The position numbers and the translations under genes were made by a program. Of a stretch of DNA of 64,000 bases, positions 1 through 64,000 are shown in pieces (positions within the stretch are counted from its first letter, which is position 1; every line of letters starts with the position of its first letter). The notes beneath the pieces are model-generated. The model was not told where the DNA came from, ran no database searches, and saw nothing but the letters and a program-made list of their open reading frames with translations. Origin of the DNA: Halorussus vallis (lineage in GTDB: Archaea; Halobacteriota; Halobacteria; Halobacteriales; Haladaptataceae); contig NZ_CP100000.1 of the NCBI RefSeq assembly GCF_024138165.1, positions 2,418,001-2,482,000 on the forward strand, given 5' to 3'.

Positions 1-77
1 GCCTTACCGTTCGGCCATCCTGGCTCAGTACTGAGTAACCGAGGGCCGCATTTAACCGCTTTGTTTCGAAGACCGGA

Positions 78-1625
78 CTACGGTCGCCCCGCCCGGAACG
101 CCGCGAAGACCAGGGCCGCGAGCGCCGGGACGACGCCGAACCCTGGGGTCGAGGCTCCGGACGACTCGTCCGTCGTCGATACCGTCGTTGACGAGGGCGT
201 CGCACCGGCCGTCTCCGTCGCCGTCGCATCCCGCGTCGCGGTCGCCGCTGAGTGCGTCGTTGACCCGGTCGTCGTGGATTCGGTCGTGGTCGGTGTGCCG
301 GGTTCTCCGCCGTCGGGAAGCCCGTCGCCGTCCGAGTCCAGACGGAACGGGTTCAGGTCCCGCGACTTCTCCTCGGCCGCCGGGAGACCGTCGCCGTCGA
401 AGTCGCGTGGTCCCTGCGGTCGGGTCACCCAGTCGCCGCCGTCGGGCATCGGTGGCGTCTCGTTCGTCGTGAAGTACCGGTCGAGCCACGCGTTGAGCGA
501 CCGGCCGGCCACGGTGGCGACGTCGCGCTCGAACTCGGCGTACGAAACCCGCCCCGAACGTCGGTTCAGCAGGTAGACGACGTCGGCGAACGTCCGCGTT
601 CCGTTCGTCACGTTCCGGATGCGAGCGTCGAGGGCGGCGAGCACGCGGGGTCCGCGCTCGTACGGGATACCGCCGTGCTGCCACGTCGACCGGTCGGCGA
701 GCACCGCATCGGGATACTTGCCGCCGGCCGCCTTCTCCTCGAACGCCTTGTAGGACAACTCGCCCTGCTGATGTGCGAGCAGGAGGTCGTAGTACGACGC
801 GCTGCCCTCGATGAACCAGGCCATCCGCTCCTCGGTGTAGACCGACTGGCGCGTGTGGACGTACTCGTGAAGCAGTGACTGGCGCGTGTACTCGAAGGGC
901 CACCTCTCCCCGGCCGGAACCAGCATCACGTCGCCGCTCGCCGACCCGGCGTGGATGCCCTCCGTGAGCGCCACGACGGTCACGTTGCCGCGATTCCCGA
1001 CGCGGAAGTCCCGCGACGCCGCCGAGAGCACTCGCCGATAGCGCTCGACCGCGACGCTGCCGGCCCGGGGCCGCACGAGGCGGAACTGCTCTCGGTCCCC
1101 GGTCCAGTTCGCGGTCCGAGTGGGACCCATCAGTCCGATATGCCCGACGCCGGTCCCGTTACCGCCCGCGAACCGGTACTCTCGCTCGAAGTCGCTCTCC
1201 CGGAAGCGCGTCCAGTTCCCCCCGTCCGTCCGGACCCGCCCGCGGACGGTGGCGCGGGCGAGCGCCCAGTCGCCGGTTTCCACGAACGGACCGGGCGCGC
1301 CGTTGTCGGTCGTCTCCACCGGAACGGTGAACGAGACGGTCGGGTCCGCGGTGTCGCCGTTCCAGCGGTAGTCGCAGAAGTTCCCGTACTCGGTGTCGAA
1401 CCCGGTGACCTCGACCGCCGTCGCGTCCGGAGGGAGGCGCACGCAGAGGCCGTCGACCCTTGCCGCGAGTTCGTAGGTCGCGGAGAATCGCACCGACCCG
1501 GCGGTTTCGGGCGTTCGGTCGTACGTTCGTACTTCGGTGACGTCGGGTCCGGTCGACCGGTCGGCGGCGACCGCGGGACTCGCGGTCGCCATGAGGAGGA
1601 GAAGCACCGCGAGCCAACGTTTCAT
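78..1625 (-). CDS. Secreted HExxH metalloprotease-like protein with PGF-CTERM-type tail
   Basis: 515 residues. A Sec-type signal (MKRW, then a Leu/Ala core, about 1-21) opens the protein. A zinc-peptidase signature HEYVH lies at 253-257, with E273 as a plausible third ligand (gluzincin pattern), inside the conserved-looking stretch around WFIEGSASYYD. At about 415-440 are two DxDGDGLP-type calcium-binding repeats. A Thr/Ser-rich linker follows, and the end has a PGF motif, a hydrophobic segment and basic residues, as in archaeosortase-processed surface proteins. I infer an extracellular, surface-anchored protease; the substrate is unknown. The start is 20-31 bases from a TATA-like box, so the transcript is probably leaderless. 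Confidence 0.85.
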   Translation of the reverse strand: MKRWLAVLLLLMATASPAVAADRSTGPDVTEVRTYDRTPETAGSVRFSATYELAARVDGLCVRLPPDATAVEVTGFDTEYGNFCDYRWNGDTADPTVSFTVPVETTDNGAPGPFVETGDWALARATVRGRVRTDGGNWTRFRESDFEREYRFAGGNGTGVGHIGLMGPTRTANWTGDREQFRLVRPRAGSVAVERYRRVLSAASRDFRVGNRGNVTVVALTEGIHAGSASGDVMLVPAGERWPFEYTRQSLLHEYVHTRQSVYTEERMAWFIEGSASYYDLLLAHQQGELSYKAFEEKAAGGKYPDAVLADRSTWQHGGIPYERGPRVLAALDARIRNVTNGTRTFADVVYLLNRRSGRVSYAEFERDVATVAGRSLNAWLDRYFTTNETPPMPDGGDWVTRPQGPRDFDGDGLPAAEEKSRDLNPFRLDSDGDGLPDGGEPGTPTTTESTTTGSTTHSAATATRDATATETAGATPSSTTVSTTDESSGASTPGFGVVPALAALVFAAFRAGRP

Positions 1626-1644
1626 GACCGACTCGAAAAACCGT

Positions 1645-1656
1645 AATTTGATAAGT
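1645..1656 (-). promoter_or_regulatory. TATA-like box of the metalloprotease gene
   Basis: On the minus strand the A/T-rich run ACTTATCAAATT lies 20-31 bases before the start at 1625, in otherwise GC-rich DNA. This is the usual spacing for a leaderless haloarchaeal transcript. Confidence 0.5.
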
Positions 1657-1697
1657 CTTTCCGGGTGGCGTTTCGGAGTCGAGACGCGGAACGGAAC

Positions 1698-1916
1698 TCA
1701 CTCGTCTGCGGATTCGTCGGAGGGACCGCCCGCAAAGACGCCGTCCGCGACGTACGACAGTGCGGTCGCGCCGCCGAGGACGACCAGCGCCGTGCCCGCT
1801 TTGACCGCAACCGAGTAGCGATGGCCGGCGATCAGTTCGTACCCCTGGAGGAGCACCAGGAAACCGAGCGTTCCGACGACGCCCCACAGGAGGCTGGCTT
1901 TCAGGCGAGGACGCAC
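1698..1916 (-). CDS. Small two-helix membrane protein
   Basis: 72 residues with two hydrophobic segments (about 9-27 and 38-58) and a short acidic C-terminus (GGPSDESADE). The family is not recognised beyond a haloarchaeal-type small membrane protein. Its start follows the RidA stop by one base, so the two are almost certainly co-transcribed and probably translationally coupled. No catalytic motif is visible. Confidence 0.7.
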   Translation of the reverse strand: MRPRLKASLLWGVVGTLGFLVLLQGYELIAGHRYSVAVKAGTALVVLGGATALSYVADGVFAGGPSDESADE

Positions 1917-1917
1917 G

Positions 1918-2298
1918 TCACTCGCTGGAGGCGATTGCTTCGATTTCGACGCCGACGCCCTTCGGGAGGTTGGCGACCTCGACGGCGCTCCGGGCCGGCG
2001 GGTTGTCCTGGAAGTACTCCTCGTAGGTGTCGTTCATCTCCTCGAAGTTGTCGATGTCGTCGAGGAAGACCGAGACCTTCAGCACGTCCTGCATGGTCAG
2101 GCCCTCCTCTTCGAGGATGGCCTTGACGTTCTCCAGGCTCTGGCGGGTCTGGACCGCGATGTCTTCGTCGTCCAGGAGGTCGCCGTCGGGCGTCATCGGT
2201 ATCTGGCCGGCGGTGAACACGAGGCCGCCGTTCGTTGTCGCCTGGCTGTAGGCGCCGACCGCGGCGGGGGCGTCCTGCGTACTGATGATTCGCTTCAT
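1918..2298 (-). CDS. ridA: RidA family reactive-intermediate deaminase
   Basis: 126 residues, matching the whole length of the RidA/YjgF/UK114 family. Family marks are the N-terminal AVGAYSQA, FTAGQIP, and NPPARSAVEVANLPKG, which carries the conserved Arg. Family members hydrolyse 2-aminoacrylate and 2-iminobutyrate made by PLP dehydratases. Threonine ammonia-lyase, which makes exactly these intermediates, is the next gene upstream on the same strand. I chose the ATG at 2298 because it gives the normal N-terminus and sits 24-33 bases after a TATA-like box. The longer frame adds 13 unrelated residues. Confidence 0.93.
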   Translation of the reverse strand: MKRIISTQDAPAAVGAYSQATTNGGLVFTAGQIPMTPDGDLLDDEDIAVQTRQSLENVKAILEEEGLTMQDVLKVSVFLDDIDNFEEMNDTYEEYFQDNPPARSAVEVANLPKGVGVEIEAIASSE

Positions 2299-2321
2299 AC
2301 CGGAGTTTGTGTCTGCCTCCG

Positions 2322-2331
2322 GCTTAAACCT
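2322..2331 (-). promoter_or_regulatory. TATA-like box of ridA
   Basis: Minus-strand AGGTTTAAGC lies 24-33 bases before the RidA ATG at 2298, predicting a leaderless or near-leaderless transcript separate from the upstream dehydratase gene. Confidence 0.5.
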
Positions 2332-2359
2332 ACTCAACGACCCCGCCCGGAAAAACCGG

Positions 2360-2398
2360 GCGCGCCGATGCGGGTCGCGGCGACCCGCATCGGCGCGC
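2360..2398 (-). terminator. Perfect 19-bp hairpin after threonine ammonia-lyase
   Basis: Two perfectly complementary 19-base arms (2360-2378 and 2380-2398) are separated by one base. It starts 17 bases after the dehydratase stop and lies before the ridA promoter. No long U-tract follows. It could end transcription or separate the two units; it also belongs to the palindrome class seen elsewhere in this window. Confidence 0.5.
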
Positions 2399-2415
2399 GT
2401 CTCTCGCGGGCGGAC

Positions 2416-3627
2416 TCATTCGAGTCGCGTAACGGCGAAGTCGGCGGCTTCGAGCGCGTCGAGCAGGTCGGCGACGTGCTCCGGTCCTCGCGTTTCGAGG
2501 TCGATCTCGACCTCGGTGGCGTTCATCGCGATGTCCCGGGAGGTCCGGTCGTGCTGGATGGCGTAGATGTTCGCGCGGTGCTCGGCGATGATCTCCAGGA
2601 GTTGGCGGAGTTCGCCGGGCCGGTCTTTCACCTCGGTCCGGATCTTGGTGTACCGGTCGGTGTGGACCAGTCCGCGCATGATGACCGTCGTCAGCATGTT
2701 CATGTCGATGTTGCCGCCCGACAGCACCGGGACGACGACCTCGTCTTCCTCGTACTCGACCGCCCCGGCGAGCAGGGCCGCCAGCGGCACCGCGCCCGCG
2801 CCCTCGACGAGCGTCTTCGCGCGTTCGAGGAGGTGGGTGACCGCCACCGCGATTTCGCCGTCCGAGACGGTGACCACCTCGTCGACGTACTTCTCGATGA
2901 CGGGGAACGTCCGCTCGCCGACGCTCCGGGTGGCGATGCCGTCGGCGATGGTGTCGACGCTATCGAGGGCGTAGACTTCGCCCTTGTCCAGCGAAGTGGC
3001 GACGCTCGACGCGCCTTCGGCCTGAACGCCAACGACCCGGGCGTCCGGTCGCTGGGACTTGACCGCGGTGGCGATGCCCGAGATGAGGCCGCCGCCGCCG
3101 ATGGGGACGACCACGGTGTCGACGTCCGGCAGGTCCTCCAGAATCTCCAGACCGATGGTGCCCTGGCCGGCCATCACCATCTCGTCGTCGAAGGCGTGGA
3201 CGTAGGTCCGGCCCTCCTCGGCCTCTATCTCGCGGGCCGTCGCCTGGGCGTCGTTGTAGTCCTCGCCGTCGAGCACCACCGTCGCGCCGTAGCTACGGGT
3301 CGCTTTGATCTTCGAGATGGGCGCGTTCTCGGGCATTACGATCTTAGCGTCGACGCCGCTCTTGGTCGCGGCGAGCGCGACGCCCTGGGCGTGGTTGCCC
3401 GCGCTGGCGGTCACCACGCCGGCAGCTTTTTCGTCGTCCGAAAGCGTCTTGATGCGGTTCGTGGCGCCGCGAATCTTGAACGACCCCGTCCGCTGGAACG
3501 TCTCCAGTTTGAGGTGGACCTCCGCGCCGGTCATGGCCGAGAAGGTGTGCGAGTAGTCGAGCGGCGTGCGCCGGGCCGTCTCCTCGACGCGCGAGCGCGC
3601 GTCGACCACGTCGGAGAGTTCGAGCAT
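2416..3627 (-). CDS. ilvA: Threonine ammonia-lyase (biosynthetic/catabolic threonine dehydratase)
   Basis: 403 residues, PLP fold-type II. The PLP lysine is K51 in GSFKIRGA; SAGNHAQG and the glycine loop IGGGGLISG are typical. The C-terminal 75 residues look like an ACT domain (TEVKDRPGELRQLL). It deaminates threonine to 2-oxobutyrate and ammonia, the first step towards isoleucine. The ACT domain suggests allosteric control by an amino acid. ridA, which clears the imine by-product, lies just downstream. Confidence 0.94.
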   Translation of the reverse strand: MLELSDVVDARSRVEETARRTPLDYSHTFSAMTGAEVHLKLETFQRTGSFKIRGATNRIKTLSDDEKAAGVVTASAGNHAQGVALAATKSGVDAKIVMPENAPISKIKATRSYGATVVLDGEDYNDAQATAREIEAEEGRTYVHAFDDEMVMAGQGTIGLEILEDLPDVDTVVVPIGGGGLISGIATAVKSQRPDARVVGVQAEGASSVATSLDKGEVYALDSVDTIADGIATRSVGERTFPVIEKYVDEVVTVSDGEIAVAVTHLLERAKTLVEGAGAVPLAALLAGAVEYEEDEVVVPVLSGGNIDMNMLTTVIMRGLVHTDRYTKIRTEVKDRPGELRQLLEIIAEHRANIYAIQHDRTSRDIAMNATEVEIDLETRGPEHVADLLDALEAADFAVTRLE

Positions 3628-3650
3628 GGAGGACTGTAGTCGCGGAACGT

Positions 3651-3659
3651 CTTTAACGC
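3651..3659 (-). promoter_or_regulatory. TATA-like box of ilvA
   Basis: Minus-strand GCGTTAAAG lies 24-32 bases before the ATG at 3627. A second A/T-rich run lies just beyond (3660-3667). Confidence 0.4.
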
Positions 3660-3705
3660 TTTATTTACGGCCCACGGCGCACGTTCGGATTCCGACGAGG
3701 ATACC

Positions 3706-3738
3706 GAACCGCCCCGCCGCTCGACGGCGGGGCGGTTC
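3706..3738. repeat. 14-bp hairpin, 5-nt loop
   Basis: Arms 3706-3719 and 3725-3738 are perfect complements (GAACCGCCCCGCCG and its reverse complement). It lies in the stretch 3628-4108, which I regard as having no protein gene: frames there are Arg-rich and lack plausible domains. Confidence 0.6.
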
Positions 3739-3894
3739 CGTCGCCCCGGCGACGAAACGATTCGCGTCGCTCGCAGGCGAGTCGACTTCGTCCCCGCCCG
3801 GCAGACCGGCCGCTCTCGGGCGTTGCGTCGAAGGGGGGAATGTGAGGATGTATGCGCGAAGCGTGTGACGCGCACTCGAATCGACCCGCGGCAG

Positions 3895-3990
3895 GTACTT
3901 AAACCCCCGGTGGCCGGACTGAAAGTGAAAGTGCAAGACGGCGTCGGGGTGAAACGGCCGTCAGACGGGCGGCACACACCCCGTCTGACG
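3895..3990 (+). ncRNA. Candidate promoter plus structured small RNA in a gene-free gap
   Basis: The only plausible plus-strand TATA box in the gap 3628-4108 is GTACTTAAACC (3895-3905). It is followed by a short purine repeat (GAAAGTGAAAGTG, 3919-3933) and then a hairpin with 11-bp perfect arms, 3959-3969 and 3980-3990, with a 10-base loop. No convincing protein frame follows. The box is partly symmetric, so transcription could also run the other way. This is a weak call from layout alone. Confidence 0.2.
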
Positions 3991-4108
3991 CGAGGACGAC
4001 GGCCGTCATCGGCGGCCGCGCGGCGTCTCGACGGCGTTTCGGTGATGCCCCGCCCGCGACGAACGACGGCCGGAGCGACCGCCGGGGGGACCGGCGTCTA
4101 CCGGTCGC

Positions 4109-4534
4109 TCAGCGGTCGCTCGTTCGAACGACGACGCCCCGTTCCCGGACGTACCGCCGGACCCGCTCGGCGAACGGCCCCTGGCCGGGCCAGTCGGCGT
4201 CGGCGCCCAGCGGTTCGGGGTCGCCGACGTAGACGGCGACATCCTCTACGTCTGCATCGCTACCGCCGTCGTCACCGTCGCGCTTCCCTCGCTCCCGCGG
4301 CACGCCCACCCGAACGTAGAGTCCGCGCTCGACGCCCTCGTAGGCGTCGAGCGCCTCGATTTCGGGCGTCCGGAGGATTCTGCCCGAGACGGTCCCGCCC
4401 GGCGCGAGCGTCGGATACTGTCCCTCGACGCGGCGGAGTCCGTCCAGCGTCGCGTCGCCGACGAACTCGAACGCCGAGACGACGCGCGAAACGCGGTCGG
4501 GGTCGGTCAGCGTCCCGTAGACGAACGCGTCCAT
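4109..4534 (-). CDS. Gamma-glutamylcyclotransferase-like (GGCT/AIG2) protein
   Basis: 141 residues from the ATG at 4534. The family entry motif YGTL is at residues 5-8. A single GGCT domain follows, including a Glu in the region EALDAYEG that fits the catalytic position, then a charged insert (GKRDGDDGGSDAD). Members of the fold release 5-oxoproline from gamma-glutamyl amines or peptides; the real substrate here is unknown. The much longer upstream frame is an Arg/Asp-rich shadow of the divergent MATE gene. Confidence 0.82.
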   Translation of the reverse strand: MDAFVYGTLTDPDRVSRVVSAFEFVGDATLDGLRRVEGQYPTLAPGGTVSGRILRTPEIEALDAYEGVERGLYVRVGVPRERGKRDGDDGGSDADVEDVAVYVGDPEPLGADADWPGQGPFAERVRRYVRERGVVVRTSDR

Positions 4535-4681
4535 GGGTCGCGGTTCGGGGCCGGCGGAGTTGTGCGTTCCGGACGGACGGGGCCGGCCTCGAACGCGGCC
4601 CGTCTCGAAGGCGGTCGCATTCGAGGCGTCGCCCGGTTCCGTTCCGATACGCTGATTCCCCCCGCGCCGGAGACGAGTACC

Positions 4682-6061
4682 ATGGTCGCCGGACTCTGCG
4701 CGCGGGTGTTCGCCGTCTGGCGGCGCGTCCTCTCGCTGGCGTGGCCGGTGATGGCCGACCACACGCTCCGGACGCTGATGCGGACGACCGACGTCGTCGT
4801 CACCGGACTGTTCTCCCCGGCGGCCGTCGCGGCCATCGGACTCGCCGACCTCTACGCCCGCCTGCCCCTCCGCATCGGACTCGGACTCGGCGGGGGCGCC
4901 GTCGCGCTCTCCAGTCAGGACACGGGGCGCGACGCGACAGCGGACCGCGACGAGGCCGTGACCCAGGCGCTGGTCGTCGGCGTCCTCGCGGGCGTGCCGT
5001 TCGTCGCCCTCGGGTTTCTCCTCGGCGAGCGCGCCATCGCGTTGCTCGGCGCGTCCGACCGCGTCGCCGAGATGGGCGGCGCCTACCTTGCCGTCGTCTT
5101 CGCCACCGCGCCCGCCCGGCACGTGGCGCTGATCGGGGCGCGGTCGCTGCAGGGGACCGGCGACACCCTTACGCCGATGTACGTCAACGTCGTCGGGAAC
5201 CTGCTCAACATCGCCGGCACCGCCGCGCTCGGCCTCGGATTGGGTCCGTTCCCGCGCCTCGAAATCGTCGGCGTCGGACTCGCCACCGCGTTCGGAAACG
5301 TCGTGGTCGCGGTCGCGCTGCTCGCGGCCATCGGCGGGCCGTGGACCGACGCGTCGTTCGCTCGCCCGACCGACGCCACCATCACGCGCCAACTGCTGGC
5401 CGTGAGCGTGCCGCGAACGCTGGAGGGATTCGCCACGACGGCCGCGGAGTTCCCGTTCAACGCCATCCTACTGGGTTTCGGCACCGAAGTCAACGCCGCC
5501 TACCAGGTCGGCCTCCGACTGCGCCAGCAGGTCACCAGCCCGCTCGCGCGCGGCTACCGCGTCGCCGCCAGCGTGCTCGTCGGCCAGACGCTCGGCGCGG
5601 GCGACCCCGAAGGCGCCCGGTTCGAGGGGTGGGCGACCGCCGCGCTGGCGCTGCTGACCGTCGGCGCCGCCGGCCTCGCGCTCTTCTTCGGCGCGAGCGC
5701 GTTCGCCCGCCTGTTCACGTCCGACCCCGCGACACTGGAGTACGCCGCGGACTTCGCCCGGGCGTACGGACTCGCCGCGCCCTTCCTGGCGCTGCTCACC
5801 GTGCTCTCGGGCGCGCTCCAGGGGGCCGGCGACACCCGGACGCCGCTCGTCGCCCGCGCGACGGGGATGTTCGGGATTATGGTCGGCTTCTCGTGGCTGT
5901 TCGGCGTCCGCCTGGGGTACGGCGTCGCGGCGGTCTACGCCGCCATCGTCTGCTTTTTCGTCTGGTCGTTCCTCGTCGTCGCGGCGGGGTTCCGGTACGG
6001 CGACTGGGCGGCCCGGGCCGCGGAGATGATGGACGAGCGCGCCAGTCCCGAACGCGCGTAG
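4682..6061 (+). CDS. MATE family multidrug/cation efflux transporter
   Basis: 459 residues from the ATG at 4682, about 12 transmembrane helices in two halves of six. The N-terminal half begins VWRRVLSLAWPVMADHTLRTL, and the repeat signature LQGTGDTLTP (about 157-166) recurs in the second half as LQGAGDTRTP. Both mark the MatE domain. It is expected to export drugs or organic cations against Na+ or H+. Divergent from the GGCT-like gene; the upstream DNA is GC-rich with no clear TATA box. Confidence 0.92.
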   Translation: MVAGLCARVFAVWRRVLSLAWPVMADHTLRTLMRTTDVVVTGLFSPAAVAAIGLADLYARLPLRIGLGLGGGAVALSSQDTGRDATADRDEAVTQALVVGVLAGVPFVALGFLLGERAIALLGASDRVAEMGGAYLAVVFATAPARHVALIGARSLQGTGDTLTPMYVNVVGNLLNIAGTAALGLGLGPFPRLEIVGVGLATAFGNVVVAVALLAAIGGPWTDASFARPTDATITRQLLAVSVPRTLEGFATTAAEFPFNAILLGFGTEVNAAYQVGLRLRQQVTSPLARGYRVAASVLVGQTLGAGDPEGARFEGWATAALALLTVGAAGLALFFGASAFARLFTSDPATLEYAADFARAYGLAAPFLALLTVLSGALQGAGDTRTPLVARATGMFGIMVGFSWLFGVRLGYGVAAVYAAIVCFFVWSFLVVAAGFRYGDWAARAAEMMDERASPERA

Positions 6062-6116
6062 CCCGACTCGCGACTCGCTACGAACGTTTTTACGGGGAGG
6101 CGACCAACCGCCACGC

Positions 6117-7358
6117 ATGGACACGCCGGGCGAGGTGGAGTACGAACCCGTCAGCGTCGTGGAACTGCTGTCGGAGATGAAAGACACCGCCGAGTTGCTC
6201 ATCGACCTCTCGTTCTCCGCGGTGCTCCACGGGAGCGACGACATCGCCCGCGAGGTGCTCGACCTCGAATCGCGGATGGACGTCCTCCAGTTGCGCGCCC
6301 GGATGAGCCTGCTGATGGCCGCCCGGACGCCCGACGACGCCGAACAGCTCGCGCCCGTCCTCGGGGTGGTCGGCGCGGCCGAGAAGATAAGCGACGCCGC
6401 CGGCGACATCGCCAAGGTCGTCCTGGAGGACATCGGCCTCCCCGAGGCGATGCGAGCCGCGCTCCCGGAGGCCGTCGAGACGCTCGTCCGGGCGGAGATC
6501 GCGGCCGACTCGCCGCTGGCCGACCGGACGCTCGGCGACGTGAACATGGAGACCGAAACCGGCGTCCGCGCCATCGCCATCCACCGCGGCCGGGACTGGA
6601 TCACGAACCCCGACCGCGAAACCCGGTTCGCGACCGGCGACACGGTCCTCCTCCGGGGTCCCGAGGAGGGCATCGCCGACGTGTTCGAGCGCGCGACCGG
6701 CCGAACGTACGAACCGCCCGACCCTCCCGAACCCGGCATCGAGGACCTCGAACGCGCTGTCGACTCCATCGTGCTGATGAAGAACATCAGCGAACTCGCA
6801 GTCGACCTCGCCTACGGGAGCGTCCTCTTCGACAGCGAGGCGGTCGCCGAGGAGGTCGTGGAACTCGAAGCCGAGGTCGACGCCCTCCAGTCGCGCTTCG
6901 AGGCCTGGACCCTGCGCGCGGCCAGCCGGGTCGAAGACCCCGTCTCGCTCCGGGGCCTGGTCCACCTCGCCAACGCCACCGAGGTGATGAGCGACGCCGC
7001 CCTGGAGATCAGCGAGGGCGTCCTGCGGGGGCTGACCACCCACCCGGTGGTCGAGAAGGCGGTCGAGGAGAGCGACGAGGTCATCGTCCGCCTGACGGTC
7101 GAACCGGGCAGCGACTTCGACGGCGTGACGCTGGGCGAGCGTCAGGTCAAGACCGAGACGGGGATGCGCGTCCTCGCAGTCCGCAGACCCGCCGAGAACG
7201 GTCCGGTCGGCGGCGAGGCGGCGGCCCAGGAGGACGAGCGCGGCGAGTGGGTCATCTCGCCTGGACCGACGACCGAACTCCGGGCGGGCGACGTGTTCCT
7301 CGCGAAGGGGACGCGCTCGGGCGCCGAGCGCCTCGAAACGCTCACCGCCGCTCTCTAG
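6117..7358 (+). CDS. Tandem PhoU / TrkA-C domain protein, potassium-channel type regulator
   Basis: 413 residues with a duplicated layout: helical PhoU-like segment (about 15-125), TrkA-C/RCK-C segment (about 130-205, with DVNMETETGVRAIAI), then the same order again (about 220-320 and 325-413, with ERQVKTETGMRVLAV). No transmembrane helix is seen, so this is a soluble regulator. Domains of this kind gate K+ channels or transporters through nucleotide or ion binding. No transporter lies beside it, so the partner must be encoded elsewhere. The last four bases overlap the convergent downstream gene. Confidence 0.85.
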   Translation: MDTPGEVEYEPVSVVELLSEMKDTAELLIDLSFSAVLHGSDDIAREVLDLESRMDVLQLRARMSLLMAARTPDDAEQLAPVLGVVGAAEKISDAAGDIAKVVLEDIGLPEAMRAALPEAVETLVRAEIAADSPLADRTLGDVNMETETGVRAIAIHRGRDWITNPDRETRFATGDTVLLRGPEEGIADVFERATGRTYEPPDPPEPGIEDLERAVDSIVLMKNISELAVDLAYGSVLFDSEAVAEEVVELEAEVDALQSRFEAWTLRAASRVEDPVSLRGLVHLANATEVMSDAALEISEGVLRGLTTHPVVEKAVEESDEVIVRLTVEPGSDFDGVTLGERQVKTETGMRVLAVRRPAENGPVGGEAAAQEDERGEWVISPGPTTELRAGDVFLAKGTRSGAERLETLTAAL

Positions 7359-7618
7359 AGGTCCTCTTGCTTCGCGAGCCGATAGGCCGATATTAGCGTC
7401 AGCACCGTCGTCGTCAGTGCGCCGAGCGCCGACGCCAGCACGAAGCCCAGGCCGACGTAGTAGACGCTCGGCCGGCGGGTCCCCGGGAGGAAGACGAAGA
7501 ACGCGAGCACTGCGAGCGTGAACAGGACGCCGAACGCGAACCCGCGGACGGCGTTCCGGCGGACGTTCAGCGCCGCGACGAAGTTTGCGCGCGGGCGCTC
7601 GGGGACGTTCTGTGACAC
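7355..7618 (-). CDS. Small two-helix membrane protein (DUF7536-like)
   Basis: 87 residues from a GTG at 7618, which sits 23-32 bases after a TATA-like GTCTTTTAC (7641-7650 region). Motif FVAALNVRRNAVRGFAFG precedes helix 1; helix 2 is near 50-75; the end is SAYRLAKQED. It resembles a haloarchaeal family I recall as DUF7536; that name is from memory. Function unknown. Confidence 0.7.
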   Translation of the reverse strand: MSQNVPERPRANFVAALNVRRNAVRGFAFGVLFTLAVLAFFVFLPGTRRPSVYYVGLGFVLASALGALTTTVLTLISAYRLAKQEDL

Positions 7619-7745
7619 GTTCGGCGATTGGGCGCGTCGGGTAAAAGACGCGTCGGTGTCAACTCGCGGACCGTGGGAGTCGCCCCTGGCCGGAACCCCG
7701 ACGCCCGTCCGAACGTTTTTCTCGCGTGGCTGCGTCGCGAACCGC

Positions 7746-7982
7746 ATGACGTTGGAGGACGGACTTGTCGTGAACGGGACGGCCGTGGCGGTGGCGGCGC
7801 TCGGCCTCTGGCTCGCCGGACCGCTCGGCATGCTCCTCGTCGGTTTCGCGATGGTCGGCGTCGGCGCGCTGCTGTCTCGAGACTCCGAGGACGGCGCTCT
7901 GGAATCAAGCAACTGCCCGGACTGTGGCGCGGTGGTAGAGGGCGACGCCTGCGACTACTGCGGTCGCTCGCTCTCCGAGTAA
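7746..7982 (+). CDS. Membrane-anchored zinc-ribbon protein
   Basis: 78 residues: two closely spaced hydrophobic segments (about 8-45), a short acidic linker, then a compact zinc ribbon with CPDCG and CDYCG near the C-terminus. Such ribbons bind zinc and mediate contacts; no enzyme domain is present. Its 3' end overlaps the convergent MFS gene by 28 bases, so both C-termini are coded on opposite strands of the same DNA. Confidence 0.7.
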   Translation: MTLEDGLVVNGTAVAVAALGLWLAGPLGMLLVGFAMVGVGALLSRDSEDGALESSNCPDCGAVVEGDACDYCGRSLSE

Positions 7983-9250
7983 CTCGTCCGGCCGTTCGCC
8001 GCCGGGGGAATCCTGCGCTCTAGGGCGAGCGCGCCGACGCCCAACAGGAGCGACAGGCCGACCAGCGCGGGCCAGAGCAGTTCCTCGACCCCGTAGTCGA
8101 AGAACGCCCCACCGACCACGGGGCCGATTCCGAACCCCACGCGCTTGGCGACCTCTAGCGCCGACAGTTGGCTCCCGCGGGTTTCGGCGCGCCCGAGGTC
8201 GCTCGCCAGCGCGGTGACCAGCGGCGAGTGGAATATCTCGCCCACGGTCCGGAGCACGAGGAACGCCCCGACGAGCGCGACCCCCAGCACGAACCCCGCG
8301 CCGTGCGCGAGCACGATGGCGACGAAGCTCGCGGCCCAGAAGCACGCCGACAGCGCGAGGCCGCGGGTCCGGCGCCACGACTCGACCCACGACACTGCGG
8401 GCAACTGGAAGAGGACGATGACCAGCGGGTTGAGGACGTACAGCGTCCCCAACTGCTCGCTGGTCAGGCCGAACGCGTTCTCGGCGAAGACGGGGACGGT
8501 GCTCTGCATTTGGGCGTACGCTATTGCGAAGCCGACGTTGAGCACCGCGAGCGCGAGCATCGCAGGTTCGGTCATCGCGCGGCGCCACTCGCCGAGGGTC
8601 GCCCTCAGTCCGCGAGAGTCGGCGTCCTCGATTTCCTCGATTCCGTCTCGCGCTGCCGCGGTCGCGCGCGACCGCGGCAGCGCGACCCACAGCAGGGCCG
8701 CGACGACTCCGCTGGTGAGGCCGTCGGCGACGAACACCGCGACGTGGGCGACGCCGTAGAGCACGCCGCCGAGGACGAACCCCGCGCCGAACCCGGCGTT
8801 GCTGGCGACCTTCAGCAGGCCGTAGGCCCGGTCGCGGGCGGCGTCGGTCGTGAGGTCGGCGACCATCGCCTGACTCGCGGGCGCGAACAGGCCGGCGGCG
8901 AACCCGGCGGTCGCGGCGACCGCGACGAACTCGGGCGCGCTCCGCACGAGCGCGTAGGCCGCGAGGCTGGGCGCCGACAGCGCCATGCTCGCGACCATGA
9001 CGGGCTTTCGCCCGCGGGCGTCGGCGAAGTACCCGCCGACCAGCGTGCCGACCGCGGTGGCGACGCTGTTGGCGAACAGGCCGGTGCCCACTAGCGTGAA
9101 CGGGATGCCGACCTCGCCGTAGAAGTACAGCGTCGCGAACGGGTAGACGATACCCGACCCGAGCACGTTGAGCAGGCGGGCCGCGGCGACGACGTAGACC
9201 GCCCGGTCGAACCCTCGGAAGCCCGCGAACGCGGCGGCGAGACGGCGCAT
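7955..9250 (-). CDS. MFS transporter
   Basis: 431 residues, 12 predicted helices. After helix 2 lies the MFS loop GGYFADARGRKPVM (motif A, G-x3-D-x-G-R-K). The central loop (about 185-215) is charged and carries a perfect palindrome in its DNA. Substrate cannot be deduced; the family covers drugs, sugars and acids. Divergent from the MFS gene at 9394, with about 140 bases between them. Confidence 0.88.
   Translation of the reverse strand: MRRLAAAFAGFRGFDRAVYVVAAARLLNVLGSGIVYPFATLYFYGEVGIPFTLVGTGLFANSVATAVGTLVGGYFADARGRKPVMVASMALSAPSLAAYALVRSAPEFVAVAATAGFAAGLFAPASQAMVADLTTDAARDRAYGLLKVASNAGFGAGFVLGGVLYGVAHVAVFVADGLTSGVVAALLWVALPRSRATAAARDGIEEIEDADSRGLRATLGEWRRAMTEPAMLALAVLNVGFAIAYAQMQSTVPVFAENAFGLTSEQLGTLYVLNPLVIVLFQLPAVSWVESWRRTRGLALSACFWAASFVAIVLAHGAGFVLGVALVGAFLVLRTVGEIFHSPLVTALASDLGRAETRGSQLSALEVAKRVGFGIGPVVGGAFFDYGVEELLWPALVGLSLLLGVGALALERRIPPAANGRTSYSESERPQ
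8648..8685. repeat. Perfect 38-bp palindrome inside the MFS gene
   Basis: Arms 8648-8666 and 8667-8685 pair over 19 bp with no loop. It codes part of the central loop of the transporter (near SRATAAARD), a tolerant position. Confidence 0.8.
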
Positions 9251-9393
9251 CGCTTCCGCGTAGTCGCGGCCGCCCGAAAGGCGTTCGGGAAGCGGACACG
9301 CAAGCGTACTCGAAAGCGTGCCGGCGGCTCGGACCGTCGCGCGGTCGCCGACCCAAAGCGATAACGGCCGCGAACGTGTCTATCGAGCGACCG

Positions 9394-10572
9394 ATGACTC
9401 GCGTCCGCTGGCGGCACCGAGACACCGTCCTGTCGCTGTGCGTGCTCGCGTACTTCGGCGTCCGGTTCGTCGAGTACGCCCTGAGCCTCGTGTTCGCGGA
9501 CGTCGAAGCCACCCTGGGCGTCTCGACGTTCGTCGTGGGACTCGCCGTCGCCGCGAGCACCGTCACGTACGCCGCGGCCCAGTTGCCCAGCGGTGCGCTC
9601 GGCGACCGCTACGGCGAGCGCACCGTCGTCCTCGCCGCGCTCGGCCTCACCGGCGTGGCGAGTCTCCTGCTCGCACTGTCGCCGTCGGGGCTGTTCGTCA
9701 TCCTCGGGATGGCGCTGCTGGGGCTGGTCAGCGGGGCGTACTACAGCCCGGCGACGGCGCTCCTGAGCGACCTGTTCGAGGAGACGGGTCGCGCCATCGG
9801 GGTCCACCGCCTCGGGGCGCAATTCGTCGGATTCACCGGCCCGCTCGTCGGCGTCGTCGCCGCGCGGTACGGGTGGCGCGCGGTTCTCGCGCTCGCGGGC
9901 GTCGTCGTGGTCCCCGTCCTGCTCGGCTTCCGCCTGCTCGTTCGGCCGCGTCGCCCCGTGCGACCCGAGACGCCGATTCGAGAGCGAATCACGCCCGAGG
10001 CGGCCGCCGACCTGCTGTCGCGGCCGCCAATCGCGTTCACCACCGGCGTCGCGGCGTTCGCGCAGTTCGTCGACACCGCGACGTTCTCGTTCCTGCCGCT
10101 GCTCCTCCGGCAGTACCACGGCGTCTCCGTCGAACTGGCGGGCGTCCTCTTCACCGCGTACTTCGGCGCGGTGACGGCGAGTCAACCGTTCGCGGGGTGG
10201 GCGTCCGACCGACTCGGCCCCGACCCCGTGACGGTCGTCGCACTCTCCGTCGGCGTCGCGGGCTACCTCCTCCTGCTCGTCCGCGGCGGCGTCGCGACGG
10301 TCGCCGCGGCGGTTCTCCTCGTCGGGTGCGGAATGGGCTGGGGACCGCCCGTCCAGTCGCGGTTCGTGACCCACCTCGACGACGCCGAGCGGGGAATCGG
10401 GTTCGGTCTCGTCCGCTCGGCGTACATCGGGTTCGCCGCGCTGAACGGCGTGGTCGTCGGGGGTATCGTCACCCTTTCGGGTTGGAAGGCGGCGATTTGG
10501 GTCCTCGTCGTCGCGCTCGCGGTGCCGGCGGCGGCCCTCGGCGCAAACCGGGCGACCGGCCGGTGGACGTAG
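9394..10572 (+). CDS. MFS transporter
   Basis: 392 residues from the ATG at 9394 (a GTG six codons upstream is the alternative). Twelve helices; motif A variant SGALGDRYGERTVV follows helix 2. The second half opens near ERITPEAAADLL and has a similar loop (GWASDRLGPDPVTV). It is not a close copy of the neighbouring 7955-9250 transporter. Substrate unknown. The stop codon lies inside a perfect palindrome likely to act as terminator. Confidence 0.87.
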   Translation: MTRVRWRHRDTVLSLCVLAYFGVRFVEYALSLVFADVEATLGVSTFVVGLAVAASTVTYAAAQLPSGALGDRYGERTVVLAALGLTGVASLLLALSPSGLFVILGMALLGLVSGAYYSPATALLSDLFEETGRAIGVHRLGAQFVGFTGPLVGVVAARYGWRAVLALAGVVVVPVLLGFRLLVRPRRPVRPETPIRERITPEAAADLLSRPPIAFTTGVAAFAQFVDTATFSFLPLLLRQYHGVSVELAGVLFTAYFGAVTASQPFAGWASDRLGPDPVTVVALSVGVAGYLLLLVRGGVATVAAAVLLVGCGMGWGPPVQSRFVTHLDDAERGIGFGLVRSAYIGFAALNGVVVGGIVTLSGWKAAIWVLVVALAVPAAALGANRATGRWT

Positions 10573-10594
10573 AGACGCCGGCCGGCGTCTCTAC
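10569..10594 (+). terminator. Perfect 26-bp palindrome over the MFS stop codon
   Basis: Arms of 13 bp with no loop. The TAG stop is at 10570-10572, within the left arm. Its position right at the gene end suggests a role in 3' end formation or mRNA stability. Confidence 0.5.
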
Positions 10595-10741
10595 GCGGCT
10601 GACCTCCTGTCCGCCGACGCTCCGCCTTGTCGAAACGAACCCGACGCGTCACCGACTCGCAACCGTGATAATCGGTTCGTTGCGGACCGTTTTGGCCTTA
10701 ACAGCCGCATAACGAAGGTAGATGGCCGCGTAGCGCAGACC

Positions 10742-10855
10742 GTGCTCGCACTCCTGCTCGCCTGCTGGGTCGGCCTGCTGTTCGTCTTCTGGGCGATGCT
10801 GTACGCCGGGAGCGAACGCGCGGCGGTGTCGCGCCGGTGCGACGGTCGGCGGTAG
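10742..10855 (+). CDS. Possible 37-residue membrane microprotein
   Basis: A GTG-started frame of 37 residues with one hydrophobic helix (LALLLACWVGLLFVFWAMLYA) and a basic tail. The composition is typical of haloarchaeal single-helix microproteins and third positions are GC-rich. No homologue is recalled and the start is uncertain. Confidence 0.35.
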   Translation: MLALLLACWVGLLFVFWAMLYAGSERAAVSRRCDGRR

Positions 10856-10900
10856 GCCGCTTTGCCTCCCCGCGTCGACGAGAAATGTCCGTGGAGGCGT

Positions 10901-11017
10901 TCAGTTGAACAGTTCGCCGTTGAATCCGTGGTCGCCGCCTTTCGAGTACGAGCGGACCGCGAGGTAGCCCAGGCCGACGAACAGACCGACCGTCACGACC
11001 GTCGCTATCGGTTCCAT
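10901..11017 (-). CDS. Small single-helix membrane protein
   Basis: 38 residues from the ATG at 11017: a hydrophobic helix (IATVVTVGLFVGLGYLAV) and then a short polar tail ending GFNGELFN. Codon use matches neighbouring genes. It resembles the many tiny haloarchaeal membrane proteins of unknown role. Confidence 0.5.
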   Translation of the reverse strand: MEPIATVVTVGLFVGLGYLAVRSYSKGGDHGFNGELFN

Positions 11018-11139
11018 ACCTCGACTTCGACTACCGGTTAGATAATGTTACTGTTCGGATTCCGGACGGCTTTGCTGAGAGAAGTCGTCCGGACCGTTCT
11101 CGGAGCTACCGCGTAAGGAGCTCCTACGACCGACTCCCG

Positions 11140-12495
11140 TCAGCGATACGCGTCCAACTCCCTACCGAAGACGAGGAAGTAGCCGGTGCCGACCAGTCCC
11201 ACGACGGTCGCCAGTCCGAACGCCAACTCCGGCCCGCCCGGCGAGAGGCCGTAAATCCACCCGCCGACCGCCGCGCTCGGGATGACGACCGCGTTGCGCG
11301 CGAGGTAATAGGACCCGACGACCCGACCGCCGGCGTTCTCCTCGGCCGGACCGACGATGAGCGCCTTGTGGGCCGGCAGGCCGGCGAACCGGAGTCCCGA
11401 GAGCGCGAACAGCGCGGTGACGAGCGCGGTTTCGGAGACGGCGACGCCCGCGACCGTGAGGCCGCCCTCGGGTGCGTTGACCAGCAGCGCGGGGAAGACG
11501 GCGTAGACGACGAACCCGAGTGCGACGACGGGCTTCAGCCCGACTCGCCGGGCCAACTTGGAGACGGGGATCATCACGGCCAGCGCGACCGCCATCTCGA
11601 CCGCCAGCAGGACGCCGAAGAAGGCGTCGGGTCCGAGGTAGCCCACGACCGGGAGCGTCGCGCTGACTGCGAGGTACTGGGTCACCACGAGGACGACGAA
11701 GACGTAGACCATCCCGTTGGCGAACCGGACGAGGGTGTCGCCGACCAGCAGGGGCCGGAGCGTCTCGGGCATCCCCCGGAGGTCGTCGACGACCTGCGAG
11801 ACGCCCTCGAACTCCTTGCCGAAACTGTCCTCGCTGGCGTCGTAGAGGACGTGCTGGGCGACGGTCGCCAGCAGGCTGAACCCGGCGGCGACCGCCAGCA
11901 CGTACCGGAACCCGACCTCGAACTCGTACATCGTGAGCAGGCCCGCCGTGATGAGGGGCCCGAGCAGGAAGGCGGTCCGGCGGAACGTCTCGGTGCTGGC
12001 GAACCCGGTCGCCAGTTCCTCGGGCGGGACGCTCTGTTTCACGATGGCGAACGTCGCGCCGAGGCCGAACGACTTCCACGCTTGCGCGAGCAGCAGGCCG
12101 ACGAAAATCCACGTCCACGCGGGAACCGGCTCCACGTCGAACGACGGCGCAAGGAACCACAGCACGAAGCCGAGCGTCGACGCGAGTCCGAAGGCGGTGA
12201 GCGCGGTCCGCGAGCCGATGCGGTCCGAGAGTGCGCCGCCCGGGTAGGGGTAGACCGCACTGATGAGATTGCCGAGGCTCCCGTAGAGGCCGATGACCAC
12301 GCTGGTCGCGCCGAGCACGCCGAGGTAGCGCGCCATGTACCGCCCGGTCATCTGGAAGCCGAGGCTGAACGCGAACATCGCCAGCGAAAGGACGAGGACG
12401 TCTCGCTCCAGCGCGAGGAACTGTCGGAACGCCGCGAAGGGGTCGGCGCTGTCGCGTTCGGTCGCCATAATCGGAGGTTGGGAGGTGACGGGCAA
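11140..12495 (-). CDS. MFS transporter
   Basis: 451 residues, 12 helices. Motif A variant GGALSDRIGSRTAL follows helix 2. The N-terminal RYMARYLGVLGATSVVIGLYG and the later FASTETFRRTAFLLG have clear counterparts in the diverged protein at 55916-57277, so the two are paralogues. Substrate unknown. The 770-base repeat region lies upstream. Confidence 0.88.
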   Translation of the reverse strand: MPVTSQPPIMATERDSADPFAAFRQFLALERDVLVLSLAMFAFSLGFQMTGRYMARYLGVLGATSVVIGLYGSLGNLISAVYPYPGGALSDRIGSRTALTAFGLASTLGFVLWFLAPSFDVEPVPAWTWIFVGLLLAQAWKSFGLGATFAIVKQSVPPEELATGFASTETFRRTAFLLGPLITAGLLTMYEFEVGFRYVLAVAAGFSLLATVAQHVLYDASEDSFGKEFEGVSQVVDDLRGMPETLRPLLVGDTLVRFANGMVYVFVVLVVTQYLAVSATLPVVGYLGPDAFFGVLLAVEMAVALAVMIPVSKLARRVGLKPVVALGFVVYAVFPALLVNAPEGGLTVAGVAVSETALVTALFALSGLRFAGLPAHKALIVGPAEENAGGRVVGSYYLARNAVVIPSAAVGGWIYGLSPGGPELAFGLATVVGLVGTGYFLVFGRELDAYR

Positions 12496-12584
12496 AATTG
12501 TGGGGGTTCTCTCTATCGGTGTGTCTGGGGTGCGCTGGGTGGGACTACGGAGGTTTGAGGAGTGATGCGGAGCTAGTTATAGAG

Positions 12585-13125
12585 TTTGAGAAGACGGCGA
12601 CGACAGCAGACGAGAACGCCTCGAAAGCCTCCGTCCAATCATCACGAAACACTGCTACAACCGTAGCGGTGACCACCTCGAAAGCCCCCGCCCGCTCGCG
12701 GTCGCTCCGCGGGATATTCGGCGCTCGCCGACGGCGAGCGCCGAATAGTTGCCCGACGGAGACGACCCCGTCCTTCGGACGCGAGCGGGCGGCCCCTTTC
12801 ATCCACCCAGACCGCACCGCGGCCGCGCCAGCGCGCGCCACGCCGGATGTTTAATCTTCGAAAGACCCACAGACCAAACCCTCACGGACGCTCGGCCGAC
12901 CAACCGGCGGGTGGGACTGGAAGGGGCCGGGCGCTCGCGTTCACTTCAGTCGCCTCAGCGACCCCTATTCGGTGAGGGCCGAAGGCCCGAACCGGATATG
13001 TCGCTGAGCGACCGCGAGCGTCCGGGGGCTTTCGAGATGTTCTCAGTTGTAGTAATCGTCGTAGCTTGTGAGTAGATGAGGGCTTTCGAGGCGGTCACAG
13101 TTACGGTCGCAGTATTTACAATCTG
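12585..13125. repeat. Large imperfect inverted repeat of a mosaic intergenic element
   Basis: The gap 12496-13266 has no credible gene. Two diverged copies face each other: about 12676-12810 and, reversed, about 12909-13041. Shared blocks are CTCGAAAGCCCCCG, CGCTCGCGGTCGCTC, an inner palindrome-like core and CGGCCCCTTTC. A further CTCGAAAGCC lies outside each copy (12620 and, inverted, 13081-13090). The symmetry axis is near 12855. I recall similar intergenic elements in other haloarchaea; no transposase is present. Confidence 0.7.
12715..12747. repeat. 16-bp perfect hairpin in the left repeat copy
   Basis: Arms 12715-12730 and 12732-12747 with a one-base centre. The matching position in the right copy carries a shorter imperfect hairpin (GGGCCGAAGGCCC), so the stem is conserved in form rather than in sequence. 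Confidence 0.7.
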
Positions 13126-13266
13126 TACTTCCACTACCTCGCTCGAGAACCTCCCAAACAGTAGCGTCTCGTCCGGTTTCGCTCCCACGATTTCCGTGCG
13201 TTCAATTCCCACCACCCCTCCCGGCAACCGAACCGCTAAAGGGCGAGTAGCCGCCCGTTATGGGTA

Positions 13267-14223
13267 ATGAAGACGCTCGGAACGGCGAGTGCGGCCCCCG
13301 GGGAGATAGACACCGGGCGGCTGCAGGTGGGTGAAACGCGCGACGGCGGCGAATTCGGACTCCCCGTCGCGGTCATCAACGGCGCGGACGACGGACCCAC
13401 CCTGTACGTGCAGGCAGTCAGCGACGGCGACGAACTCAACGGCCTCGGCGTGATTCAGCGCGCGGTGCCCCAGATTCCGCCCGAGGACCTCTCGGGGACG
13501 ATTCTCGTGGTCGGCATCGTCAACTACCACGCGTTCCAGGTCGCCGAGCACCGCAACCCCATCGACGACACGAAGATGAACCGCACCTACCCCGGCAACG
13601 AGTCGGGGACCTCCAGCGAGCGCATCGCGGCCGCCACCTTCGAGGCGGCGTCGCGGGCCGACCTCATCCTCGACCTCCACCAGGGGTCGACCAGCCGGAT
13701 GATAAACGAGGTCCGAGTCCGGTGCGGCCAGCGCCACCGCCTCCACGACGAGTGTCTCGAACTGGCGAAGGTGTTCGACTGCGGCTACGTCCTCGACCAG
13801 AAGGGACCCGACGGCCAACTCGCCCGCGCCGGCCCCGACGAGGGCATCCCGACCATCGACCCCGAACTCGGCGGCTGCGTCGGCTGGGACGAGGAGAGCA
13901 TCGAGTACGGCGTCCGCGGGGTGTTCAACGTCCTGCGCTACTACGGCTTCCTCGACGGCGACGCCAACCCCGGCACCCAGACCCGCGCGACCGGCTTCGA
14001 CCGCTACGGCTCGCCCTCCGGCGGCCTGGTCGACTTTCAGAAGGAACTCGGCGAGTCGGTGTCGCCCGGCGACGTGCTGTTCCGCGTGACCGACCCGTTT
14101 GGCCGCCTCAAGGCCGAGGTGACCGCCGACGGCGAGGGCATCTTCTGGCGCTCGCGCCGTCTCCCGCAGGTGGCGACCGGCGAGTACGTCTGCTCGGTCG
14201 GCACCGGCATCGACGAGTACTGA
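13267..14223 (+). CDS. Succinylglutamate desuccinylase/aspartoacylase family hydrolase
   Basis: 318 residues. The M14-like zinc amidohydrolase fold is shown by DGDELNG (53-59), KMNRTYPG (about 103-110) and LDLHQGS (H138), with a biotinyl-like beta domain at the end. Known relatives cleave N-acyl amino acids. Oddly, the first zinc ligand, normally His of HGDE, is Asp53 here, while E56 and H138 are kept. This may be a subfamily trait. The substrate is unknown; the gene stands alone. Confidence 0.85.
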   Translation: MKTLGTASAAPGEIDTGRLQVGETRDGGEFGLPVAVINGADDGPTLYVQAVSDGDELNGLGVIQRAVPQIPPEDLSGTILVVGIVNYHAFQVAEHRNPIDDTKMNRTYPGNESGTSSERIAAATFEAASRADLILDLHQGSTSRMINEVRVRCGQRHRLHDECLELAKVFDCGYVLDQKGPDGQLARAGPDEGIPTIDPELGGCVGWDEESIEYGVRGVFNVLRYYGFLDGDANPGTQTRATGFDRYGSPSGGLVDFQKELGESVSPGDVLFRVTDPFGRLKAEVTADGEGIFWRSRRLPQVATGEYVCSVGTGIDEY

Positions 14224-14265
14224 GCGGTCCGCCTGCTCTCCCCGTTTCTCCCTCGGCGCCCGCTT

Positions 14266-14727
14266 TCAGGAGCTCCGCTCCCCCGAGCGTCGGCCGTCCG
14301 CTCGTTCCTCGTAGAGGCGAGCCATCCGTCGGAAGAACGCGAGCATGAGGACCATCGAGACGACGGTCCCGCAGGCGGTACCGACCGGACGGCGTTCGAC
14401 CGCGGCGCGCAACGTGTAGAGGTACACCGGCGCACAGCAGGCGACGAACGCGGTTTCCCTCGACAGTAGCCGTCCGCCATCGAGCCAGACGCGCTCGCCC
14501 AGTACGACCTTGGTCGCCCAGGCGTCATCGTCATCGGGCGGTGAAGCGAGGAGCGGGTTCAGCGCGACGGCGAGCAGCGTTCCCGCGAAGAGTCGGCGGT
14601 CGCGCCGGTAGATCGCCAGAACGAACGTCGGGAACGCGACGACCATCGCCCAGACGCTCCACGGGTCGGCGTGGCGCGACCAAAAGTAGCGCGCGGCGAG
14701 TCCGTCGCCGAAGGGAGTGTCGTCCAC
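14266..14727 (-). CDS. DUF6653 family membrane protein
   Basis: 153 residues from a GTG at 14727. The motif FWSRHADPWSVWAM near the N-terminus and WATKVVLGERVWL in the middle are what I associate with the DUF6653 family. Four hydrophobic segments. Function is not known. The longer frame above the GTG is Arg-rich and unlikely, but the exact start is uncertain. Confidence 0.7.
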   Translation of the reverse strand: MDDTPFGDGLAARYFWSRHADPWSVWAMVVAFPTFVLAIYRRDRRLFAGTLLAVALNPLLASPPDDDDAWATKVVLGERVWLDGGRLLSRETAFVACCAPVYLYTLRAAVERRPVGTACGTVVSMVLMLAFFRRMARLYEERADGRRSGERSS

Positions 14728-14852
14728 GTCCGGGACGACGGCGGACGACCGGATAAACCTCGCCCGGCGGCCGCCGTCCGGACGACGGTCGGCGCCTCGC
14801 CCCGACTCTCCGCGTCCGACAACTATTGGTGGCGAGTCCGGCAAGTACGAGT

Positions 14853-15965
14853 ATGCCGACCGACCTCACCTGTCTCGCGTGCGACCGCACCTACGCCGCC
14901 GGGCCGGACGAGCCCTGGCGCTGCGAGTGCGGCCACGCGCTCGAATTCGCCGACCGACCGCTCCCCGACGCCCCCGCGCCCGACTTCGCCGACCTCGACA
15001 CCCGAGCGGGCCTGTGGGCGTTCTCGGAGTTCCTCCCCGTCTCGCCGGCGGTCACGCTCGGGGAGGGGTTCACGCCCCTGCAGGAACCGGATTCGTCGGT
15101 CTGGGGCGAGAACGTTCAGTTCAAACTGGAGTACGTCTTTCCCTCGGGGAGCTTCAAGGACCGCGGCGCGACCGTCATGCTCTCGCGGGCCGCCGAGTTG
15201 GGCGTCGAGAACGTCGTCGAGGACTCGTCGGGCAACGCGGGCGCGGCCGTCGCCCAGTACGCCGCCCGCGCCGGCATCGACGCCGACATCTTCGTGCCGG
15301 CCGACGCCAAGCCCTCGAAACTCGCGGCCATCGAACGCGTCGGCGCGACGCCCGTGAAGGTCGAGGGCACGCGTCAGGACGTGACCGACGCCTGCGTCGA
15401 GCGTGTGGAGGACGGCGACGCCTGGTACGCCAGCCACGCCTGGAACCCCGCGTTCTTCGCGGGCACGGCCACCTTCGCCTACGAGGTGGCGGCCCAGCGC
15501 GACTGGGAGGTGCCCGACGCCGTGGTCGCGCCGCTCGGCCACGGCACGCTCTTCCTGGGCGCCTACCGCGGGTTCCGTGCGCTGAAGGAGGCGGGGTGGA
15601 CCGACCGGATGCCGAAACTGCTCGGGGTCCAGGCCACCGGGTACGCGCCCGTCGTCGAGGAGTTGCACGGGAGCGAGGCCGATGCCACCGACGAAGCCAA
15701 CGACGTGGCCGACGGCATCCAGATCCTCGACCCCGTGCGGAAGGACCAGATTCTCGACGCGGTCGAGGCGACCGACGGCGACGCTATCGCGCTGGGAGAA
15801 GACCCCGTGGCGGACGCGCTCGACCGCCTGCACCGGGGCGGCTTCTACGTCGAACCGACCTCGGCGGTCGCGCCCGCCGCGCTCGCGGCGTTCCGCGAGC
15901 GCGGCGCCCTGGGCGCCGAAGACGACGTGGTGGTGCCGCTGACCGGGAGTGGTCTGAAGGGATGA
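14853..15965 (+). CDS. thrC: Threonine synthase-like PLP enzyme
   Basis: 370 residues. An N-terminal zinc-ribbon-like segment (C7, C10, C24, C26) precedes a fold-type II PLP domain with K102 in SGSFKDRGA and SSGNAG in the substrate loop. GHGTLFLGAYRGF is in the position of the phosphate-binding loop. This arrangement fits the threonine-synthase branch, which converts O-phosphohomoserine to threonine, but several haloarchaeal paralogues of this type have no proven activity. A TATA-like CAACTATTGG lies 25-34 bases before the ATG at 14853. Confidence 0.75.
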   Translation: MPTDLTCLACDRTYAAGPDEPWRCECGHALEFADRPLPDAPAPDFADLDTRAGLWAFSEFLPVSPAVTLGEGFTPLQEPDSSVWGENVQFKLEYVFPSGSFKDRGATVMLSRAAELGVENVVEDSSGNAGAAVAQYAARAGIDADIFVPADAKPSKLAAIERVGATPVKVEGTRQDVTDACVERVEDGDAWYASHAWNPAFFAGTATFAYEVAAQRDWEVPDAVVAPLGHGTLFLGAYRGFRALKEAGWTDRMPKLLGVQATGYAPVVEELHGSEADATDEANDVADGIQILDPVRKDQILDAVEATDGDAIALGEDPVADALDRLHRGGFYVEPTSAVAPAALAAFRERGALGAEDDVVVPLTGSGLKG

Positions 15966-15987
15966 CCGCCAGGACGGTGTCGGAGCG

Positions 15988-16512
15988 ATGACCGCCTTCG
16001 CCGCCGAGTACTGCCCGCACTGCGGAACCGAACTCTCGACTCGCGACGTCGAGGGCCGAGAGCGACGCTACTGCGAGTCGTGCGAGCGCGTCGTCTGGCG
16101 CAACCCCGTTCCCACGGCGGGCGTCGCGGTCGTCTCCGACGACGGCGTGTTGCTGACCCGGCGGGCCATCGAACCCGGCGTCGGGAAGTGGTCGGTCCCC
16201 GGCGGCCACCTGGAGTTCGACGAGACGCCCGCGGCGGCCGCCGCCCGGGAGCTCCGCGAGGAAATCGGGGTCCGCGTCGACCCCGCCGACCTCGAACTGC
16301 TCGACGTGTTCGCCGCCGACTCAATTCCCGGAAAGCGCATCGTGACCATCGGCTACGCGGTCCGGCGCGAGGAGACGTCGGGCGACCCCGAGGCACGCTC
16401 CGAGGTCGCCGACGTCGGCTGGTTCACCCCCGCGTCGCTCGCCGAGCGCGACGTCGAACTCCTCGCGCCCCACGGCGAGCGATTCGAGCGGGCGTGGGAG
16501 CGACTGGGCTGA
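15988..16512 (+). CDS. Nudix hydrolase with N-terminal zinc ribbon
   Basis: 174 residues. Zinc ribbon CPHCG...CESCE (residues 9-31), then a Nudix domain with the full box GGHLEFDETPAAA...RELREEIGV (GX5EX7REUXEEXGU). The order ribbon-Nudix resembles NudC/NADH pyrophosphatase-like and ADP-ribose pyrophosphatase-like proteins. The substrate cannot be set. It follows the PLP gene by 22 bases and ends before a palindrome. Confidence 0.88.
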   Translation: MTAFAAEYCPHCGTELSTRDVEGRERRYCESCERVVWRNPVPTAGVAVVSDDGVLLTRRAIEPGVGKWSVPGGHLEFDETPAAAAARELREEIGVRVDPADLELLDVFAADSIPGKRIVTIGYAVRREETSGDPEARSEVADVGWFTPASLAERDVELLAPHGERFERAWERLG

Positions 16513-16545
16513 GCGCTCGCTGGGTCCGGAGCGGGCGCCGCGTCC

Positions 16546-16577
16546 GCGACTCGGCCGACCGCGGTCGGCCGAGTCGC
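16546..16577 (+). terminator. Perfect 32-bp palindrome after the Nudix gene
   Basis: Arms of 16 bp meet without a loop. The only gene end nearby is the Nudix stop at 16512, 33 bases before. Likely a 3' end element, though it shares its form with palindromes found inside genes. Confidence 0.45.
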
Positions 16578-16701
16578 TGGGCCTGCGACCGTGTCTGTGG
16601 TTTTAAGTCGGTCGCCTGCCGACTCACACCGAGCGCATGACCGTACCGACCGCCGCGAGCGAGTGTGACTCTCCTCGCGGCCGTTCTCGTCACCGGAGCA
16701 A

Positions 16702-17049
16702 ATGACCGAGGACAGCGACGTCCGGGAGATCGCCGCTCTCCTCGAAGACGAGTACGCCCATGCGATCCTCGTACACACGAGCCAGCGAGCCATGTCGGCA
16801 CCCGAACTGAGCGAGGCGTGCGACGCGTCGGTTTCGACCGTCTACCGGCGGGTCGAACGCCTCCGCGAGCACGACTTGCTGGCCGAACATCTCCAACTCG
16901 ACCGGGACGGCCACCACTACAAGACCTACACTGCCCGACTCGAACGAATCACCATCGAACTCGAAGACGGCGCCTTCGAGATGGAGATCACGTACCGCCG
17001 CGAGAACGCCGCAGACAGATTCACCGACCTGTTCGAGGGGTTCCGATAG
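16702..17049 (+). CDS. Winged-helix transcription regulator (ArsR-like)
   Basis: 115 residues. Helix-turn-helix at about 32-55 (APELSEACDASVSTVYRRVERL), then a wing with HHYKTYTA. The C-terminal strand region (ITIELEDGAFEMEI) is common in haloarchaeal regulators of this kind. It is the first gene of a three-gene operon: its stop abuts the ATG of the next gene. It probably controls its own operon with the two membrane proteins. Confidence 0.82.
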   Translation: MTEDSDVREIAALLEDEYAHAILVHTSQRAMSAPELSEACDASVSTVYRRVERLREHDLLAEHLQLDRDGHHYKTYTARLERITIELEDGAFEMEITYRRENAADRFTDLFEGFR

Positions 17050-17475
17050 ATGTCCGAACTCGCACCACTCCCGCTCGGCGTCGTCCCGCTCCAGACCGCG
17101 ACGGGCGGGTCGGCACTCGTCGTCGCCCTCGCGCTCGTCGGGTTACTGCTCACGGCGGTCCTCGCGCTCGCGGTCGCCTACCGGATGGTTCGCGGCTACC
17201 GCCGGCACCGGGACCGCGCGCGCCTCGCGATGGCCGTCGGCGTGATACTGCTGACGGCCGGACCGATACTGGTCCAACTCGTCCTGACGAACTTCACCGA
17301 CGCCTCGACGGCGGCCCGGTCGGCGGTCGCGAACGCGAGCAAACTCCTCGGCCTCTGTGCGATGCTGTACGCGATATACGGCGTGACGGGGCGGCGCGAA
17401 ACCGCGACCGTGAGGGTCGAGCGCGATATCGGTGGCGACGTCGATACCGACGACTCCGAGGAGGTGGGAGAGTGA
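17050..17475 (+). CDS. DUF7521-like membrane protein
   Basis: 141 residues with three hydrophobic helices and motif AYRMVRGYRRHRDR between helices 1 and 2, followed by LAMAVGVILLTAGPI. I recall this layout from the haloarchaeal DUF7521 family, usually beside an ArsR-like regulator as here. The short acidic tail (VDTDDSEEVGE) is cytosolic-looking. Function unknown. Confidence 0.7.
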   Translation: MSELAPLPLGVVPLQTATGGSALVVALALVGLLLTAVLALAVAYRMVRGYRRHRDRARLAMAVGVILLTAGPILVQLVLTNFTDASTAARSAVANASKLLGLCAMLYAIYGVTGRRETATVRVERDIGGDVDTDDSEEVGE

Positions 17476-17783
17476 CGCCGGTCGCGCTCCAGTCGGTCGG
17501 CACGGCCGGCGACTCGGCCGGCCTGGTCTTCGCGTTCGCCGCGGTGACGGCCGTCGCCGGCGCGTTCGTCGCGTTCCTGGCGTACCGCGGCTACCGGCGC
17601 AACGACAGTCGGCCCATGCTCTACCTCGCGGTCGGTATCGCCCTGCTCACGACCGTTCCGGTCGGACTGAACCACGCGCTGTCGGCCCTGACCGGCGCGA
17701 CTGACGCCGCGATTCTGCTGGCGATTACGGTCGCGCACCTCGCGGGCGTCGCGTCGATACTGTACGCGCTGACCCGGGCGTAG
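17472..17783 (+). CDS. DUF7521-like membrane protein, paralogue of the preceding gene
   Basis: 103 residues from a GTG that overlaps the upstream stop by four bases (GTGA). It repeats the same pattern: helix 1, AYRGYRRNDSRPML, LAVGIALLTTVPVGL, two more helices. The pair could form a hetero-oligomer in the membrane and signal to the winged-helix protein; this is inference from gene order. Confidence 0.72.
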   Translation: MTPVALQSVGTAGDSAGLVFAFAAVTAVAGAFVAFLAYRGYRRNDSRPMLYLAVGIALLTTVPVGLNHALSALTGATDAAILLAITVAHLAGVASILYALTRA

Positions 17784-17815
17784 CCGTCGGCCGTCGTGGC
17801 GGGAAATGCTCCTAC

Positions 17816-18568
17816 TCACCAGGGGGTCGTCCAGTACCGCGGCGCGGTCAGCATGACCCGGGCGTACCGACTCCACGCCCACGCGACGACGTTCATCGTC
17901 TGGAGCGCGATTACGAGCAACGCGGCACCGAGGACGGCGACCGCCAGCGCACCGGGAAGCGTTTGAATCTGCCACGACCCGACCTCGACCGTCGTGGTGA
18001 GTCCGACGAGGAGGTTGTCCCAGCCGAACAGGAGGTCGAGCGTGAACTCCCGGGACGGAACCGGTCCGAGCGCGTGGGCGGTCACCGGGGCGCTCCGGTA
18101 GTACAGCGGCGCGAGCAGGAAACTCGCCGCGGTCCCGACGAGCGACGCCAGCGCCGACAACACGACGTTCATGAAGACGAACACGCTCAGCAGGTAGACG
18201 GCGGCGCCCCAGGTCCGGCGGTCGGTGACGAACCGCACGGTCCGGTTCAGAACGCCGCCGTCGGTCACCGGGGCGGGTTCGGGGACGTCGACGCCGAGCA
18301 GTCGCCTGAGGAGCGCACGCTCGAATCGGGTCAACTGGACGCACACCGCGAGCGTCACGAGTAGCACCAGCGCGCCGACGCCGACCGCCAGCAGCGGGAC
18401 GCCGGCCGAGAAACCGACCGACAGAAACACGAAGTAGCCGACGCCGAGCGGAAACCGCGTCAGGAGATAGAGGAGGTTGCGATACGTCTGGCGGCGCATC
18501 GGCGCGCGGAGCGTCCGACTCACCAGGTGGCCGGCGTCGCGGGTCGGGGACGACGTTTCCGTGGACAT
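17816..18568 (-). CDS. Putative sensor-domain membrane protein
   Basis: 250 residues from the ATG at 18568. The start of the domain, YLLTRFPLGVGYFVF, and FERALLRRLLGV match what I know of the Putative sensor family (PF13796), which in bacteria is fused to histidine kinases. Here it stands alone with four to six helices. It ends with ARVMLTAPRYWTTPW. No kinase or regulator is adjacent, so a signalling role is unproven. Confidence 0.72.
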   Translation of the reverse strand: MSTETSSPTRDAGHLVSRTLRAPMRRQTYRNLLYLLTRFPLGVGYFVFLSVGFSAGVPLLAVGVGALVLLVTLAVCVQLTRFERALLRRLLGVDVPEPAPVTDGGVLNRTVRFVTDRRTWGAAVYLLSVFVFMNVVLSALASLVGTAASFLLAPLYYRSAPVTAHALGPVPSREFTLDLLFGWDNLLVGLTTTVEVGSWQIQTLPGALAVAVLGAALLVIALQTMNVVAWAWSRYARVMLTAPRYWTTPW

Positions 18569-18590
18569 CGTTCGATTCACCGGGAATTTC

Positions 18591-18628
18591 GCGCACCGGA
18601 AACCGCGAACTCGCGGTTTCCGGTGCGC
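18591..18628. repeat. 17-bp hairpin in a divergent promoter region
   Basis: Arms 18591-18607 and 18612-18628 are perfect, loop AACT. It lies 23 bases upstream of the sensor gene and 178 bases upstream of the halocyanin gene, where a terminator would not be expected. It could be an operator or a mobile palindrome. Confidence 0.65.
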
Positions 18629-18805
18629 GACGTTACTCGCCCTTGAAGCCACGTCGGCTTAATCGCCGCGGTCGTCGCAGCGGGACTTCTTCCGCGAAAC
18701 CGCCGCCGCGGGAATTTAAACCTTTCGCGCACTCGCCCGCTCGGCGACCGTGCTTCCCGTCTTATCGAACTACCACTCCCAGGTGACGATGGAGAAGATC
18801 AAATC

Positions 18806-19360
18806 GTGAACTCGGAACGCACGGACGACGAACGCGGATTCGACTCGGAACTGACCGGCGGTTCGACCCCCGACAGACGGACGGTCCTCCGCTCGCTTGG
18901 TAGTCTCGCGGCGGCGGGCCTGCTCGCCGGTTGCACCAGCATCGGGAACGACGGAGACGGCGGCGACGGCGGAAGCGGCGGGAGCGTCGACGACTGGCTC
19001 TCGGACACCGGCAACTACGACGGCGTCGTCGACAGGACCGGCGAGGACGCGGTCACCGTCGAGGTCGGCGCGAAGGGTAACAACGGCGCGAATGCGTTCG
19101 CGCCCGCCGCGATAGAGATCTCGCCCGGCACGGAGGTGACTTGGAAGTGGGTGAGCGGCTACCACAACGTCGTCGCCGAGAACGGCGAGTTCGACAGCGG
19201 GTCGCCCGAGCAGAACGCGACGTTCCGGCACACCTTCGAGTCGCCCGGGACGTCGCTCTACTACTGCGACCCCCACGAGTCGCTCGGCATGAAGGGCGCG
19301 GTCGTGGTCGCGGGCGGCGAGGACGCCGGAACCGCGACCGACGGGATGGGGTCGTCGTGA
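18806..19360 (+). CDS. Halocyanin-type blue copper lipoprotein
   Basis: 184 residues from a GTG. A Tat signal (RRTVLRSLG) with a lipobox ending LLAGC anchors it outside the membrane; then a Gly/Asp linker, then a cupredoxin domain. Type-1 copper ligands fit H in GYHN, C in YYC, H in DPH and M in LGM. It carries electrons at the outer membrane face between respiratory complexes. Two membrane-protein genes follow with 4-base overlaps. A TATA-like CTTATCGAAC lies at 18761-18770. Confidence 0.9.
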   Translation: MNSERTDDERGFDSELTGGSTPDRRTVLRSLGSLAAAGLLAGCTSIGNDGDGGDGGSGGSVDDWLSDTGNYDGVVDRTGEDAVTVEVGAKGNNGANAFAPAAIEISPGTEVTWKWVSGYHNVVAENGEFDSGSPEQNATFRHTFESPGTSLYYCDPHESLGMKGAVVVAGGEDAGTATDGMGSS

Positions 19361-19986
19361 CCGAGCGCACCGCCGGACGCGGGGGACTCACCCCTGAGCA
19401 CTGGTGGACGCCCGGACGGACGAGAGCGGCCGGACTCGCCGGCATCCTCGGCGGCCTCGGCGCGACCGCGCTCTCGGTCGGTCGAAGCGGCGTCGGGATG
19501 GACCTCGGCGCGGTCAACGTGCTCTACCCCGTCGGCTACGTCCTGTTCGTGGCGACTCTGCTCGCGGCCGACGCCCGGTACGCGGACGAGTACCGCGGCC
19601 GCGGCCGAACCGTCGCTGGCCTCTTCGGCTTCGCGCTGGCGGCGTACGCACTCTCGGTCGTCGTCCTCGTGGCGGGTCGGGCGCTCTTCGGTACGCTGTT
19701 CGTCCCGCTCGGCGGTTTCGTCGGCGCGGCGTTCCTCGGCGCTCGACTGCTCGCGAGCGCCTACGGGGTCGTTCTCTGGGGCCGCACGGACGCGAATCGG
19801 CTGGCGGCCGGTCTGTTCGCCCTTACCTTCCCGGCCATCTTCCTGCTCGGACCGCTCGCGGTCGTCGGCCTCCCGGCGCTCTGGGTCGAGGGACCGCTCT
19901 ACCTGGCATTCGTCGCGCTGGGCTACGACTGTTGGACGGCCGCCGGCGCCGGCGCGTCCGGCGGCGCAAGCGAGGTATCGGGATGA
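19357..19986 (+). CDS. Multi-helix membrane protein of the halocyanin operon
   Basis: 209 residues from a GTG overlapping the halocyanin stop (GTGA). About six hydrophobic helices; no cofactor motif such as paired His in helices is obvious. I do not recognise the family. The coupling to halocyanin suggests a role in the same electron-transfer or copper process. Confidence 0.72.
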   Translation: MTERTAGRGGLTPEHWWTPGRTRAAGLAGILGGLGATALSVGRSGVGMDLGAVNVLYPVGYVLFVATLLAADARYADEYRGRGRTVAGLFGFALAAYALSVVVLVAGRALFGTLFVPLGGFVGAAFLGARLLASAYGVVLWGRTDANRLAAGLFALTFPAIFLLGPLAVVGLPALWVEGPLYLAFVALGYDCWTAAGAGASGGASEVSG

Positions 19987-20408
19987 CAGCGGTCGAGTCG
20001 AGCGACCGCGAAACCGGAACCCCGAGACGCGTCTCGTGGGCGCGCTACGGCTACGTCCTGACGGCGTGCGTCTTCGCCGTCTGCGTCCTCGCGCAGGCGT
20101 ACATCGCCGGGATGGCGGTGTTCGTCGACCCCGCGAACTGGGCGTTCCACGTCTCGTTCGTCCACCTCTTCGAACCCCTGCTGGTCGTCCTGCTCGCGCT
20201 GGCCTTCCTGGGTCGGCTCTCCCGGTCGCTGAAACTGGTGCCGGTGGGGCTGTTCCTGTTGCTGGGCGTCCAGTACGCGACGGCCCACCAGTTCGGGTCG
20301 ATGGTCGCCGCCATCCACCCGGCGAACGCCGCGGTCATCTTCGCGGTGGCGCTCGCCGCGACCCGGCGGGCGTGGTCGGCGGCCGGCGAGGCGCGGTCGG
20401 CCGCGTAA
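19983..20408 (+). CDS. DUF6220-like membrane protein
   Basis: 141 residues, ATG overlapping the upstream stop (ATGA). Four helices; histidines lie in or near helices (WAFHVSFVHLFEP, ATAHQFGSMVAAIHP), which could bind heme or copper. I associate the pattern with DUF6220. Third gene of the halocyanin operon. Confidence 0.72.
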   Translation: MTAVESSDRETGTPRRVSWARYGYVLTACVFAVCVLAQAYIAGMAVFVDPANWAFHVSFVHLFEPLLVVLLALAFLGRLSRSLKLVPVGLFLLLGVQYATAHQFGSMVAAIHPANAAVIFAVALAATRRAWSAAGEARSAA

Positions 20409-20419
20409 TCGCCCCTCCT

Positions 20420-21691
20420 TCACTTCTCGGAGTGAATCGGCGCGTCGAAGCCGCCCCGGACGAGCGGTTTGGCGATGTGCCGGCGGGCCTCCGGCGGCAC
20501 CTCGTACCAGCCTTCTTCGAGGTCGCGGTCGACCTCGACTTCGACCTTCCCGTCCGCGGTGTTCTTGCAGTCCCGGCACCGGTAGCCCTGGTTCGCCCCG
20601 GCGCTCTTCATCGACCGGCCGCAGTCGGGGCAGTCGGGGGTGACGCGCTCGGTCCGGTTCAGGTCGCAGACCGCGAACTTCTCGAGCTTGAGCGTCCCCT
20701 CGGCGACTTCGCCGCAGGCCGTGATGCGGTCGCCCGGCCGGAGCGCCCGGACCCGGTCGCGGAACCGCTTGGTGGGTTCGAAGGCGGCGCACCGGAGCCT
20801 TTCGCCGTCGTCCGCCATCTCGAAGAAGACGTGGCCGCCCCGGCGCGTCTCGGGCGCGGTCGTCACCGCGCCCGAGACGCGGTAGCTCCGGCCGTCCTCG
20901 ACGTCGGCGAGAGCGGCGTCCCCGAGGTGGGCGTCGGTGCCCTGGTTGGTCCGGAACAGCGCCCGGCGCTCGACCGACTCGCCCTCGATTTCGCGGGCGA
21001 CTCGCCGGACGGCGTCCGGCGAGTCGCCCCGGATGCCGTGGAGGATGGGACCCGGCGTGTGGGGTACGCAGACCAACTCGCCCGTCTCGCGGTCGACGGT
21101 GTCCCAGACGTCGGGATAGCCGGCGTCGGCGGCCGTGAACGCCGAGTCGGCGTCAACCTCCCTGGGCGTGCCCCACCGGTCGCGCTCGCGGTAGGTGATG
21201 CACTCGTAGGTCCACTCCTCGAAGGCGGCGTGAGCGCCGACGGCGGCCAGCGCCCCGATCTTTCCGCGGCCCTCCTTCCACCCGGCGCTCAGGTAGCCGG
21301 CGTCGGCGATGCGCTCGTCGGCCTCGGCGACGGCGAGCAGGTCGCGAACGGCCGAGCGGGCGAACTCGGCCACGGAGTCGGGCACCGCCTCGGGGTCGCC
21401 CGGCGCGACGACCAGCCCGGGGTTCGTCCGGGGGTCGGCGGTTTCGGCGACGGCGTCTATCTCCTCGCGGGCGAGTTCGAACGCCGTCTCGGAGTCGGCG
21501 TCGGTGTGGACCGCGAGCGCGGCGTTTCCGCGGGTCTTGTGCTTCACCGCGGGGTTGAGCCGAACCAGGAGCAGTCGCCCGACGTCGGCGTCGGCGTCCG
21601 CTCGCAGGCGCTCGGCCACCCGGGCGGCGAGGTAGGTCGTGCACATCCCGCGCTCGCGGGAATCGGTGTCGTCGAGGCCGATGACGGTCAC
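20420..21691 (-). CDS. tiaS: tRNA(Ile2) 2-agmatinylcytidine synthetase
   Basis: 423 residues from a GTG at 21691. It opens with VIGLDDTDSRERGMCTTYLA, the TiaS kinase-like N-terminal signature. The C-terminal part has an OB-fold-like region (RSYRVSGAVT) and a zinc ribbon CPDCG...CRDCK. The enzyme uses ATP and agmatine to modify C34 of tRNA-Ile(CAU), so that it reads AUA rather than AUG. It is essential and found only in archaea. A TTG eight codons upstream is an unlikely alternative start. Confidence 0.93.
   Translation of the reverse strand: MTVIGLDDTDSRERGMCTTYLAARVAERLRADADADVGRLLLVRLNPAVKHKTRGNAALAVHTDADSETAFELAREEIDAVAETADPRTNPGLVVAPGDPEAVPDSVAEFARSAVRDLLAVAEADERIADAGYLSAGWKEGRGKIGALAAVGAHAAFEEWTYECITYRERDRWGTPREVDADSAFTAADAGYPDVWDTVDRETGELVCVPHTPGPILHGIRGDSPDAVRRVAREIEGESVERRALFRTNQGTDAHLGDAALADVEDGRSYRVSGAVTTAPETRRGGHVFFEMADDGERLRCAAFEPTKRFRDRVRALRPGDRITACGEVAEGTLKLEKFAVCDLNRTERVTPDCPDCGRSMKSAGANQGYRCRDCKNTADGKVEVEVDRDLEEGWYEVPPEARRHIAKPLVRGGFDAPIHSEK
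20995..21029. repeat. 16-bp hairpin inside tiaS
   Basis: Perfect arms 20995-21010 and 21014-21029, loop GGC. It codes the region RGDSPDAVRRVAREI of the synthetase. Confidence 0.75.
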
Positions 21692-21820
21692 TGCCCCGGA
21701 GTTAGGCCGTGGCAAACAAGCGGCTTTCGGAGCGTCCGTCGAGCCGTCGGCTATATTTTAACGTTTCGCCGCTCGCTCCCCCGAATCGCAAGCCGCGAAA
21801 GGGTTGCAATCGACACAACG

Positions 21821-21829
21821 CATATATAG
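21821..21829 (+). promoter_or_regulatory. Strong TATA box of the HTH regulator gene
   Basis: CATATATAG lies 22-30 bases before the ATG at 21851, the best TATA match in the window. Spacing predicts transcription from at or near the start codon (leaderless mRNA). Confidence 0.7.
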
Positions 21830-21850
21830 GGGAATCACTTACGTGGGGAT

Positions 21851-22822
21851 ATGTCCCGGTCTGCACTGGTCGGGAACGTGACCGCGATGCTGGAAGACGC
21901 GGGCTTCACGGTCAGCGACCGGTGTGCTATACGCCCGAAGAGCTTCGACGTGGCGGCACGTCGAGGGCGCGACCTGTTGTTGCTGAAGATACTCGCGAAC
22001 GTCGACGCGTTCGACGCAGCGACCGGACTGGAGATGCGTCGACTCGGGACGCACCTCGACGCCACCCCGCTGGTCGTCGGTCTGCGTACCCGCGACGAGG
22101 ACCTCGAACCTGGCGTGGTCTACTTCCGCCACGGCGTGCCCGTGTTCAGCCCCGACACCGCGATGGAACTGTTCGTCGAAGGAATGTCGCCGCTGGTCTA
22201 CGCCGCCCCGGGCGGCCTCTACGTCAACATCGACGGCGACGTGCTGCGCGACGAGCGCGAGGAACGCGGCTGGAGCCTCGGCCGCCTCGCCAAGGAACTC
22301 GGCGTCTCCCGGCGCACCGTCTCGAAGTACGAGGACGGCATGAACGCCAGCGTCGAGGTCGCCCTCGAACTGTCGGACATGTTCGAGGGCGACCTCACCA
22401 GCCCCGTCGACGTGCTCGACGGCGCCGACGAGGTCCGCGAGGACGAACCGACGCCCGACGACCCCGAACCCGACAGCGACGACGAGCGCATCGTCACCGT
22501 GCTCACCCGCGCGGGCTTCGAGGTCCACCCGACGGTCCGCGCGCCGTTCAAGACGGTCAGCGAGGACAACGACAGCCACGAGAACGTGTTGACGGGCCAC
22601 TCGGCGTTCACCAAGGCCGCCGAGAAGCGCGCCCGCATCATGTCTTCCATCGGCCACGTCGCCCGAACCCGGTCGGTCTACTTCGTCGACGAGGCCAAGC
22701 GCGAGAACGTCGATGGGACGGGCCTGGTCGAGCGCGAGGAACTGGAGGGCATCCGCGACGCCGACGAACTCCGGGAACTCATCCGCGAGCGCGCCGAGGA
22801 ACCCAAAGAAGAACCCGCGTAG
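21851..22822 (+). CDS. Archaeal HTH-type transcriptional regulator (COG1395-like)
   Basis: 323 residues. An N-terminal nuclease-like or ligand domain (about 1-120) precedes an XRE-type helix-turn-helix at about 130-160 ([21 protein letters not shown]). A charged linker and a C-terminal domain (about 215-300, with [19 protein letters not shown]) follow. The whole layout matches the conserved archaeal family annotated as putative HTH-type regulatory protein. Targets are unknown. Divergent from tiaS, a frequent neighbour type for house-keeping regulators. Confidence 0.85.
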
Positions 22823-22877
22823 TCGGTTCGGCGGGGTCCACATTCAAGTTTCAGCTATCCGTCAGTCACGACCACGG

Positions 22878-23183
22878 ATGGCCCCGTCTTCCGCGTTCGT
22901 CGCAGTCTCACTTTTCTCCGCTCCGGTTCTGTCCCTGGTCGCCGCGGTCGAACTGCTTCTGCGAACCGACCCGCTCACGCTCGTGTTGATTCTGCTCGTC
23001 GTCACGGAACTCCTGATTCCGACGTGGGTGTACTACGACGCGAGAAAGCGCGAGATGGATGCCGCCGTGTGGTTCCACGCGTCGATGGTGCCCGCGCTCA
23101 ACGTCTTCGGACTTCTCGGGTATCTGGCTACGAGAAAGTCACATCCGGTCGTCGAGGACGGCGACGCGGACGAAACTGACTAA
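22878..23183 (+). CDS. Small membrane protein
   Basis: 101 residues from the ATG at 22878. Three hydrophobic stretches with YYDARKREMDAAVWFH between the second and third, and an acidic C-terminus (VVEDGDADETD). Similar small haloarchaeal proteins with a YYDA(R/K)KR motif exist; function is not known. Confidence 0.65.
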   Translation: MAPSSAFVAVSLFSAPVLSLVAAVELLLRTDPLTLVLILLVVTELLIPTWVYYDARKREMDAAVWFHASMVPALNVFGLLGYLATRKSHPVVEDGDADETD

Positions 23184-23244
23184 GGCAATCGGGTAAAAGT
23201 CAACGACCGGAAATCTTATTCCTGGATACCGTTGACGACTCTAC

Positions 23245-24423
23245 ATGTGTGGGTGTATCGGCCGGCGGAAATTCCTTGTTCTCTCTGGAATATCCCTGTC
23301 TTCAGATGCTCTCGAAAAGACGATACGACCGCGGCGACCTCAAAGCGAGTGGCCGATGGACAGATACGACGCTGCAGGAACGGGCTACCGCCCGTCTTTT
23401 GACGGACCAAAGGCCGAACCTACTATTCGATGGAAACACGAGTACGACACGCGCTTGACTCCCGCTCCCGTTACGAATTCCGGTGGACGAGTCTATCACG
23501 TAAATCGGGACCGTATAACCGTCCGCGAGGCGCAAACAGGAAAGAAGCGATTTGCTTTCACGGGCGGACCCTATCTTTCTTCTATAAGTATAGCTGACGG
23601 ACCAGCGGGTCGGAACGGTGTCGCCGCCGTCGCAAACGAAGACGGACTCCTCGGACTTGACCCACGAGGCGGTGTCTCTGTATTCGGGTTCTTTCACCTC
23701 TTCGCTCGTCGGTGGGCGTATCCTAAGGGATTGGACCTGTTCGAAAACAGAGTCGGTCCGGCACAGACATCACTGCCTCCGGTTATTGCGGGCAATCGCC
23801 TGTACTTCGCAGAAACACGCACCGACCAATCGTTGATTGCCCTCGATACCCCGACAGGCGATAGGAAGTGGGCGATAGAGTTTCAGACTAACCTGACCCG
23901 GCCGGCGGTTTCGAACAGCCGAGTGTTCGTCGGAGTCTGGGACGATGGCGTTGTCGCGGTCGATTCGGAAACCGGTGAACGACGGTGGCACCGAAGTACG
24001 GACGAATCCGACGTGTTCGGTCCCGCAGTCGCTGACGGAGTCGTGTACGTGACCGACGAGCGAAACGTCTACGCCTTCGATGCGGACGAGGGATCGACTA
24101 TCTGGCGTCAGGGATTCGAATCGCGGGTGAGAACACCGCCCGTCGTCACCACCGATTCGGTGTACGTCGCAACCGAGGAACACCTCGTCTCGTTCGAACG
24201 GTCGGGAAACCGACGCTGGCGACTCGCTGGCGGCTGTCGGGATGCCGCGCTGTCTGCCGCGGCGGAAACGATATATCAACCAATGGGTGAAACGTTACGC
24301 GCCGTCGATGCTAGCGGACGAGTACGCTGGTCGTTCGAGGCCGACAGCGAGATAGCGACTCCGGTTCTCGGGGATGAAACCGTCTATCTCAGCAGCTCGC
24401 GTTCCCTGTACGCAATCGAGTGA
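23245..24423 (+). CDS. PQQ-like beta-propeller repeat protein of lower GC
   Basis: 392 residues. About six to seven WD/PQQ-like blades with repeats such as LIALDTPTGDRKWAIEF, VVAVDSETGERRWHRS and VYAFDADEGSTIWRQ. The N-terminus has GRRKFLVLSG, a short or decayed Tat-like signal, so export is uncertain. Haloarchaeal paralogues often sense or scaffold at the cell surface. Codon use is visibly less GC-rich than neighbouring genes, which suggests acquisition. No lipobox is visible. Confidence 0.8.
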   Translation: MCGCIGRRKFLVLSGISLSSDALEKTIRPRRPQSEWPMDRYDAAGTGYRPSFDGPKAEPTIRWKHEYDTRLTPAPVTNSGGRVYHVNRDRITVREAQTGKKRFAFTGGPYLSSISIADGPAGRNGVAAVANEDGLLGLDPRGGVSVFGFFHLFARRWAYPKGLDLFENRVGPAQTSLPPVIAGNRLYFAETRTDQSLIALDTPTGDRKWAIEFQTNLTRPAVSNSRVFVGVWDDGVVAVDSETGERRWHRSTDESDVFGPAVADGVVYVTDERNVYAFDADEGSTIWRQGFESRVRTPPVVTTDSVYVATEEHLVSFERSGNRRWRLAGGCRDAALSAAAETIYQPMGETLRAVDASGRVRWSFEADSEIATPVLGDETVYLSSSRSLYAIE

Positions 24424-24493
24424 ACGTGGCGAGAAACGACCTACCCATCGAGGTCGGCAAGTCGATGCTATGGCCGGCATCGATTCGCGGCGT

Positions 24494-24757
24494 CTACGCC
24501 GCCTGTTCGCCATCGCCGTACGTCTCGTCGAGGTACTCCACGATGTCGTCGCTCTCGTGCATCCCCTCGACGTCGTTCTCCTCATCGACCAGCACCGGCA
24601 CGCCTCGCTGGCCGCTGACTTCCTCGACCTCGTCACGCTCGGACTTCGGCCCCGCGACCATGTTCGATTCGTAGTCGAGGTCGAGGTCGTCGAGTTTGTC
24701 CTTGACCTTCGCGCAGTACGGACAGCCTTCGAGTTCGTACAGTTCGAGGTTCGTCAT
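24494..24757 (-). CDS. Glutaredoxin family protein
   Basis: 87 residues from the ATG at 24757. Thioredoxin fold with active site CPYC (C12, C15) and the cis-Pro segment GVPVLVDEE. It reduces disulfides in the cytosol, in haloarchaea probably with gamma-glutamylcysteine in place of glutathione. A GGCT-like gene lies in the same window but far away. Confidence 0.9.
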   Translation of the reverse strand: MTNLELYELEGCPYCAKVKDKLDDLDLDYESNMVAGPKSERDEVEEVSGQRGVPVLVDEENDVEGMHESDDIVEYLDETYGDGEQAA

Positions 24758-25134
24758 CGTGCTTCGTTCTAGGGCCTTGCGGGACAAGAGCGTGGTGGTG
24801 CCGGAACTGCGTGACGCAACCTCGCGCGGTAGGTGAATCGGCTCCTACCGGTACGACGGAGACGAAACCACCAATTCCGACACCGCAACGTAGACCGCTA
24901 CTTCACTGCCACTGCACAGCGACTGCACAGCAACTCCGACCGCTATTCACACTCCACAACTGAGAAACCGCACCGCCGTCGGACCGAAGGTCCGACGAGC
25001 CTGCGTTCGTGACGCTCACGCAGACTTCGGCGCTCGTTCGGTCGTCCCTCGCACGGGTCACGACCTCGCGTTGCTCGGTCGCTCCCGCGCGCCGTGCCGG
25101 CCGTGTCAATTCGCGTTCCCGCCGAAAATCCGTT
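24758..25134. other. Intergenic stretch with a 9-bp hairpin; no gene seen
   Basis: The 377 bases carry short direct repeats (ACTGCACAGC-type, 24905-24932) and a hairpin with arms 24977-24985 and 24989-24997. Downstream of it are GACGCTCACG and CGGTCGCTCC blocks that look like other intergenic halophile sequences. Frames here are short and Arg/Ser-rich. Confidence 0.5.
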
Positions 25135-26577
25135 CTAGCTCGCGCCGCGCCGGTCGTTCCACTCCGAAACCTTCCCGGTGAGGGTCGAGACTCCGTCGCG
25201 AATCCGGCCGCGCTGGTACACCGTCTCGCCGAGCGCCCAGCTGACCAGCACCACGCCGCCCAGAATCGCGCCGAGGAACTCCCAACTGTTCATCCACACC
25301 GGTCGAATCCAGGGCGTGACGTGGGCCCACGTCCGGGCGAACTCGCTCGCCTCCGATTCGAGAATCGTCCCGTCGAACGTCTCGACCAACCAGAACGAGA
25401 CGGTCTTGCTGTCCTCTCCGCCGATGGAGAGTCCGCTCCCGCTGACGTTGTAGCTCCCCGATTTGCCCATGTCGCGTATCGTCGGCCTGTCGTCTGCCAG
25501 TTGGGCCTCGTCGCCGTAGGTGATGCGCTCGACGTCGTAGGGCGCCCACGGCGCGTGGAACTCCCAGACGACCTTTCCTTCGGGGGTGACCTCGAACACC
25601 CGGTGGTGCATCGTGTCGACGACGAGCGTGTTGCCGTTGGGCAGTCGGTCGGCGTCGCGCGGCCAGTTCAGCCCCCGCGTCCCGAGGTTCCACGTCCGTT
25701 TCCACTCGCCGTTCTCCTTGGCGTACTCGACGATGCGGTCGTTCTCGCTGTCGGCGACTAGGACGGTCGGCGTTCCGTTCTCGCTTTCGAGGTACTGGGG
25801 GTTGTGCTGCTCGTACAGCACCGAGTGGTTCTCGTCGTTCCCGAGGGTTTCGGTGACCGTCTTCGTCGAGCGGTTCACGACCACGACCTCGTCCATGTTC
25901 CGGGGCGACGCGAGGTACCTGCCCGGGCCGATCTTGTCCACGTCGTTGACGTGGGTCCAGTCGCCCGTGTACTTCCCGCCCGCGCTTCGGTCGTAGTGGC
26001 TCCGGAAACGGAACTGCCAGGTGACCTCGTCGGTCTTGCGGTCGTAGACGAAGATGCGGTCGTCGTTCTTCCCCGACTGCTCGTCGTAGTTCCGCATGTT
26101 GGCGACCAGCAGTTCCGTCCCGTTGTTGATGAGGTCGACGTCGTGGGTGTCGTGGATGGCCAGGCGTTCGGTCCAGACGCGTTCGCGGGTTTCGGTGTTC
26201 AGTTCGTACACCAGCGTCTCGCCCTTCGCGGTGGCGGTCACAAGCAGGTTACCGTTCGCGAGCGGGTCGACGTCGTAGAACCACGTCGCGTCGAACCCCG
26301 ACCCGTCGTGGACCCACTTCACGTTCCCGCGCGGGCCGACCGCAATCAGGCGCGCGGGCTTGTTGGCGTTGGCCATCCCCTGGAAGTGAAAGCCTTGAAT
26401 CGAGATGACCGTCGTACCGTTGGCGGGGCTGTCGACCGACGCCCGGAGGTTGCTGGGGTCCTCGGTCGTCGCGAAGAACGTCGCGGCGGAGATGCCGGCC
26501 GGTGCCACCAGCGAGACGACCAGCAGTGCGACCGCGCCCCGAACCGCCCAACGGCGCGGTAGCGAGCGGAGATTCAT
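25135..26577 (-). CDS. Arylsulfotransferase-like (ASST) beta-propeller membrane protein
   Basis: 480 residues from the ATG at 26577 (a GTG four codons upstream is possible). A basic N-terminus and one helix (about 14-32) form a signal or anchor. The propeller has repeated blades with W..D.. turns (HDTHDVDLINNG, WPRDADRLPNGNTLVVDT). Near the C-terminus is a second helix (about 435-460) and a basic tail. Homologues are annotated as aryl sulfotransferases, but the catalytic His pair of bacterial ASST cannot be assigned with confidence. Confidence 0.78.
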   Translation of the reverse strand: MNLRSLPRRWAVRGAVALLVVSLVAPAGISAATFFATTEDPSNLRASVDSPANGTTVISIQGFHFQGMANANKPARLIAVGPRGNVKWVHDGSGFDATWFYDVDPLANGNLLVTATAKGETLVYELNTETRERVWTERLAIHDTHDVDLINNGTELLVANMRNYDEQSGKNDDRIFVYDRKTDEVTWQFRFRSHYDRSAGGKYTGDWTHVNDVDKIGPGRYLASPRNMDEVVVVNRSTKTVTETLGNDENHSVLYEQHNPQYLESENGTPTVLVADSENDRIVEYAKENGEWKRTWNLGTRGLNWPRDADRLPNGNTLVVDTMHHRVFEVTPEGKVVWEFHAPWAPYDVERITYGDEAQLADDRPTIRDMGKSGSYNVSGSGLSIGGEDSKTVSFWLVETFDGTILESEASEFARTWAHVTPWIRPVWMNSWEFLGAILGGVVLVSWALGETVYQRGRIRDGVSTLTGKVSEWNDRRGAS

Positions 26578-26613
26578 GTTCTCTGGCACGAAGTCGAGTC
26601 CATTAAAGGTGAG

Positions 26614-26907
26614 TCAGACGGGCAGGCGGTCGGCGAACGTCTCGACTTCGTCGTCGGAGACGCCGTACCCCGTGACTCGTCGTCCGTTGCGGGTGAACGA
26701 CGAGTACTTCGGCGACATCACGCCGATGACCTTCTCGACGGGGATGGAGACGTAGTCGTACTCGTCCGTGGCCACCTGGTTGAAGCCGACGACCCAGTCC
26801 CAGTCCTCGATGACGAACGCGGCGTCGACCTGGGTCGCCTCCGCGTCGGCGTAGTAGATCTTCGCGATCGGTTCCTCGTCCGGACCGGCGGTCGGGTATT
26901 CGCTCAT
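26614..26907 (-). CDS. Conserved-looking hypothetical protein
   Basis: 97 residues from the ATG at 26907, acidic, no membrane helix. Aromatic-rich core IEDWDWVVGFNQV and EYDYVSIPVEKVIGV. The family is not recognised; it looks like a small beta-rich cytosolic protein. It lies 36 bases upstream of the ASST-like gene and may be co-transcribed. Confidence 0.65.
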   Translation of the reverse strand: MSEYPTAGPDEEPIAKIYYADAEATQVDAAFVIEDWDWVVGFNQVATDEYDYVSIPVEKVIGVMSPKYSSFTRNGRRVTGYGVSDDEVETFADRLPV

Positions 26908-27095
26908 AGTCGAAACTATGTATCGACGGACGACGACATAACTGTTCCCCGAGCGGAACGGTGTCACGATGGGTGCTGTCGGAGAGGAGTCGCGACGGAA
27001 CCGGAGTCGACGAGGGAGCGGTGGAGGAGAGCGATGGAGAAGTAGCGGAGAACGATGAGTGCCGTAACTTTCGGAGAAAGAACGACCGGCGGCGC

Positions 27096-28574
27096 TCAGA
27101 CGTTACCCCGGAGCATCCCGCTCGTCCGGACGAAGAAGTAGGCAACGAAGGCGGCGGCCAGCACCCAGTGGCCTGGCCGGATGTCCTTGCGTTCGCCCGC
27201 GGCGAGCTTCACGACGGGGTAGGAGACGATTCCCGCGGCGATGCCGTAGGCGATGGAGAACGTGAACGGCATGACGAGGATGGTCATGCCCGCGGGGACC
27301 GCGTAGGTGATGTCCTCCCACGCGATCTCCACGACGTTTCGGAGCATAACGACGCCGATGACGACCAGCACGAGGTGGGAGGCGTAGGTCGGTACGGCGA
27401 CGGCGAGCGGGACGACCGCGAGCGACGCGAGGAACAGGAAACCGACCACGAGCGCGGTCATCCCGGTGCGACCGCCCTCCTCGACGCCGGTCGCCGACTC
27501 GATATACGTCGTGACCGTCGAGGTGCCGAGCGCGCCGCCCACGGTGGTGCCGACCGCGTCGGCCATCAGCGGCTTGTCGATGTCGGGGAGGTTCCCGTCG
27601 TCGTCGAGGAAGCCGCCGACCTGTCCGACGCCGACGAGGGTGCCGGCGGTGTCGAAGAAGTCCACGAAGAAGAACGTGAAGACGATGAGCGCGAACGAGA
27701 AGCTCTCGATGTTCTGGAGACCCGTGATGAACGCGCCGGCCAGCGGCGCGATGTTGTAGCTCGCGGCGTCGTAGGTGATGGGCGCGGTCGAGGTGAGCGC
27801 CATCGGCGCCTTGAGCGTGACGCCCGGCGGCGCTTGGTCGGCGGGGAACGCCGAGTAGCCGAGCGCCTTGGCGGTGTAACCCATGATCGTCGTCAGAATG
27901 ATGCCGAAGATGATCGACCCTGTGACGCCGCGGGCGTAGAGTGCGAGCGTGATGAAGAGTCCGATGACGGAGACGACCGCGACGGGGTCGGAGGCGAACA
28001 CCGGATTGAACGTGAGGAACGTCGCGGCGTCGCCGGCGACGACGCGCATCTCCTCCAGACCGATAATTGCGAGGAAGAGGCCGATGCCGGCGCCGACCGC
28101 GAGTTTGACCGGTTCGGGGAACAGCCTGATGATGTACTCGCGCGCGCCGACCGCGGTGAGCGCGATGAAGATGATACCCTCGACCACGACCGCCGCGAGC
28201 GCGGTCTTCCAGTCGACGCCGAGCGCGCCGACGACCGTGAACGCGAAGAAGGCGTTGAGTCCGAGGCCGGGCGCCTGTGCGAACGGCCTGTTCGCGTAGA
28301 ACGCCATCGTTAGCGTCGCGACCGCCGCCGAGATGAGCGTGACGACCGCGATCATCTGGAACGTCCGGGCCGGCCCGACGGTGGCCGGGTTGATGGCCTC
28401 CGAGAGGATGGCCGGATTGACGACCACGATGTAGCTCATCGTCAGGAACGTCGTCAGTCCCGCGATGATCTCGGTCCGGAGGTCGGTGTCGTGCTCCTCG
28501 AAACCGAAGTACTCCGCGAGCGCGCCGCTCGAACTCGACGTCGCGCTTTCGTCGCTGGTGTCGTTTATCCCCAT
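27096..28574 (-). CDS. NCS2-type purine (adenine/guanine/hypoxanthine) permease
   Basis: 492 residues, 12-14 helices. Marks of the AzgA/GhxP branch: LRTEIIAGLTTFLTMSYIVVVNP, APGLGLNAFFAFTVV, and FFFVDFFDTAGTLVGVG. It imports purine bases with H+. An HTH-phosphoribosyltransferase and pyrE lie directly upstream on the same strand, a salvage context. It has its own TATA box, so it is separately controlled. Confidence 0.92.
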   Translation of the reverse strand: MGINDTSDESATSSSSGALAEYFGFEEHDTDLRTEIIAGLTTFLTMSYIVVVNPAILSEAINPATVGPARTFQMIAVVTLISAAVATLTMAFYANRPFAQAPGLGLNAFFAFTVVGALGVDWKTALAAVVVEGIIFIALTAVGAREYIIRLFPEPVKLAVGAGIGLFLAIIGLEEMRVVAGDAATFLTFNPVFASDPVAVVSVIGLFITLALYARGVTGSIIFGIILTTIMGYTAKALGYSAFPADQAPPGVTLKAPMALTSTAPITYDAASYNIAPLAGAFITGLQNIESFSFALIVFTFFFVDFFDTAGTLVGVGQVGGFLDDDGNLPDIDKPLMADAVGTTVGGALGTSTVTTYIESATGVEEGGRTGMTALVVGFLFLASLAVVPLAVAVPTYASHLVLVVIGVVMLRNVVEIAWEDITYAVPAGMTILVMPFTFSIAYGIAAGIVSYPVVKLAAGERKDIRPGHWVLAAAFVAYFFVRTSGMLRGNV

Positions 28575-28603
28575 GATGAACGTGTGGGCATATTCGTGCA
28601 GGT

Positions 28604-28614
28604 GTATTTAAGAA
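28604..28614 (-). promoter_or_regulatory. TATA box of the purine permease gene
   Basis: Minus-strand TTCTTAAATAC lies 30-40 bases before the ATG at 28574. Upstream of it is TTACGTACACTTG, which could be a regulator site; this is a guess from position. Confidence 0.55.
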
Positions 28615-28723
28615 TTCTCATCGCATCTGGGCAAGTGTACGTAACCGTGCATTAAAACCGGGCGTCGAGAGGGGTTAGAAAACGAAGAAGTACACGCCCG
28701 TGCCCATCTCCCCCCGGCGGAGA

Positions 28724-29440
28724 CTACTCCTCGAACGTGGTCAGCGCGCCGACCGGCGCCTCGGTTCGGGCCTTTGCACGGTCCATCCCCTCCTCGCCCG
28801 CGGCGATAAGTGCGAACACGCCGCCGACGTGCGCCTCGGCGCGGTCGGCGATGTCCAGGAGGAGCTCCTGGGTTTCGCCCGACCGGATGAGGTCGTCAAC
28901 CACGAGGACGGTTTCGCCGGCCGCGATGGACGACGCCGGGAGGTAGTAGGTGAGTTCGATGCCCGAGGCCAGGCGCTGGCGCGACTCGATGAACTCTTCG
29001 ACGGCGGTTTCCTTGGACTTCTTGGCGTAGGCGACCCGGGCGTCGAAGTAACTCGCCATCGCCGCGCCGAGGGTGATGCCGTCGGTCGCGGCCGTCAGCA
29101 CCACGTCGGGTCGGTCGAACTCGAACGCCTCGGCGGCGATGGGCGCGACGAGGTCCAGGAAGGACTGGTCGAAGACGACGGCGGAGTTGTCGACGTAGCC
29201 CTCGTCGTCGACGCGAATCCGGGCCTCGAGTTCGTCCGCGAGTTCGTCTCTGCCGACGCCGGCGACGATCTCCTCGGCCCGGTCGACGCTCGGGAGGACG
29301 TGGCCGTTGACGTAGCGGTTCAGATCGCCCGCCGGCAGGCCCGTCACCTCCGCGAGTTCGTCGTACGTACGAGTCTCCTTCAGCATCCGGAGGACGGCGA
29401 CCGCCTGCAGTTGCAGGCTCGCCTTCTCTGCGCGGTTCAT
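28724..29440 (-). CDS. HTH-phosphoribosyltransferase, likely purine regulator or salvage enzyme
   Basis: 238 residues from the ATG at 29440. An N-terminal helix-turn-helix (about 20-50, TYDELAEVTGLPAGDLNRYVNG) is joined to a type I phosphoribosyltransferase domain (about 70-235) with the PRPP loop VLVVDDLIRSGETQE. This is the layout of bacterial PurR-like and haloarchaeal GfcR-like proteins, in which the domain senses PRPP or a nucleotide. Position between pyrE and a purine permease supports a purine role. Enzyme activity is possible since the PRPP motif is intact. Confidence 0.82.
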   Translation of the reverse strand: MNRAEKASLQLQAVAVLRMLKETRTYDELAEVTGLPAGDLNRYVNGHVLPSVDRAEEIVAGVGRDELADELEARIRVDDEGYVDNSAVVFDQSFLDLVAPIAAEAFEFDRPDVVLTAATDGITLGAAMASYFDARVAYAKKSKETAVEEFIESRQRLASGIELTYYLPASSIAAGETVLVVDDLIRSGETQELLLDIADRAEAHVGGVFALIAAGEEGMDRAKARTEAPVGALTTFEE

Positions 29441-29463
29441 ATCTCGCCTCATCATTCCACGAA

Positions 29464-29476
29464 CTTGAATATCTCG
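29464..29476 (-). promoter_or_regulatory. TATA-like box of the HTH-phosphoribosyltransferase gene
   Basis: Minus-strand CGAGATATTCAAG lies 24-36 bases before the ATG at 29440. Confidence 0.45.
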
Positions 29477-29623
29477 AAGTGAAACGCGCGGATGTACGGC
29501 AGAAGTGCGCAACCGTGGATAGCCGACCGGCGAGCGTCGAACGGTCCGGTTTCGACACCGAGACGGTCGCTCGGCGCTCGGACGGCCGCTCGGCACCCGG
29601 ACAGTCGCTCGGCGCTCAGACGG

Positions 29624-30166
29624 TTACTCGGCGTCGAGCAGTTCGGTCGCGGTCAACAGCGACTCCAGTTCCACGTCGTGGTCGGCGAGGTTCTCCGCAC
29701 CGCCCTCCTCGCGGTCGACCACGACCAGCACGCGTTCGACGACCGCGCCGGCGTCGCGCAGGGCCTCGACGGCGTCGACCGCGCTCTGGCCGGTGGTGGC
29801 GATGTCCTCGAGGACGACCACTTCCTCGCCTTCCTCCAGGCGGCCCTCGACGAGGTTGGCGGTGCCGTAGTCCTTCTGCTTCTTGCGCGCGATGACGTAG
29901 GGGTTGCCCGTCTCGATGCTCGTGGCGGCCACGAGCGGGACGCCGCCGAGCGCGACGCCCGCGAGCTTCGTTTCGCCCGCGTGCCCGCCGGCACGTTCCA
30001 AGCGCTCGGCGAACGCCTCGGCGATGAGTTCGAGACAGCGGGGGTCGGTTTCGAAGAGGTACTTGTCCACGTAGTACTCGCTGGTGCCGCCGTGCGAGAG
30101 CTCGAACTCGCCGTACTTCACCGCATCGGCGTCCCGGAGTGCGTCGATGAGTTCCTCGTTCGCCAT
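29624..30166 (-). CDS. pyrE: Orotate phosphoribosyltransferase
   Basis: 180 residues from the ATG at 30166. Motifs: [20 protein letters not shown] at the N-terminus, the catalytic-loop segment [12 protein letters not shown], and the PRPP loop [17 protein letters not shown]. It makes orotidine monophosphate from orotate and PRPP in UMP synthesis. It lies upstream of the HTH-phosphoribosyltransferase, with 183 bases between them. Confidence 0.94.
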
Positions 30167-30190
30167 TGGAGGAAGTGGGGGTGGCCGGAC

Positions 30191-30200
30191 CCATAAGCGG
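30191..30200 (-). promoter_or_regulatory. TATA-like box of pyrE
   Basis: Minus-strand CCGCTTATGG lies 25-34 bases before the ATG at 30166. Confidence 0.4.
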
Positions 30201-30323
30201 TGTCTTTTGGGACGGTCGGACGCCCTGGGAGAAGGGGTCTCGCTCGCGCGCTCTCGGCCACCCGCCGGTCCGCCCGTTCTCGCCGTTACTCCCTTACGCG
30301 TGGTTCTCGTACTCCTTCGGGAG

Positions 30324-30752
30324 ATGCCAACCAGAGAAGCCGAAACCACGTGGCAGGGCGGCAAAGACGGAAGCGGCGACTTCACCACCGAGAGCGGCCA
30401 GATAGAGGGAACGTTCCGGTTCCCGACTCGCTTCGAGGACGAACCCGGCACGAACCCCGAGGAACTCATCGGGGCGGCCCACTCGGGATGCTTCTCGATG
30501 CAGTTGACGGCGCTCCTCGAAGGCGAGGGCTACACGCCCGACAGCCTCGAGACGACGGCCGACGTCCACCTCGAGAAGGCCGACGGCGGCGGCTTCGAGA
30601 TTCCGCGCATCGAACTGACGCTCGACGCCGAGATTCCCGAAATCGACCAGGGCGAGTTCGAGGACATCGCCCAGAACGCCAAGGAGACGTGTCCGGTTTC
30701 GAAGGCGCTGGCGGGGCCGGAGATCACGCTCGACGCGACGTTGCAGAGCTGA
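30324..30752 (+). CDS. OsmC family peroxiredoxin
   Basis: 142 residues from the ATG at 30324. The two reactive cysteines are C56 (AAHSGCFSM) and C123 ([10 protein letters not shown]), in the normal OsmC arrangement; the start [11 protein letters not shown] is also typical. It reduces organic hydroperoxides in the cytosol. A TATA-like CCCTTACGCG lies at about 30291-30300. Divergent from pyrE. Confidence 0.92.
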
Positions 30753-30838
30753 GCAGGGCGTTCCGTTTTTCTCGTCACTCGAGTTCGAACGCGAACGACT
30801 TCGGATGCGTCGAGCGTCGTCGCTGGAAGCGAGTCTCG

Positions 30839-31654
30839 TTACGACAGGGCGAGTATCGATACCGCATCCGCGGCCACTCCCATCGTGAGAAAGGCTCCGT
30901 ACTCGAGGGCTCGACGTCGAAGATTGCGGCGAATCGCATCGACACCGCCGTCGGAGACGAAGAACGGCGTGTCGTCGGTTCCCTCGATCGTCGGCGTTCC
31001 CCCTTCGACCGACAGTTCGCCGTGAACCGTCAATCGGGTGCCCTCCGGGACGGCCTTCGACGCGAAGTAGTCGTTTTGCAGGTCTACGTCCGGGTCGTCG
31101 TCGATGATACCTCGGAGTCGTTCGAGGGATAACTCCGCCGAATGGCTACTCAAGTGGAAGTACGGCGAGTTCCAAAGGTAGACGTGCCACGTTCGACTCG
31201 GAAGAATACCCGCCGGCCGCACCTCCGATAGTCGCTCGGCGTCGTGGGCGTCGCGGAGCCAACTCGGATCGACCCGTACGTCCCCGTTCCCGGTAGTGAC
31301 CGCGAACGACCCGAACTCGATTCCGGAGGCGAAGGTCGCTTTCGCCTGTCTGGTTTCCCGATTTCCGAAATCGAGCACCTTCTGACCGCTCCTCGGGAAC
31401 GCCGCCCGCCAAACGTACATCGCGACCGGCGACGGCTGCCCGTCGGTGGCACGGTCGCTCGCGGGTGCCTCCTCGTCGACTCCGACGACTCCTTCGACCG
31501 TCACCGGTTCGCCGTCCGCGATGGCGGGAGCAGTCTCGGGAGTGACCCCGGCCAGCAGGCGGTACAGTCGAACGGTGTTCGCCAGCCGATACGCGTAGTA
31601 AAGGCACAGTAGCGTGAGCGCTCCGCCCACCACGACAGCCTCTACGGCGACCAT
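30839..31654 (-). CDS. Membrane protein with GIDE-like domain
   Basis: 271 residues. One helix at the N-terminus (about 4-22) and one at the C-terminus (about 250-268) flank a long soluble beta-rich part with PVTVEGVVGVDEEAPASD near 50-70 and LTVHGELSVEGGTPTIEG. This resembles the GIDE/MULAN transmembrane fold, without the E3 RING. Function unknown. Confidence 0.55.
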   Translation of the reverse strand: MVAVEAVVVGGALTLLCLYYAYRLANTVRLYRLLAGVTPETAPAIADGEPVTVEGVVGVDEEAPASDRATDGQPSPVAMYVWRAAFPRSGQKVLDFGNRETRQAKATFASGIEFGSFAVTTGNGDVRVDPSWLRDAHDAERLSEVRPAGILPSRTWHVYLWNSPYFHLSSHSAELSLERLRGIIDDDPDVDLQNDYFASKAVPEGTRLTVHGELSVEGGTPTIEGTDDTPFFVSDGGVDAIRRNLRRRALEYGAFLTMGVAADAVSILALS

Positions 31655-31773
31655 CGATTCGTAGCGTCCGTTAGTCGATATTAACGGTGCCGAAGTGTCC
31701 AGGACCGACGACGGACTCCGCGTGTCACTCTTCGTGGGCTCTCTATGTTCGTTTGCTCCGACATAGTAGTCGG

Positions 31774-31974
31774 TTACTCACGGCCGTTGCCCGTAACGTA
31801 CGACTCCAGCGGTTCCCACCACCACCGCCACTTCACGAAGAACAGAAGCCCACCGAAGACCGAGCCGTAAAAAATCGGAGCTACTTGGTCGGTCACCAAC
31901 CCGTAAATCGGGAGGATGAGCCCCACGAATAGCAAGACTAAGAGCTTCGTCGGGATGACCTCCTCACTGCTCAT
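31774..31974 (-). CDS. Small two-helix membrane protein
   Basis: 66 residues: helices at about 9-27 and 33-47, Trp-rich WRWWWEP, then a polar tail. The sequence is less GC-rich than the core genes. Family not recognised. It may be co-transcribed with the gene at 30839-31654, about 120 bases further on. Confidence 0.55.
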   Translation of the reverse strand: MSSEEVIPTKLLVLLFVGLILPIYGLVTDQVAPIFYGSVFGGLLFFVKWRWWWEPLESYVTGNGRE

Positions 31975-32104
31975 GTCGTATTGCTATGACGTGTGTTCAA
32001 AGGTGTTGTGACTGCAGAAAACGCAACGGTTGTCCACCAGATGACCACGCGGGCTGGAAGTACGCATCGATTCGATGACGGTCATCCGAGATGTATAGGG
32101 TGGC

Positions 32105-32230
32105 GAGAACCCGACGGACCCAGGCGTCGAGACGTACAGCGAGGCCGTCGCGGCGGCACTGTCGAGCATTCCGGACCACCGGTACACGCCCCGTTTTCTA
32201 CTGCAGTCTCCGCGACAAGCGGGGCGATAG
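32105..32230 (+). pseudogene. Possible remnant of a coding sequence
   Basis: Within the gene-free stretch 31975-32352 this 41-codon open frame has gene-like G/C-rich third positions and a protein-like sequence (TDPGVETYSEAVAAALSS, then IPDHRYTPRF). There is no start codon: the frame is closed upstream by a stop at 32096. I read it as the C-terminal scrap of a lost gene; the family is unknown. Confidence 0.25.
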
Positions 32231-32315
32231 GCGAGACTGTTTGAGGGTGGTATGAACCGGCAACGGAATCCCCGTAGTGGAGGACTCCAACGAACCCTGC
32301 TTAGCGTACAGAGAT

Positions 32316-32327
32316 AGTTTATTAACC
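32316..32327 (+). promoter_or_regulatory. TATA box of the ABC exporter operon
   Basis: AGTTTATTAACC lies 26-37 bases before the ATG at 32353. The following ACACGGTTATCA could be a regulator site. Confidence 0.55.
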
Positions 32328-32352
32328 ACACGGTTATCAATTCAGAGACACG

Positions 32353-33288
32353 ATGCCCTCCATCGAAACGCACGGCCTGACGAAACACTACGGCGACGAT
32401 GTCACCGCCGTCGACAATCTCGGTCTCACGGTCGAACCAGGCGAAGTGTTCGGCTTTCTCGGTCCAAACGGTGCTGGCAAGTCGACTACGATCAACATGC
32501 TACTCGATTTCGTCCGACCAACGTCGGGCGAAATCACCGTCCTCGGATATGATCCACGGACGGACCCACGTGCCGTCCGGGAACGCACTGGCGTCCTCCC
32601 CGAAGCTACCGGGTTCTACGAACAGGACACTGCCCGGGACCATCTTCGGTTCGCAACCGCGATGAAACGGACGAATGATGACCCGGATGCCCTTCTCGAA
32701 CGTGTCGGTATCGCCGATGCCGCCGATCGGCCAGTCGGCGGTTTCTCGAAGGGAATGCGCCAGCGACTCGGTTTGGCTATCGCTCTCGTCGGGTCACCCG
32801 AGTTACTCGTACTGGACGAACCACTCGGCGGGTTGGACCCCTCGGGGGCACGGCTTCTCCGTGAAGTAGTCCGCGAAGAACGTGACCGCGGGGCGGCCGT
32901 CTTCTTCTCCAGCCACATCATGGACCAAGTCGAGACGGTGTGTGACAGAGTTGGAATCATGCACGACGGCCACCTCGTCGCGGTCGACACGATCGAGTCG
33001 CTCCACGCGAGTTCGGAGATGCCTACGACAGTTTCGCTTTCGGTCGAGATGACTCCCGAGGGAATCACGGACGAACTCACGGCTCTCAGCGGCGTTTCAG
33101 ACGCGACGATTCGGAACGGATCGGTTCTCGTCGAGTGTGCCGATCCGAGGGCCAAAGCCGATGCGATCGCTCGGTTGGACGAAGAAGGCGTTCCGCTCCT
33201 CGACATCAACACCGAGGCATCGTCGCTGGAAGAGGTGTTCCTGGCGATCACCGACGGTTCGGAGACGAAGGACGTGAGCAACGTATGA
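32353..33288 (+). CDS. ABC transporter ATP-binding protein
   Basis: 311 residues. Walker A GPNGAGKST (37-45), signature segment GGFSKGMRQRLGLA, Walker B LLVLDEPLGGLDPSG, and a His switch in FFSSHIMDQVE. The extra C-terminal domain (about 225-305) is as in CcmA/DrrA-like drug or lipid exporters. Its stop overlaps the permease ATG (ATGA), so the two form a complex. Codon use is less GC-rich than the genome core. Confidence 0.93.
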   Translation: MPSIETHGLTKHYGDDVTAVDNLGLTVEPGEVFGFLGPNGAGKSTTINMLLDFVRPTSGEITVLGYDPRTDPRAVRERTGVLPEATGFYEQDTARDHLRFATAMKRTNDDPDALLERVGIADAADRPVGGFSKGMRQRLGLAIALVGSPELLVLDEPLGGLDPSGARLLREVVREERDRGAAVFFSSHIMDQVETVCDRVGIMHDGHLVAVDTIESLHASSEMPTTVSLSVEMTPEGITDELTALSGVSDATIRNGSVLVECADPRAKADAIARLDEEGVPLLDINTEASSLEEVFLAITDGSETKDVSNV

Positions 33289-35063
33289 GCCGCGTCTTCA
33301 CTATTGCACGAGAAGACGCCCGCCGCGCGTCTCGAAGTCGCCTCGTTTGGGGGGCGATCGGACTGCTCGGTGCGATGTTCCTGCCGTCGACGGGCACGAG
33401 TGCAACTCCAGACGTCCATCCGATTTTGGAATATCTTCTCATACTCCCGATGGACCTGATGACCTTCTCGCTCGTGGTCGTCGCTGCCGTCGGATACAGT
33501 GCCGTCGTTAACGAGCGTGTCAACGGAACAGTCCGTTTCGTTCTCGGTCTCCCCGCGACGCGGCGTGACCTCGTCCTCGGGAAACTCCTGTCCCGGCTCG
33601 GAATCGTCGTCGCCGCACTAGCCGTGATCCTCGCCGTTGCCAACATCCTCGTCTACCACGGTTACGGCAGTCCTTACCTGCTTCCGTTCTGGGTGATGGG
33701 GGGATGGATGCTCGTCTACGTCGTCGTCTGGAGTGCCGTGACGGTCGGCTATTCGGCTGCGTTTGACTCGCCGTTCCGCACGCTCGGTGCACTCGTCGTG
33801 ACCCACGTCGTGTTCAGTTTCAATTTCGGCGTGTGGAGCGTCGTCGTTCGGCCGCTGTTCGCGCTCCTGTTCACCGGGTCGCTGGATTCGCCGTCGTACG
33901 AGACACTGGCCACAGCGCCGCTGTGGTTACGCGTCACGGAGCGACTCAACCCCCTCGTCGATTTTTGGACCGCGATGCGCTGGTCGATCGAGTTTGTCGG
34001 CCCGGGAACACCGACCGGCGGGCCACTCCCTCACGTGCTGGGCACGTTGGTCTTTCTGTCGTTCGGGATACTTCCGCTCGCGATCGGAGTACGTCGGTTC
34101 GAGCGAACGGACCTCGGTGGTGAACAGTCCGGCTTCCACGTGGGAGATACGCTTTGGCGGTCACTGTGGAGTGTCCGGACGGTCGTTACGGGAGGAGCAT
34201 CAGCTCCTCGTGCACGAACGCGAGCAAGTCGAATCTGGTGTCTCGCTATCGCGGACCTCAGACACACGCTCCAAAATTGGGTAGTTGCGGGTGCCCTCGT
34301 CGTTACACTCTTGCTCGCGGGACCCTCTCTCTGGGGAGCCATCGACGCGAACTCGGTCTTCACCCACACGCAGGTCCTCACGCGGATTCACCTCTCGTTC
34401 ACACTTCCCGTATTGGTACTCGGGATCGCTGTCGGTCACAACGCCATCGTGGGGGAACGTAGTTCCGGAACCGCCAGACTCCTTCTCGGGATGTCGGTCA
34501 CGCGCCGTAACCTCTTCCTCGGAAAACTCCTGTCTCGCGTGGGGATTACTGTCGCTACTCTTCTTCCGCTTCTCCTCTTCGCTGAGGCGCTCGTTGTGAC
34601 GCGCCTCGGTAATCCTTATCCTGGCGCGTTCCTCGCATGGGCAGGGTGGACTCTTCTGTACGCGACTGTGTGGACTGTCACGACCGTGAGTTTCTCCGCA
34701 GCAGTCTCATCGCGGTACCGTTCACTGGCCGTGATATTCGCCACGTATCTCCTCTTCGGCAGATTGTGGGATTCACTGATACTCTCCCCAGTGGCGTTTG
34801 TCGTTACCGGGCAATTTTCGGCGGAGGAGTTCGCACGGACTGCCAACCCTCCAGCGTGGTTCCGGTACTCCGAGCATCTCAATCCGTTCGTCGCACTCGG
34901 TACCATCCGTGAAGGGCTGTTCGAGGCGACCGGATACGGGACTCCGCATACGGATTTGGTCTTACCGCTCTTCCTGTACAGCGTGGTAGTCTCGGTTCTG
35001 TTCGTGGCCGGAATAATCGTGTTCGGTGAAAGACGGTTCGACCGAAGCGGCTTCAGATACTAA
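33285..35063 (+). CDS. ABC exporter permease, internally duplicated
   Basis: 592 residues, about 12 helices. The two halves are homologous: ERVNGTVRFVLGLPATRRD with LVLGKLLSRLGI in the first is repeated as ERSSGTARLLLGMSVTRRN with LFLGKLLSRVGI in the second, and each half ends with a short loop before a helix pair (WLRVTERLNPLVDFWT / WFRYSEHLNPFVALGT). A normal ABC-2 permease is one half and works as a dimer, so this is a fused pseudo-dimer. Substrate unknown. Confidence 0.88.
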   Translation: MSRVFTIAREDARRASRSRLVWGAIGLLGAMFLPSTGTSATPDVHPILEYLLILPMDLMTFSLVVVAAVGYSAVVNERVNGTVRFVLGLPATRRDLVLGKLLSRLGIVVAALAVILAVANILVYHGYGSPYLLPFWVMGGWMLVYVVVWSAVTVGYSAAFDSPFRTLGALVVTHVVFSFNFGVWSVVVRPLFALLFTGSLDSPSYETLATAPLWLRVTERLNPLVDFWTAMRWSIEFVGPGTPTGGPLPHVLGTLVFLSFGILPLAIGVRRFERTDLGGEQSGFHVGDTLWRSLWSVRTVVTGGASAPRARTRASRIWCLAIADLRHTLQNWVVAGALVVTLLLAGPSLWGAIDANSVFTHTQVLTRIHLSFTLPVLVLGIAVGHNAIVGERSSGTARLLLGMSVTRRNLFLGKLLSRVGITVATLLPLLLFAEALVVTRLGNPYPGAFLAWAGWTLLYATVWTVTTVSFSAAVSSRYRSLAVIFATYLLFGRLWDSLILSPVAFVVTGQFSAEEFARTANPPAWFRYSEHLNPFVALGTIREGLFEATGYGTPHTDLVLPLFLYSVVVSVLFVAGIIVFGERRFDRSGFRY

Positions 35064-35143
35064 CGTGACTAGCGTTTCCAAAGGAAGCGATACAGCCGCT
35101 TAGGAGACGAAACACGCCGGTTACGAACTGCGCAAAATCCGGA

Positions 35144-35216
35144 TGGGATCGCCCGGATTCGAACCGGGGTTATCGGCACCCAAGGCCGAAAGGATACCAA
35201 GCTACCCCACGATCCC
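35144..35216 (-). tRNA. tRNA-Pro (anticodon TGG)
   Basis: 73 bases folding into a full cloverleaf. The acceptor stem pairs GGGATCG with CGATCCC and the discriminator is A. The anticodon stem TCGGC/GCCGA closes the loop CTTGGGT, giving anticodon TGG. The T-arm has GGTTCGAATCC. CCA is not encoded, as is usual here. Confidence 0.97.
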
Positions 35217-35240
35217 GTAGACTTTCCTAGCGCGTCACCG

Positions 35241-35250
35241 TATGTAAAGG
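35241..35250 (-). promoter_or_regulatory. TATA box of tRNA-Pro
   Basis: Minus-strand CCTTTACATA lies 25-34 bases before the tRNA 5' end at 35216. Confidence 0.5.
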
Positions 35251-35289
35251 ATTTCGTTTGTCCCGCGAACCGCCCGAAGTGCCGCGAAC

Positions 35290-37107
35290 TCACGGGTGAA
35301 GGGGCCAGAACGCCGCGATGCCGAGCGTCGTCACGACCGCGAAGACGAGTTGGAGCGGCGTCCCGACCCGGACGTAGTCGGTGAACTTGTAGCCGCCGGG
35401 ACCGTAGACGAACAGGTTGGTCTGGTAGCCGACGGGGGTCATGAACGCCGTCGAGGCCGCGAACGTCACCGCGAGCACGAACGAGAAGGCGTTCACGCCG
35501 AGCTGGGCGGCGGCCTCGACTGCGACCGGAATCATCAGGACGACGCTGGCGTTGTTGCTGATGATGTTGGTCAGCAGCGCGGTCACGAGGTAAAACAGCC
35601 CCAGTACCACGATCGGGGGCATGAAGTCGGCGCTCACCACGACGAGTTGGGCCAGCAGGTCGGCCGCGCCGGTTTCCTCCATGGCGATGCCGAGCGGGAT
35701 GACCCCCGCCAGCAGGAAGATGACGTCCCACTCGACGGCGTCGTACACCTCCGGGGGTTTGAGCACGCCGGTGAGCACCATCGCCACCGCGCCCGCGAGC
35801 GCCGACACCATGATTGGGAGCAGGTCGAGCGCCGCGACCGCGACGGCGGCCGCGACGATGCCGATGGCGATCGGAATCTTCGACTCGCGGTAGTCGGGTT
35901 GCTCTATCTCCTGGGCGACGATGAAGTCGCGGTTGACGTTGAGCCGCGAGATGCTCTCGGGAGTCGCCTGGATCAGCAGCGTGTCGCCGACCTGAAGTTC
36001 GGCGCGGTCCATCCGCTTGCGGATGTACTCCGGGCCGCGCCGGAGCGCCAGCACCGTCGCGTCGTAGCGTTCCCGGAAGTTAGTGCTGGCGAGCGTCTCG
36101 GCGACCAGCGACGACCGGGGCGCGATGACGACCTCGACCAGGCTCCGCTCGGTGTCCTCGCCTTCGAGTTCCTCCTCGTCGACGTCGACGTTCGGCAGGA
36201 GCGACAGCCCCTCGGTGTTGAGCAGTTCGACGAGGGTGTCGCGGTCGGTCCGGAGCGCGAACACGTCGCCCGCCTGGATCTCCTTCGGTCCCAGCGGTTC
36301 GACGAACGTCTGGCGCTCGCGGATGAGTTGGACGAGGTCGAGGTCGAACGGCGTCTCGTCGAGCGCGTCGGCGACGGTCTGGCCGACCAGCGGCGACTCG
36401 GCCCCCACCGTCACCTCGGTCAGGTAGTCGGCCATCTCGAACTCCTCGGTGAGGTCCTCCTTCGGCGGGATGCGGGCCGGCAGGAGCCACCGGCCGACCG
36501 TCATGAGGTAGATGGCGCCGACGATGGTGACGATGATGCCGAGTTGGGTGAACTCGAACATCGAGAACGCGTGAAGTCCGAGGTCGGGGTTCTCCTGGGC
36601 GAGTCGCGCGGTCAGGTCGCTGGCGAGGATGTTCGTGGACGTGCCGATGAGGGTGAGCGTCCCGCCGAACATCGAGGCGTACGACAGCGGAATGAGGAGC
36701 TTCGAGGGCGAGGTCTTGCCCTCGTGTGCGAGGTCGGTCACCATCGGGAGCAGGATGGCGACCGCGGCGGTGTTGTTGATGAATCCGGAGATGGAGCCGA
36801 CGACGCCGATGGTCGCGCCGAGTTGGCGGCGCTCGTCGTCGCGGGTGAACGCCGCTATCTTCCGGCCGAGTATCTGGACCGCGCCCGTGCGCTGGACGCC
36901 GTAGCTCAGCACGAACATCGCCAGCACCGTGACGGTCGCGGTGCTGGCGAACCCCGAAACCCCCTGGGCGGGCGACACCCGGGTCCAGGGTTCGAGCACC
37001 ATCAGCGACACCATGATGCCGATGGCGGTGATGTCGATGGGGACCGGCTCGGTCGCGAACAGCGCGAGCGCGATCAGGACGATGGCGAAAACCACGACGA
37101 TACCCAT
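35290..37107 (-). CDS. SLC13/DASS-type anion permease with TrkA-C domains
   Basis: About 605 residues from the ATG at 37107; GTGs up to 37164 would add at most 19. Helical half one (1-200), a soluble insert with two TrkA-C domains (about 210-390, TVGAESPLVGQTV and VVIAPRSSLVAETL), helical half two. Hairpin motifs NNTAAVAILLP and NIISNNASVVLMIP are the substrate/Na+ sites of the family. It imports sulfate, dicarboxylate or a similar anion; the TrkA-C pair likely gates transport by a ligand. Confidence 0.9.
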   Translation of the reverse strand: MGIVVVFAIVLIALALFATEPVPIDITAIGIMVSLMVLEPWTRVSPAQGVSGFASTATVTVLAMFVLSYGVQRTGAVQILGRKIAAFTRDDERRQLGATIGVVGSISGFINNTAAVAILLPMVTDLAHEGKTSPSKLLIPLSYASMFGGTLTLIGTSTNILASDLTARLAQENPDLGLHAFSMFEFTQLGIIVTIVGAIYLMTVGRWLLPARIPPKEDLTEEFEMADYLTEVTVGAESPLVGQTVADALDETPFDLDLVQLIRERQTFVEPLGPKEIQAGDVFALRTDRDTLVELLNTEGLSLLPNVDVDEEELEGEDTERSLVEVVIAPRSSLVAETLASTNFRERYDATVLALRRGPEYIRKRMDRAELQVGDTLLIQATPESISRLNVNRDFIVAQEIEQPDYRESKIPIAIGIVAAAVAVAALDLLPIMVSALAGAVAMVLTGVLKPPEVYDAVEWDVIFLLAGVIPLGIAMEETGAADLLAQLVVVSADFMPPIVVLGLFYLVTALLTNIISNNASVVLMIPVAVEAAAQLGVNAFSFVLAVTFAASTAFMTPVGYQTNLFVYGPGGYKFTDYVRVGTPLQLVFAVVTTLGIAAFWPLHP

Positions 37108-37248
37108 CGTCAACTCCGGAACTGCCACGGGAGGTACGTCTCGGCGTGCGCTCAAAAAAGACACGTTACGAAGCGGGGGTCGGACGCGTTACGAGGCGGA
37201 TACCGGCGCGGACGGCGCGGGCGCGAGTCGGACCGGCCGGGTCGGCAC

Positions 37249-37539
37249 CTACTCGAACACGGAGACGTAGCCGTCGCCGTCGACGATGACCCTGAAACCG
37301 TGGACGGTGAATTCGAACCGCCAGTCGCCGTCCATCCCCGACTGGTCGAAGAGCGCGTCGAGCGCCTCGAGGTCGACGGCGTCGTACAACCGCAGGTCGG
37401 TGTCCGTGGGGTCGACGTCCTCGACGCGCGCTACGACCTCGATTATCGTCGTGCTGATGTGTCTCTCGTCGCCGTCGTGGTACGTCTCGTACAGCGGAGA
37501 GGGTCCGCCGCGAGGCCCGTCGTCGTTCGCCGTCGACAT
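37249..37539 (-). CDS. HalOD1 output-domain protein
   Basis: 96 residues. The domain pattern is TTIIEVVARVEDVDPTDTDLRLYDAVDLEALDALF, then a strand pair (FEFTVHGFRVIVDGDGYVSV). HalOD1 is a haloarchaeal domain thought to be an output module in signalling; here it stands alone. A second member lies at 49198-49548. A/T-rich bases at 37550-37562 could hold its promoter. Confidence 0.85.
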   Translation of the reverse strand: MSTANDDGPRGGPSPLYETYHDGDERHISTTIIEVVARVEDVDPTDTDLRLYDAVDLEALDALFDQSGMDGDWRFEFTVHGFRVIVDGDGYVSVFE

Positions 37540-37684
37540 TAGTTTCCCTTTTGAAATTACCCCATATGAAAGTCCGGCAGACGAGCGTCTGACGCACCGC
37601 CGGCGACGAGGGACCGATACGCTCCGAGGCCGAGCGACCGTCGCGGCCCGAAATCACGTGGCGATGCGTGCCGTACGCGACTGC

Positions 37685-37834
37685 ATGTCGGAGCCAGACC
37701 CGCACGACGAGGAACCGCCGTACACGTTCGAGTGCATGGACTGCGGCTATCGGACCGAGGCCGACCACACCCCCGGCGAGTGCCCGAAGTGCGGCGGCGA
37801 GATGGAGAACATCAGTCGCGCGAGAGAATCGTAG
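37685..37834 (+). CDS. Rubrerythrin-like zinc-ribbon microprotein
   Basis: 49 residues: an acidic N-terminus, then a rubredoxin/rubrerythrin-type knuckle pair CMDCGYRTEADHTPGECPKCG. Four cysteines could bind zinc or iron. Similar tiny proteins (DUF7129) are common in haloarchaea. Start at the ATG 37685. Role unknown. Confidence 0.7.
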   Translation: MSEPDPHDEEPPYTFECMDCGYRTEADHTPGECPKCGGEMENISRARES

Positions 37835-37888
37835 GAACGCCGGTCGCCGGTCGTCTTCGTCGTGAGGCGCTACTCTTTTCGCGAGGCG

Positions 37889-39943
37889 CTACTCGTCTTC
37901 GCCGTGGAGTTCGAGTTCCGCGACGATCTCGAAGGGGTCTTTCTCCTTGCGGATGCCGTCGAGTATCTTGAACGCCTCGTCGGGCGCGAGGAAGTGGGTC
38001 GTGACGACCCGACCGAGGTCGGTCGGCGAGAGGCCGTCGATGAACCCGTACTCCAAGAGCTTTCCGAGCGCGTGCTTGGTCGGCACCTTGCCGATCATCC
38101 GGTCGTTGAGTCGCTTGGCGGCCGACCCGCCGACCGTGATGTTCGCCAGCGTCTCCTCGACCGCGGCGCTCTCGTCGTAGAGGGTCCGGACGTCCTCCAT
38201 CTCCCCCTTGAGCAGTTTGAACGCCACCTCGTCCTCGGACATCTCCATGCTGTTGTGGTAGGCGGCGTCGGGTTCGACGAGGACGTACACCTTCCCGCGG
38301 TCGTGGTAGTCGGGCCGGCCCGCCCGCCCGAGCATCTGGTGGAACTCCTGGACCGAGAGCCACTCGATGCCCATCGCGAGGTTGTCGAAGATGACCTGCG
38401 AGGCCGGGAAGTCGACGCCGGCCGCGAGCGCGGCGGTCGTCACGACCGCCGCGAGGTCCTGGTTCGCGAACATCCGCTCGACCTTCTTCCGCCGGCCGTA
38501 GTCGAGGCCGGCGTGGTACGGCGCGGAACTGTACTCCAGCCTGCGCGATATCTCGTGACAGCGCCGCCGGGAGTTGGTGAAGATGATGGTCTGGCCGCGG
38601 TAGTCCTTCGAGGACTTCCGGTCGAACTCCCGCCTGACGAGTTTGTTCTCGATGTCGGGTTTCTCCTGGCCGTCGGCGAAGGTGACGTGGCGTTCGAGCG
38701 GGACCGGCCGCTCCTCGAACTCCACGAGGTTCGCCTCCAGGGACTTCGCGAGGTCCGATGGGTTGCCGACAGTCGCCGAGAGGTAGACCCACTGGGCGCC
38801 GCCGTACCGGTTGCGCTTCTTCGCCCGCGTCTCGCAGTAGTATTTCAGTCGGGCGATGAGGCCGTCGAGGCGGTGGCCCCGCTCCTGCTCCTTGAGGGTG
38901 TGGACCTCGTCGATGACGACCGTCCCGATGTCCCCCAGGTCGCGGCCGGTCCGGAGCGCGTGGTCGATGCCCTCGTACGTGCCGACGATGACGTCGGCGC
39001 TCGGGTCGAAGGCGTGGCCGTCGTCCCGGACCCTGCTCGCGCCGACCCGGATGGTTACGTCCACGAGGTCGCCGTACTCCTCTTTGAAGTCCTCGTGTTT
39101 TTGGTTGGCGAGCGCAACGAGGGGAACCAGAAAGAGCATCTTGCCCTTGCCGTCGAGCACACGGTCGATGCCGGTCATCTCGCCGACGAGGGTCTTGCCG
39201 GTCGCGGTGGCGCTCACGACCAACTGGTCGTCGCCGTCAAGCAGACCGTTTTGGACAGCAAGGCTCTGGACCGGCAGCAGTTCCTCGAAGCGGTCCTCCA
39301 GCAGGGTCTGGATGTCCGGGTGGAGGTCGAGCGACGGTACGTCGACCGTCTCGACGTCCTCTACGTTCGCGCTTATCTCGTCGAACTTCGTGAGGTCGGG
39401 GTCGAGTTGCCCCTTCAGGAGGTTGGTGATGCGTTCCAAGTCCTGGACTTCGAGTAGCAGGTCCTCCAGGCGGTCCTGGGCCGCCCGGGTGAGGTCGCCC
39501 CGGAACGAAAGTTCGCGTTCGAGTTCCGCTATCGCGCAGTCCGGACAGATGTGCTCCTCGCCCGCGTCCACGGCGGTTTCGGAGGTGATGGGCGAGTAGT
39601 GACCGTCCGAGGCGCAGAACCGGCAGGTCCGCACGACCTTCGCCTCCAGTTGGTAGCCGTCGAGCATCTCCTGGAGTTCCTCGCGCGCCTCGGGGGAGGT
39701 CTGCTGGGAGATGCGGATGCGGCCGGCTCTGCGTGCGATTTCGACGAACTGGTCGGGACTGCGTGGCTCCTCGCTGCTCCCCCGCTTGACCCGGAACTTC
39801 CCGGGTCGCGGGCCGGCGCTCGTCTCCGCGAGTTCGAGTTTCGCCCGGAAGACGCGCTCGCCGTCGCGGTTCACCACCGCGACGTAGTCTCCGGCCGACT
39901 CGTGGAGGAACAGCGTGTCCACCTGCGGGACCTGCTTCGACAC
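37889..39943 (-). CDS. Ski2-like DEAD/DEAH-box helicase
   Basis: 684 residues. An N-terminal module with a zinc ribbon (C107, C110, C133, C136) and a coiled segment (about 135-185) precede a helicase core: Walker A SATATGKT (244-251), DEVH (345-348), SATVG, then the second RecA domain with QMLGRAGRPDYHD. C-terminal tail is acidic. The DEVH box and QxxGRAGR place it with Ski2/Hel308-type enzymes, which unwind DNA or RNA. The zinc ribbon is unlike bacterial relatives. Confidence 0.88.
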   Translation of the reverse strand: MSKQVPQVDTLFLHESAGDYVAVVNRDGERVFRAKLELAETSAGPRPGKFRVKRGSSEEPRSPDQFVEIARRAGRIRISQQTSPEAREELQEMLDGYQLEAKVVRTCRFCASDGHYSPITSETAVDAGEEHICPDCAIAELERELSFRGDLTRAAQDRLEDLLLEVQDLERITNLLKGQLDPDLTKFDEISANVEDVETVDVPSLDLHPDIQTLLEDRFEELLPVQSLAVQNGLLDGDDQLVVSATATGKTLVGEMTGIDRVLDGKGKMLFLVPLVALANQKHEDFKEEYGDLVDVTIRVGASRVRDDGHAFDPSADVIVGTYEGIDHALRTGRDLGDIGTVVIDEVHTLKEQERGHRLDGLIARLKYYCETRAKKRNRYGGAQWVYLSATVGNPSDLAKSLEANLVEFEERPVPLERHVTFADGQEKPDIENKLVRREFDRKSSKDYRGQTIIFTNSRRRCHEISRRLEYSSAPYHAGLDYGRRKKVERMFANQDLAAVVTTAALAAGVDFPASQVIFDNLAMGIEWLSVQEFHQMLGRAGRPDYHDRGKVYVLVEPDAAYHNSMEMSEDEVAFKLLKGEMEDVRTLYDESAAVEETLANITVGGSAAKRLNDRMIGKVPTKHALGKLLEYGFIDGLSPTDLGRVVTTHFLAPDEAFKILDGIRKEKDPFEIVAELELHGEDE

Positions 39944-40124
39944 GCTTCGAGGTAGTGGCTCGCGGTATTTGAGCGGTTCGGAACGTGGGACGACGACACC
40001 CGCGAGGGTAGATACCGCACTGCACGTCAGCTACCTCCATCGAATCGTTCTCAGTTTCCGACGCCGCAACGCCGCGGTATCGGAGGCCGAAGAACGGTGT
40101 GAACTGCCCCGGAAACGCGACGAT

Positions 40125-40199
40125 AACCGGCGGTAAGCCGGCGATAACCTTCCGTACCCGGCGTTACCGCCGGACTACCGGCGGGCAACCGGTGAATAA
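40125..40199. repeat. Cluster of CCGGCG-type motifs, direct and inverted
   Basis: Between the helicase start and the small gene at 40249 (305 bases, no other gene) lie AACCGGCGGTAA (40125-40136), CCGGCGATAACC (40138-40149), CCCGGCGTTACC (40158-40169), TTACCGCCGG (40164-40173, the inverse of the first) and ACCGGCGG (40177-40184). This looks like an operator array for one or both divergent genes. Confidence 0.4.
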
Positions 40200-40248
40200 C
40201 AAAGGTAGCGTGGTCGCAAGCGCGGAACGAGCGTAGAATCGATAGACC

Positions 40249-40422
40249 ATGAGGGGGAGACACAACGAACGGTTACCCGAGCGCTTCGACGACCAAGTTA
40301 CCCTTGAAATAGAGGAGCGCGACGAGGGACGACCGACGATTCGGATGCAGGATAGCTCGGTGAAAGAGGCGTGGATCTCCGCCGATATCGAGGCCCTCGT
40401 CTCGCTACCCGAATACGAATAG
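40249..40422 (+). CDS. DUF7331-like small acidic protein
   Basis: 57 residues from the ATG at 40249. The protein has TLEIEERDEGRPTIRMQDSSV, then KEAWISADIEALVSL, which resembles haloarchaeal proteins named DUF7331. It ends one base before the stop of the convergent cupin gene. Codon use is gene-like. Function unknown. Confidence 0.6.
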   Translation: MRGRHNERLPERFDDQVTLEIEERDEGRPTIRMQDSSVKEAWISADIEALVSLPEYE

Positions 40423-40797
40423 TTACTCTACGAGTTCTATCTCGTCGTCGCCGTTCGGCACGGCGCACAGGAACGCGCCCGGCGCGTCGCTCTCGTTGCG
40501 GTACCAGTGGACGACGCCCGCCGGGATGAGCAACGAATCGCCTTCTTCGACGGTGTATTCTTCGTCACCGATTCCGACCACGTACTCGCCCGAGAGGACG
40601 TACTGTTCGTGTTCGACCTCGTTGGTGTGTTCGGGGACCTCCGCGCCCGGTTCGAGTTCGAACCGCCGGATGGCGAAGTTCGGCGCGCCCTGCTCCTCGC
40701 CGACGAGGACGCCCTTCGACATGCCTTCGGCGGCGTCGACCGTTTCGTACTCAATTTCGTCGCTCCGGCGGACCAGCGGCTTGGGTGTCTGGCTCAT
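40423..40797 (-). CDS. Cupin-domain protein
   Basis: 124 residues from the ATG at 40797. A single cupin barrel: metal-site motif 1 PEHTNEVEHEQYVLSGEYVVG (two His, Glu) and motif 2 PAGVVHWYRN (His). One metal ion is expected. It may be a small-molecule dioxygenase, isomerase or sensor; the substrate is unknown. Only 67 bases separate its start from the TnpB stop upstream. Confidence 0.85.
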   Translation of the reverse strand: MSQTPKPLVRRSDEIEYETVDAAEGMSKGVLVGEEQGAPNFAIRRFELEPGAEVPEHTNEVEHEQYVLSGEYVVGIGDEEYTVEEGDSLLIPAGVVHWYRNESDAPGAFLCAVPNGDDEIELVE

Positions 40798-40864
40798 GGC
40801 GAACCGTACGGACGGCGAGTATAAAAGAGTCAGTCGACTCGCCAAGTCCGCGACCGGACCGTCC

Positions 40865-42076
40865 TCACTCCGACCGCGGCGCTCGTTCGAGTTCCTCGTA
40901 GGGGACGAAGCCGTCTTCGGGCGTGACGACGCCCGACTGAAGCGCGCAGGCGGCCGCGCCGAGGCCCCGAGAGGAGAGCGGGCCGCGGCGGACGCACCGG
41001 AACGCGATGTTCTTCGCGGCGTTGTAGTCGTCGTTCGCCGACGCCCCGCACTTCAGGCACTCGAACTCCCCGGCTTCGAGGTTCCGGTTCTGCGGGTGGG
41101 TGAACCCGCATTCCATGCACCGCTGGCTGGTGTACTCGGGGTTGACCTCGGCGACGAGGATGCCCCGTTCGGCCGCCCGGTACTCCACGAACGAGAGCAG
41201 GCGCCCGAACAGCCACTCGTCGAACCCGCCGACTGCAGGGTCGAGTTCGCACACTTCGCTCAGTTCGCCGAAGGCGATTATCTCACAGCCGTACTGCTCG
41301 GCTTCGGCGACGATGCCGTTTGCGACCTCGTGGAGGCGCTGGCGGACGAATCGGTCGGTCCGGTCGCCGGCCTGCCGGAGGGTTCGCCTGGCGCTCCGGG
41401 TACCCGTCGCCTCCAGCGAGGCCCGAACCGACTCGAACTCCTCGCGCCGGTAGTTGAGTTCGGTCGCCGGGAAGAACCGCGCGGTGCTGGTGACCGCGAG
41501 GTTCCCGATGCCGAGGTCGACGCCCAGCACCGTCGCGCCCTCGGTGGGCGGTTCGACGTTCGGCCTGGGCGTCCGGAACCCGAGGTGGATGTCGAACTCG
41601 CCGTCGCGGTAGTGGAGCGTGCTCTTGGCTGGTTCCCAGCGCTCGTCGTCGAGGTACTGCGACTGGTAGCCGCCGTCGGCCGGCAGGTCGAGGTCGCAAC
41701 GGACTCGGTCGCCGGTGGTCGTGAGGCTGATCGAGCGGTCGTCGAAGACGGTCATCGTCCGGGTGTCGAAGGTGACGGCCGGACTAGTGAACTCCGGTTT
41801 GGACCCACCGCGGGCCCGAGCGCGCTTGATGGCTTCCGCGGCGCGGTGGGTCGCCAGTACGACGTGCTGGCTCCCGAGCGCGGTGCGCTCGCGGAGTTCG
41901 TCGTACGCGAGTTGCTGGACTTCGCTCCGGGTGTGGCAGACGCCCCAGGCCTCGTTGACCGCGAGTTGGCACCCGCGTCGCCACTCATCGACCAACTCGC
42001 CCAACCGCGTTGCCTCGTCCGGCGCGACCGAGAGTCCGGTAACCGCCGTCCGTCTGAAATATTCGGTGTCGGCCAC
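40865..42076 (-). CDS. tnpB: TnpB-type RNA-guided nuclease (IS1341-like, solo)
   Basis: 403 residues from a GTG at 42076. The RuvC triad fits D187 (GVDLGIGN), E271 (FGELSEV) and D350 (NDDYNAAKN); the zinc ribbon is C320, C323, C340, C343. All catalytic residues are present. No TnpA transposase is nearby, as in IS1341-type elements. TnpB proteins use a guide RNA from the 3' end of their own gene to cut next to a short motif. The guide would cover the last part of the gene and the 67 bases before the cupin start. Element ends are not clear. Confidence 0.88.
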   Translation of the reverse strand: MADTEYFRRTAVTGLSVAPDEATRLGELVDEWRRGCQLAVNEAWGVCHTRSEVQQLAYDELRERTALGSQHVVLATHRAAEAIKRARARGGSKPEFTSPAVTFDTRTMTVFDDRSISLTTTGDRVRCDLDLPADGGYQSQYLDDERWEPAKSTLHYRDGEFDIHLGFRTPRPNVEPPTEGATVLGVDLGIGNLAVTSTARFFPATELNYRREEFESVRASLEATGTRSARRTLRQAGDRTDRFVRQRLHEVANGIVAEAEQYGCEIIAFGELSEVCELDPAVGGFDEWLFGRLLSFVEYRAAERGILVAEVNPEYTSQRCMECGFTHPQNRNLEAGEFECLKCGASANDDYNAAKNIAFRCVRRGPLSSRGLGAAACALQSGVVTPEDGFVPYEELERAPRSE

Positions 42077-42115
42077 GATGTACGTCAGTGTTTCAGGGGG
42101 GCTCTTGAATACTTT

Positions 42116-42129
42116 GGGTTTAATTGAGG
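42116..42129 (-). promoter_or_regulatory. TATA-like box of tnpB
   Basis: Minus-strand CCTCAATTAAACCC lies 40-53 bases before the GTG at 42076. Confidence 0.35.
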
Positions 42130-42260
42130 TCCTAAACTATAGGGCGAACTCGCGGTATCGTTCTCGGCGGCGGGTCGAAAAGTGGACGGCGGCGCGAGGG
42201 CCGGGGGAAGACGTCCGTGTTTCGGGCCACGTTCGCGAGAGACGCCGTGAGCGCCACCAC

Positions 42261-42270
42261 ATCGTTAAGA
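42261..42270 (+). promoter_or_regulatory. TATA-like box of the site-2 protease gene
   Basis: ATCGTTAAGA lies 24-33 bases before the ATG at 42294, fitting a leaderless mRNA. Confidence 0.5.
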
Positions 42271-42293
42271 GTCTACCACGATTACGTTCACAT

Positions 42294-43460
42294 ATGAGGA
42301 ATTTCACCGTCGGGAGGGCGTTCGGCATCCCCATCAAACTCGACCTGACGTTCCTGCTGATTCTCCCGGTGTTCGCCTGGATCATCGGTTCGCAGGTCGA
42401 CTTCTGGGTGAACAACCTCAACAGCCTCTGGGGCGCCGACCTCGACGCCGCCGCGCTGACGGCGGGCCAGACCGAGTGGATACTCGGTGCCATCGCGGCC
42501 CTCGGTCTGTTCGCTGGGGTCGTGCTCCACGAACTCGGCCACTCGCTGGTCGCGATGCGGTACGGCTTTCCCATCGACTCCATCACGCTCTGGATATTCG
42601 GCGGCATCGCGCAGCTCAACGACCAGCCGGAGGACTGGCGACAGGAACTCACCATCGCCATCGCGGGACCGGCGGTCAGCATCGCACTGGGAGTACTCTC
42701 GTACCTCGCGCTGGCCGTCGTTCCGACCGGCCTGTCGACGGTCCGGTTCGTGTTCGGCTACCTCGCGCTGATGAACCTCGTCCTGGCGGCGTTCAACCTG
42801 CTGCCGGGCTTCCCGATGGACGGCGGGCGCGTGCTCCGGGCGTTGCTGGCGCGCACCCGGCCGTTCGCCGACGCGACCCGGACCGCCGCCGAGGTTGGGA
42901 AGCTATTCGCGGTGCTGCTGGGGCTGTTCGGCCTGCTCCAGTTCAACATCGTCCTTATCGGCATCGCCTTCTTCATCTACGTCGGCGCGACCAGCGAGGC
43001 CCAGCAGACGGTGATGAACACCGCGTTCCGCGACGTCCGCGTCCGGGACATCATGACGCCGGCCGACGACCTGAACGTGGTTTCCTCGGACACTTCCATC
43101 GCCGACCTGCTGCAGACGATGTTCCGCCAGCGCCACACCGGCTACCCCGTGATGGACGACGGTCGTCTCGTCGGCATGATAACCCTCGAAGACGCCCGCG
43201 AAGTGCCGGAGGTCGAACGCGACGCCTACCGGGTCGAGGACGTGATGACCACCGACCTGAAGACGATTCCCGCGGCCGACGACGCGATGTCGGCGTTCGA
43301 GGCGCTCCAGCGCCACGGCATCGGCCGCCTGCTGGTCATCGACGCCGACGGCGAACTCGCGGGGATCATCTCCCGAACCGACCTGATGACCGCCTTCGAC
43401 ATCATCCAGAAGAGCGGACGCGCGGAGAGCGTCACGCCCGCCGAACAGCCCTCTCGCTGA
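42294..43460 (+). CDS. Site-2 protease (M50) with two CBS domains
   Basis: 388 residues. Six helices hold the active site HELGH (79-83) and NLLPGFPMDGGR (D176). The soluble C-terminus has two CBS domains (about 240-300 and 310-375; VRDIMTPADDLNVV and VEDVMTTDLKTIP). Such proteases cut transmembrane anchors inside the membrane; CBS domains bind adenine nucleotides and may control cutting by energy state. Substrate unknown. Confidence 0.92.
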   Translation: MRNFTVGRAFGIPIKLDLTFLLILPVFAWIIGSQVDFWVNNLNSLWGADLDAAALTAGQTEWILGAIAALGLFAGVVLHELGHSLVAMRYGFPIDSITLWIFGGIAQLNDQPEDWRQELTIAIAGPAVSIALGVLSYLALAVVPTGLSTVRFVFGYLALMNLVLAAFNLLPGFPMDGGRVLRALLARTRPFADATRTAAEVGKLFAVLLGLFGLLQFNIVLIGIAFFIYVGATSEAQQTVMNTAFRDVRVRDIMTPADDLNVVSSDTSIADLLQTMFRQRHTGYPVMDDGRLVGMITLEDAREVPEVERDAYRVEDVMTTDLKTIPAADDAMSAFEALQRHGIGRLLVIDADGELAGIISRTDLMTAFDIIQKSGRAESVTPAEQPSR

Positions 43461-43498
43461 GTCGCGTCCGACGGGTCACCCGCGTTCGTCGTCGCGAC

Positions 43499-43518
43499 TC
43501 GCCGGCCTCGGCCGGCGA
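43499..43518 (+). terminator. 9-bp hairpin after the site-2 protease gene
   Basis: Arms 43499-43507 and 43510-43518 with a 2-base loop, 38 bases after the stop. Confidence 0.35.
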
Positions 43519-43618
43519 ACGTCCCCACCTCGTTTGGCCCACCTCTTCCGACTCGCCTCCTCGCGGCCTTTTTGTTCGCGTGCCAACCGCCAGCGCACGT
43601 GCAGTCGAATCTCGCTGT

Positions 43619-43655
43619 TCGGCGTCGAATCGCTCGGCGAGCGATTCGACGCCGA
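43619..43655. repeat. 17-bp perfect hairpin in the gene-free stretch
   Basis: Arms 43619-43635 and 43639-43655 with a 3-base loop. It is not at a gene end. Confidence 0.7.
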
Positions 43656-44609
43656 CCTCGCCGAACCGCTCGAACCCCGGACGACGTCTGTCCCGGCGGA
43701 CGCGTCCGTCCGTCCGGAACGACGCTGACGGCTTCTTTGCCGTCGGCTGTCGTCCCGTGAACTCCTGTTCACCACGACCGCAAGTATCGAGTACCGTGTA
43801 TCATCGCATATTAGGTGGCGTCTTGCGGTATTCGCCTTCGAGGAACTACAGCCGACAATAACGACCGGAAGGAGATGCCGACCGGCAAACAGCCCTCCCG
43901 ATTCGAGTGCCGGGACCGCTCGTCGAACGACTCCGGTCCCACCTGCCGGTCACCCCTTCGTTTCGGCTGGAAACGCAGAAAGTGGGGAGAACGCTCCGCT
44001 GACGGGGCGGCGTCGGAAAGGAAAGATATCGAGACGCGACGGCGTCCGCGTCCGCCGCGCGGCGAGTCGTCGCCGCGACCGGCGGGAGTACCACTGCGAG
44101 CTACCGCGGCGCGTCGCGAACGTCGTACGGCGAACCGGGACGAGAACTTTCGTGGGAGGCTTGGTGACACGTCGACGGGAGGCCAGCCCGCCACCAGTGC
44201 CTCCGGCTCCGCCGGAGTTGCCGTGTAAGTGCACGCTCTGCGTCCGAGCCGTCGGACGCACTTCTTTCTATGCCGGGTTTGGACTTTGTTATGGGCCGTC
44301 TTATCCGTAACAGGACGTATCTGTGGCCGTCTATAAGCTGGCTGAAACGGTTTCGCGGTCGTGAAACGGTTAGAACGTTTACACGTCGGCCGCCGCCGAA
44401 CCGGTGCCGGCGGCCGATGGAACGCTCCGGTCGGCGTCCGCCCGAGGCGACTCCGCCGACGAATCGTCAAGAAATTGACAAGAACTACCCCGTCGAACCG
44501 AGAATTCGGCGGACGCACGGCTCTCGGTCACGTGTCACGGCGTCGAGCGACGCCGACCGCTCGAAGCGGCCGCTCTGTCGTCACTACCGCGAGAAACCCC
44601 GAAGAAGCT

Positions 44610-44894
44610 CTAGTTGATGTGGCCTTCGCGCCGCAGCTGGTCGGCGTCCTGGTCGGTGTAGCGCCACTCGATGTTGGCCTTCTCGTCCTGCCAGGACCAC
44701 GGCTCGACGACGACGACGTCGCCCTCGTTGATCCAGGTGCGGTATTTCATCCGGCCGGGAATCCGGCCCATTCGGTTCTTGCCGTCCTCGCATCGGACGC
44801 GCACGTGGTTCCCGCCGTTGTGCTCGGTCACCACGGCGAACATCTCGTCGCTGTTGGGCATTCGAAGGTTTCGACGCCCGGTTTCTTCACTCAC
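44610..44894 (-). CDS. eif1A: Translation initiation factor eIF1A
   Basis: 94 residues from a GTG. OB-fold of the S1/IF1 type with [23 protein letters not shown] and the Trp-rich [22 protein letters not shown], as in archaeal aIF1A. It binds the 30S A-site and helps place initiator tRNA. Length matches the family. The TATA box spacing makes the transcript leaderless. Confidence 0.96.
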
Positions 44895-44915
44895 ATCCGC
44901 ACTAGGAGCGTCGCA

Positions 44916-44925
44916 CGTTTAAGTC
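44916..44925 (-). promoter_or_regulatory. TATA box of eif1A
   Basis: Minus-strand GACTTAAACG lies 22-31 bases before the GTG at 44894. Confidence 0.6.
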
Positions 44926-45061
44926 ATTGGTGTCGCATGCTGACGTTTGTCAGACGCACGAACGCCGCGGGAAAAACTCGAGATAGCCGTGAAGACGGTT
45001 CGTGACGCGACGCGAATCCGCGCGAGCGTCCATCTCGGTCACTCGTGCGGTTCGGGCCGGT

Positions 45062-45310
45062 TCACGCGGACGGACAGACGTAGCGCGTCCCGTCCTTCTC
45101 GACGAGGCCTTCGCTCCGCAAGGTGTTCAGCACCGGATAGAGGCTGATGAGTTCGATGTCGAGCGCCTCGCGCACCTCTTCGACCGTCTTCGCTTCGGCC
45201 GTCGCGAGGTACAGGTAAACGAGTTTGCTCCGCGACGAGTCGAGGGCGGCCGGAATCTGCGCGGTCGTACTGTTCGATTCGGTCGGTCTGCGGTCGAGTT
45301 GCTGTTGCAT
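45062..45310 (-). CDS. Small winged-helix regulator
   Basis: 82 residues; a helix-turn-helix at about 42-70 (TVEEVREALDIELISLYPVLNTLRSEGLVEKDG) closes with RYVCP. The N-terminus is polar. It follows the SDR gene by 24 bases and probably shares its mRNA. Members of such pairs may control polyhydroxyalkanoate or lipid genes; this is only a suggestion from position. Confidence 0.75.
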   Translation of the reverse strand: MQQQLDRRPTESNSTTAQIPAALDSSRSKLVYLYLATAEAKTVEEVREALDIELISLYPVLNTLRSEGLVEKDGTRYVCPSA

Positions 45311-45334
45311 TTTGTGAGTCTCCCAATGTAGTCG

Positions 45335-46072
45335 TTAGAACGCCATTCCGCCGTTGACGCCGAGTACCTGCCCGGTGACGTACGACGAGTCCGCACTCGC
45401 GAGGAACTGGACGGCGCCGGCGACGTCCTCGACGGTGGCGAACCGGTCGAGGGGAATGTCCTCCCGAATCTGGTCCTGGATGGTTTCGTCGACCTCGGCG
45501 AGCATGTCGGTCTCGGTGAACCCGGGCGCGACGCAGTTGGCCGTCGTCCCCGAGGCGGCGAACTCCTGAGCGAGCGTCCGCGTGAACCCGAACAGGCCGC
45601 TCTTCGAGGCGGCGTAGTTGGCCTGTCCGTAGTTCCCCTCCTCGCCGACGACGCTCGAGACGTTGACGAGTCGTCCCTCGTCGGCCGACTCGATGTCGTC
45701 GTAGAACGCCTTCGTGCAGTTGAACGTCCCGCCGAGGTTCACGTCGAGCACGCGGTTCCACGCCTCGCGATCCATGTTCTTGAACACGCGGTCTTCGGTG
45801 ATGCCGGCGTTGTTGACGAGGACGTCCGCGGGGCCGAACGCGTCGCGGACCTGCTCGGCCATCGCGCCGACCGCGTCGGCGTCGGTCACGTCGGCCTGGA
45901 CGGGCATCGCCGTCCCTCCGGCGGATTCGACGTCGTCGACTACGTCGTAGGCGTCCCCTTCGGACGACCGGTAGTTCACGACGACGTTCGCTCCGGTCCG
46001 GCCGAGCGCCGTCGCGACGGCCGCGCCGATTCCCCTCGATGCTCCAGTTATCACGCAGGTTCGGGCTGTCAT
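45335..46072 (-). CDS. SDR-family 3-oxoacyl/acetoacetyl-CoA reductase
   Basis: 245 residues from the ATG at 46072. Rossmann motif GASRGIG (10-16), NNAG, N112, catalytic S140, Y153 and K157 are all in place. The closest types are FabG and the haloarchaeal PhaB, which makes 3-hydroxybutyryl-CoA for polyester storage. Haloarchaea lack bacterial fatty-acid synthesis, so PhaB-like activity is more likely; no PHA synthase gene is in this window. The small HTH gene follows. Confidence 0.85.
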   Translation of the reverse strand: MTARTCVITGASRGIGAAVATALGRTGANVVVNYRSSEGDAYDVVDDVESAGGTAMPVQADVTDADAVGAMAEQVRDAFGPADVLVNNAGITEDRVFKNMDREAWNRVLDVNLGGTFNCTKAFYDDIESADEGRLVNVSSVVGEEGNYGQANYAASKSGLFGFTRTLAQEFAASGTTANCVAPGFTETDMLAEVDETIQDQIREDIPLDRFATVEDVAGAVQFLASADSSYVTGQVLGVNGGMAF

Positions 46073-46472
46073 GGTAGAGATGTCTCTGAGCGGCAACCTA
46101 CGGTGTGAGTAGCGGCTACGGAACCTTCGTCCGTCCCCCGACGGTGTTCTCCCCCACTGCCATCGCGTCGTCACTCCCCATCGATGGCGCGTCGATCGGT
46201 TCGCCCCCCACCGCGTACCTGAACTCGGAACATCTCTCTGGTTAAACCTTCCCTAGACCGGGACCCAGTCACATTAGGGGAATAATAGGGGCTATTATAC
46301 TCATTCGTCGTTCGGTATCGTTTCCCGAGGAACGATTCGCCAGTGCCGACCGACCCTCTCGGACGGACCGGTCGGGTCGCGAGCGACCACCGCCGACTGC
46401 GCGCTCGCCGTGAGTGTTCGAGATTCGAGCGTCCGCTGGACGTGTGACTCCTCGTTTCGTTCGCGGAAGAAG
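46073..46472. other. 400-base stretch before the SDR gene; promoter-like sequences only
   Basis: No gene is seen. It has a TATA-like GGTTTAACC on the minus strand (46240-46248), which would give the SDR gene a leader of about 150 bases, and a short symmetric A/T-rich block (GAATAATAGGGGCTATTATA, 46279-46298) that could be an operator. Confidence 0.35.
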
Positions 46473-46546
46473 GTCCAGGTGCGAGAATCGAACCCGCGTC
46501 TCAGCCTCCACAAGGCTGAAGGATGGTCCACTACCCCAACCCGGAC
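46473..46546 (-). tRNA. tRNA-His (anticodon GTG)
   Basis: 74 bases including the extra G at -1 paired with C73, the identity mark of tRNA-His. Acceptor stem TCCGGGT/ACCTGGA, anticodon stem CAGCC/GGCTG, loop TTGTGGA with anticodon GTG, T-arm GGTTCGATTC. CCA is not encoded. Confidence 0.97.
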
Positions 46547-46570
46547 ACGTAATCGTGACTTGCCGCTCGA

Positions 46571-46580
46571 ATTTGAAATA
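46571..46580 (-). promoter_or_regulatory. TATA box of tRNA-His
   Basis: Minus-strand TATTTCAAAT lies 25-34 bases before the 5' end of the tRNA at 46546. Confidence 0.5.
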
Positions 46581-46802
46581 CGTTACGACTCGATTCGGGT
46601 CTGTCGAACTATCGCACGCTGCAGTGGAAACGAAGGGGTTACGGGGAGGCGGTTCGGCGGGTACCCCTTCGAGGAGTTCGACGGAATTCGCGTGCCATGC
46701 CGAAGGTCGCGTGCCAACCTGGATGCGGATCGCGTAACCGTGAAGCCAGTTGCTCGTTCTGGGGGATATACGGGCCTGGCGACGTAATTTCCTCGAGCAC
46801 CG

Positions 46803-47243
46803 ATGCTCGATGAAAATGACGCAAGTGCGTCGACGAAACGACTCACGAATCGGTACTGGCACTTCCTCGCGGGCTACCTCGCGTTGAGCGCCTTCGGATT
46901 CGCGGCGCTCGCCTTCCTCGTCGAGCGGTCGACGATGCTGTTGACCGCCGTCGAGGTCGTCGCGGCGTTCGTGCTACTTGTCCTGGCCAGTCTCGCGGCC
47001 GTCCCTGCGCTGTACCGGGACGCCGCCGCGGTGCGCGCGGCCGGCGTCGACTGGACGCCGGGATGGCCGAAGTACGTCGGCTTCTCGCTGGCGTCGCCGG
47101 TCGTCGTCTACCTGTACGTCGGCTACGTCGCGTCGGCGCAGGTCGCGCTGCTCGCGGCCGGGGTCGCGTTCGTCCTCGGAACCGTCGAGAGTAGCGCGGT
47201 GTACGTCTACAACCGCTACCGCCGGGTCGGCGCCTCGGCGTAG
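46803..47243 (+). CDS. Four-helix membrane protein
   Basis: 146 residues with four hydrophobic helices and short loops (ALYRDAAAVRAAGVDWTPGWPKYVGF between 2 and 3). The N-terminal tail is polar. The motif of a charged loop and WTPGWPKY is reminiscent of haloarchaeal membrane proteins without known role. Divergent to tRNA-His, convergent to the propeller gene. Confidence 0.65.
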   Translation: MLDENDASASTKRLTNRYWHFLAGYLALSAFGFAALAFLVERSTMLLTAVEVVAAFVLLVLASLAAVPALYRDAAAVRAAGVDWTPGWPKYVGFSLASPVVVYLYVGYVASAQVALLAAGVAFVLGTVESSAVYVYNRYRRVGASA

Positions 47244-47278
47244 CCGACGCTCCTTTTTCCGCGCCCGGCGTGCGACGT

Positions 47279-48382
47279 CTACGACCGCTCGACGATGACG
47301 CCGCTCGCGCCCACCGCCACGTCGGTTTCGCCGAGCGCGACGGCCCAGAGGGTTTCCTCGGTCCCCGTCGGGACGCTCGTCCACCCCCGCTTGGGCAATC
47401 GCTCGTAGACGCGACCGTCGGCCCCGGCGGCGACGAGCCTGCCGTCCTCGGCCGCCAGGTCGTGGATTGCGACGTCTCCGACGATGACGGGCGTCCAGTT
47501 TCCGCAGACCCGGTCGTAGCGGTAGACGCGCCCGCCGCCCCCGGCGATGCGGACGGTCTTCTCGGTCGCGTAGACGTCGAAGAAGTTCACCTGGGCGTTC
47601 TTCACGCCGATGTCCTTCCAGCCATCCTCGCGCTCGACGAAGGCGTTCCCGCTGGTGTCGACGGCGTAAAAGGCGTCGCCGCCGCTGGTGAGCGCGGGAA
47701 TCGTCGACCCGCTTCCGGGTTTGACGACCTCGCCCCACTGCGGACAGCCGTTCTCGTCGGTGGTGACGGGCAGCACCTCGCCCGACCCGTTGGCCACCCG
47801 GAGCGTCTCGGCGTCGCGCTCGCCGCGGACCGCTATCGCCTCCCACGTGCTCGTCTTCTCCATCGGCGCGGAGTAGTCGTACTTCTTCCCGGTGTCGACG
47901 TCGTAGGCGCCGAGCGCGCCCGACGACCCGGCGAACCAGATTCGCTTCCCGCCGGCGGTGACGGCGACGTCCTTGAGCGCGTTGTTCCGGGTCGCCGGAC
48001 CGTCGGCGACGGCGACGTGCCAGCCGTCGCCGTCGCGCGCGAGGACGTTCCCGCCCGTGCCGACCGCGTAGGGGCCGTTGGCCGTGCCGACGACGCCGAA
48101 CAGCGTCTTCTCCGTCGGCGAGTCGGCGACCGACCACTCGCCCGGCGCTCCGCCGGCGCCTTTCCGGTCGGCCGTCGTTCGGTCGTTCGTCTTCTCGTCG
48201 TCGGTGTCGGTGTCCGTGTTCGCCTCTTTGCCGTCGTCCTCGTCGTCCGTGTCTTCGTCTTCGTCGTCCTCGTCGTCCGGGTCCTCGTCGTCATCGCCGT
48301 CCGTATCTTGGTCGTCGGTAGCGTTGGTCACGAACTCGGTAACGCGTTCTCGTAGTTCGGAGAAGGTCTTGCTCGGATTCAT
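47279..48382 (-). CDS. Beta-propeller protein with long acidic N-terminus
   Basis: 367 residues. Residues 1-80 have an amphipathic start (SKTFSELRERVTEFV) and then an Asp/Glu/Thr run; no signal peptide. From about 85 on, blades follow as in YCF48/BNR-like propellers. Over the propeller it is homologous to the lipoprotein at 58832-59827: SPTEKTLFGV / SPTEMTLYGV, KTSTWEAIAV / KTSTWEDVAV, ANGSGEVL / ANGSGELL, VVKPGSGSTI / VVKPGPGSSI, NWTPVIVGD / SWTPVNVGE. Likely a cytosolic counterpart. Confidence 0.82.
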   Translation of the reverse strand: MNPSKTFSELRERVTEFVTNATDDQDTDGDDDEDPDDEDDEDEDTDDEDDGKEANTDTDTDDEKTNDRTTADRKGAGGAPGEWSVADSPTEKTLFGVVGTANGPYAVGTGGNVLARDGDGWHVAVADGPATRNNALKDVAVTAGGKRIWFAGSSGALGAYDVDTGKKYDYSAPMEKTSTWEAIAVRGERDAETLRVANGSGEVLPVTTDENGCPQWGEVVKPGSGSTIPALTSGGDAFYAVDTSGNAFVEREDGWKDIGVKNAQVNFFDVYATEKTVRIAGGGGRVYRYDRVCGNWTPVIVGDVAIHDLAAEDGRLVAAGADGRVYERLPKRGWTSVPTGTEETLWAVALGETDVAVGASGVIVERS

Positions 48383-48386
48383 GGTA

Positions 48387-48659
48387 TCACCGTCGTCGTT
48401 CGAGCGCGTCGATCACGGCCTGGACGTCCGACTTCGGGATGGCGACGCACCTGACGGTGGCGTCGCACCAGACGTTCTGGATCTCCAGCAGGTCGCCGTC
48501 CGGGTCGTCGTCGTAGTGGCCGACCCAGACGCCGCAGGAGAAGTCGTCGGTCGAGTCGCCGTCGGTCGGTCGCCGCACCATCTCGCCCGTGTCGATGTCG
48601 GGGGTCCGTTCGCCGTCGGTCGTTTCGTTCGTCTCGCTCGTCTCGTTCGTGTCTGTCAT
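48387..48659 (-). CDS. Small acidic protein with three cysteines
   Basis: 90 residues, acidic and Thr-rich at first, then a compact part: CGVWVGHYDDDPDGDLLEIQNVWCDATVRCVAIP. Cys at three places could bind metal. The family is not recognised. It starts the propeller unit: its stop is 4 bases before the next start at 48382, so both are one operon. Confidence 0.6.
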   Translation of the reverse strand: MTDTNETSETNETTDGERTPDIDTGEMVRRPTDGDSTDDFSCGVWVGHYDDDPDGDLLEIQNVWCDATVRCVAIPKSDVQAVIDALERRR

Positions 48660-48679
48660 TCGTCGTTCGGTGAAGTTCG

Positions 48680-48721
48680 TCGTCGGTCGTCGGTCGTCGG
48701 TCGTCGGTCGTCGGTCGTCGG
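48680..48721. repeat. Heptamer tandem repeat, six units
   Basis: TCGTCGG repeats six times without change (48680-48721), with decayed units on both sides (to about 48770). It lies between two genes and is likely a slippage product. Confidence 0.85.
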
Positions 48722-48804
48722 TCGGCGACTATCGGTCAGTGGCTGTCGGTCGACGGCCGGCGGACAGGGCCGGCGGCTATCGGCTGGCGGTTCGGCTCCC
48801 GACC

Positions 48805-49125
48805 TCAGGGACCGAACTGGGCCTTGTGCTCCTTGTAGAGCACGCCGGTGAACAGCGCGAACGGGATTAACCCCGCCACGGTCGTCGCCAGCGCGACTTG
48901 CACGAGCGGCGCGACCTGGTAGGCCGTGTAGAAGTACGCGAGCACGGCGCCCCCCGAGAAGATGAAGAACACCATGCTCAGAATCGCCAGGCCGAAGCTC
49001 AATCGCCGGAACCGCCACGCCAGGTTCTCGGACCGTCGCAACATCTTGATGAGGACGGCCACGGGCGGTATCGCGAGGGCTATCAACTGTAACACTGCCA
49101 GCGCTATGTCCTGATTTATCGCCAT
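48805..49125 (-). CDS. Three-helix membrane protein
   Basis: 106 residues from the ATG at 49125. Three hydrophobic helices: about 8-25, 44-66 and 72-95. A basic loop LRRSENLAWRFRR lies between 1 and 2. Family not recognised. Confidence 0.62.
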   Translation of the reverse strand: MAINQDIALAVLQLIALAIPPVAVLIKMLRRSENLAWRFRRLSFGLAILSMVFFIFSGGAVLAYFYTAYQVAPLVQVALATTVAGLIPFALFTGVLYKEHKAQFGP

Positions 49126-49197
49126 CGGTAGAACGAATCTTCGTCTCGGTCGGTCGTCGACGCCGTACACCTGGGGTTCCGCCGCGAAACCCGCGGC

Positions 49198-49548
49198 TCA
49201 GTCGCGGGGCCGAATCCGAATCACGCCGCCGCTCTCGACGACGATGTCGCAGTCGGCGTACTCGAAGGCGACGCGCCCGCCGCGTCGGGGCGTCCCGTCG
49301 GGTCGCGGCCGGAACAGTCGGTCCAGACACTCCGGACGGACGACCTCGTGTATCAGTTCGAGGTCGTCCGTCTCGACGCCTTTCACCTCGGCGACGGCGC
49401 TGACGACCTCCTGGGCCGCCGACCGGTTCCGGAGGTCGAACTCCGCGGTGTACGTCTCGTCGTTCGCTCGACCGGCCGCCTCGCAGTCGGTCGATTCTCC
49501 GCCCGTTTCGTCTCGGTTCGACTGGTCGTGAGTGCGTTCGTCGTTCAT
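49198..49548 (-). CDS. HalOD1-type output-domain protein
   Basis: 116 residues: a disordered acidic N-terminus (about 1-30), then the domain SAAQEVVSAVAEVKGVETDDLELIHEVVRPECLDRLF, with a strand pair at the end (RVAFEYADCDIVVESGGVIRI). Shorter and more diverged than the member at 37249-37539. Follows the gdh terminator on the same strand. Confidence 0.75.
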   Translation of the reverse strand: MNDERTHDQSNRDETGGESTDCEAAGRANDETYTAEFDLRNRSAAQEVVSAVAEVKGVETDDLELIHEVVRPECLDRLFRPRPDGTPRRGGRVAFEYADCDIVVESGGVIRIRPRD

Positions 49549-49593
49549 GTCGGATGCGTTCGAAGCGGTGTTCGTTCGACGGTGCGGTTCGAG

Positions 49594-49627
49594 GCCGGCG
49601 AGTCGGTCCGACGACCGACTCGCCGGC
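49594..49627 (-). terminator. 14-bp hairpin after glutamate dehydrogenase
   Basis: Arms 49594-49607 and 49614-49627 with a 6-base loop, touching the stop codon of the gene at 49627. Confidence 0.5.
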
Positions 49628-50904
49628 TATCGTCGGGACGTCGCCTCGTGGGCCGCCGCGACGCGCGATACGGCGACCGCGAAGGCGGCGTCGCGCCACC
49701 GCCCGCCGCCGGCCTCCACGCGGTCGCGCACGTCGGTCCACGCGGAGACGACGCGGGCGTCGACGCGCTCGCCGGTCCACTCGCTCGGCCGGTCGCGTCC
49801 GTTGACGGCGGCCAGCCACTCGTAGTAGGAGGCGGTGACCCCGCCGGCGTTCGCGAGCACGTCCGGGACGACCGGAATCTCGCGCTCGGCGAGGACGTCG
49901 TCGGCCTCGGGCGTCGTCGGTCCGTTCGCGCCCTCGACGACCAGCGACGCCTCGACCTCGTCGGCGTTGTCGGCGGTCAGCACGTTCTCGACCGCCGCGG
50001 GGACGAGGACGTCGACGTCCATCTCCAGTAGCGCCTCGTTCGAGACGGACGCGGCGTCGTGGTCGGTCACGGCCCCGGGTCGCTCTGCGTGGGACGGAAC
50101 CTCGCGCGTGTCGAGGCCCGTCGGGTCGTAGACGCCGCCGTGAACGTCCGATACCGCGACCACGTCCGCGCCCCAGTCGTCGAGGATGCGGGCGGCGTTC
50201 GCGCCCACGCTCCCGAACCCCTGGACCGCGACGGTCGCTCCGTCGACCGCCTCGTCGTAGTGCCGGAGCGTCTCGCGCGCGACGAGCGCGACGCTCCAGC
50301 CTGGCGCTTCGGTCCGCGATTCGAGGCCACCGACGGCCGGCGGCTTGCCCGTCACCACGCCCTTGGCCGGCCGCGGCGCTCGGCCGGCGTAGGCGTCGGC
50401 GAACCGCGCCATCGTCTTGGCGTCGGTGCCGAGGTCGGGCGCCGGGACGTCGGTTTCCGGGCCGACGAACTCGCCGATTGCGTCGGCGAAGTTCCGGGTG
50501 AGCCGGTCGCGCTCGGCCGCGCTCAGCCGCCCCGGGTCGACTCGCAGACCGCCCTTCGCCCCGCCGAACGGCAGGTCGACCAGCGCGCACTTCCAAGTCA
50601 TCCACATCGACAGGCCCACGCACTCGGCTTCCGTCACGTCCGGGTGGTAGCGCAGGCCGCCCTTGTACGGGCCGCGCACGCCGTCGTGGCGGACGCGGTA
50701 GCCGACCACCGTCTCGGTCGTCCCGTCGTCGCGCTCAAGGGGTACCGTGACCCGGTGGACGCCCGTCGGCCGGGCCAGGCGCTCGCGCACCGCCTCGTCG
50801 AGGTCGAGTCGGTCGGCCGCGCGCTCGAACTGCCGGCGCGCGGTGCGGAGCGTCGAGTCGGCGGTTTCGGGCTCGGCTCCGGCGTCCGGGAGCTCACCCG
50901 TCAT
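49627..50904 (-). CDS. gdhA: Glu/Leu/Phe/Val-type glutamate dehydrogenase
   Basis: 425 residues from the ATG at 50904. N-terminal substrate domain: [16 protein letters not shown] with the substrate Lys, PFGGAKGGL with the catalytic Lys, and PAPDLGTD. Rossmann domain: [12 protein letters not shown]. It interconverts glutamate and 2-oxoglutarate plus ammonia with NAD(P). Its start lies inside the end of the PadR-like gene (11-base overlap), so that protein may control it. Confidence 0.93.
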
Positions 50905-51322
50905 CGTCACCGCGTTCGTCTTCACCGTCTTCGTCTTCGCCGCCTTCGCCTCCGCCGCTTGCGTCCCCGTCACCCCTGCCGGCTGCCAGGCACTCGCGCT
51001 CCCACTCGCGGTGGGCGGCCAGCAGTTCGCGGGTCCGGTCGGTCACCCGGTAGACGTTGGTGCGACCGTCCAGCGGGACCGACTCGACGTGTCCGTCCTC
51101 CTCGAGTCTGCGGAGGTTCATGTACAGCCGACCCCGATTTATCTCCTCGTCGTAGTGACGTTCGAGTTCCTCCTTTATCGCGACGCCGTGGGGGTTCGTC
51201 CCGTCGAGTCGCGTGATCGCGAACAGCAGGTTCCGCTCGAACCCCGTCAACCCCGTCAGCGGTTCGGAGTCGGGCGGGTCTTCGTTCGCCTGTTCGTCTC
51301 TCCCCGTGTCGTTTCCTCCCAT
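50894..51322 (-). CDS. PadR-like transcription regulator
   Basis: 142 residues from the ATG at 51322. Winged helix at about 25-100 ([27 protein letters not shown], then [18 protein letters not shown] and [15 protein letters not shown]). The C-terminal 30 residues are Gly/Asp/Glu-rich. It is translated just before gdhA with overlapping ends. An effector-binding domain is not visible. Confidence 0.85.
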
Positions 51323-51490
51323 CGTATCAACCGGCGGCACGTGCCGCCACGCCGCGCGCGGGGGTCGAACCCGCTCGCCAGCCTGGTCACTGGACGCGGC
51401 AGCGAAATCGCAGGATTCGGTCGCGGTCGCAGTCACAGAATCCGGCCGCGAAACCCGATGCATCAGTGCGCCGGACGCGGGCGACGGCCG

Positions 51491-51904
51491 TCAGCAGCGG
51501 TCGTCGCCCGCGTTCCGCGGCGGTCGGTCCGCGGACCGCGACGGGCCGTCCGCGACGCGCGACGACCCCGCAGAAGACGTGCGCGGGGACGCCGCCGACG
51601 CGTCGGCGGCGTCCCCGCATCGGACCGCCGCCCAGGTTTCGAACGCCGCCTGGCCGAACGTCCAGACGGTCGACCCGCCGGCGACGGTGAGGTAGGTCAG
51701 TCGGATTTCGACCGGCACCGCCGCGAGGTCGAGGACGCCCGCGCCGCCCGCCGCGACGACGCCGACCAGCGAGACGTTGAGCGTGAGCGCGAGCAGGTCG
51801 TTCGTCAGCCAGAACCGGGCGCGGGTCGGGCGTTCGGGCCGCGCCGAGTCGGACGCCGACGCGTCGGCGTCCGACTTGGCGCGCTCGGCCGGTTCCCCGG
51901 TCAC
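51491..51904 (-). CDS. Two-helix membrane protein
   Basis: 137 residues from a GTG overlapping the antiporter stop (GTGA). Two helices (about 37-55 and 62-85) after a charged N-terminus and before a Ser/Asp-rich tail. The tail and the N-terminal region are both coded by perfect palindromes (51583-51618 and 51847-51876). Family not recognised; partner of the antiporter by position. Confidence 0.62.
   Translation of the reverse strand: MTGEPAERAKSDADASASDSARPERPTRARFWLTNDLLALTLNVSLVGVVAAGGAGVLDLAAVPVEIRLTYLTVAGGSTVWTFGQAAFETWAAVRCGDAADASAASPRTSSAGSSRVADGPSRSADRPPRNAGDDRC
51583..51618. repeat. Perfect 36-bp palindrome in the small membrane-protein gene
   Basis: 18-bp arms meet at 51600/51601. 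It encodes the segment CGDAADASAASP. Confidence 0.8.
51847..51876. repeat. Perfect 30-bp palindrome in the same gene
   Basis: 15-bp arms meet at 51861/51862. It encodes the segment SDADASASDS. The two palindromes share the core GACGCGTC. Confidence 0.8.
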
Positions 51905-53118
51905 GGCTCTCCCTCCGAACCGGTCGTCTCGAACTCCAGTCCGAGCAGGTCCGCCAGGCGGTCCTCGTGGCGCATCGACAGCGTGCCGAGGACGCTCGTC
52001 GCCAGCACGTAGCCGACGCCGAACTCGGGCACGAGTCGCGCCGGTCCGGCGGCCGCCAGCCCCGCGGCCAGCGTCGCCAGCACCAGCGAGAACTCCCCGC
52101 GGGCGACCGTCCCCACGCCGACCCGGAACGACCGCCGCGGCCCCAAGTCGTAGAGTCGACCGGCGAGCGAGCCCGTCAGCAGTTTCCCGGCGGTGGTGGC
52201 GACGACCGCGACCGCGAGGAGGCCGGCGAGGTCGGCCAGCGCCGCCACCCGGGTCGAGAGCCCGATGGCGAAGAAGAAGACGGCCGAGAAGAGGTCCCGG
52301 ACCGGGACCAGGGTGCGCTCGATACGGTCGGTCGTGTCGGTCCGACCGACGACGGCGCCGACGACGAAGGCGGTGACGCCCACGCTCACGCTCGTGAACC
52401 GCGCGGTGCCCGCGACCAGCGTGGCGACGCCGAGCACCCGCAGGAGGAACAGTTCGTCCGAGGGCGTCCGGAGCAGGCGTTCGATGCGGGCGCTGCCGAC
52501 CCAGCCGACGACCGCGACCACGCCCAGAAAGCCCAGGCCGGTCCCGGCGCGGAGCGCCGCGTCCAGCAGGGTGCCTCCGTGGAGCGCGACCGCCGAGACG
52601 ACCGTGAGGTACACCGCGATGGCGACGTCCTCGAAGACGAGGACGCCAAGGATGACCTCGCTCTCGGCGTCGGCGATCCAGCCGCGCTCGACCAGCGACT
52701 TGGTGACGACCGCGCTGGAGGAGATGTAGACGATGCCGGCGACGAACAGCGTCCCCAGCGGTCCGAACCCGAACAGGACGCCGAGTCCGACGCCGATCGC
52801 GACGTTGACGACGAAGTCGAGCAAACCGCTCGCCAGCAGTCGCCGGTAGTTCTCGACCAGGCGCTCGAAGCTGACGTGGACGCCCAGGAAGAACAGCAGC
52901 GCGACCAGTCCGAGGTCGGCGAACGCCTCGACGAACCCCTCGCGGGAGATCACCGCGAGCGGGACTCCGGCGACCTCGACCGGCGCGCTCGGGCCGACGA
53001 CTATGCCGGCGAGGATGTAGGCCGGGATGACCGACTGCCCGAGTCGAACCGCGAGGCCGCCCGCGACCGCCAGCGCGGTCAGGACGACGCCGAGTTCGAC
53101 GATGGTGGGTAGCGCCAC
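51901..53118 (-). CDS. CPA2-type cation:proton antiporter
   Basis: 405 residues, about 12 helices. Start VELGVVLTALAVAGGLAVRLGQSVIPAYILAGIVVGP is typical of KefB/GerN-like exchangers; helix 5-6 region FLGVHVSFERL and the segment GVAT...TAFVVGAVVG follow. It exchanges Na+ or K+ for H+. The soluble TrkA-C gene starts 3 bases upstream of its own start, so a regulated complex is likely. Confidence 0.9.
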   Translation of the reverse strand: MALPTIVELGVVLTALAVAGGLAVRLGQSVIPAYILAGIVVGPSAPVEVAGVPLAVISREGFVEAFADLGLVALLFFLGVHVSFERLVENYRRLLASGLLDFVVNVAIGVGLGVLFGFGPLGTLFVAGIVYISSSAVVTKSLVERGWIADAESEVILGVLVFEDVAIAVYLTVVSAVALHGGTLLDAALRAGTGLGFLGVVAVVGWVGSARIERLLRTPSDELFLLRVLGVATLVAGTARFTSVSVGVTAFVVGAVVGRTDTTDRIERTLVPVRDLFSAVFFFAIGLSTRVAALADLAGLLAVAVVATTAGKLLTGSLAGRLYDLGPRRSFRVGVGTVARGEFSLVLATLAAGLAAAGPARLVPEFGVGYVLATSVLGTLSMRHEDRLADLLGLEFETTGSEGEP

Positions 53119-53121
53119 TGG

Positions 53122-53604
53122 TCACCGGGGTCGGACGTACTCCCTGAGCGATTCCTGCTCGGCCCGGGTCCCGACCGCGACGACCACGTCGCCCGCCCGG
53201 GTTCGGAAGTCGGGGTTCGGGCTAGGGTGGGTTTCGCCGCCGCGCTGGACCGCGATTATCTTCGCGCCGGTTTCGCTCCAGACGCCGACCTCCGCGAGCG
53301 TCGCGTCGGCCAGCGGGGCCTCGGGCGCGAGTTCGTACCACTCGATGATGGCGTCGCCCAGCGGTACCTCGACCCGGTCGAGTTCCACCGGGCGGAAGTA
53401 GGTGCCTTCGAGGACGGCCCCGAGGCGACGGGCCTGCTCGCCCGAGAGGCCGAACAGCCGGGTGCTCTCGTCGGTTTCGGCCGAGCGTCGATACACGTCT
53501 CGCTTGCTGTCGTGATGGACGACGACGACAAGCCTGTCGTCGCCGTCCAGTTCCAGTTCGTACTTCCGGCCGACGCCGGGGATGTCGGTCTCGTAGACGG
53601 TCAT
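53122..53604 (-). CDS. TrkA-C domain regulator of the antiporter
   Basis: 160 residues. N-terminal part (about 1-75, VYETDIPGVGRKYELELDGDDRL) resembles the first module of KhtT-like proteins. The TrkA-C domain spans about 80-155 (LADATLAEVGVWSETGAKIIAVQRGG). KhtT/KhtU in Bacillus are a pair of this sort: regulator plus CPA2 K+/H+ antiporter, controlled by nucleotides and pH. Gene order here is the same. Confidence 0.88.
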   Translation of the reverse strand: MTVYETDIPGVGRKYELELDGDDRLVVVVHHDSKRDVYRRSAETDESTRLFGLSGEQARRLGAVLEGTYFRPVELDRVEVPLGDAIIEWYELAPEAPLADATLAEVGVWSETGAKIIAVQRGGETHPSPNPDFRTRAGDVVVAVGTRAEQESLREYVRPR

Positions 53605-53724
53605 GGTGAGTCGGAGTCGAAGTTCTGTAGTCGAAGTTCGGTGCGCGTGGAAGCGTCGTCACGGTCGAGCGGTTCGCCGCGGCGTTTCGCGGTGCTCCGC
53701 GGGAGGCGATTCTGCTCGAAGCGG

Positions 53725-53758
53725 CCGACGAGGCGCCGCTCCGGCGGCGCCTCGTCGG
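53725..53758 (-). terminator. 15-bp hairpin after the 140-residue membrane-protein gene
   Basis: Arms 53725-53739 and 53744-53758 with a 4-base loop, directly after the stop codon at 53759. Confidence 0.5.
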
Positions 53759-54181
53759 TCACACGAACAGGAGCGCGTCCGAGACGACGCGCCAGACGGT
53801 CGCCCAGAAGCCGCCGAGGACGGCGTCGATGGGCGTCCACACGCCGAAGGCGTGGGAGATCGCGTCGTCGGTCGCCACCAGTCCGGTCCAGACGACGTAC
53901 AGTCGCCACCGGAGGCCGTACCGGGTCGTCACCAGTCCGCCGACGACGGTGCCGGCCGCCCCGAGCAGGCAGAGCGTCGCGCCCGCCGCCGGGTAGTACC
54001 GCCAGAGGTGGACCCAGCCGAACAGGCCGGCACACGCGCTCCCGGCGACCAACACCGGTTCCTTGCGGGGGTAGAGGTCCCACTTGCGAGCGCAGGCGAA
54101 CAGCACCAGGTACAGCGAGTAGAGGAAGTAGTGCGGGCCGAACAACGCGCCGTCCGGAACGGTTTCTGCTGGAAATGGCAT
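53759..54181 (-). CDS. Four-helix membrane protein, possibly linked with the oxidase subunit
   Basis: 140 residues with four hydrophobic segments and His at or in helices (GPHYFLYSLYLVLF, FGWVHLWRYYP, DDAISHAFGVWTPIDA). It follows the subunit-I gene on the same strand after a 111-base gap with a hairpin. Family not recognised; a role beside the oxidase is only positional. Confidence 0.6.
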   Translation of the reverse strand: MPFPAETVPDGALFGPHYFLYSLYLVLFACARKWDLYPRKEPVLVAGSACAGLFGWVHLWRYYPAAGATLCLLGAAGTVVGGLVTTRYGLRWRLYVVWTGLVATDDAISHAFGVWTPIDAVLGGFWATVWRVVSDALLFV

Positions 54182-54239
54182 GAGGGTAGTCGGTCGTCTG
54201 AAGGCTCGTCGGTCGCTCGTCGGCGAACGAAACCCCTGT

Positions 54240-54277
54240 CGGGCGTTCCGCCGCCGCGTGCGGCGGCGGAACGCCCG
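54240..54277 (-). terminator. 18-bp hairpin after the oxidase subunit-I gene
   Basis: Arms 54240-54257 and 54260-54277 with a 2-base loop, 15 bases after the stop at 54293. Confidence 0.5.
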
Positions 54278-54292
54278 CGTGCCGGTGTCGGG

Positions 54293-55882
54293 TCATCGGT
54301 CGGTTCCTCCGTCGTCGCCGCCGCGCTCCGCGTCGTCGTTCCGCCGCCGTCGGTCGAACCGCTCCCACTCCGGCGTCCGGAGTCGGTCGTCGAGGTCCCA
54401 GACGTTCGGATCCTCGACGACCGGCCCGCCACGAATCGACCGGACGACGTTCCAGAGCCACAGGACCTGCCCGAGCGCCATCACGTAGGCCGCGACGGTG
54501 GCGACCTGCTGGAGCGGGGCGTACGCCGGCGGGTAGGTCGCCATCCGCCGCGGGAGGCCGTCGAGGCCGAGCAGCAGCATCGACCCGAACGCGACCACCA
54601 GGCCGAGTTCGGTCAGCCAGAAGTGGAGTCGTGCCAGCGACTCGTCGTACCGCCGACCGGTCAGTAAGGGGAACCAGTAGTAGACGCCCGCGAACAGGCC
54701 GAAGACGCTCAGGCCGACCAGCATGAAGTGGAAGTGGCCGACCACGTAGTAGGTGCCGTGGAGCACTCGGTCGACCGGAATCGACGCGAGGAAGACGCCG
54801 GTCACCCCGCCCAGCACGAAGTTGGCGACGCCGCCGACGCAGAACAGCATCGGCGCGACGAGTCGGATTCGGCCGTTCCAGAGCGTGGCGATCCAGTTGA
54901 ACGCCTTGACCGCGCTCGGCACCGCGATGGCGAGCGTGACCGCCATGAAACTCGCCTGGATTCGGGGGTCGATGCCCGTGGTGAACATGTGGTGAGCCCA
55001 GACGCCGTAGGCCAGCACGCCGATGGCCAGCGTCGAGTAGACCACCGCGGGCTTGCCGAACAGCTTCCGGCCCGCGAACCGCGGTAGGACGAGGCTCACG
55101 ATGCCCATCGGCGGCAGCACCAGGATGTACACTTCGGGGTGGCCGAAGAACCAGAAGAGGTGCTGCCAGAGCAGGGGGCCGCCGCCCCCGACCGCGAAGA
55201 ACGTCGTGCCGACGTTCCGGTCGAGCAGCAACATCACCAGCGCGCTCCCCAGCACGGGGAACGAGAACAGCACCAGCCCCGAGGTGGTCAGCATCGTCCA
55301 CGAGAAGATGTCGAGGTCGGGCCACGCGACTTCGCGCTCGACCAGCACGGTCACGACGAAGTTGATGGCGCTCATGATGGTGCTGACCCCCGAGAGGTGG
55401 AGGCCGAGCAACAGCAGGTCGATTTGCGGGTTGGCCATCTCGGCCGACAGCGGGACGTAGAGCGTCCATCCCGTCGCCGCGGGCGTGACGCCGGGCACGC
55501 CCAGCAGTTCGGCGAGTATCCCCGCGCGAATCAGCGCGGCCGCGGGCACCAGCAGCCAGAACGCCACCGCGTTCACCCGCGGGAACGCCATCTCGTCGGC
55601 GCCGACCAGCGCCGGCACGAGGTAGTTGGCCAGGCCGAAGAGGACGGGCGTGGCGAACAGGAACAGCATCGTCAGCCCGTGCATCGTGAACAGGGCGTCG
55701 TAGGTCCCGGTCTTCCAGATGCCCGACCGGGGCGACAGCAGATTCGTCCGGAGCATCAGCGCGTCGATTCCGCCCAGCAGTCCCGTCGCGAAGCCGAAGA
55801 CGAGGTAGAGCACGCCGATGTCTCGGTTGTCGACGGTGGTGAGCCACCGCCGGACGCCGGTCGGTTTCGTGGATTCGGGCAT
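54293..55882 (-). CDS. Heme-copper oxidase subunit I (aa3/caa3-like)
   Basis: 529 residues, 12 helices. Heme a ligands H68 (TMHGLTM) and H385; heme a3 ligand H383 (VGHFHFM); CuB ligands H248, H297, H298; cross-linking Tyr252 in GHPEVY, with E250 of the D-channel; N87 in ANYLVP. The D-channel entry segment reads GADEMAFPR. This is an A-type oxygen reductase and proton pump by sequence. No subunit II, III or heme-O synthase gene is near, which is unusual. The C-terminus is charged. Confidence 0.93.
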   Translation of the reverse strand: MPESTKPTGVRRWLTTVDNRDIGVLYLVFGFATGLLGGIDALMLRTNLLSPRSGIWKTGTYDALFTMHGLTMLFLFATPVLFGLANYLVPALVGADEMAFPRVNAVAFWLLVPAAALIRAGILAELLGVPGVTPAATGWTLYVPLSAEMANPQIDLLLLGLHLSGVSTIMSAINFVVTVLVEREVAWPDLDIFSWTMLTTSGLVLFSFPVLGSALVMLLLDRNVGTTFFAVGGGGPLLWQHLFWFFGHPEVYILVLPPMGIVSLVLPRFAGRKLFGKPAVVYSTLAIGVLAYGVWAHHMFTTGIDPRIQASFMAVTLAIAVPSAVKAFNWIATLWNGRIRLVAPMLFCVGGVANFVLGGVTGVFLASIPVDRVLHGTYYVVGHFHFMLVGLSVFGLFAGVYYWFPLLTGRRYDESLARLHFWLTELGLVVAFGSMLLLGLDGLPRRMATYPPAYAPLQQVATVAAYVMALGQVLWLWNVVRSIRGGPVVEDPNVWDLDDRLRTPEWERFDRRRRNDDAERGGDDGGTDR

Positions 55883-55915
55883 GGCGTGGTCCGTGTCCGC
55901 GGGCGGAGTCGGTGT

Positions 55916-57277
55916 TCATCGCGCGTAGCGCAGGTACTCCCGACAGCCGAGGAGTCCGATCGAGGTCGCGAGTCCGAACGCCAGCGTCGGCGAGACGCCG
56001 TAGAGGACGCCCCCGACGAGCGCGCTCGGGACCGCCGCGAGTTTTCGCGCGAGTCGAAGTGAGTCCGCGTCGGTGTCGTCGCCCCGCCGGACGACGCGCG
56101 TAACGAGGCGCTCGCGGACCGGCCGGGTCGCCGCGCCGAAACCGAGCGCACCGAAGAGCGCGGCGAAGACCGGGAGGCTCGGCGGCGCGCTGGCGAGCGC
56201 CAGCGGGACGAGCGAGACGACCAGACAGCCGACGCCGGCGACCGACTCGCTTCCGAGTCGGTCGCCGGCGCGTCGCGCGACCGGCAGGGCCGCCAGCAGG
56301 GCGACGCCCACCTCGGCGGCGACGCAGACCGCGAACGCCGCGGCCGGCCCGAGTCGAATCCCGAACCCGGCCGCGGCGACGCCGAAGTCGGCCACGCCGA
56401 GGACGAGGAACGGGTAGAACGTCCCGCGCGCGAACCGGAACAGCGCGTCGCCGAACAGGAGCGCCTGGTCGGTCGACGACAGCGCCCTGTCGGCCTCGTC
56501 GGTCGATTCGACCGACGAGGCCGACCCGGCGTCCGACCCGAACCGGAATCGACCGCCGACCGGGACGAACGCGCGCAGGCTCCCGACGATACGCTCGAGA
56601 GACGGAGCCTCGGCGAGCGGGAGCGCCGCCTCGGCGTCGCCGAGGACGGCGCGGCCGACGGTGGCCGCGAGGCCGAAACTCGCCGCGACGGCGACCATCG
56701 CCTGGAAGCCCAGCGCGAACCGCGGCACGCCGACGAACAGGCCGACGAGCGCGAGGACGCCGAGCAGCACGCCGAATCGCCGGAACGTCCGGGTCGTCGC
56801 CAGACGCCCGGCCAGCCGGTCGGTCGGAATCCGGCGCGCGACCGCGACGAACCTGACCCCGGGACCGTGCGAGCGCCAGGTCGCCACGCCGGCGACGCCC
56901 AGCAGGACCCACAGCCACGGGCCGACCGACGCCCCCAGCGCGCCGACCGACCCCAGTTGCGGGGCCGCGACCCAGAGCAGTGCGCCCGCGGTCGCCACGA
57001 CGCCGAACCCGGTCGTCACGTACCGGGGGTCGGCGTCGTCGAGCGCCCGCCCGCCGAGGTAGGGATACGTCGCGCGTGCGAGGAGCCATCCGCTCCAGAC
57101 GAGGCCGACGACCGCCGGCCCCGCGTCGAGCGCCCGCAGGTACGCCGGCAGGTACCGACCCGCGACACCCGCGGCCAGGTCGAACCCGAGCGTCAGCACC
57201 GCGACAGCGAACAGGCCGGGTTCGCGTTCGAGGAGTCGGCGGAACGCTTCGGGTCCCGTCGTCTCTGATTGGGTCAC
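55916..57277 (-). CDS. MFS-like membrane protein, diverged paralogue of the 11-kb transporter
   Basis: 453 residues from a GTG that overlaps the permease stop (GTGA). Twelve helices. GRYLPAYLRALDAGPAVVGLVWSG and TRTFRRFGVLLG line up with the MFS protein at 11140-12495. Motif A is degenerate here (GGRALDDADPRY), so transport function may have changed. The gene has two perfect palindromes. Coupling to the permease and oxidase genes suggests a shared role. Confidence 0.78.
   Translation of the reverse strand: MTQSETTGPEAFRRLLEREPGLFAVAVLTLGFDLAAGVAGRYLPAYLRALDAGPAVVGLVWSGWLLARATYPYLGGRALDDADPRYVTTGFGVVATAGALLWVAAPQLGSVGALGASVGPWLWVLLGVAGVATWRSHGPGVRFVAVARRIPTDRLAGRLATTRTFRRFGVLLGVLALVGLFVGVPRFALGFQAMVAVAASFGLAATVGRAVLGDAEAALPLAEAPSLERIVGSLRAFVPVGGRFRFGSDAGSASSVESTDEADRALSSTDQALLFGDALFRFARGTFYPFLVLGVADFGVAAAGFGIRLGPAAAFAVCVAAEVGVALLAALPVARRAGDRLGSESVAGVGCLVVSLVPLALASAPPSLPVFAALFGALGFGAATRPVRERLVTRVVRRGDDTDADSLRLARKLAAVPSALVGGVLYGVSPTLAFGLATSIGLLGCREYLRYAR
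56233..56270. repeat. 17-bp hairpin in the MFS-like gene
   Basis: Perfect arms 56233-56249 and 56254-56270, 4-base loop. It encodes ARRAGDRLGSESVAGV, a loop between helices. Confidence 0.8.
56489..56525. repeat. 18-bp palindrome in the MFS-like gene
   Basis: Perfect arms 56489-56506 and 56508-56525 around one base. It encodes SASSVESTDEADR in the central loop. Confidence 0.8.
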
Positions 57278-58752
57278 TCCTCTCTCAACCTCCGGTAGGC
57301 CTCGGCGAATCGGTCGAACGCCTTCGCGAGCGCCTCGCCGACCGCGCGGACCGCCCGACCCAGCGCCCGGCCGAGCGCCGCGGCGTGGCCGCCAGCGACC
57401 CACATCGCGCTAGCGAGTCCGACGGCTCCCGCGGCGAGCGCGCCGAGCGCCGCCTTCGTCGGGCCGACCGCCCGGTAGACCCGGTAGACGTACGGCCCGA
57501 CGTCACCCGGCAGGGCGACCAGTCGTTCGCCTATCGCCTCGTGACCGTAGGTCGCGCCGACCTGCGCGAGGAACAGCGGCGTGAACAGGAGGTTCAACAC
57601 GAGAGTGTACCCGTCGGGTGCGGTGCCCCCGGTGACGCCCTCCGGCGGTATCAGCCCGAAGAACCCGAACAGGTAGTGGACGACGACGCCGGCGACGACG
57701 GCCGCCAGCGCGGTCGCGCCGAAGATGACCGCCGCCATCCGGGTCCCGTAGTAGCGCCGGTAGGCGTTGACGATGGGCGGGATGATGAGGTCGGCGAAGA
57801 TGAACGAGATCACGCTCCCGAACGCCACGCCGTTGGACCACAGCACCAGCGCGAACGGGACGTTGCCGACCGAGCAGATGAACGTGACGACGCCGACGAC
57901 CACGCCGAGGACGGCGTTGCTCAGCACCCACGTCAGCGTTCCCTCCGCGCCGACGCCGAACAGCGAGGTCCACCACGACCGAGGGACGAACCCGGCGATG
58001 AGCCCCGCCAGCAGGAAGCCCGCCGCGATGTCCTCCCAGAGCATGTCCCACTCCCGGACGGCGTTGGTCGCCGCCTGCTTCCAGCCGGCGAGCGACGTGA
58101 GGTCGTCGCGCGGGTCGCTCGCGGCCGCGTGCGACCCGCCGGCCTCCGCCGTTTCGGTCCGGTTGCGGTACGCCCGGAGACAGCCGCCGCAGCAGAAGTA
58201 CCTCGTCTCGCCGCCGAACTCGGCTTTCACGGCGTCGTCGTCCGTGGGGTCGGTTTCGACCCCGCAGGCCGGGCAGGTTATCTCGTCCAGCGCGAGCGCG
58301 TGCTCGCGGGCGACTTCGAACCACTCGTCGGGGACGAACTTCCGGTAGACGTACGCGAGCACGCCCACCGCGATGACGCCCCCGACGAAGTCGGCGGCGA
58401 CGAACTGCCAGCCGAGCAGTATCCACATCACGAGGCCGAGTTCGGCCACCAGGTCGGTCGCGGCGAATTGGAACGCCGCCAGCGCCGCGACGCCCGACGC
58501 GCCCTTCTTGAACAGCGTCTTGGCGGTCGCGACCGCCGAGAACGAACAACTCGACGATAGCGCGCCGAAGAGGGTGCCGAGGCCGACCTCGCGCCACCCG
58601 TCGCCGCCGAGGTACGCCGTCATCTGTTCTTCGCTGACGAACTCCTCGACGGCGCCCGTGATGGTGAACCCGAGGACGAGCGCCCACCACGTCTCCCATG
58701 CCATCGACAGCGCCAGTCCGAGTCCTTCGAGCAGTGAATCTACGAGTACCAT
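57274..58752 (-). CDS. ArsP/SO_0444-type permease with Cys-rich insert
   Basis: 492 residues, two blocks of helices. Block one has GALSSSCSFSAVATAKTLFKKG, the permease motif of the DUF318/ArsP family; block two has ICSVGNVPFALVLWSNGVAFG. Between them (about 175-210) is a metal-binding insert CPACG...YFCCGGCLRAY, TRASH-like. Homologues are linked to export of arsenic compounds or of copper/zinc. The insert suggests metal sensing or delivery. The C-terminus is a long amphipathic helix. Confidence 0.85.
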   Translation of the reverse strand: MVLVDSLLEGLGLALSMAWETWWALVLGFTITGAVEEFVSEEQMTAYLGGDGWREVGLGTLFGALSSSCSFSAVATAKTLFKKGASGVAALAAFQFAATDLVAELGLVMWILLGWQFVAADFVGGVIAVGVLAYVYRKFVPDEWFEVAREHALALDEITCPACGVETDPTDDDAVKAEFGGETRYFCCGGCLRAYRNRTETAEAGGSHAAASDPRDDLTSLAGWKQAATNAVREWDMLWEDIAAGFLLAGLIAGFVPRSWWTSLFGVGAEGTLTWVLSNAVLGVVVGVVTFICSVGNVPFALVLWSNGVAFGSVISFIFADLIIPPIVNAYRRYYGTRMAAVIFGATALAAVVAGVVVHYLFGFFGLIPPEGVTGGTAPDGYTLVLNLLFTPLFLAQVGATYGHEAIGERLVALPGDVGPYVYRVYRAVGPTKAALGALAAGAVGLASAMWVAGGHAAALGRALGRAVRAVGEALAKAFDRFAEAYRRLREE

Positions 58753-58777
58753 TGCTCCTCCGTGTGAGTCGTCCGCA

Positions 58778-58798
58778 CCGCGGGCGGAGCGCCCGCGG
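58778..58798 (-). terminator. 9-bp hairpin after the propeller lipoprotein gene
   Basis: Arms 58778-58786 and 58790-58798, loop GAG, between the propeller stop (58832) and the permease start (58752). Confidence 0.35.
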
Positions 58799-58831
58799 CG
58801 CTCCGCCGGTCGTCTCGCTCTCTCGCTCCGG

Positions 58832-59827
58832 TCATCGCCGGCTCCGTTCGAGGACGGTCCCGCCCGCGCCGACCGCGACCTCCGGGAAGTCGACGGTGCC
58901 CAGGGTCACGTCGTGCAGCGGCGCTTCGTTGTCGACCGCCTCGGGCTTCCACCCCTTCCGGGTGAGTTCGAACACGCCGCCGCTCGCGTCGACGGCGAAG
59001 CCCTCGTGGCGGTCGCGGACCACGCCGTGAACGTCGGCCTCGCCGACGTTCACCGGCGTCCACGAGAAGCCGTTGTACCGGAAGACGGTGCCGTCGCCGC
59101 CCGCGACCGAGACGTCGTCGGCCCCGCGCGGCGCGACGTCGTGGAGATTCACGCCCGCGCCGTCGACGCCGATTCGTCGCCACTCGTCGCCGGCGTCGAC
59201 CGTCAGGAAGACGTTTCCCGAGGTGTCGCAGACGTAGCCGGTGCCGCGGTCGACGAACGACACCGCGAGGATGCTCGACCCGGGTCCGGGCTTGACGACC
59301 GACCGCCACGACACGCCGTCGCCGCCGACCCGACCCTGGAGGAGTTCGCCCGACCCGTTCGCGAGGTAGAGCCACTCCTGGCCGGCCAGGCCGGCGACCG
59401 CGACGTCCTCCCAGGTGGAGGTCTTGCCCTTCGGGGCCGACGCGTCGGTGACCGTCCCGTCGGAGACGTCGAACCGCCCGACCGTGCCGCTGCCGCCGCA
59501 GAACCACACCCGGCGACCGTTGGCCGTGGCGTCGACGCCCGTGAGTCCGTCGTGGCTGCCGGTCGGTCCGCCGTCGAGTTCGACCCGCCAGTCGCCGTCG
59601 ATTCGCCGGACGACCCGGCCGCCCTCGCCGACCGCCAGCGGTCCCTCGTTCGTCAGCGTCACGCCGTACAGCGTCATCTCGGTCGGCGACCCCACCGCGG
59701 TCCACTCCGGTTCGGCGGTCGTCCGGTCGCCGGGCGTCGGTTCGCTCGAACAACCGGCGAGCGCCGTCGCGGCCCCCGCAAGGGCGGCCAGCACCTCTCG
59801 GCGCGAGCGGTGGCTCCTCGGCTTCAC
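58832..59827 (-). CDS. Tat-exported beta-propeller lipoprotein
   Basis: 331 residues from a GTG two bases after the DUF2182 stop. Tat signal with RRE and a lipobox TALAGC: a surface lipoprotein. The propeller (about 40-330) is homologous along its length to the acidic-tailed protein at 47279-48382. Blades have G-x-D/A-V-G-x-GG motifs (LAVGEGGRVVRR, VAVGAGGTVLER). The coupling to DUF2182 suggests the two work together at the membrane. No catalytic motif is seen. Confidence 0.85.
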   Translation of the reverse strand: MKPRSHRSRREVLAALAGAATALAGCSSEPTPGDRTTAEPEWTAVGSPTEMTLYGVTLTNEGPLAVGEGGRVVRRIDGDWRVELDGGPTGSHDGLTGVDATANGRRVWFCGGSGTVGRFDVSDGTVTDASAPKGKTSTWEDVAVAGLAGQEWLYLANGSGELLQGRVGGDGVSWRSVVKPGPGSSILAVSFVDRGTGYVCDTSGNVFLTVDAGDEWRRIGVDGAGVNLHDVAPRGADDVSVAGGDGTVFRYNGFSWTPVNVGEADVHGVVRDRHEGFAVDASGGVFELTRKGWKPEAVDNEAPLHDVTLGTVDFPEVAVGAGGTVLERSRR

Positions 59828-59829
59828 GG

Positions 59830-60624
59830 TCAGAAGGTCGGGACGCCGACCAGTAGCGTCACCAGGCCGCCGGCGATGGCCGCGTAGCCGACGGTCGCCG
59901 CGACGTCGCCGCCGCGGTCGGCGAACCGTTCGAGGGTCACCACCGCCGTGAGCAGCAGCATCCAGAAGAAGTTCATCGACCCGACGACGACCATCAGCGC
60001 GAACAGCGCCCACGTACAGCGCACGCACCGCCGGCCGTGTTCGACGCCGCGGCGGGCCGCGTCGGGGAACGCCGGGACGTGCGAGCAGACGCCCGCACAG
60101 CACGTCCGGAGCGCCTCGCGCTTGTACGCCGTGAGCTGATAGACGCCCGCGACGACCAGCATCCCGCCGACGACGAACCGGCCGTAGTTCGCGACGAGCG
60201 CGCTGATGTCCACCAGCGCGTCGACCGCGAGCGGGACGACGCCGGTCGCGGTCCAGACCAGGCTGTAGGTTCCGAGGAACGCGACGGCGGCGCTCGCCTT
60301 CCCGGTCGGGGAGGCCTCCATGCTCCCGACGTACCGCCGGACGAACGGGAGCATCGCGGGGTACATCATCGCCGACATCATCACGCCCCACGTGACGAGG
60401 TAGAGCACGACGCCCTCGACGCCGTTGTGGGTCGCTATCGCCTCCGGGACGCCGGGGTCGGACATCACCATCGACCCCTCCATCGCGGGCATCGGGAGCC
60501 ACCCGTCGAACAGGGCGGTCCACAGGAGGAGGGTCGCGGCCGCCATCGCGACCGAAACCTCCGGGAGTTCGTCGCGGTCGGGGAACTGTGCTTCGACGAA
60601 TCGCTTCGCTGATTCGAGTTGCAT
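59830..60624 (-). CDS. DUF2182 predicted metal-binding membrane protein
   Basis: 264 residues from the ATG at 60624, about six helices. The family mark is the Met-rich TWGVMMSAMMYPAMLPF; a second Met-rich part lies before it (LPMPAMEGSMVM). A cytosolic or surface loop has CCAGVCSHVPAF and CVRCTW. DUF2182 is described as a predicted metal-binding integral membrane family; Met and Cys suit copper(I). In bacteria it usually pairs with DUF1326, which is missing here. It precedes the propeller gene by two bases. Confidence 0.85.
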   Translation of the reverse strand: MQLESAKRFVEAQFPDRDELPEVSVAMAAATLLLWTALFDGWLPMPAMEGSMVMSDPGVPEAIATHNGVEGVVLYLVTWGVMMSAMMYPAMLPFVRRYVGSMEASPTGKASAAVAFLGTYSLVWTATGVVPLAVDALVDISALVANYGRFVVGGMLVVAGVYQLTAYKREALRTCCAGVCSHVPAFPDAARRGVEHGRRCVRCTWALFALMVVVGSMNFFWMLLLTAVVTLERFADRGGDVAATVGYAAIAGGLVTLLVGVPTF

Positions 60625-60690
60625 GTCTGAGAATCTACGTTCGAGCGTCTGCGTCGATTCGGTCGTCCGCGTTCGATTCGTCCGTGTGAC

Positions 60691-60750
60691 TCGACGCCGA
60701 CCGCCCTGGTGGCGGCCGGCAGACACCGACCACCTTGGTGGCGGCCGGTC
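60691..60750. repeat. Two direct copies of a ~25-base motif before the DUF2182 gene
   Basis: GACCGCCCTGGTGGCGGCCGG (60699-60719) and GACCACCTTGGTGGCGGCCGG (60729-60749) are spaced by 30 bases. Each has an inner symmetry (CCGCC..GGCGG; CCACC..GGTGG), as in paired operators. They lie about 75-125 bases upstream of the ATG at 60624. Confidence 0.5.
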
Positions 60751-60781
60751 GAAACCGGCGCCGGCTACCGTCACCCGCGCG

Positions 60782-62161
60782 CTACCGCGCATGCGTGGGT
60801 CGCTCCCCCTTCGGCGTGAACGCGCCGGGGGCCGACGTCCGCTTGACGACGGTCGCGACCCGGATGACGAACGCGAACAGGATGGCCAGCGGGCTGAACG
60901 CCACCGCCAGCGAGAGCGCGACGACCACCAGGAGCGCGGTCTCGCTGACGGCGGGCGGGTAGCCGCTCGCGTAGATCATGACCACCAGCGTCGAGGTGAG
61001 GAACGCCGTCGTGCCGCTGTACGCCAGCAATCGGGAGAGCCGCGCCAGTTCCTGCTGGAGGTAGATTATCTTGAAGTACTGACGGGTCACGTCGATGGAG
61101 ACGAACACCGACTGGAGGTCTTCGAGCAGTTCGTCGGCGGTTTCGGGAAGCGGGCCGGCCCGGACTCGGAGCCTGCGGGCCGCGGTGAACCGCCGGGAGT
61201 AGTTCTCGTTCATCACGGGCAGGAGGACCCCGAACACGCCGGGGTCGCTCCCGCGGAGATTCTCGGTCACCCGGTCGGCCTGCTCCGAGACGCCGGCCGC
61301 GTACGCCTCCAGGTCCTCGCGAACCGCCTCGTCGTCGGCTTCTTCGGCGACCGTCCGCAGCGCGGTCGCCCGGTCGCGCATCGCGCGCGCGATGACGACG
61401 AGGAACGCCGCCGGGTCGGTCGGACTCACGTCGACGTCGGCCGACATCGACTCGATTCGCCGCCGGAACTCGTGGACGCTGTCGACCCGGTCGCGGAGGT
61501 GGTCGGGCGTCCCGAACAGCCGCGAGACGGTGAGCTGATTCACCGCGATGACCAGCGGGATGAACGAGAACAGCCCCGCGATGATGGTACTGAACATCGT
61601 CGTCACGAAGCTACTCTCCCTGACGCCGATGACGTTCGTCAGCCCGAGCGTCAGCGAGCCGACGAAGATGGTCGCCACCATCGCGGCCACGAGCGTCCAG
61701 CGGTTGCCCTCCAGCAGGAACCAGCGCCGCGCGCGGCGCTGGTTCCCGTCGTCTCGCACCACGGCGGCGACGAGTCGCGTCCCCGCCAGCGTGACCTTGC
61801 CGAGCAGGACGAGGAGCTTCCAGGCGATGCGGAGCGCGTACGAGAGGACCGCGACGAGCGACCGCGAGTCGTCCGACTCGCGGTCGCTCGTCGCTGGGGT
61901 TTCGTCGTCGCTCGCCGACTCTCCTTCGCCGCCGCCGGCCGACCCTTCGTCGTCGCTCGCCCGCTCCACTTCATCGTCGTTCGCCCGTTCCGCTTCGCCG
62001 TCGTTAGCCCGTTCCACTTCGCCGTCGCCGGCCGATTCTTCGTCGCCGCCGTTCGGCGGTTCCGTTCTCCCGTCGTTCTTCGCCTCGATTCCCGGGCCGC
62101 TCCCCGTCTCGCGTTCGGCGTCGGGTCCCGGTCCTGTTTCGGGGGTATCATCGGTAGTCAT
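60782..62161 (-). CDS. Four-helix membrane protein with long acidic repeat tail
   Basis: 459 residues; the ATG overlaps the DUF389 stop (ATGA). The first 100 residues are Asp/Glu/Ser-rich with an eight-residue repeat (ERANDGEA, ERANDDEV, ERASDDEG). Helices are near 105-135, 155-205, and a pair at about 380-440; between is a large soluble helical part with LFGTPDHLRDRVDSVHEFRRRIESM. The pattern recalls bestrophin-like or other homo-oligomeric channels, but I cannot name a family. Confidence 0.7.
   Translation of the reverse strand: MTTDDTPETGPGPDAERETGSGPGIEAKNDGRTEPPNGGDEESAGDGEVERANDGEAERANDDEVERASDDEGSAGGGEGESASDDETPATSDRESDDSRSLVAVLSYALRIAWKLLVLLGKVTLAGTRLVAAVVRDDGNQRRARRWFLLEGNRWTLVAAMVATIFVGSLTLGLTNVIGVRESSFVTTMFSTIIAGLFSFIPLVIAVNQLTVSRLFGTPDHLRDRVDSVHEFRRRIESMSADVDVSPTDPAAFLVVIARAMRDRATALRTVAEEADDEAVREDLEAYAAGVSEQADRVTENLRGSDPGVFGVLLPVMNENYSRRFTAARRLRVRAGPLPETADELLEDLQSVFVSIDVTRQYFKIIYLQQELARLSRLLAYSGTTAFLTSTLVVMIYASGYPPAVSETALLVVVALSLAVAFSPLAILFAFVIRVATVVKRTSAPGAFTPKGERPTHAR
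61717..61746. repeat. Perfect 30-bp palindrome in the four-helix protein gene
   Basis: 15-bp arms meet at 61731/61732. It encodes NQRRARRWFL, between helices. Confidence 0.8.
61851..61894. repeat. 20-bp perfect hairpin in the same gene
   Basis: Arms 61851-61870 and 61875-61894, loop GTCC. This is the longest perfect stem found in the window. It encodes TSDRESDDSRSLVAV next to the acid-rich tail. Confidence 0.85.
61959..62030. repeat. 24-bp tandem repeat, three units, in the same gene
   Basis: Units 61959-61982, 61983-62006 and 62007-62030 differ at a few bases. Each encodes eight residues of the type (N/S)DxExERA. Confidence 0.85.
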
Positions 62162-63210
62162 AGGTTCCGAAGGAGTACGTCCAGCGAGCCGCCGTCGAGG
62201 TTGACCAGCAACACCGCCAGCACGACTATCAGCATCGCGAACACCACCACGCGTTTGAGCATCCGAATTCGGGTCTCCCGGAGATCGGCCCAGTCCTCGG
62301 GGTGGTAGCCGAAGTACCAGAGGCTCACTATCGCCGCGAGGTTGATGGAGAAGACGTTGACCAGGACGACCGCCGCCGACCCGAGCACGACCACCGGCCG
62401 CGCCCACGCGATGCCGACGCCGACGACCCCGATGGGCGGCACGATGGCGGCGGCGATCATCACGCCGACGAGGGTCGTGAGCCCGCTGGTCGAGAGGCTC
62501 ACCGCGCCGGCCATCCCCGCGCAGAGCGCGACCGCCACCAGCAGGAACGTCGGCGAGGTGTGGTTGCTCAACCGCAGGCTCCGGGCCACCTCGATGGCCG
62601 GGTCGGGGAACACCACCACCTTCGCGAACAGTGCGAACGCGACGGCGCTGGCCAGCGCCACCGCCCCGCCGATGGCCTGGTACTTCACGCTCTCGGCGAA
62701 CAGGTCCTCGTCGTAGATGACCGTCGCCGTGCTCGTCGCCATCGACGGGCCGACCAGCGGGGCGATGACCATCGCCCCAACCATCACCGGCATCGAGTCG
62801 AGTAACACGCCGGCGGTGGCCACCACCGCGCTGATGGCGGTCATCAGCACGAACACCACCAGGTCCGGCAGCATGTCGGCCGCCTTCGAGTGGAGTTCGT
62901 CGCGCGAGACCCGCCCGCGTCCGAGCGCTTCGATGGTGCCCGCGGCGTCCCACGTCCCGTCGAACCGGCCGGAGACGACCGCCTCCGTGTTGACGACGAC
63001 GGTGTACAGCTCCGTGTCGAGTTCGAGTTCGCGGAGGCGCCGCTGGACCGGTTCGACGCCGTGGGCGGGCAGCGGGAGTTTGACCACGGCCGCCGTGTCG
63101 GGGTCGGCCGCGTTGTCGCTGATGGCGTAGTCGAGGTCGTGGTCCTCGAACAAGGACCGAATTTTCTCGCGGGCGTCCGCGGACATCACCAGTATCTCCA
63201 GCAACCGCAT
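62158..63210 (-). CDS. DUF389 (TIGR00341) membrane protein
   Basis: 350 residues from the ATG at 63210 (an ATG five codons upstream is possible). Soluble N-terminal part (1-110) of the form RLLEILVMSADAREKIRSLF; then seven or so helices with SMPVMVGAMVIAPLVGPSMATS and LTTLVGVMIAAAIVPPIG, the two family motifs. Its role is not known. The ATGA overlap with the next gene shows coupled translation and a probable complex. Confidence 0.88.
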   Translation of the reverse strand: MRLLEILVMSADAREKIRSLFEDHDLDYAISDNAADPDTAAVVKLPLPAHGVEPVQRRLRELELDTELYTVVVNTEAVVSGRFDGTWDAAGTIEALGRGRVSRDELHSKAADMLPDLVVFVLMTAISAVVATAGVLLDSMPVMVGAMVIAPLVGPSMATSTATVIYDEDLFAESVKYQAIGGAVALASAVAFALFAKVVVFPDPAIEVARSLRLSNHTSPTFLLVAVALCAGMAGAVSLSTSGLTTLVGVMIAAAIVPPIGVVGVGIAWARPVVVLGSAAVVLVNVFSINLAAIVSLWYFGYHPEDWADLRETRIRMLKRVVVFAMLIVVLAVLLVNLDGGSLDVLLRNL

Positions 63211-63309
63211 GTCCTGTCTGACCATTCGAGAATCGAAGAACCGCGGTTCGTCGCACAGTCGTCGGCTCGATCTCGCCTGCGAAAGTCTCGGCCTCCGACC
63301 CGGACGGAC

Positions 63310-63879
63310 CTACAGGAGTCGGAGTTCGTCGCCGTCGACAGTCTCGGCGTCGGGGAACGCCCGCGCGTACAGGTCGGCGACCGTCTCGCGGAGTTCGGCG
63401 AGTCGGTCGCTCCCGTCGCCCGAGCAGTCGACGCCGCAGCGCGCGACCAGCGTCTCGTCGCCGAGTCGTTCGTACTTCAGTTTTCCACCGCACCCGGGAC
63501 ATCGCGGTTCGGCGTGGGCGTTCATCCACGACGCCTCGTACCCCGACCGCGAGAGCCATTCCCCCAGCGCGTACCAGACCACCACGTCCCACTCCTCGGT
63601 GCCCGACGCGGTCTGCTTGAGCCGCGTCAGCCCCAGCGCCGCCTTCGAGTACAGTCGCCCGTCGCTCTCGCGGTGGCGCCGGTGACACCGTCGGAAGTGG
63701 TTGAACACGGCGACGCGCGACGACCGGAGCGCCCCGTTCGTCAGTTCCCCGTCCGGCTGAGTCTTCGCGGGATGGTCGTCCCGAACGCCGTGTCGCATCG
63801 GCCGACCGAACTCGTCGTAGTGGACGTCTTCTGAAAGCGGTGCGCCGCTCTTCGGACAGAAAGCGAACTCTCCTTTCAT
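63310..63879 (-). CDS. Hypothetical protein with two zinc-binding sites
   Basis: 189 residues. The N-terminus has FCPKSGAPL, the middle is rich in His/Arg (FNHFRRCHRRHRESDG), and the C-terminal third has CPGCGGKLKYERLGDETLVARCGVDCSG, a zinc ribbon. The family is not recognised. The gene stands alone at the edge, with no gene between it and the window end at 64000. Confidence 0.65.
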   Translation of the reverse strand: MKGEFAFCPKSGAPLSEDVHYDEFGRPMRHGVRDDHPAKTQPDGELTNGALRSSRVAVFNHFRRCHRRHRESDGRLYSKAALGLTRLKQTASGTEEWDVVVWYALGEWLSRSGYEASWMNAHAEPRCPGCGGKLKYERLGDETLVARCGVDCSGDGSDRLAELRETVADLYARAFPDAETVDGDELRLL

Positions 63880-64000
63880 CTCATTTCACCCAAGCTTGCA
63901 TTCCGGTTCACCCAGAGAAACCCTGCGCTGTCCGGTCGGGAGGTCATCCGCGCTCGTTCGTCGAGCGCGTCGTCCGGACCGGGCAGGCGTCATTTCTTAA

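Follow-up and report, generated by a model that had tools for sequence, protein, structure and literature searches.

A dispersed, probably mobile intergenic element of haloarchaea with shared ends and two unrelated hairpin interiors

Genes and repeats at the locus

The window analysed here is a 64,000-nt stretch of the Halorussus vallis contig NZ_CP100000.1, in which a major facilitator superfamily (MFS) transporter gene and a gene of the succinylglutamate desuccinylase/aspartoacylase family read outward from a pair of facing repeats (Table 1). The left copy lies upstream of the MFS gene and the right copy upstream of the desuccinylase-type gene, each in the same orientation as its neighbour. 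A repeat search of the window returned inverted arms at 12671-12748 and 12965-13042 (78 nt, 77% complementary) and outer arms at 12601-12641 and 13069-13109 (41 nt, 71% complementary), and both pairs are centred at about 12855-12857. This confirms the suggestion of an earlier note, made from the letters of the window, that two diverged copies face each other here and that the inner and outer arms share an axis. The outer CTCGAAAGCC pair is accounted for by partial 3'-end repeats inside the tails of both copies. As the note had said, the left copy has a perfect inner hairpin (12715-12730 with 12732-12747, 16 nt, 100%), and that of the right copy has a similar form with a different sequence, to which we add a GA/GA mismatch. 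Folded singly, the left and right copies reach z scores of -6.4 and -5.9, respectively. A CTAG is found on the left side of the pair only. The half-kilobase inverted repeat proposed at 12585-13125 is real and beyond chance, the same sequence being dispersed across the host genome.

Table 1. Features of the paired element and its flanks, in positions of the window.
Feature	Position	Strand	Evidence
MFS transporter gene, flanking	11143..12468	-	Pfam MFS_1, E 1e-17
CTAG at outer end of left copy 3' tail	12573..12576	.	window sequence
Left copy 3' tail, partial 3'-end repeat (CTCGAAAGCC at ~12620)	12577..12668	-	
Left element copy, family 1, perfect apical hairpin, GGATGAAAGGGGCC leader variant	12669..12810	-	model R1, 142.4 bits
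Spacer, 98 nt, between facing 5' ends (head-to-head)	12811..12908	.	
Right element copy, family 1, apical stem with GA/GA	12909..13044	+	model R1, 146.1 bits
Right copy 3' tail, partial 3'-end repeat (GAGGGCTTTCGAG at 13078-13090)	13045..13125	+	
Pre-start stretch (ACCGAACCGCTAAAGGGCG...), much alike in element-less relatives, outside insert	13227..13266	+	by eye
Succinylglutamate desuccinylase/aspartoacylase family gene, flanking	13267..14223	+	Pfam AstE_AspA_cat, E 7e-36

The desuccinylase-type gene was matched in 18/18 genomes of the genus, and in 6 of the 17 Halorussus relatives the MFS gene adjoins it with no element in between. The intergenic length is 798 nt in the host; in the element-less relatives it is 109, 111, 173 and 187 nt in four and 484 and 485 nt in two, and by eye the stretch before the start of the desuccinylase-type gene is much alike with and without the insert. 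At this locus the model finds the element once in the 17 relatives, as a single minus-strand copy beside another gene (L221), with a score and offset identical to those of Halorussus halobius L143. The occurrence of the flanking pair without the element in six relatives suggests that the window element was most likely gained in the lineage of the host.

Structure of the element

Thirty host copies, taken from 30 loci of a blastn search, were aligned and folded with RNAalifold; of the 42 pairs in the resulting fold, 18 have changed on both sides. Pairing was kept in 97.8% of cells, compared with 89.2% in shuffled alignments, and two-sided changed cells numbered 99 against 24.7; kinship alone can beat such shuffles without structure, and controls in which partners were slid by 1-3 columns fail too, with pairing of 35-41%. 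Five copies folded singly had z scores from -5.7 to -7.6, and for none of them was any of 200 shuffles as stable. The check by folding that the earlier note had called for thus returned a single hairpin with strong covariation. A conserved GAAAG/CTTTC helix gives way to an unpaired GGG facing another GGG and then to a long GC-rich stem; a side hairpin is optional, and the apical hairpin varies.

The common ends of the unit are GGGTGGGACTGAAAG-GGG on the 5' side and GGG-CTTTC plus a tail on the 3' side. An alignment of ends was made from 59 of the 62 strong host copies described below, after three without an exact end had been dropped. The 5' block, including its unpaired GGG, is exact in 55/59 copies, and the GA/GA pattern of the apical stem is present in 26/59. 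In one of the 30 aligned copies, L009 (host 644085-644226), CCC, which is complementary to the 3' arm, stands in place of the 5' GGG; this change suggests that part of the covariation may stem from hairpin-templated repair. The mosaic proves more extensive than had been proposed: the ends are common to two different interiors, the tails contain repeats, and the leaders are of several types.

Several variable modules were seen around this unit. A leader variant (GGTTGGGGAGG...GGGTGGATGAAAGG, with variations) occurs upstream of L014, L012, L024, L092, L098 and L103 and at 12811-12850 of the window, and is itself preceded by a GC-rich repeated block with GCGCGCG runs that is apparently a separate repeat family. 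An extra leader module, GTGGTTCTCGTGAGCGGAGCGAACGAGAGCTCGTCGGACCGGAGGTCCGACGG with small variations, stands in the same register before TGGACTGAAAGG at L005, L022, host C1:637621 and host C1:1967123. At L063, in genome G176 of the host's genus, the 3' tail of the element forms a tandem array with a period of about 53 nt (~1611-1800).

Copies in the host genome

In the host genome, blastn found 89 matches to the element and a covariance model of 141 positions, R1, found 97, of which 62 scored at least 83 bits. These 62 strong copies are a lower bound, 150 of the 11250 candidates having been scored; among the other R1 matches, 12 weaker ones were inspected and 23 were left out, 16 of the latter being the opposite strand of copies already listed. 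Genes and start codons in the host are the predictions of a simple finder based on codon bias. Among the 62 copies, overlap with a predicted gene never exceeds 40 nt, and the best match lies over no annotated feature in any of 12 annotated plasmid records (a 13th carries no annotation), in agreement with the non-coding nature that had been proposed.

The position of the copies relative to genes is uneven. The downstream gene is co-oriented with the copy in 47/62 cases (p 6e-5) and the upstream gene in 36/62 (p 0.25); the gene arrangements are ++ (30), -+ (17), -- (9) and +- (6), and the median distance from copy to co-oriented predicted start is 143 nt. Neighbouring copies less than 1.5 kb apart are head-to-head in 6/6 cases; the partner in one case is a weak match of 55 nt. 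No clear pattern related the orientation of copies to chromosome position in the host. One copy, L099 (host C1:3344074-3344215), sits between two same-strand genes that by eye resemble ABC-transporter ATPases of a branched-chain amino acid type operon.

Distribution and a second hairpin family

The earlier note pointed to similar blocks in other haloarchaea, and copies were indeed found widely. A pattern for the ends only, TGAAAGGGGC-N80-110-GGGGGCTTTC, matched in 121/391 genomes of the haloarchaeal class and in 44 of the 86 genera sampled, and the reversed pattern, used as a control, matched nowhere. Outside the class, the ends pattern occurred in 2/93 genomes from a 110-genome draw of the phylum, in both cases around unrelated AT-rich interiors. 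The R1 tally of 176/292 genomes was set aside as a measure of distribution in favour of the pattern tally, R1 matches of about 30-59 bits taking in a second family and perhaps other GC-rich hairpins.

Copy numbers per species were obtained with a slightly shorter, strict pattern in 48 named genomes, 24 of which were positive. Within Halorussus the counts over seven named species ranged from 0 to 63 (H. amylolyticus 63, H. ruber 16, H. litoreus 16, H. halobius 9, H. salinisoli 8, H. aquaticus 3, H. marinus 0), and over four named species of Haloarcula from 2 to 47 (H. rara 47, H. amylolytica 8, H. mannanilytica 5, H. salina 2), so that copy number is variable within a genus. Haloparvum sedimenti carries 49 strict copies. 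The strict pattern was absent from three Haloferax and two Haloquadratum metagenome-assembled genomes (MAGs), and from viral contigs, so we rejected an origin in viruses.

Many matches to the ends pattern enclose another interior, which we call family 2. An alignment of 30 such sequences (27 from 13 genomes and three from other loci) gave 31 pairs, 20 with two-sided changes, and one stem pair uses all four Watson-Crick types (10, 7, 7 and 6 times). Pairing was found in 95.4% of cells compared with 76.9% in shuffles and 32-49% in slid controls, two-sided changed cells numbered 153 against 38.9, and the letters of the internal loops are conserved. Four family-2 copies folded singly had z scores of -2.2 to -4.8, with 0, 3, 0 and 1 of 200 shuffles as stable. 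Two unrelated hairpins thus occupy one set of ends. Plasmid records matched both families, 4 for family 1 and 9 for family 2.

RNA or single-stranded DNA

Mismatched pairs are informative as to strand. In family 1, G-U occurs in 31 cells and A-C in 5 (16 and 5 pairs), and in family 2 the corresponding numbers are 34 and 14 cells (9 and 8 pairs). An excess of G-U over A-C indicates folding of one given strand, a signal that is clear in family 1 and weak in family 2; either RNA or single-stranded DNA would fit. An AT-rich box precedes 1/62 copies, compared with 11/47 predicted starts of downstream genes, which makes a promoter belonging to the element itself unlikely.

These observations bear on the idea that the element is a structured non-coding or cis-acting RNA, in which case the copies would be transcribed, the RNA would bind a protein or regulate its neighbours, and dispersal would be secondary. 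The strong covariation of both families, the conserved loop letters of family 2, the recurrent GA/GA of family 1, the G-U excess and the co-orientation with downstream genes are what such an RNA would be expected to leave, but we regard it as unlikely given the rarity of the AT-rich box, the position of 17/62 copies in divergent regions, where no predicted gene is read in the direction of the copy, and copy numbers that differ among congeneric species from none to dozens. Furthermore, among the Rfam matches listed, none reached the gathering score.

The dimer unit and its CTAG boundary

The organization of the unit is best seen in copies whose genus we infer, from coordinates identical to those in named genomes, to be Haloarcula. 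Of these, 32/43 have a partner end within 60 nt, as halves of head-to-head dimers, 5 have a hairpin-less remnant and 6 have neither. CTAG is found 25-92 nt after the 3' CTTTC in 29/40 copies and in 0/40 for a control interval of 150-217 nt (in H. rara alone, 11/14 and 0/14), and in most of them it sits about 50 nt beyond the CTTTC, outside the hairpin. It is the most enriched tetranucleotide in a count that pooled the Haloarcula copies with five from another genus (G165), and in the same pooled copies a weak [GC]AA was seen by eye to follow it. The five G165 copies themselves have neither CTAG (0/5) nor a partner, and the signal is weaker in the host (10/59 compared with 2/59 in the control). 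In the sections available, PMC6471742 and PMC5867850 describe CTAG as under-represented in haloarchaea, where a conserved orphan C(m4)TAG methylase has it as its motif.

One H. rara site, compared across relatives other than G348 and G344, illustrates how much the state of the unit varies. There, a 361-nt unit has CTAG at both outer ends, and five relatives have 46-50 nt between the anchors; other relatives have the full unit (G312, G394), tails only (G380), one hairpin (G310), the unit without its hairpin (G228) or about 2 kb of other sequence (G306). Two H. rara sites have CTAG at each outer side, and the empty alleles shown carry none, so that the target duplication asked about in the earlier note is no more than possible. 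At the site just described, CGAG is found on the right in one relative and CTCG on the left in another.

Hairpin-less docking sites were found at three loci. At L105 (near 2458, plus strand) the ends are joined as GAAAGGGGGCTTTC, at L003 (near 1826, plus strand) they are joined with one extra C, and the third, L328, is on the minus strand. Either a precise loss of the hairpin from between the two G runs or a hairpin that was never inserted would give this appearance. A looser pattern for such collapsed dimers gave mostly ordinary 3' ends among the best 40 of 75 matches, and only these three were kept.

At one orthologous Haloarcula site, by eye, pairing is kept even though 6/13 stem pairs differ. 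A dead insertion would not be expected to keep its pairing in this way unless selection, gene conversion or hairpin-templated repair acted on it. Across three species at this site, interiors are 60-78% identical and tails 59-69%, with a median of 72% between paralogs; the swapping of interiors between orthologous sites was considered and set aside as indistinguishable from fast change, since the tails diverge as much.

The kept pairing also suits a second alternative, that of a DNA palindrome maintained by template switching during replication, selected as an insulator or terminator at the boundaries of transcription units and spread by conversion. The CCC of L009 is what hairpin-templated repair would give, and copies do lie in both divergent and tandem positions, but such a palindrome would hardly explain a 5' block with an unpaired GGG that is exact in 55/59 copies, element-less sites beside the same genes, or CTAG at the outer ends in Haloarcula, and we consider it improbable.

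Search for the mover

The host encodes one Y1 transposase, one sub-threshold fragment and nine TnpB genes; one of the nine is a TnpB-like gene in the window at ~41006-41209 on the minus strand (Pfam PF07282; genome 2459006-2459209). A REP- or PATE-like single-strand element moved in trans by an IS200/IS605 Y1 transposase would have subterminal hairpins, strand specificity, a tetranucleotide at its end and no clear target duplication, as the element has, and the host does hold a Y1 gene. Against this, a motif scan of the 11 host Y1/TnpB loci brought up no more than a single 13-mer (L248), which has two mismatches to an element end. Among the 14 named genomes in which the strict pattern occurs five times or more, 6 lack any Y1 match, and H. 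amylolyticus, which has the highest count, is one of them. Conversely, two Haloquadratum genomes with 11 and 12 Y1 matches have no strict copy, and over 38 named genomes copy number and Y1 number are not correlated (rank correlation -0.11, p 0.50). We therefore rejected Y1/IS605 as the sole present-day mover, and regard the single-strand element served by Y1 as highly improbable, although an enzyme of the past or a distant one may have acted.

Retroposition of an RNA was likewise rejected, the reverse transcriptase domain RVT_1 being found in 0/24 genomes and in 3/14 control genomes. An autonomous element between distant head-to-head copies was also considered, and the one interval of this kind that was read, 3.4 kb long (3340699-3344074), holds seemingly ordinary host genes. 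Neither a Y1 (IS200/IS605) transposase nor a reverse transcriptase is therefore likely to be the mover.

Comparison with known repeats

No description of the element was found among the matches listed in the literature searched (titles and the starts of abstracts, and the main texts of open-access papers), and the four end motifs, searched as text, matched only unrelated work on microRNA. The REP and REPIN sequences associated with RAYT are bacterial palindromes of 20-40 bp that depend on a Y1 enzyme. Like them, the element is intergenic, folded, often in head-to-head pairs and high in copy number, but it measures about 125-140 nt per half, and several copy-rich genomes have no Y1 enzyme. Miniature inverted-repeat elements (MITEs) are similar in being short and non-coding and in needing a protein in trans; the element appears to differ in that no long terminal inverted repeat common with a transposon was seen, only CTAG and the weak [GC]AA.

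The nearest described kinds are the PATEs and SMRs of Haloquadratum, and tests of membership admitted the element to neither. PATEs are described in the available part of PMC3119063 as palindrome-associated transposable elements, their palindromes being related to IS605-type transposons, with those palindromes near the ends, a short terminal oligonucleotide and no target duplication reported in that part. The element resembles them in these last features and differs in showing no IS605 kinship in the 11 host loci (end motif, at most 2 mismatches) and in that Y1 genes do not track its copies.

SMR-A and SMR-B of Haloquadratum walsbyi, according to the available part of the same source (PMC3119063), are about 80-110 bp long, have inverted ends unrelated to any known transposon, carry no gene, reach up to tens of copies and are mobilised in a mode called enigmatic; those of one type are commonly more than 95% identical, and SMR-A targets PATEs and IS605 elements. 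Compared with SMRs by this description, the element is likewise gene-less and multi-copy, and its GAAAG/CTTTC ends would fit the inverted ends. Its copies are far more diverged, with a median identity of 72.4% and a maximum of 88.2% among 14 H. rara copies, and they lie between genes, in Haloarcula mostly as CTAG-ended head-to-head dimers. Unlike SMR-A, all 62/62 host copies lie outside predicted genes, and the end motif appears in the 11 IS605-type loci only as the L248 13-mer with its two mismatches. The strict pattern was absent from the two MAGs of H. walsbyi, the species that hosts SMRs.

Interpretation and significance

We favour the reading that this is a non-autonomous mobile element of haloarchaea, with shared ends and a strand-specific fold, inserted at CTAG by an enzyme acting in trans, and put its probability at roughly 0.6. 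It is suggested by dispersed and variable copies, empty sites, CTAG ends, head-to-head pairs, two interiors under one set of ends, hairpin-less sites and intergenic position. The trans-acting enzyme would recognise the ends and the folded single strand, the unit would be inserted at CTAG upstream of promoters, and the hairpin would be an interchangeable and easily lost cassette on a constant docking site. Several findings count against this mobile element, namely the pairing kept at the orthologous site, the weaker strand signal and single-sequence folding of family 2, the lack of strict matches in viral contigs, and a CTAG that is weak in the host, absent in G165 and from the empty alleles shown, and one-sided in the window. 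In addition, no insertion event was seen between close strains, and no moving enzyme was found.

More speculatively, and in our estimate doubtful, though possible, the copies may belong to a cassette system of the whole class. Here a constant CTAG-bounded docking platform would carry at least two unrelated hairpins that are exchanged, gained and lost, their folds being kept at inherited sites by compensatory change, and a dedicated enzyme would read the folded strand (RNA or DNA), possibly together with CTAG methylation.

If the mobile reading is true, a repeat that is frequent across many genera of an archaeal class, at up to about 60 copies per genome, and that is new to the literature searched, would probably be moved by something outside the two usual suspects, the Y1 transposase and reverse transcriptase. 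Its two unrelated hairpins, which share one platform, would form a natural collection of compensatory changes, and the element would give a definite setting in which to study the function of the rare, methylated CTAG motif in haloarchaea.
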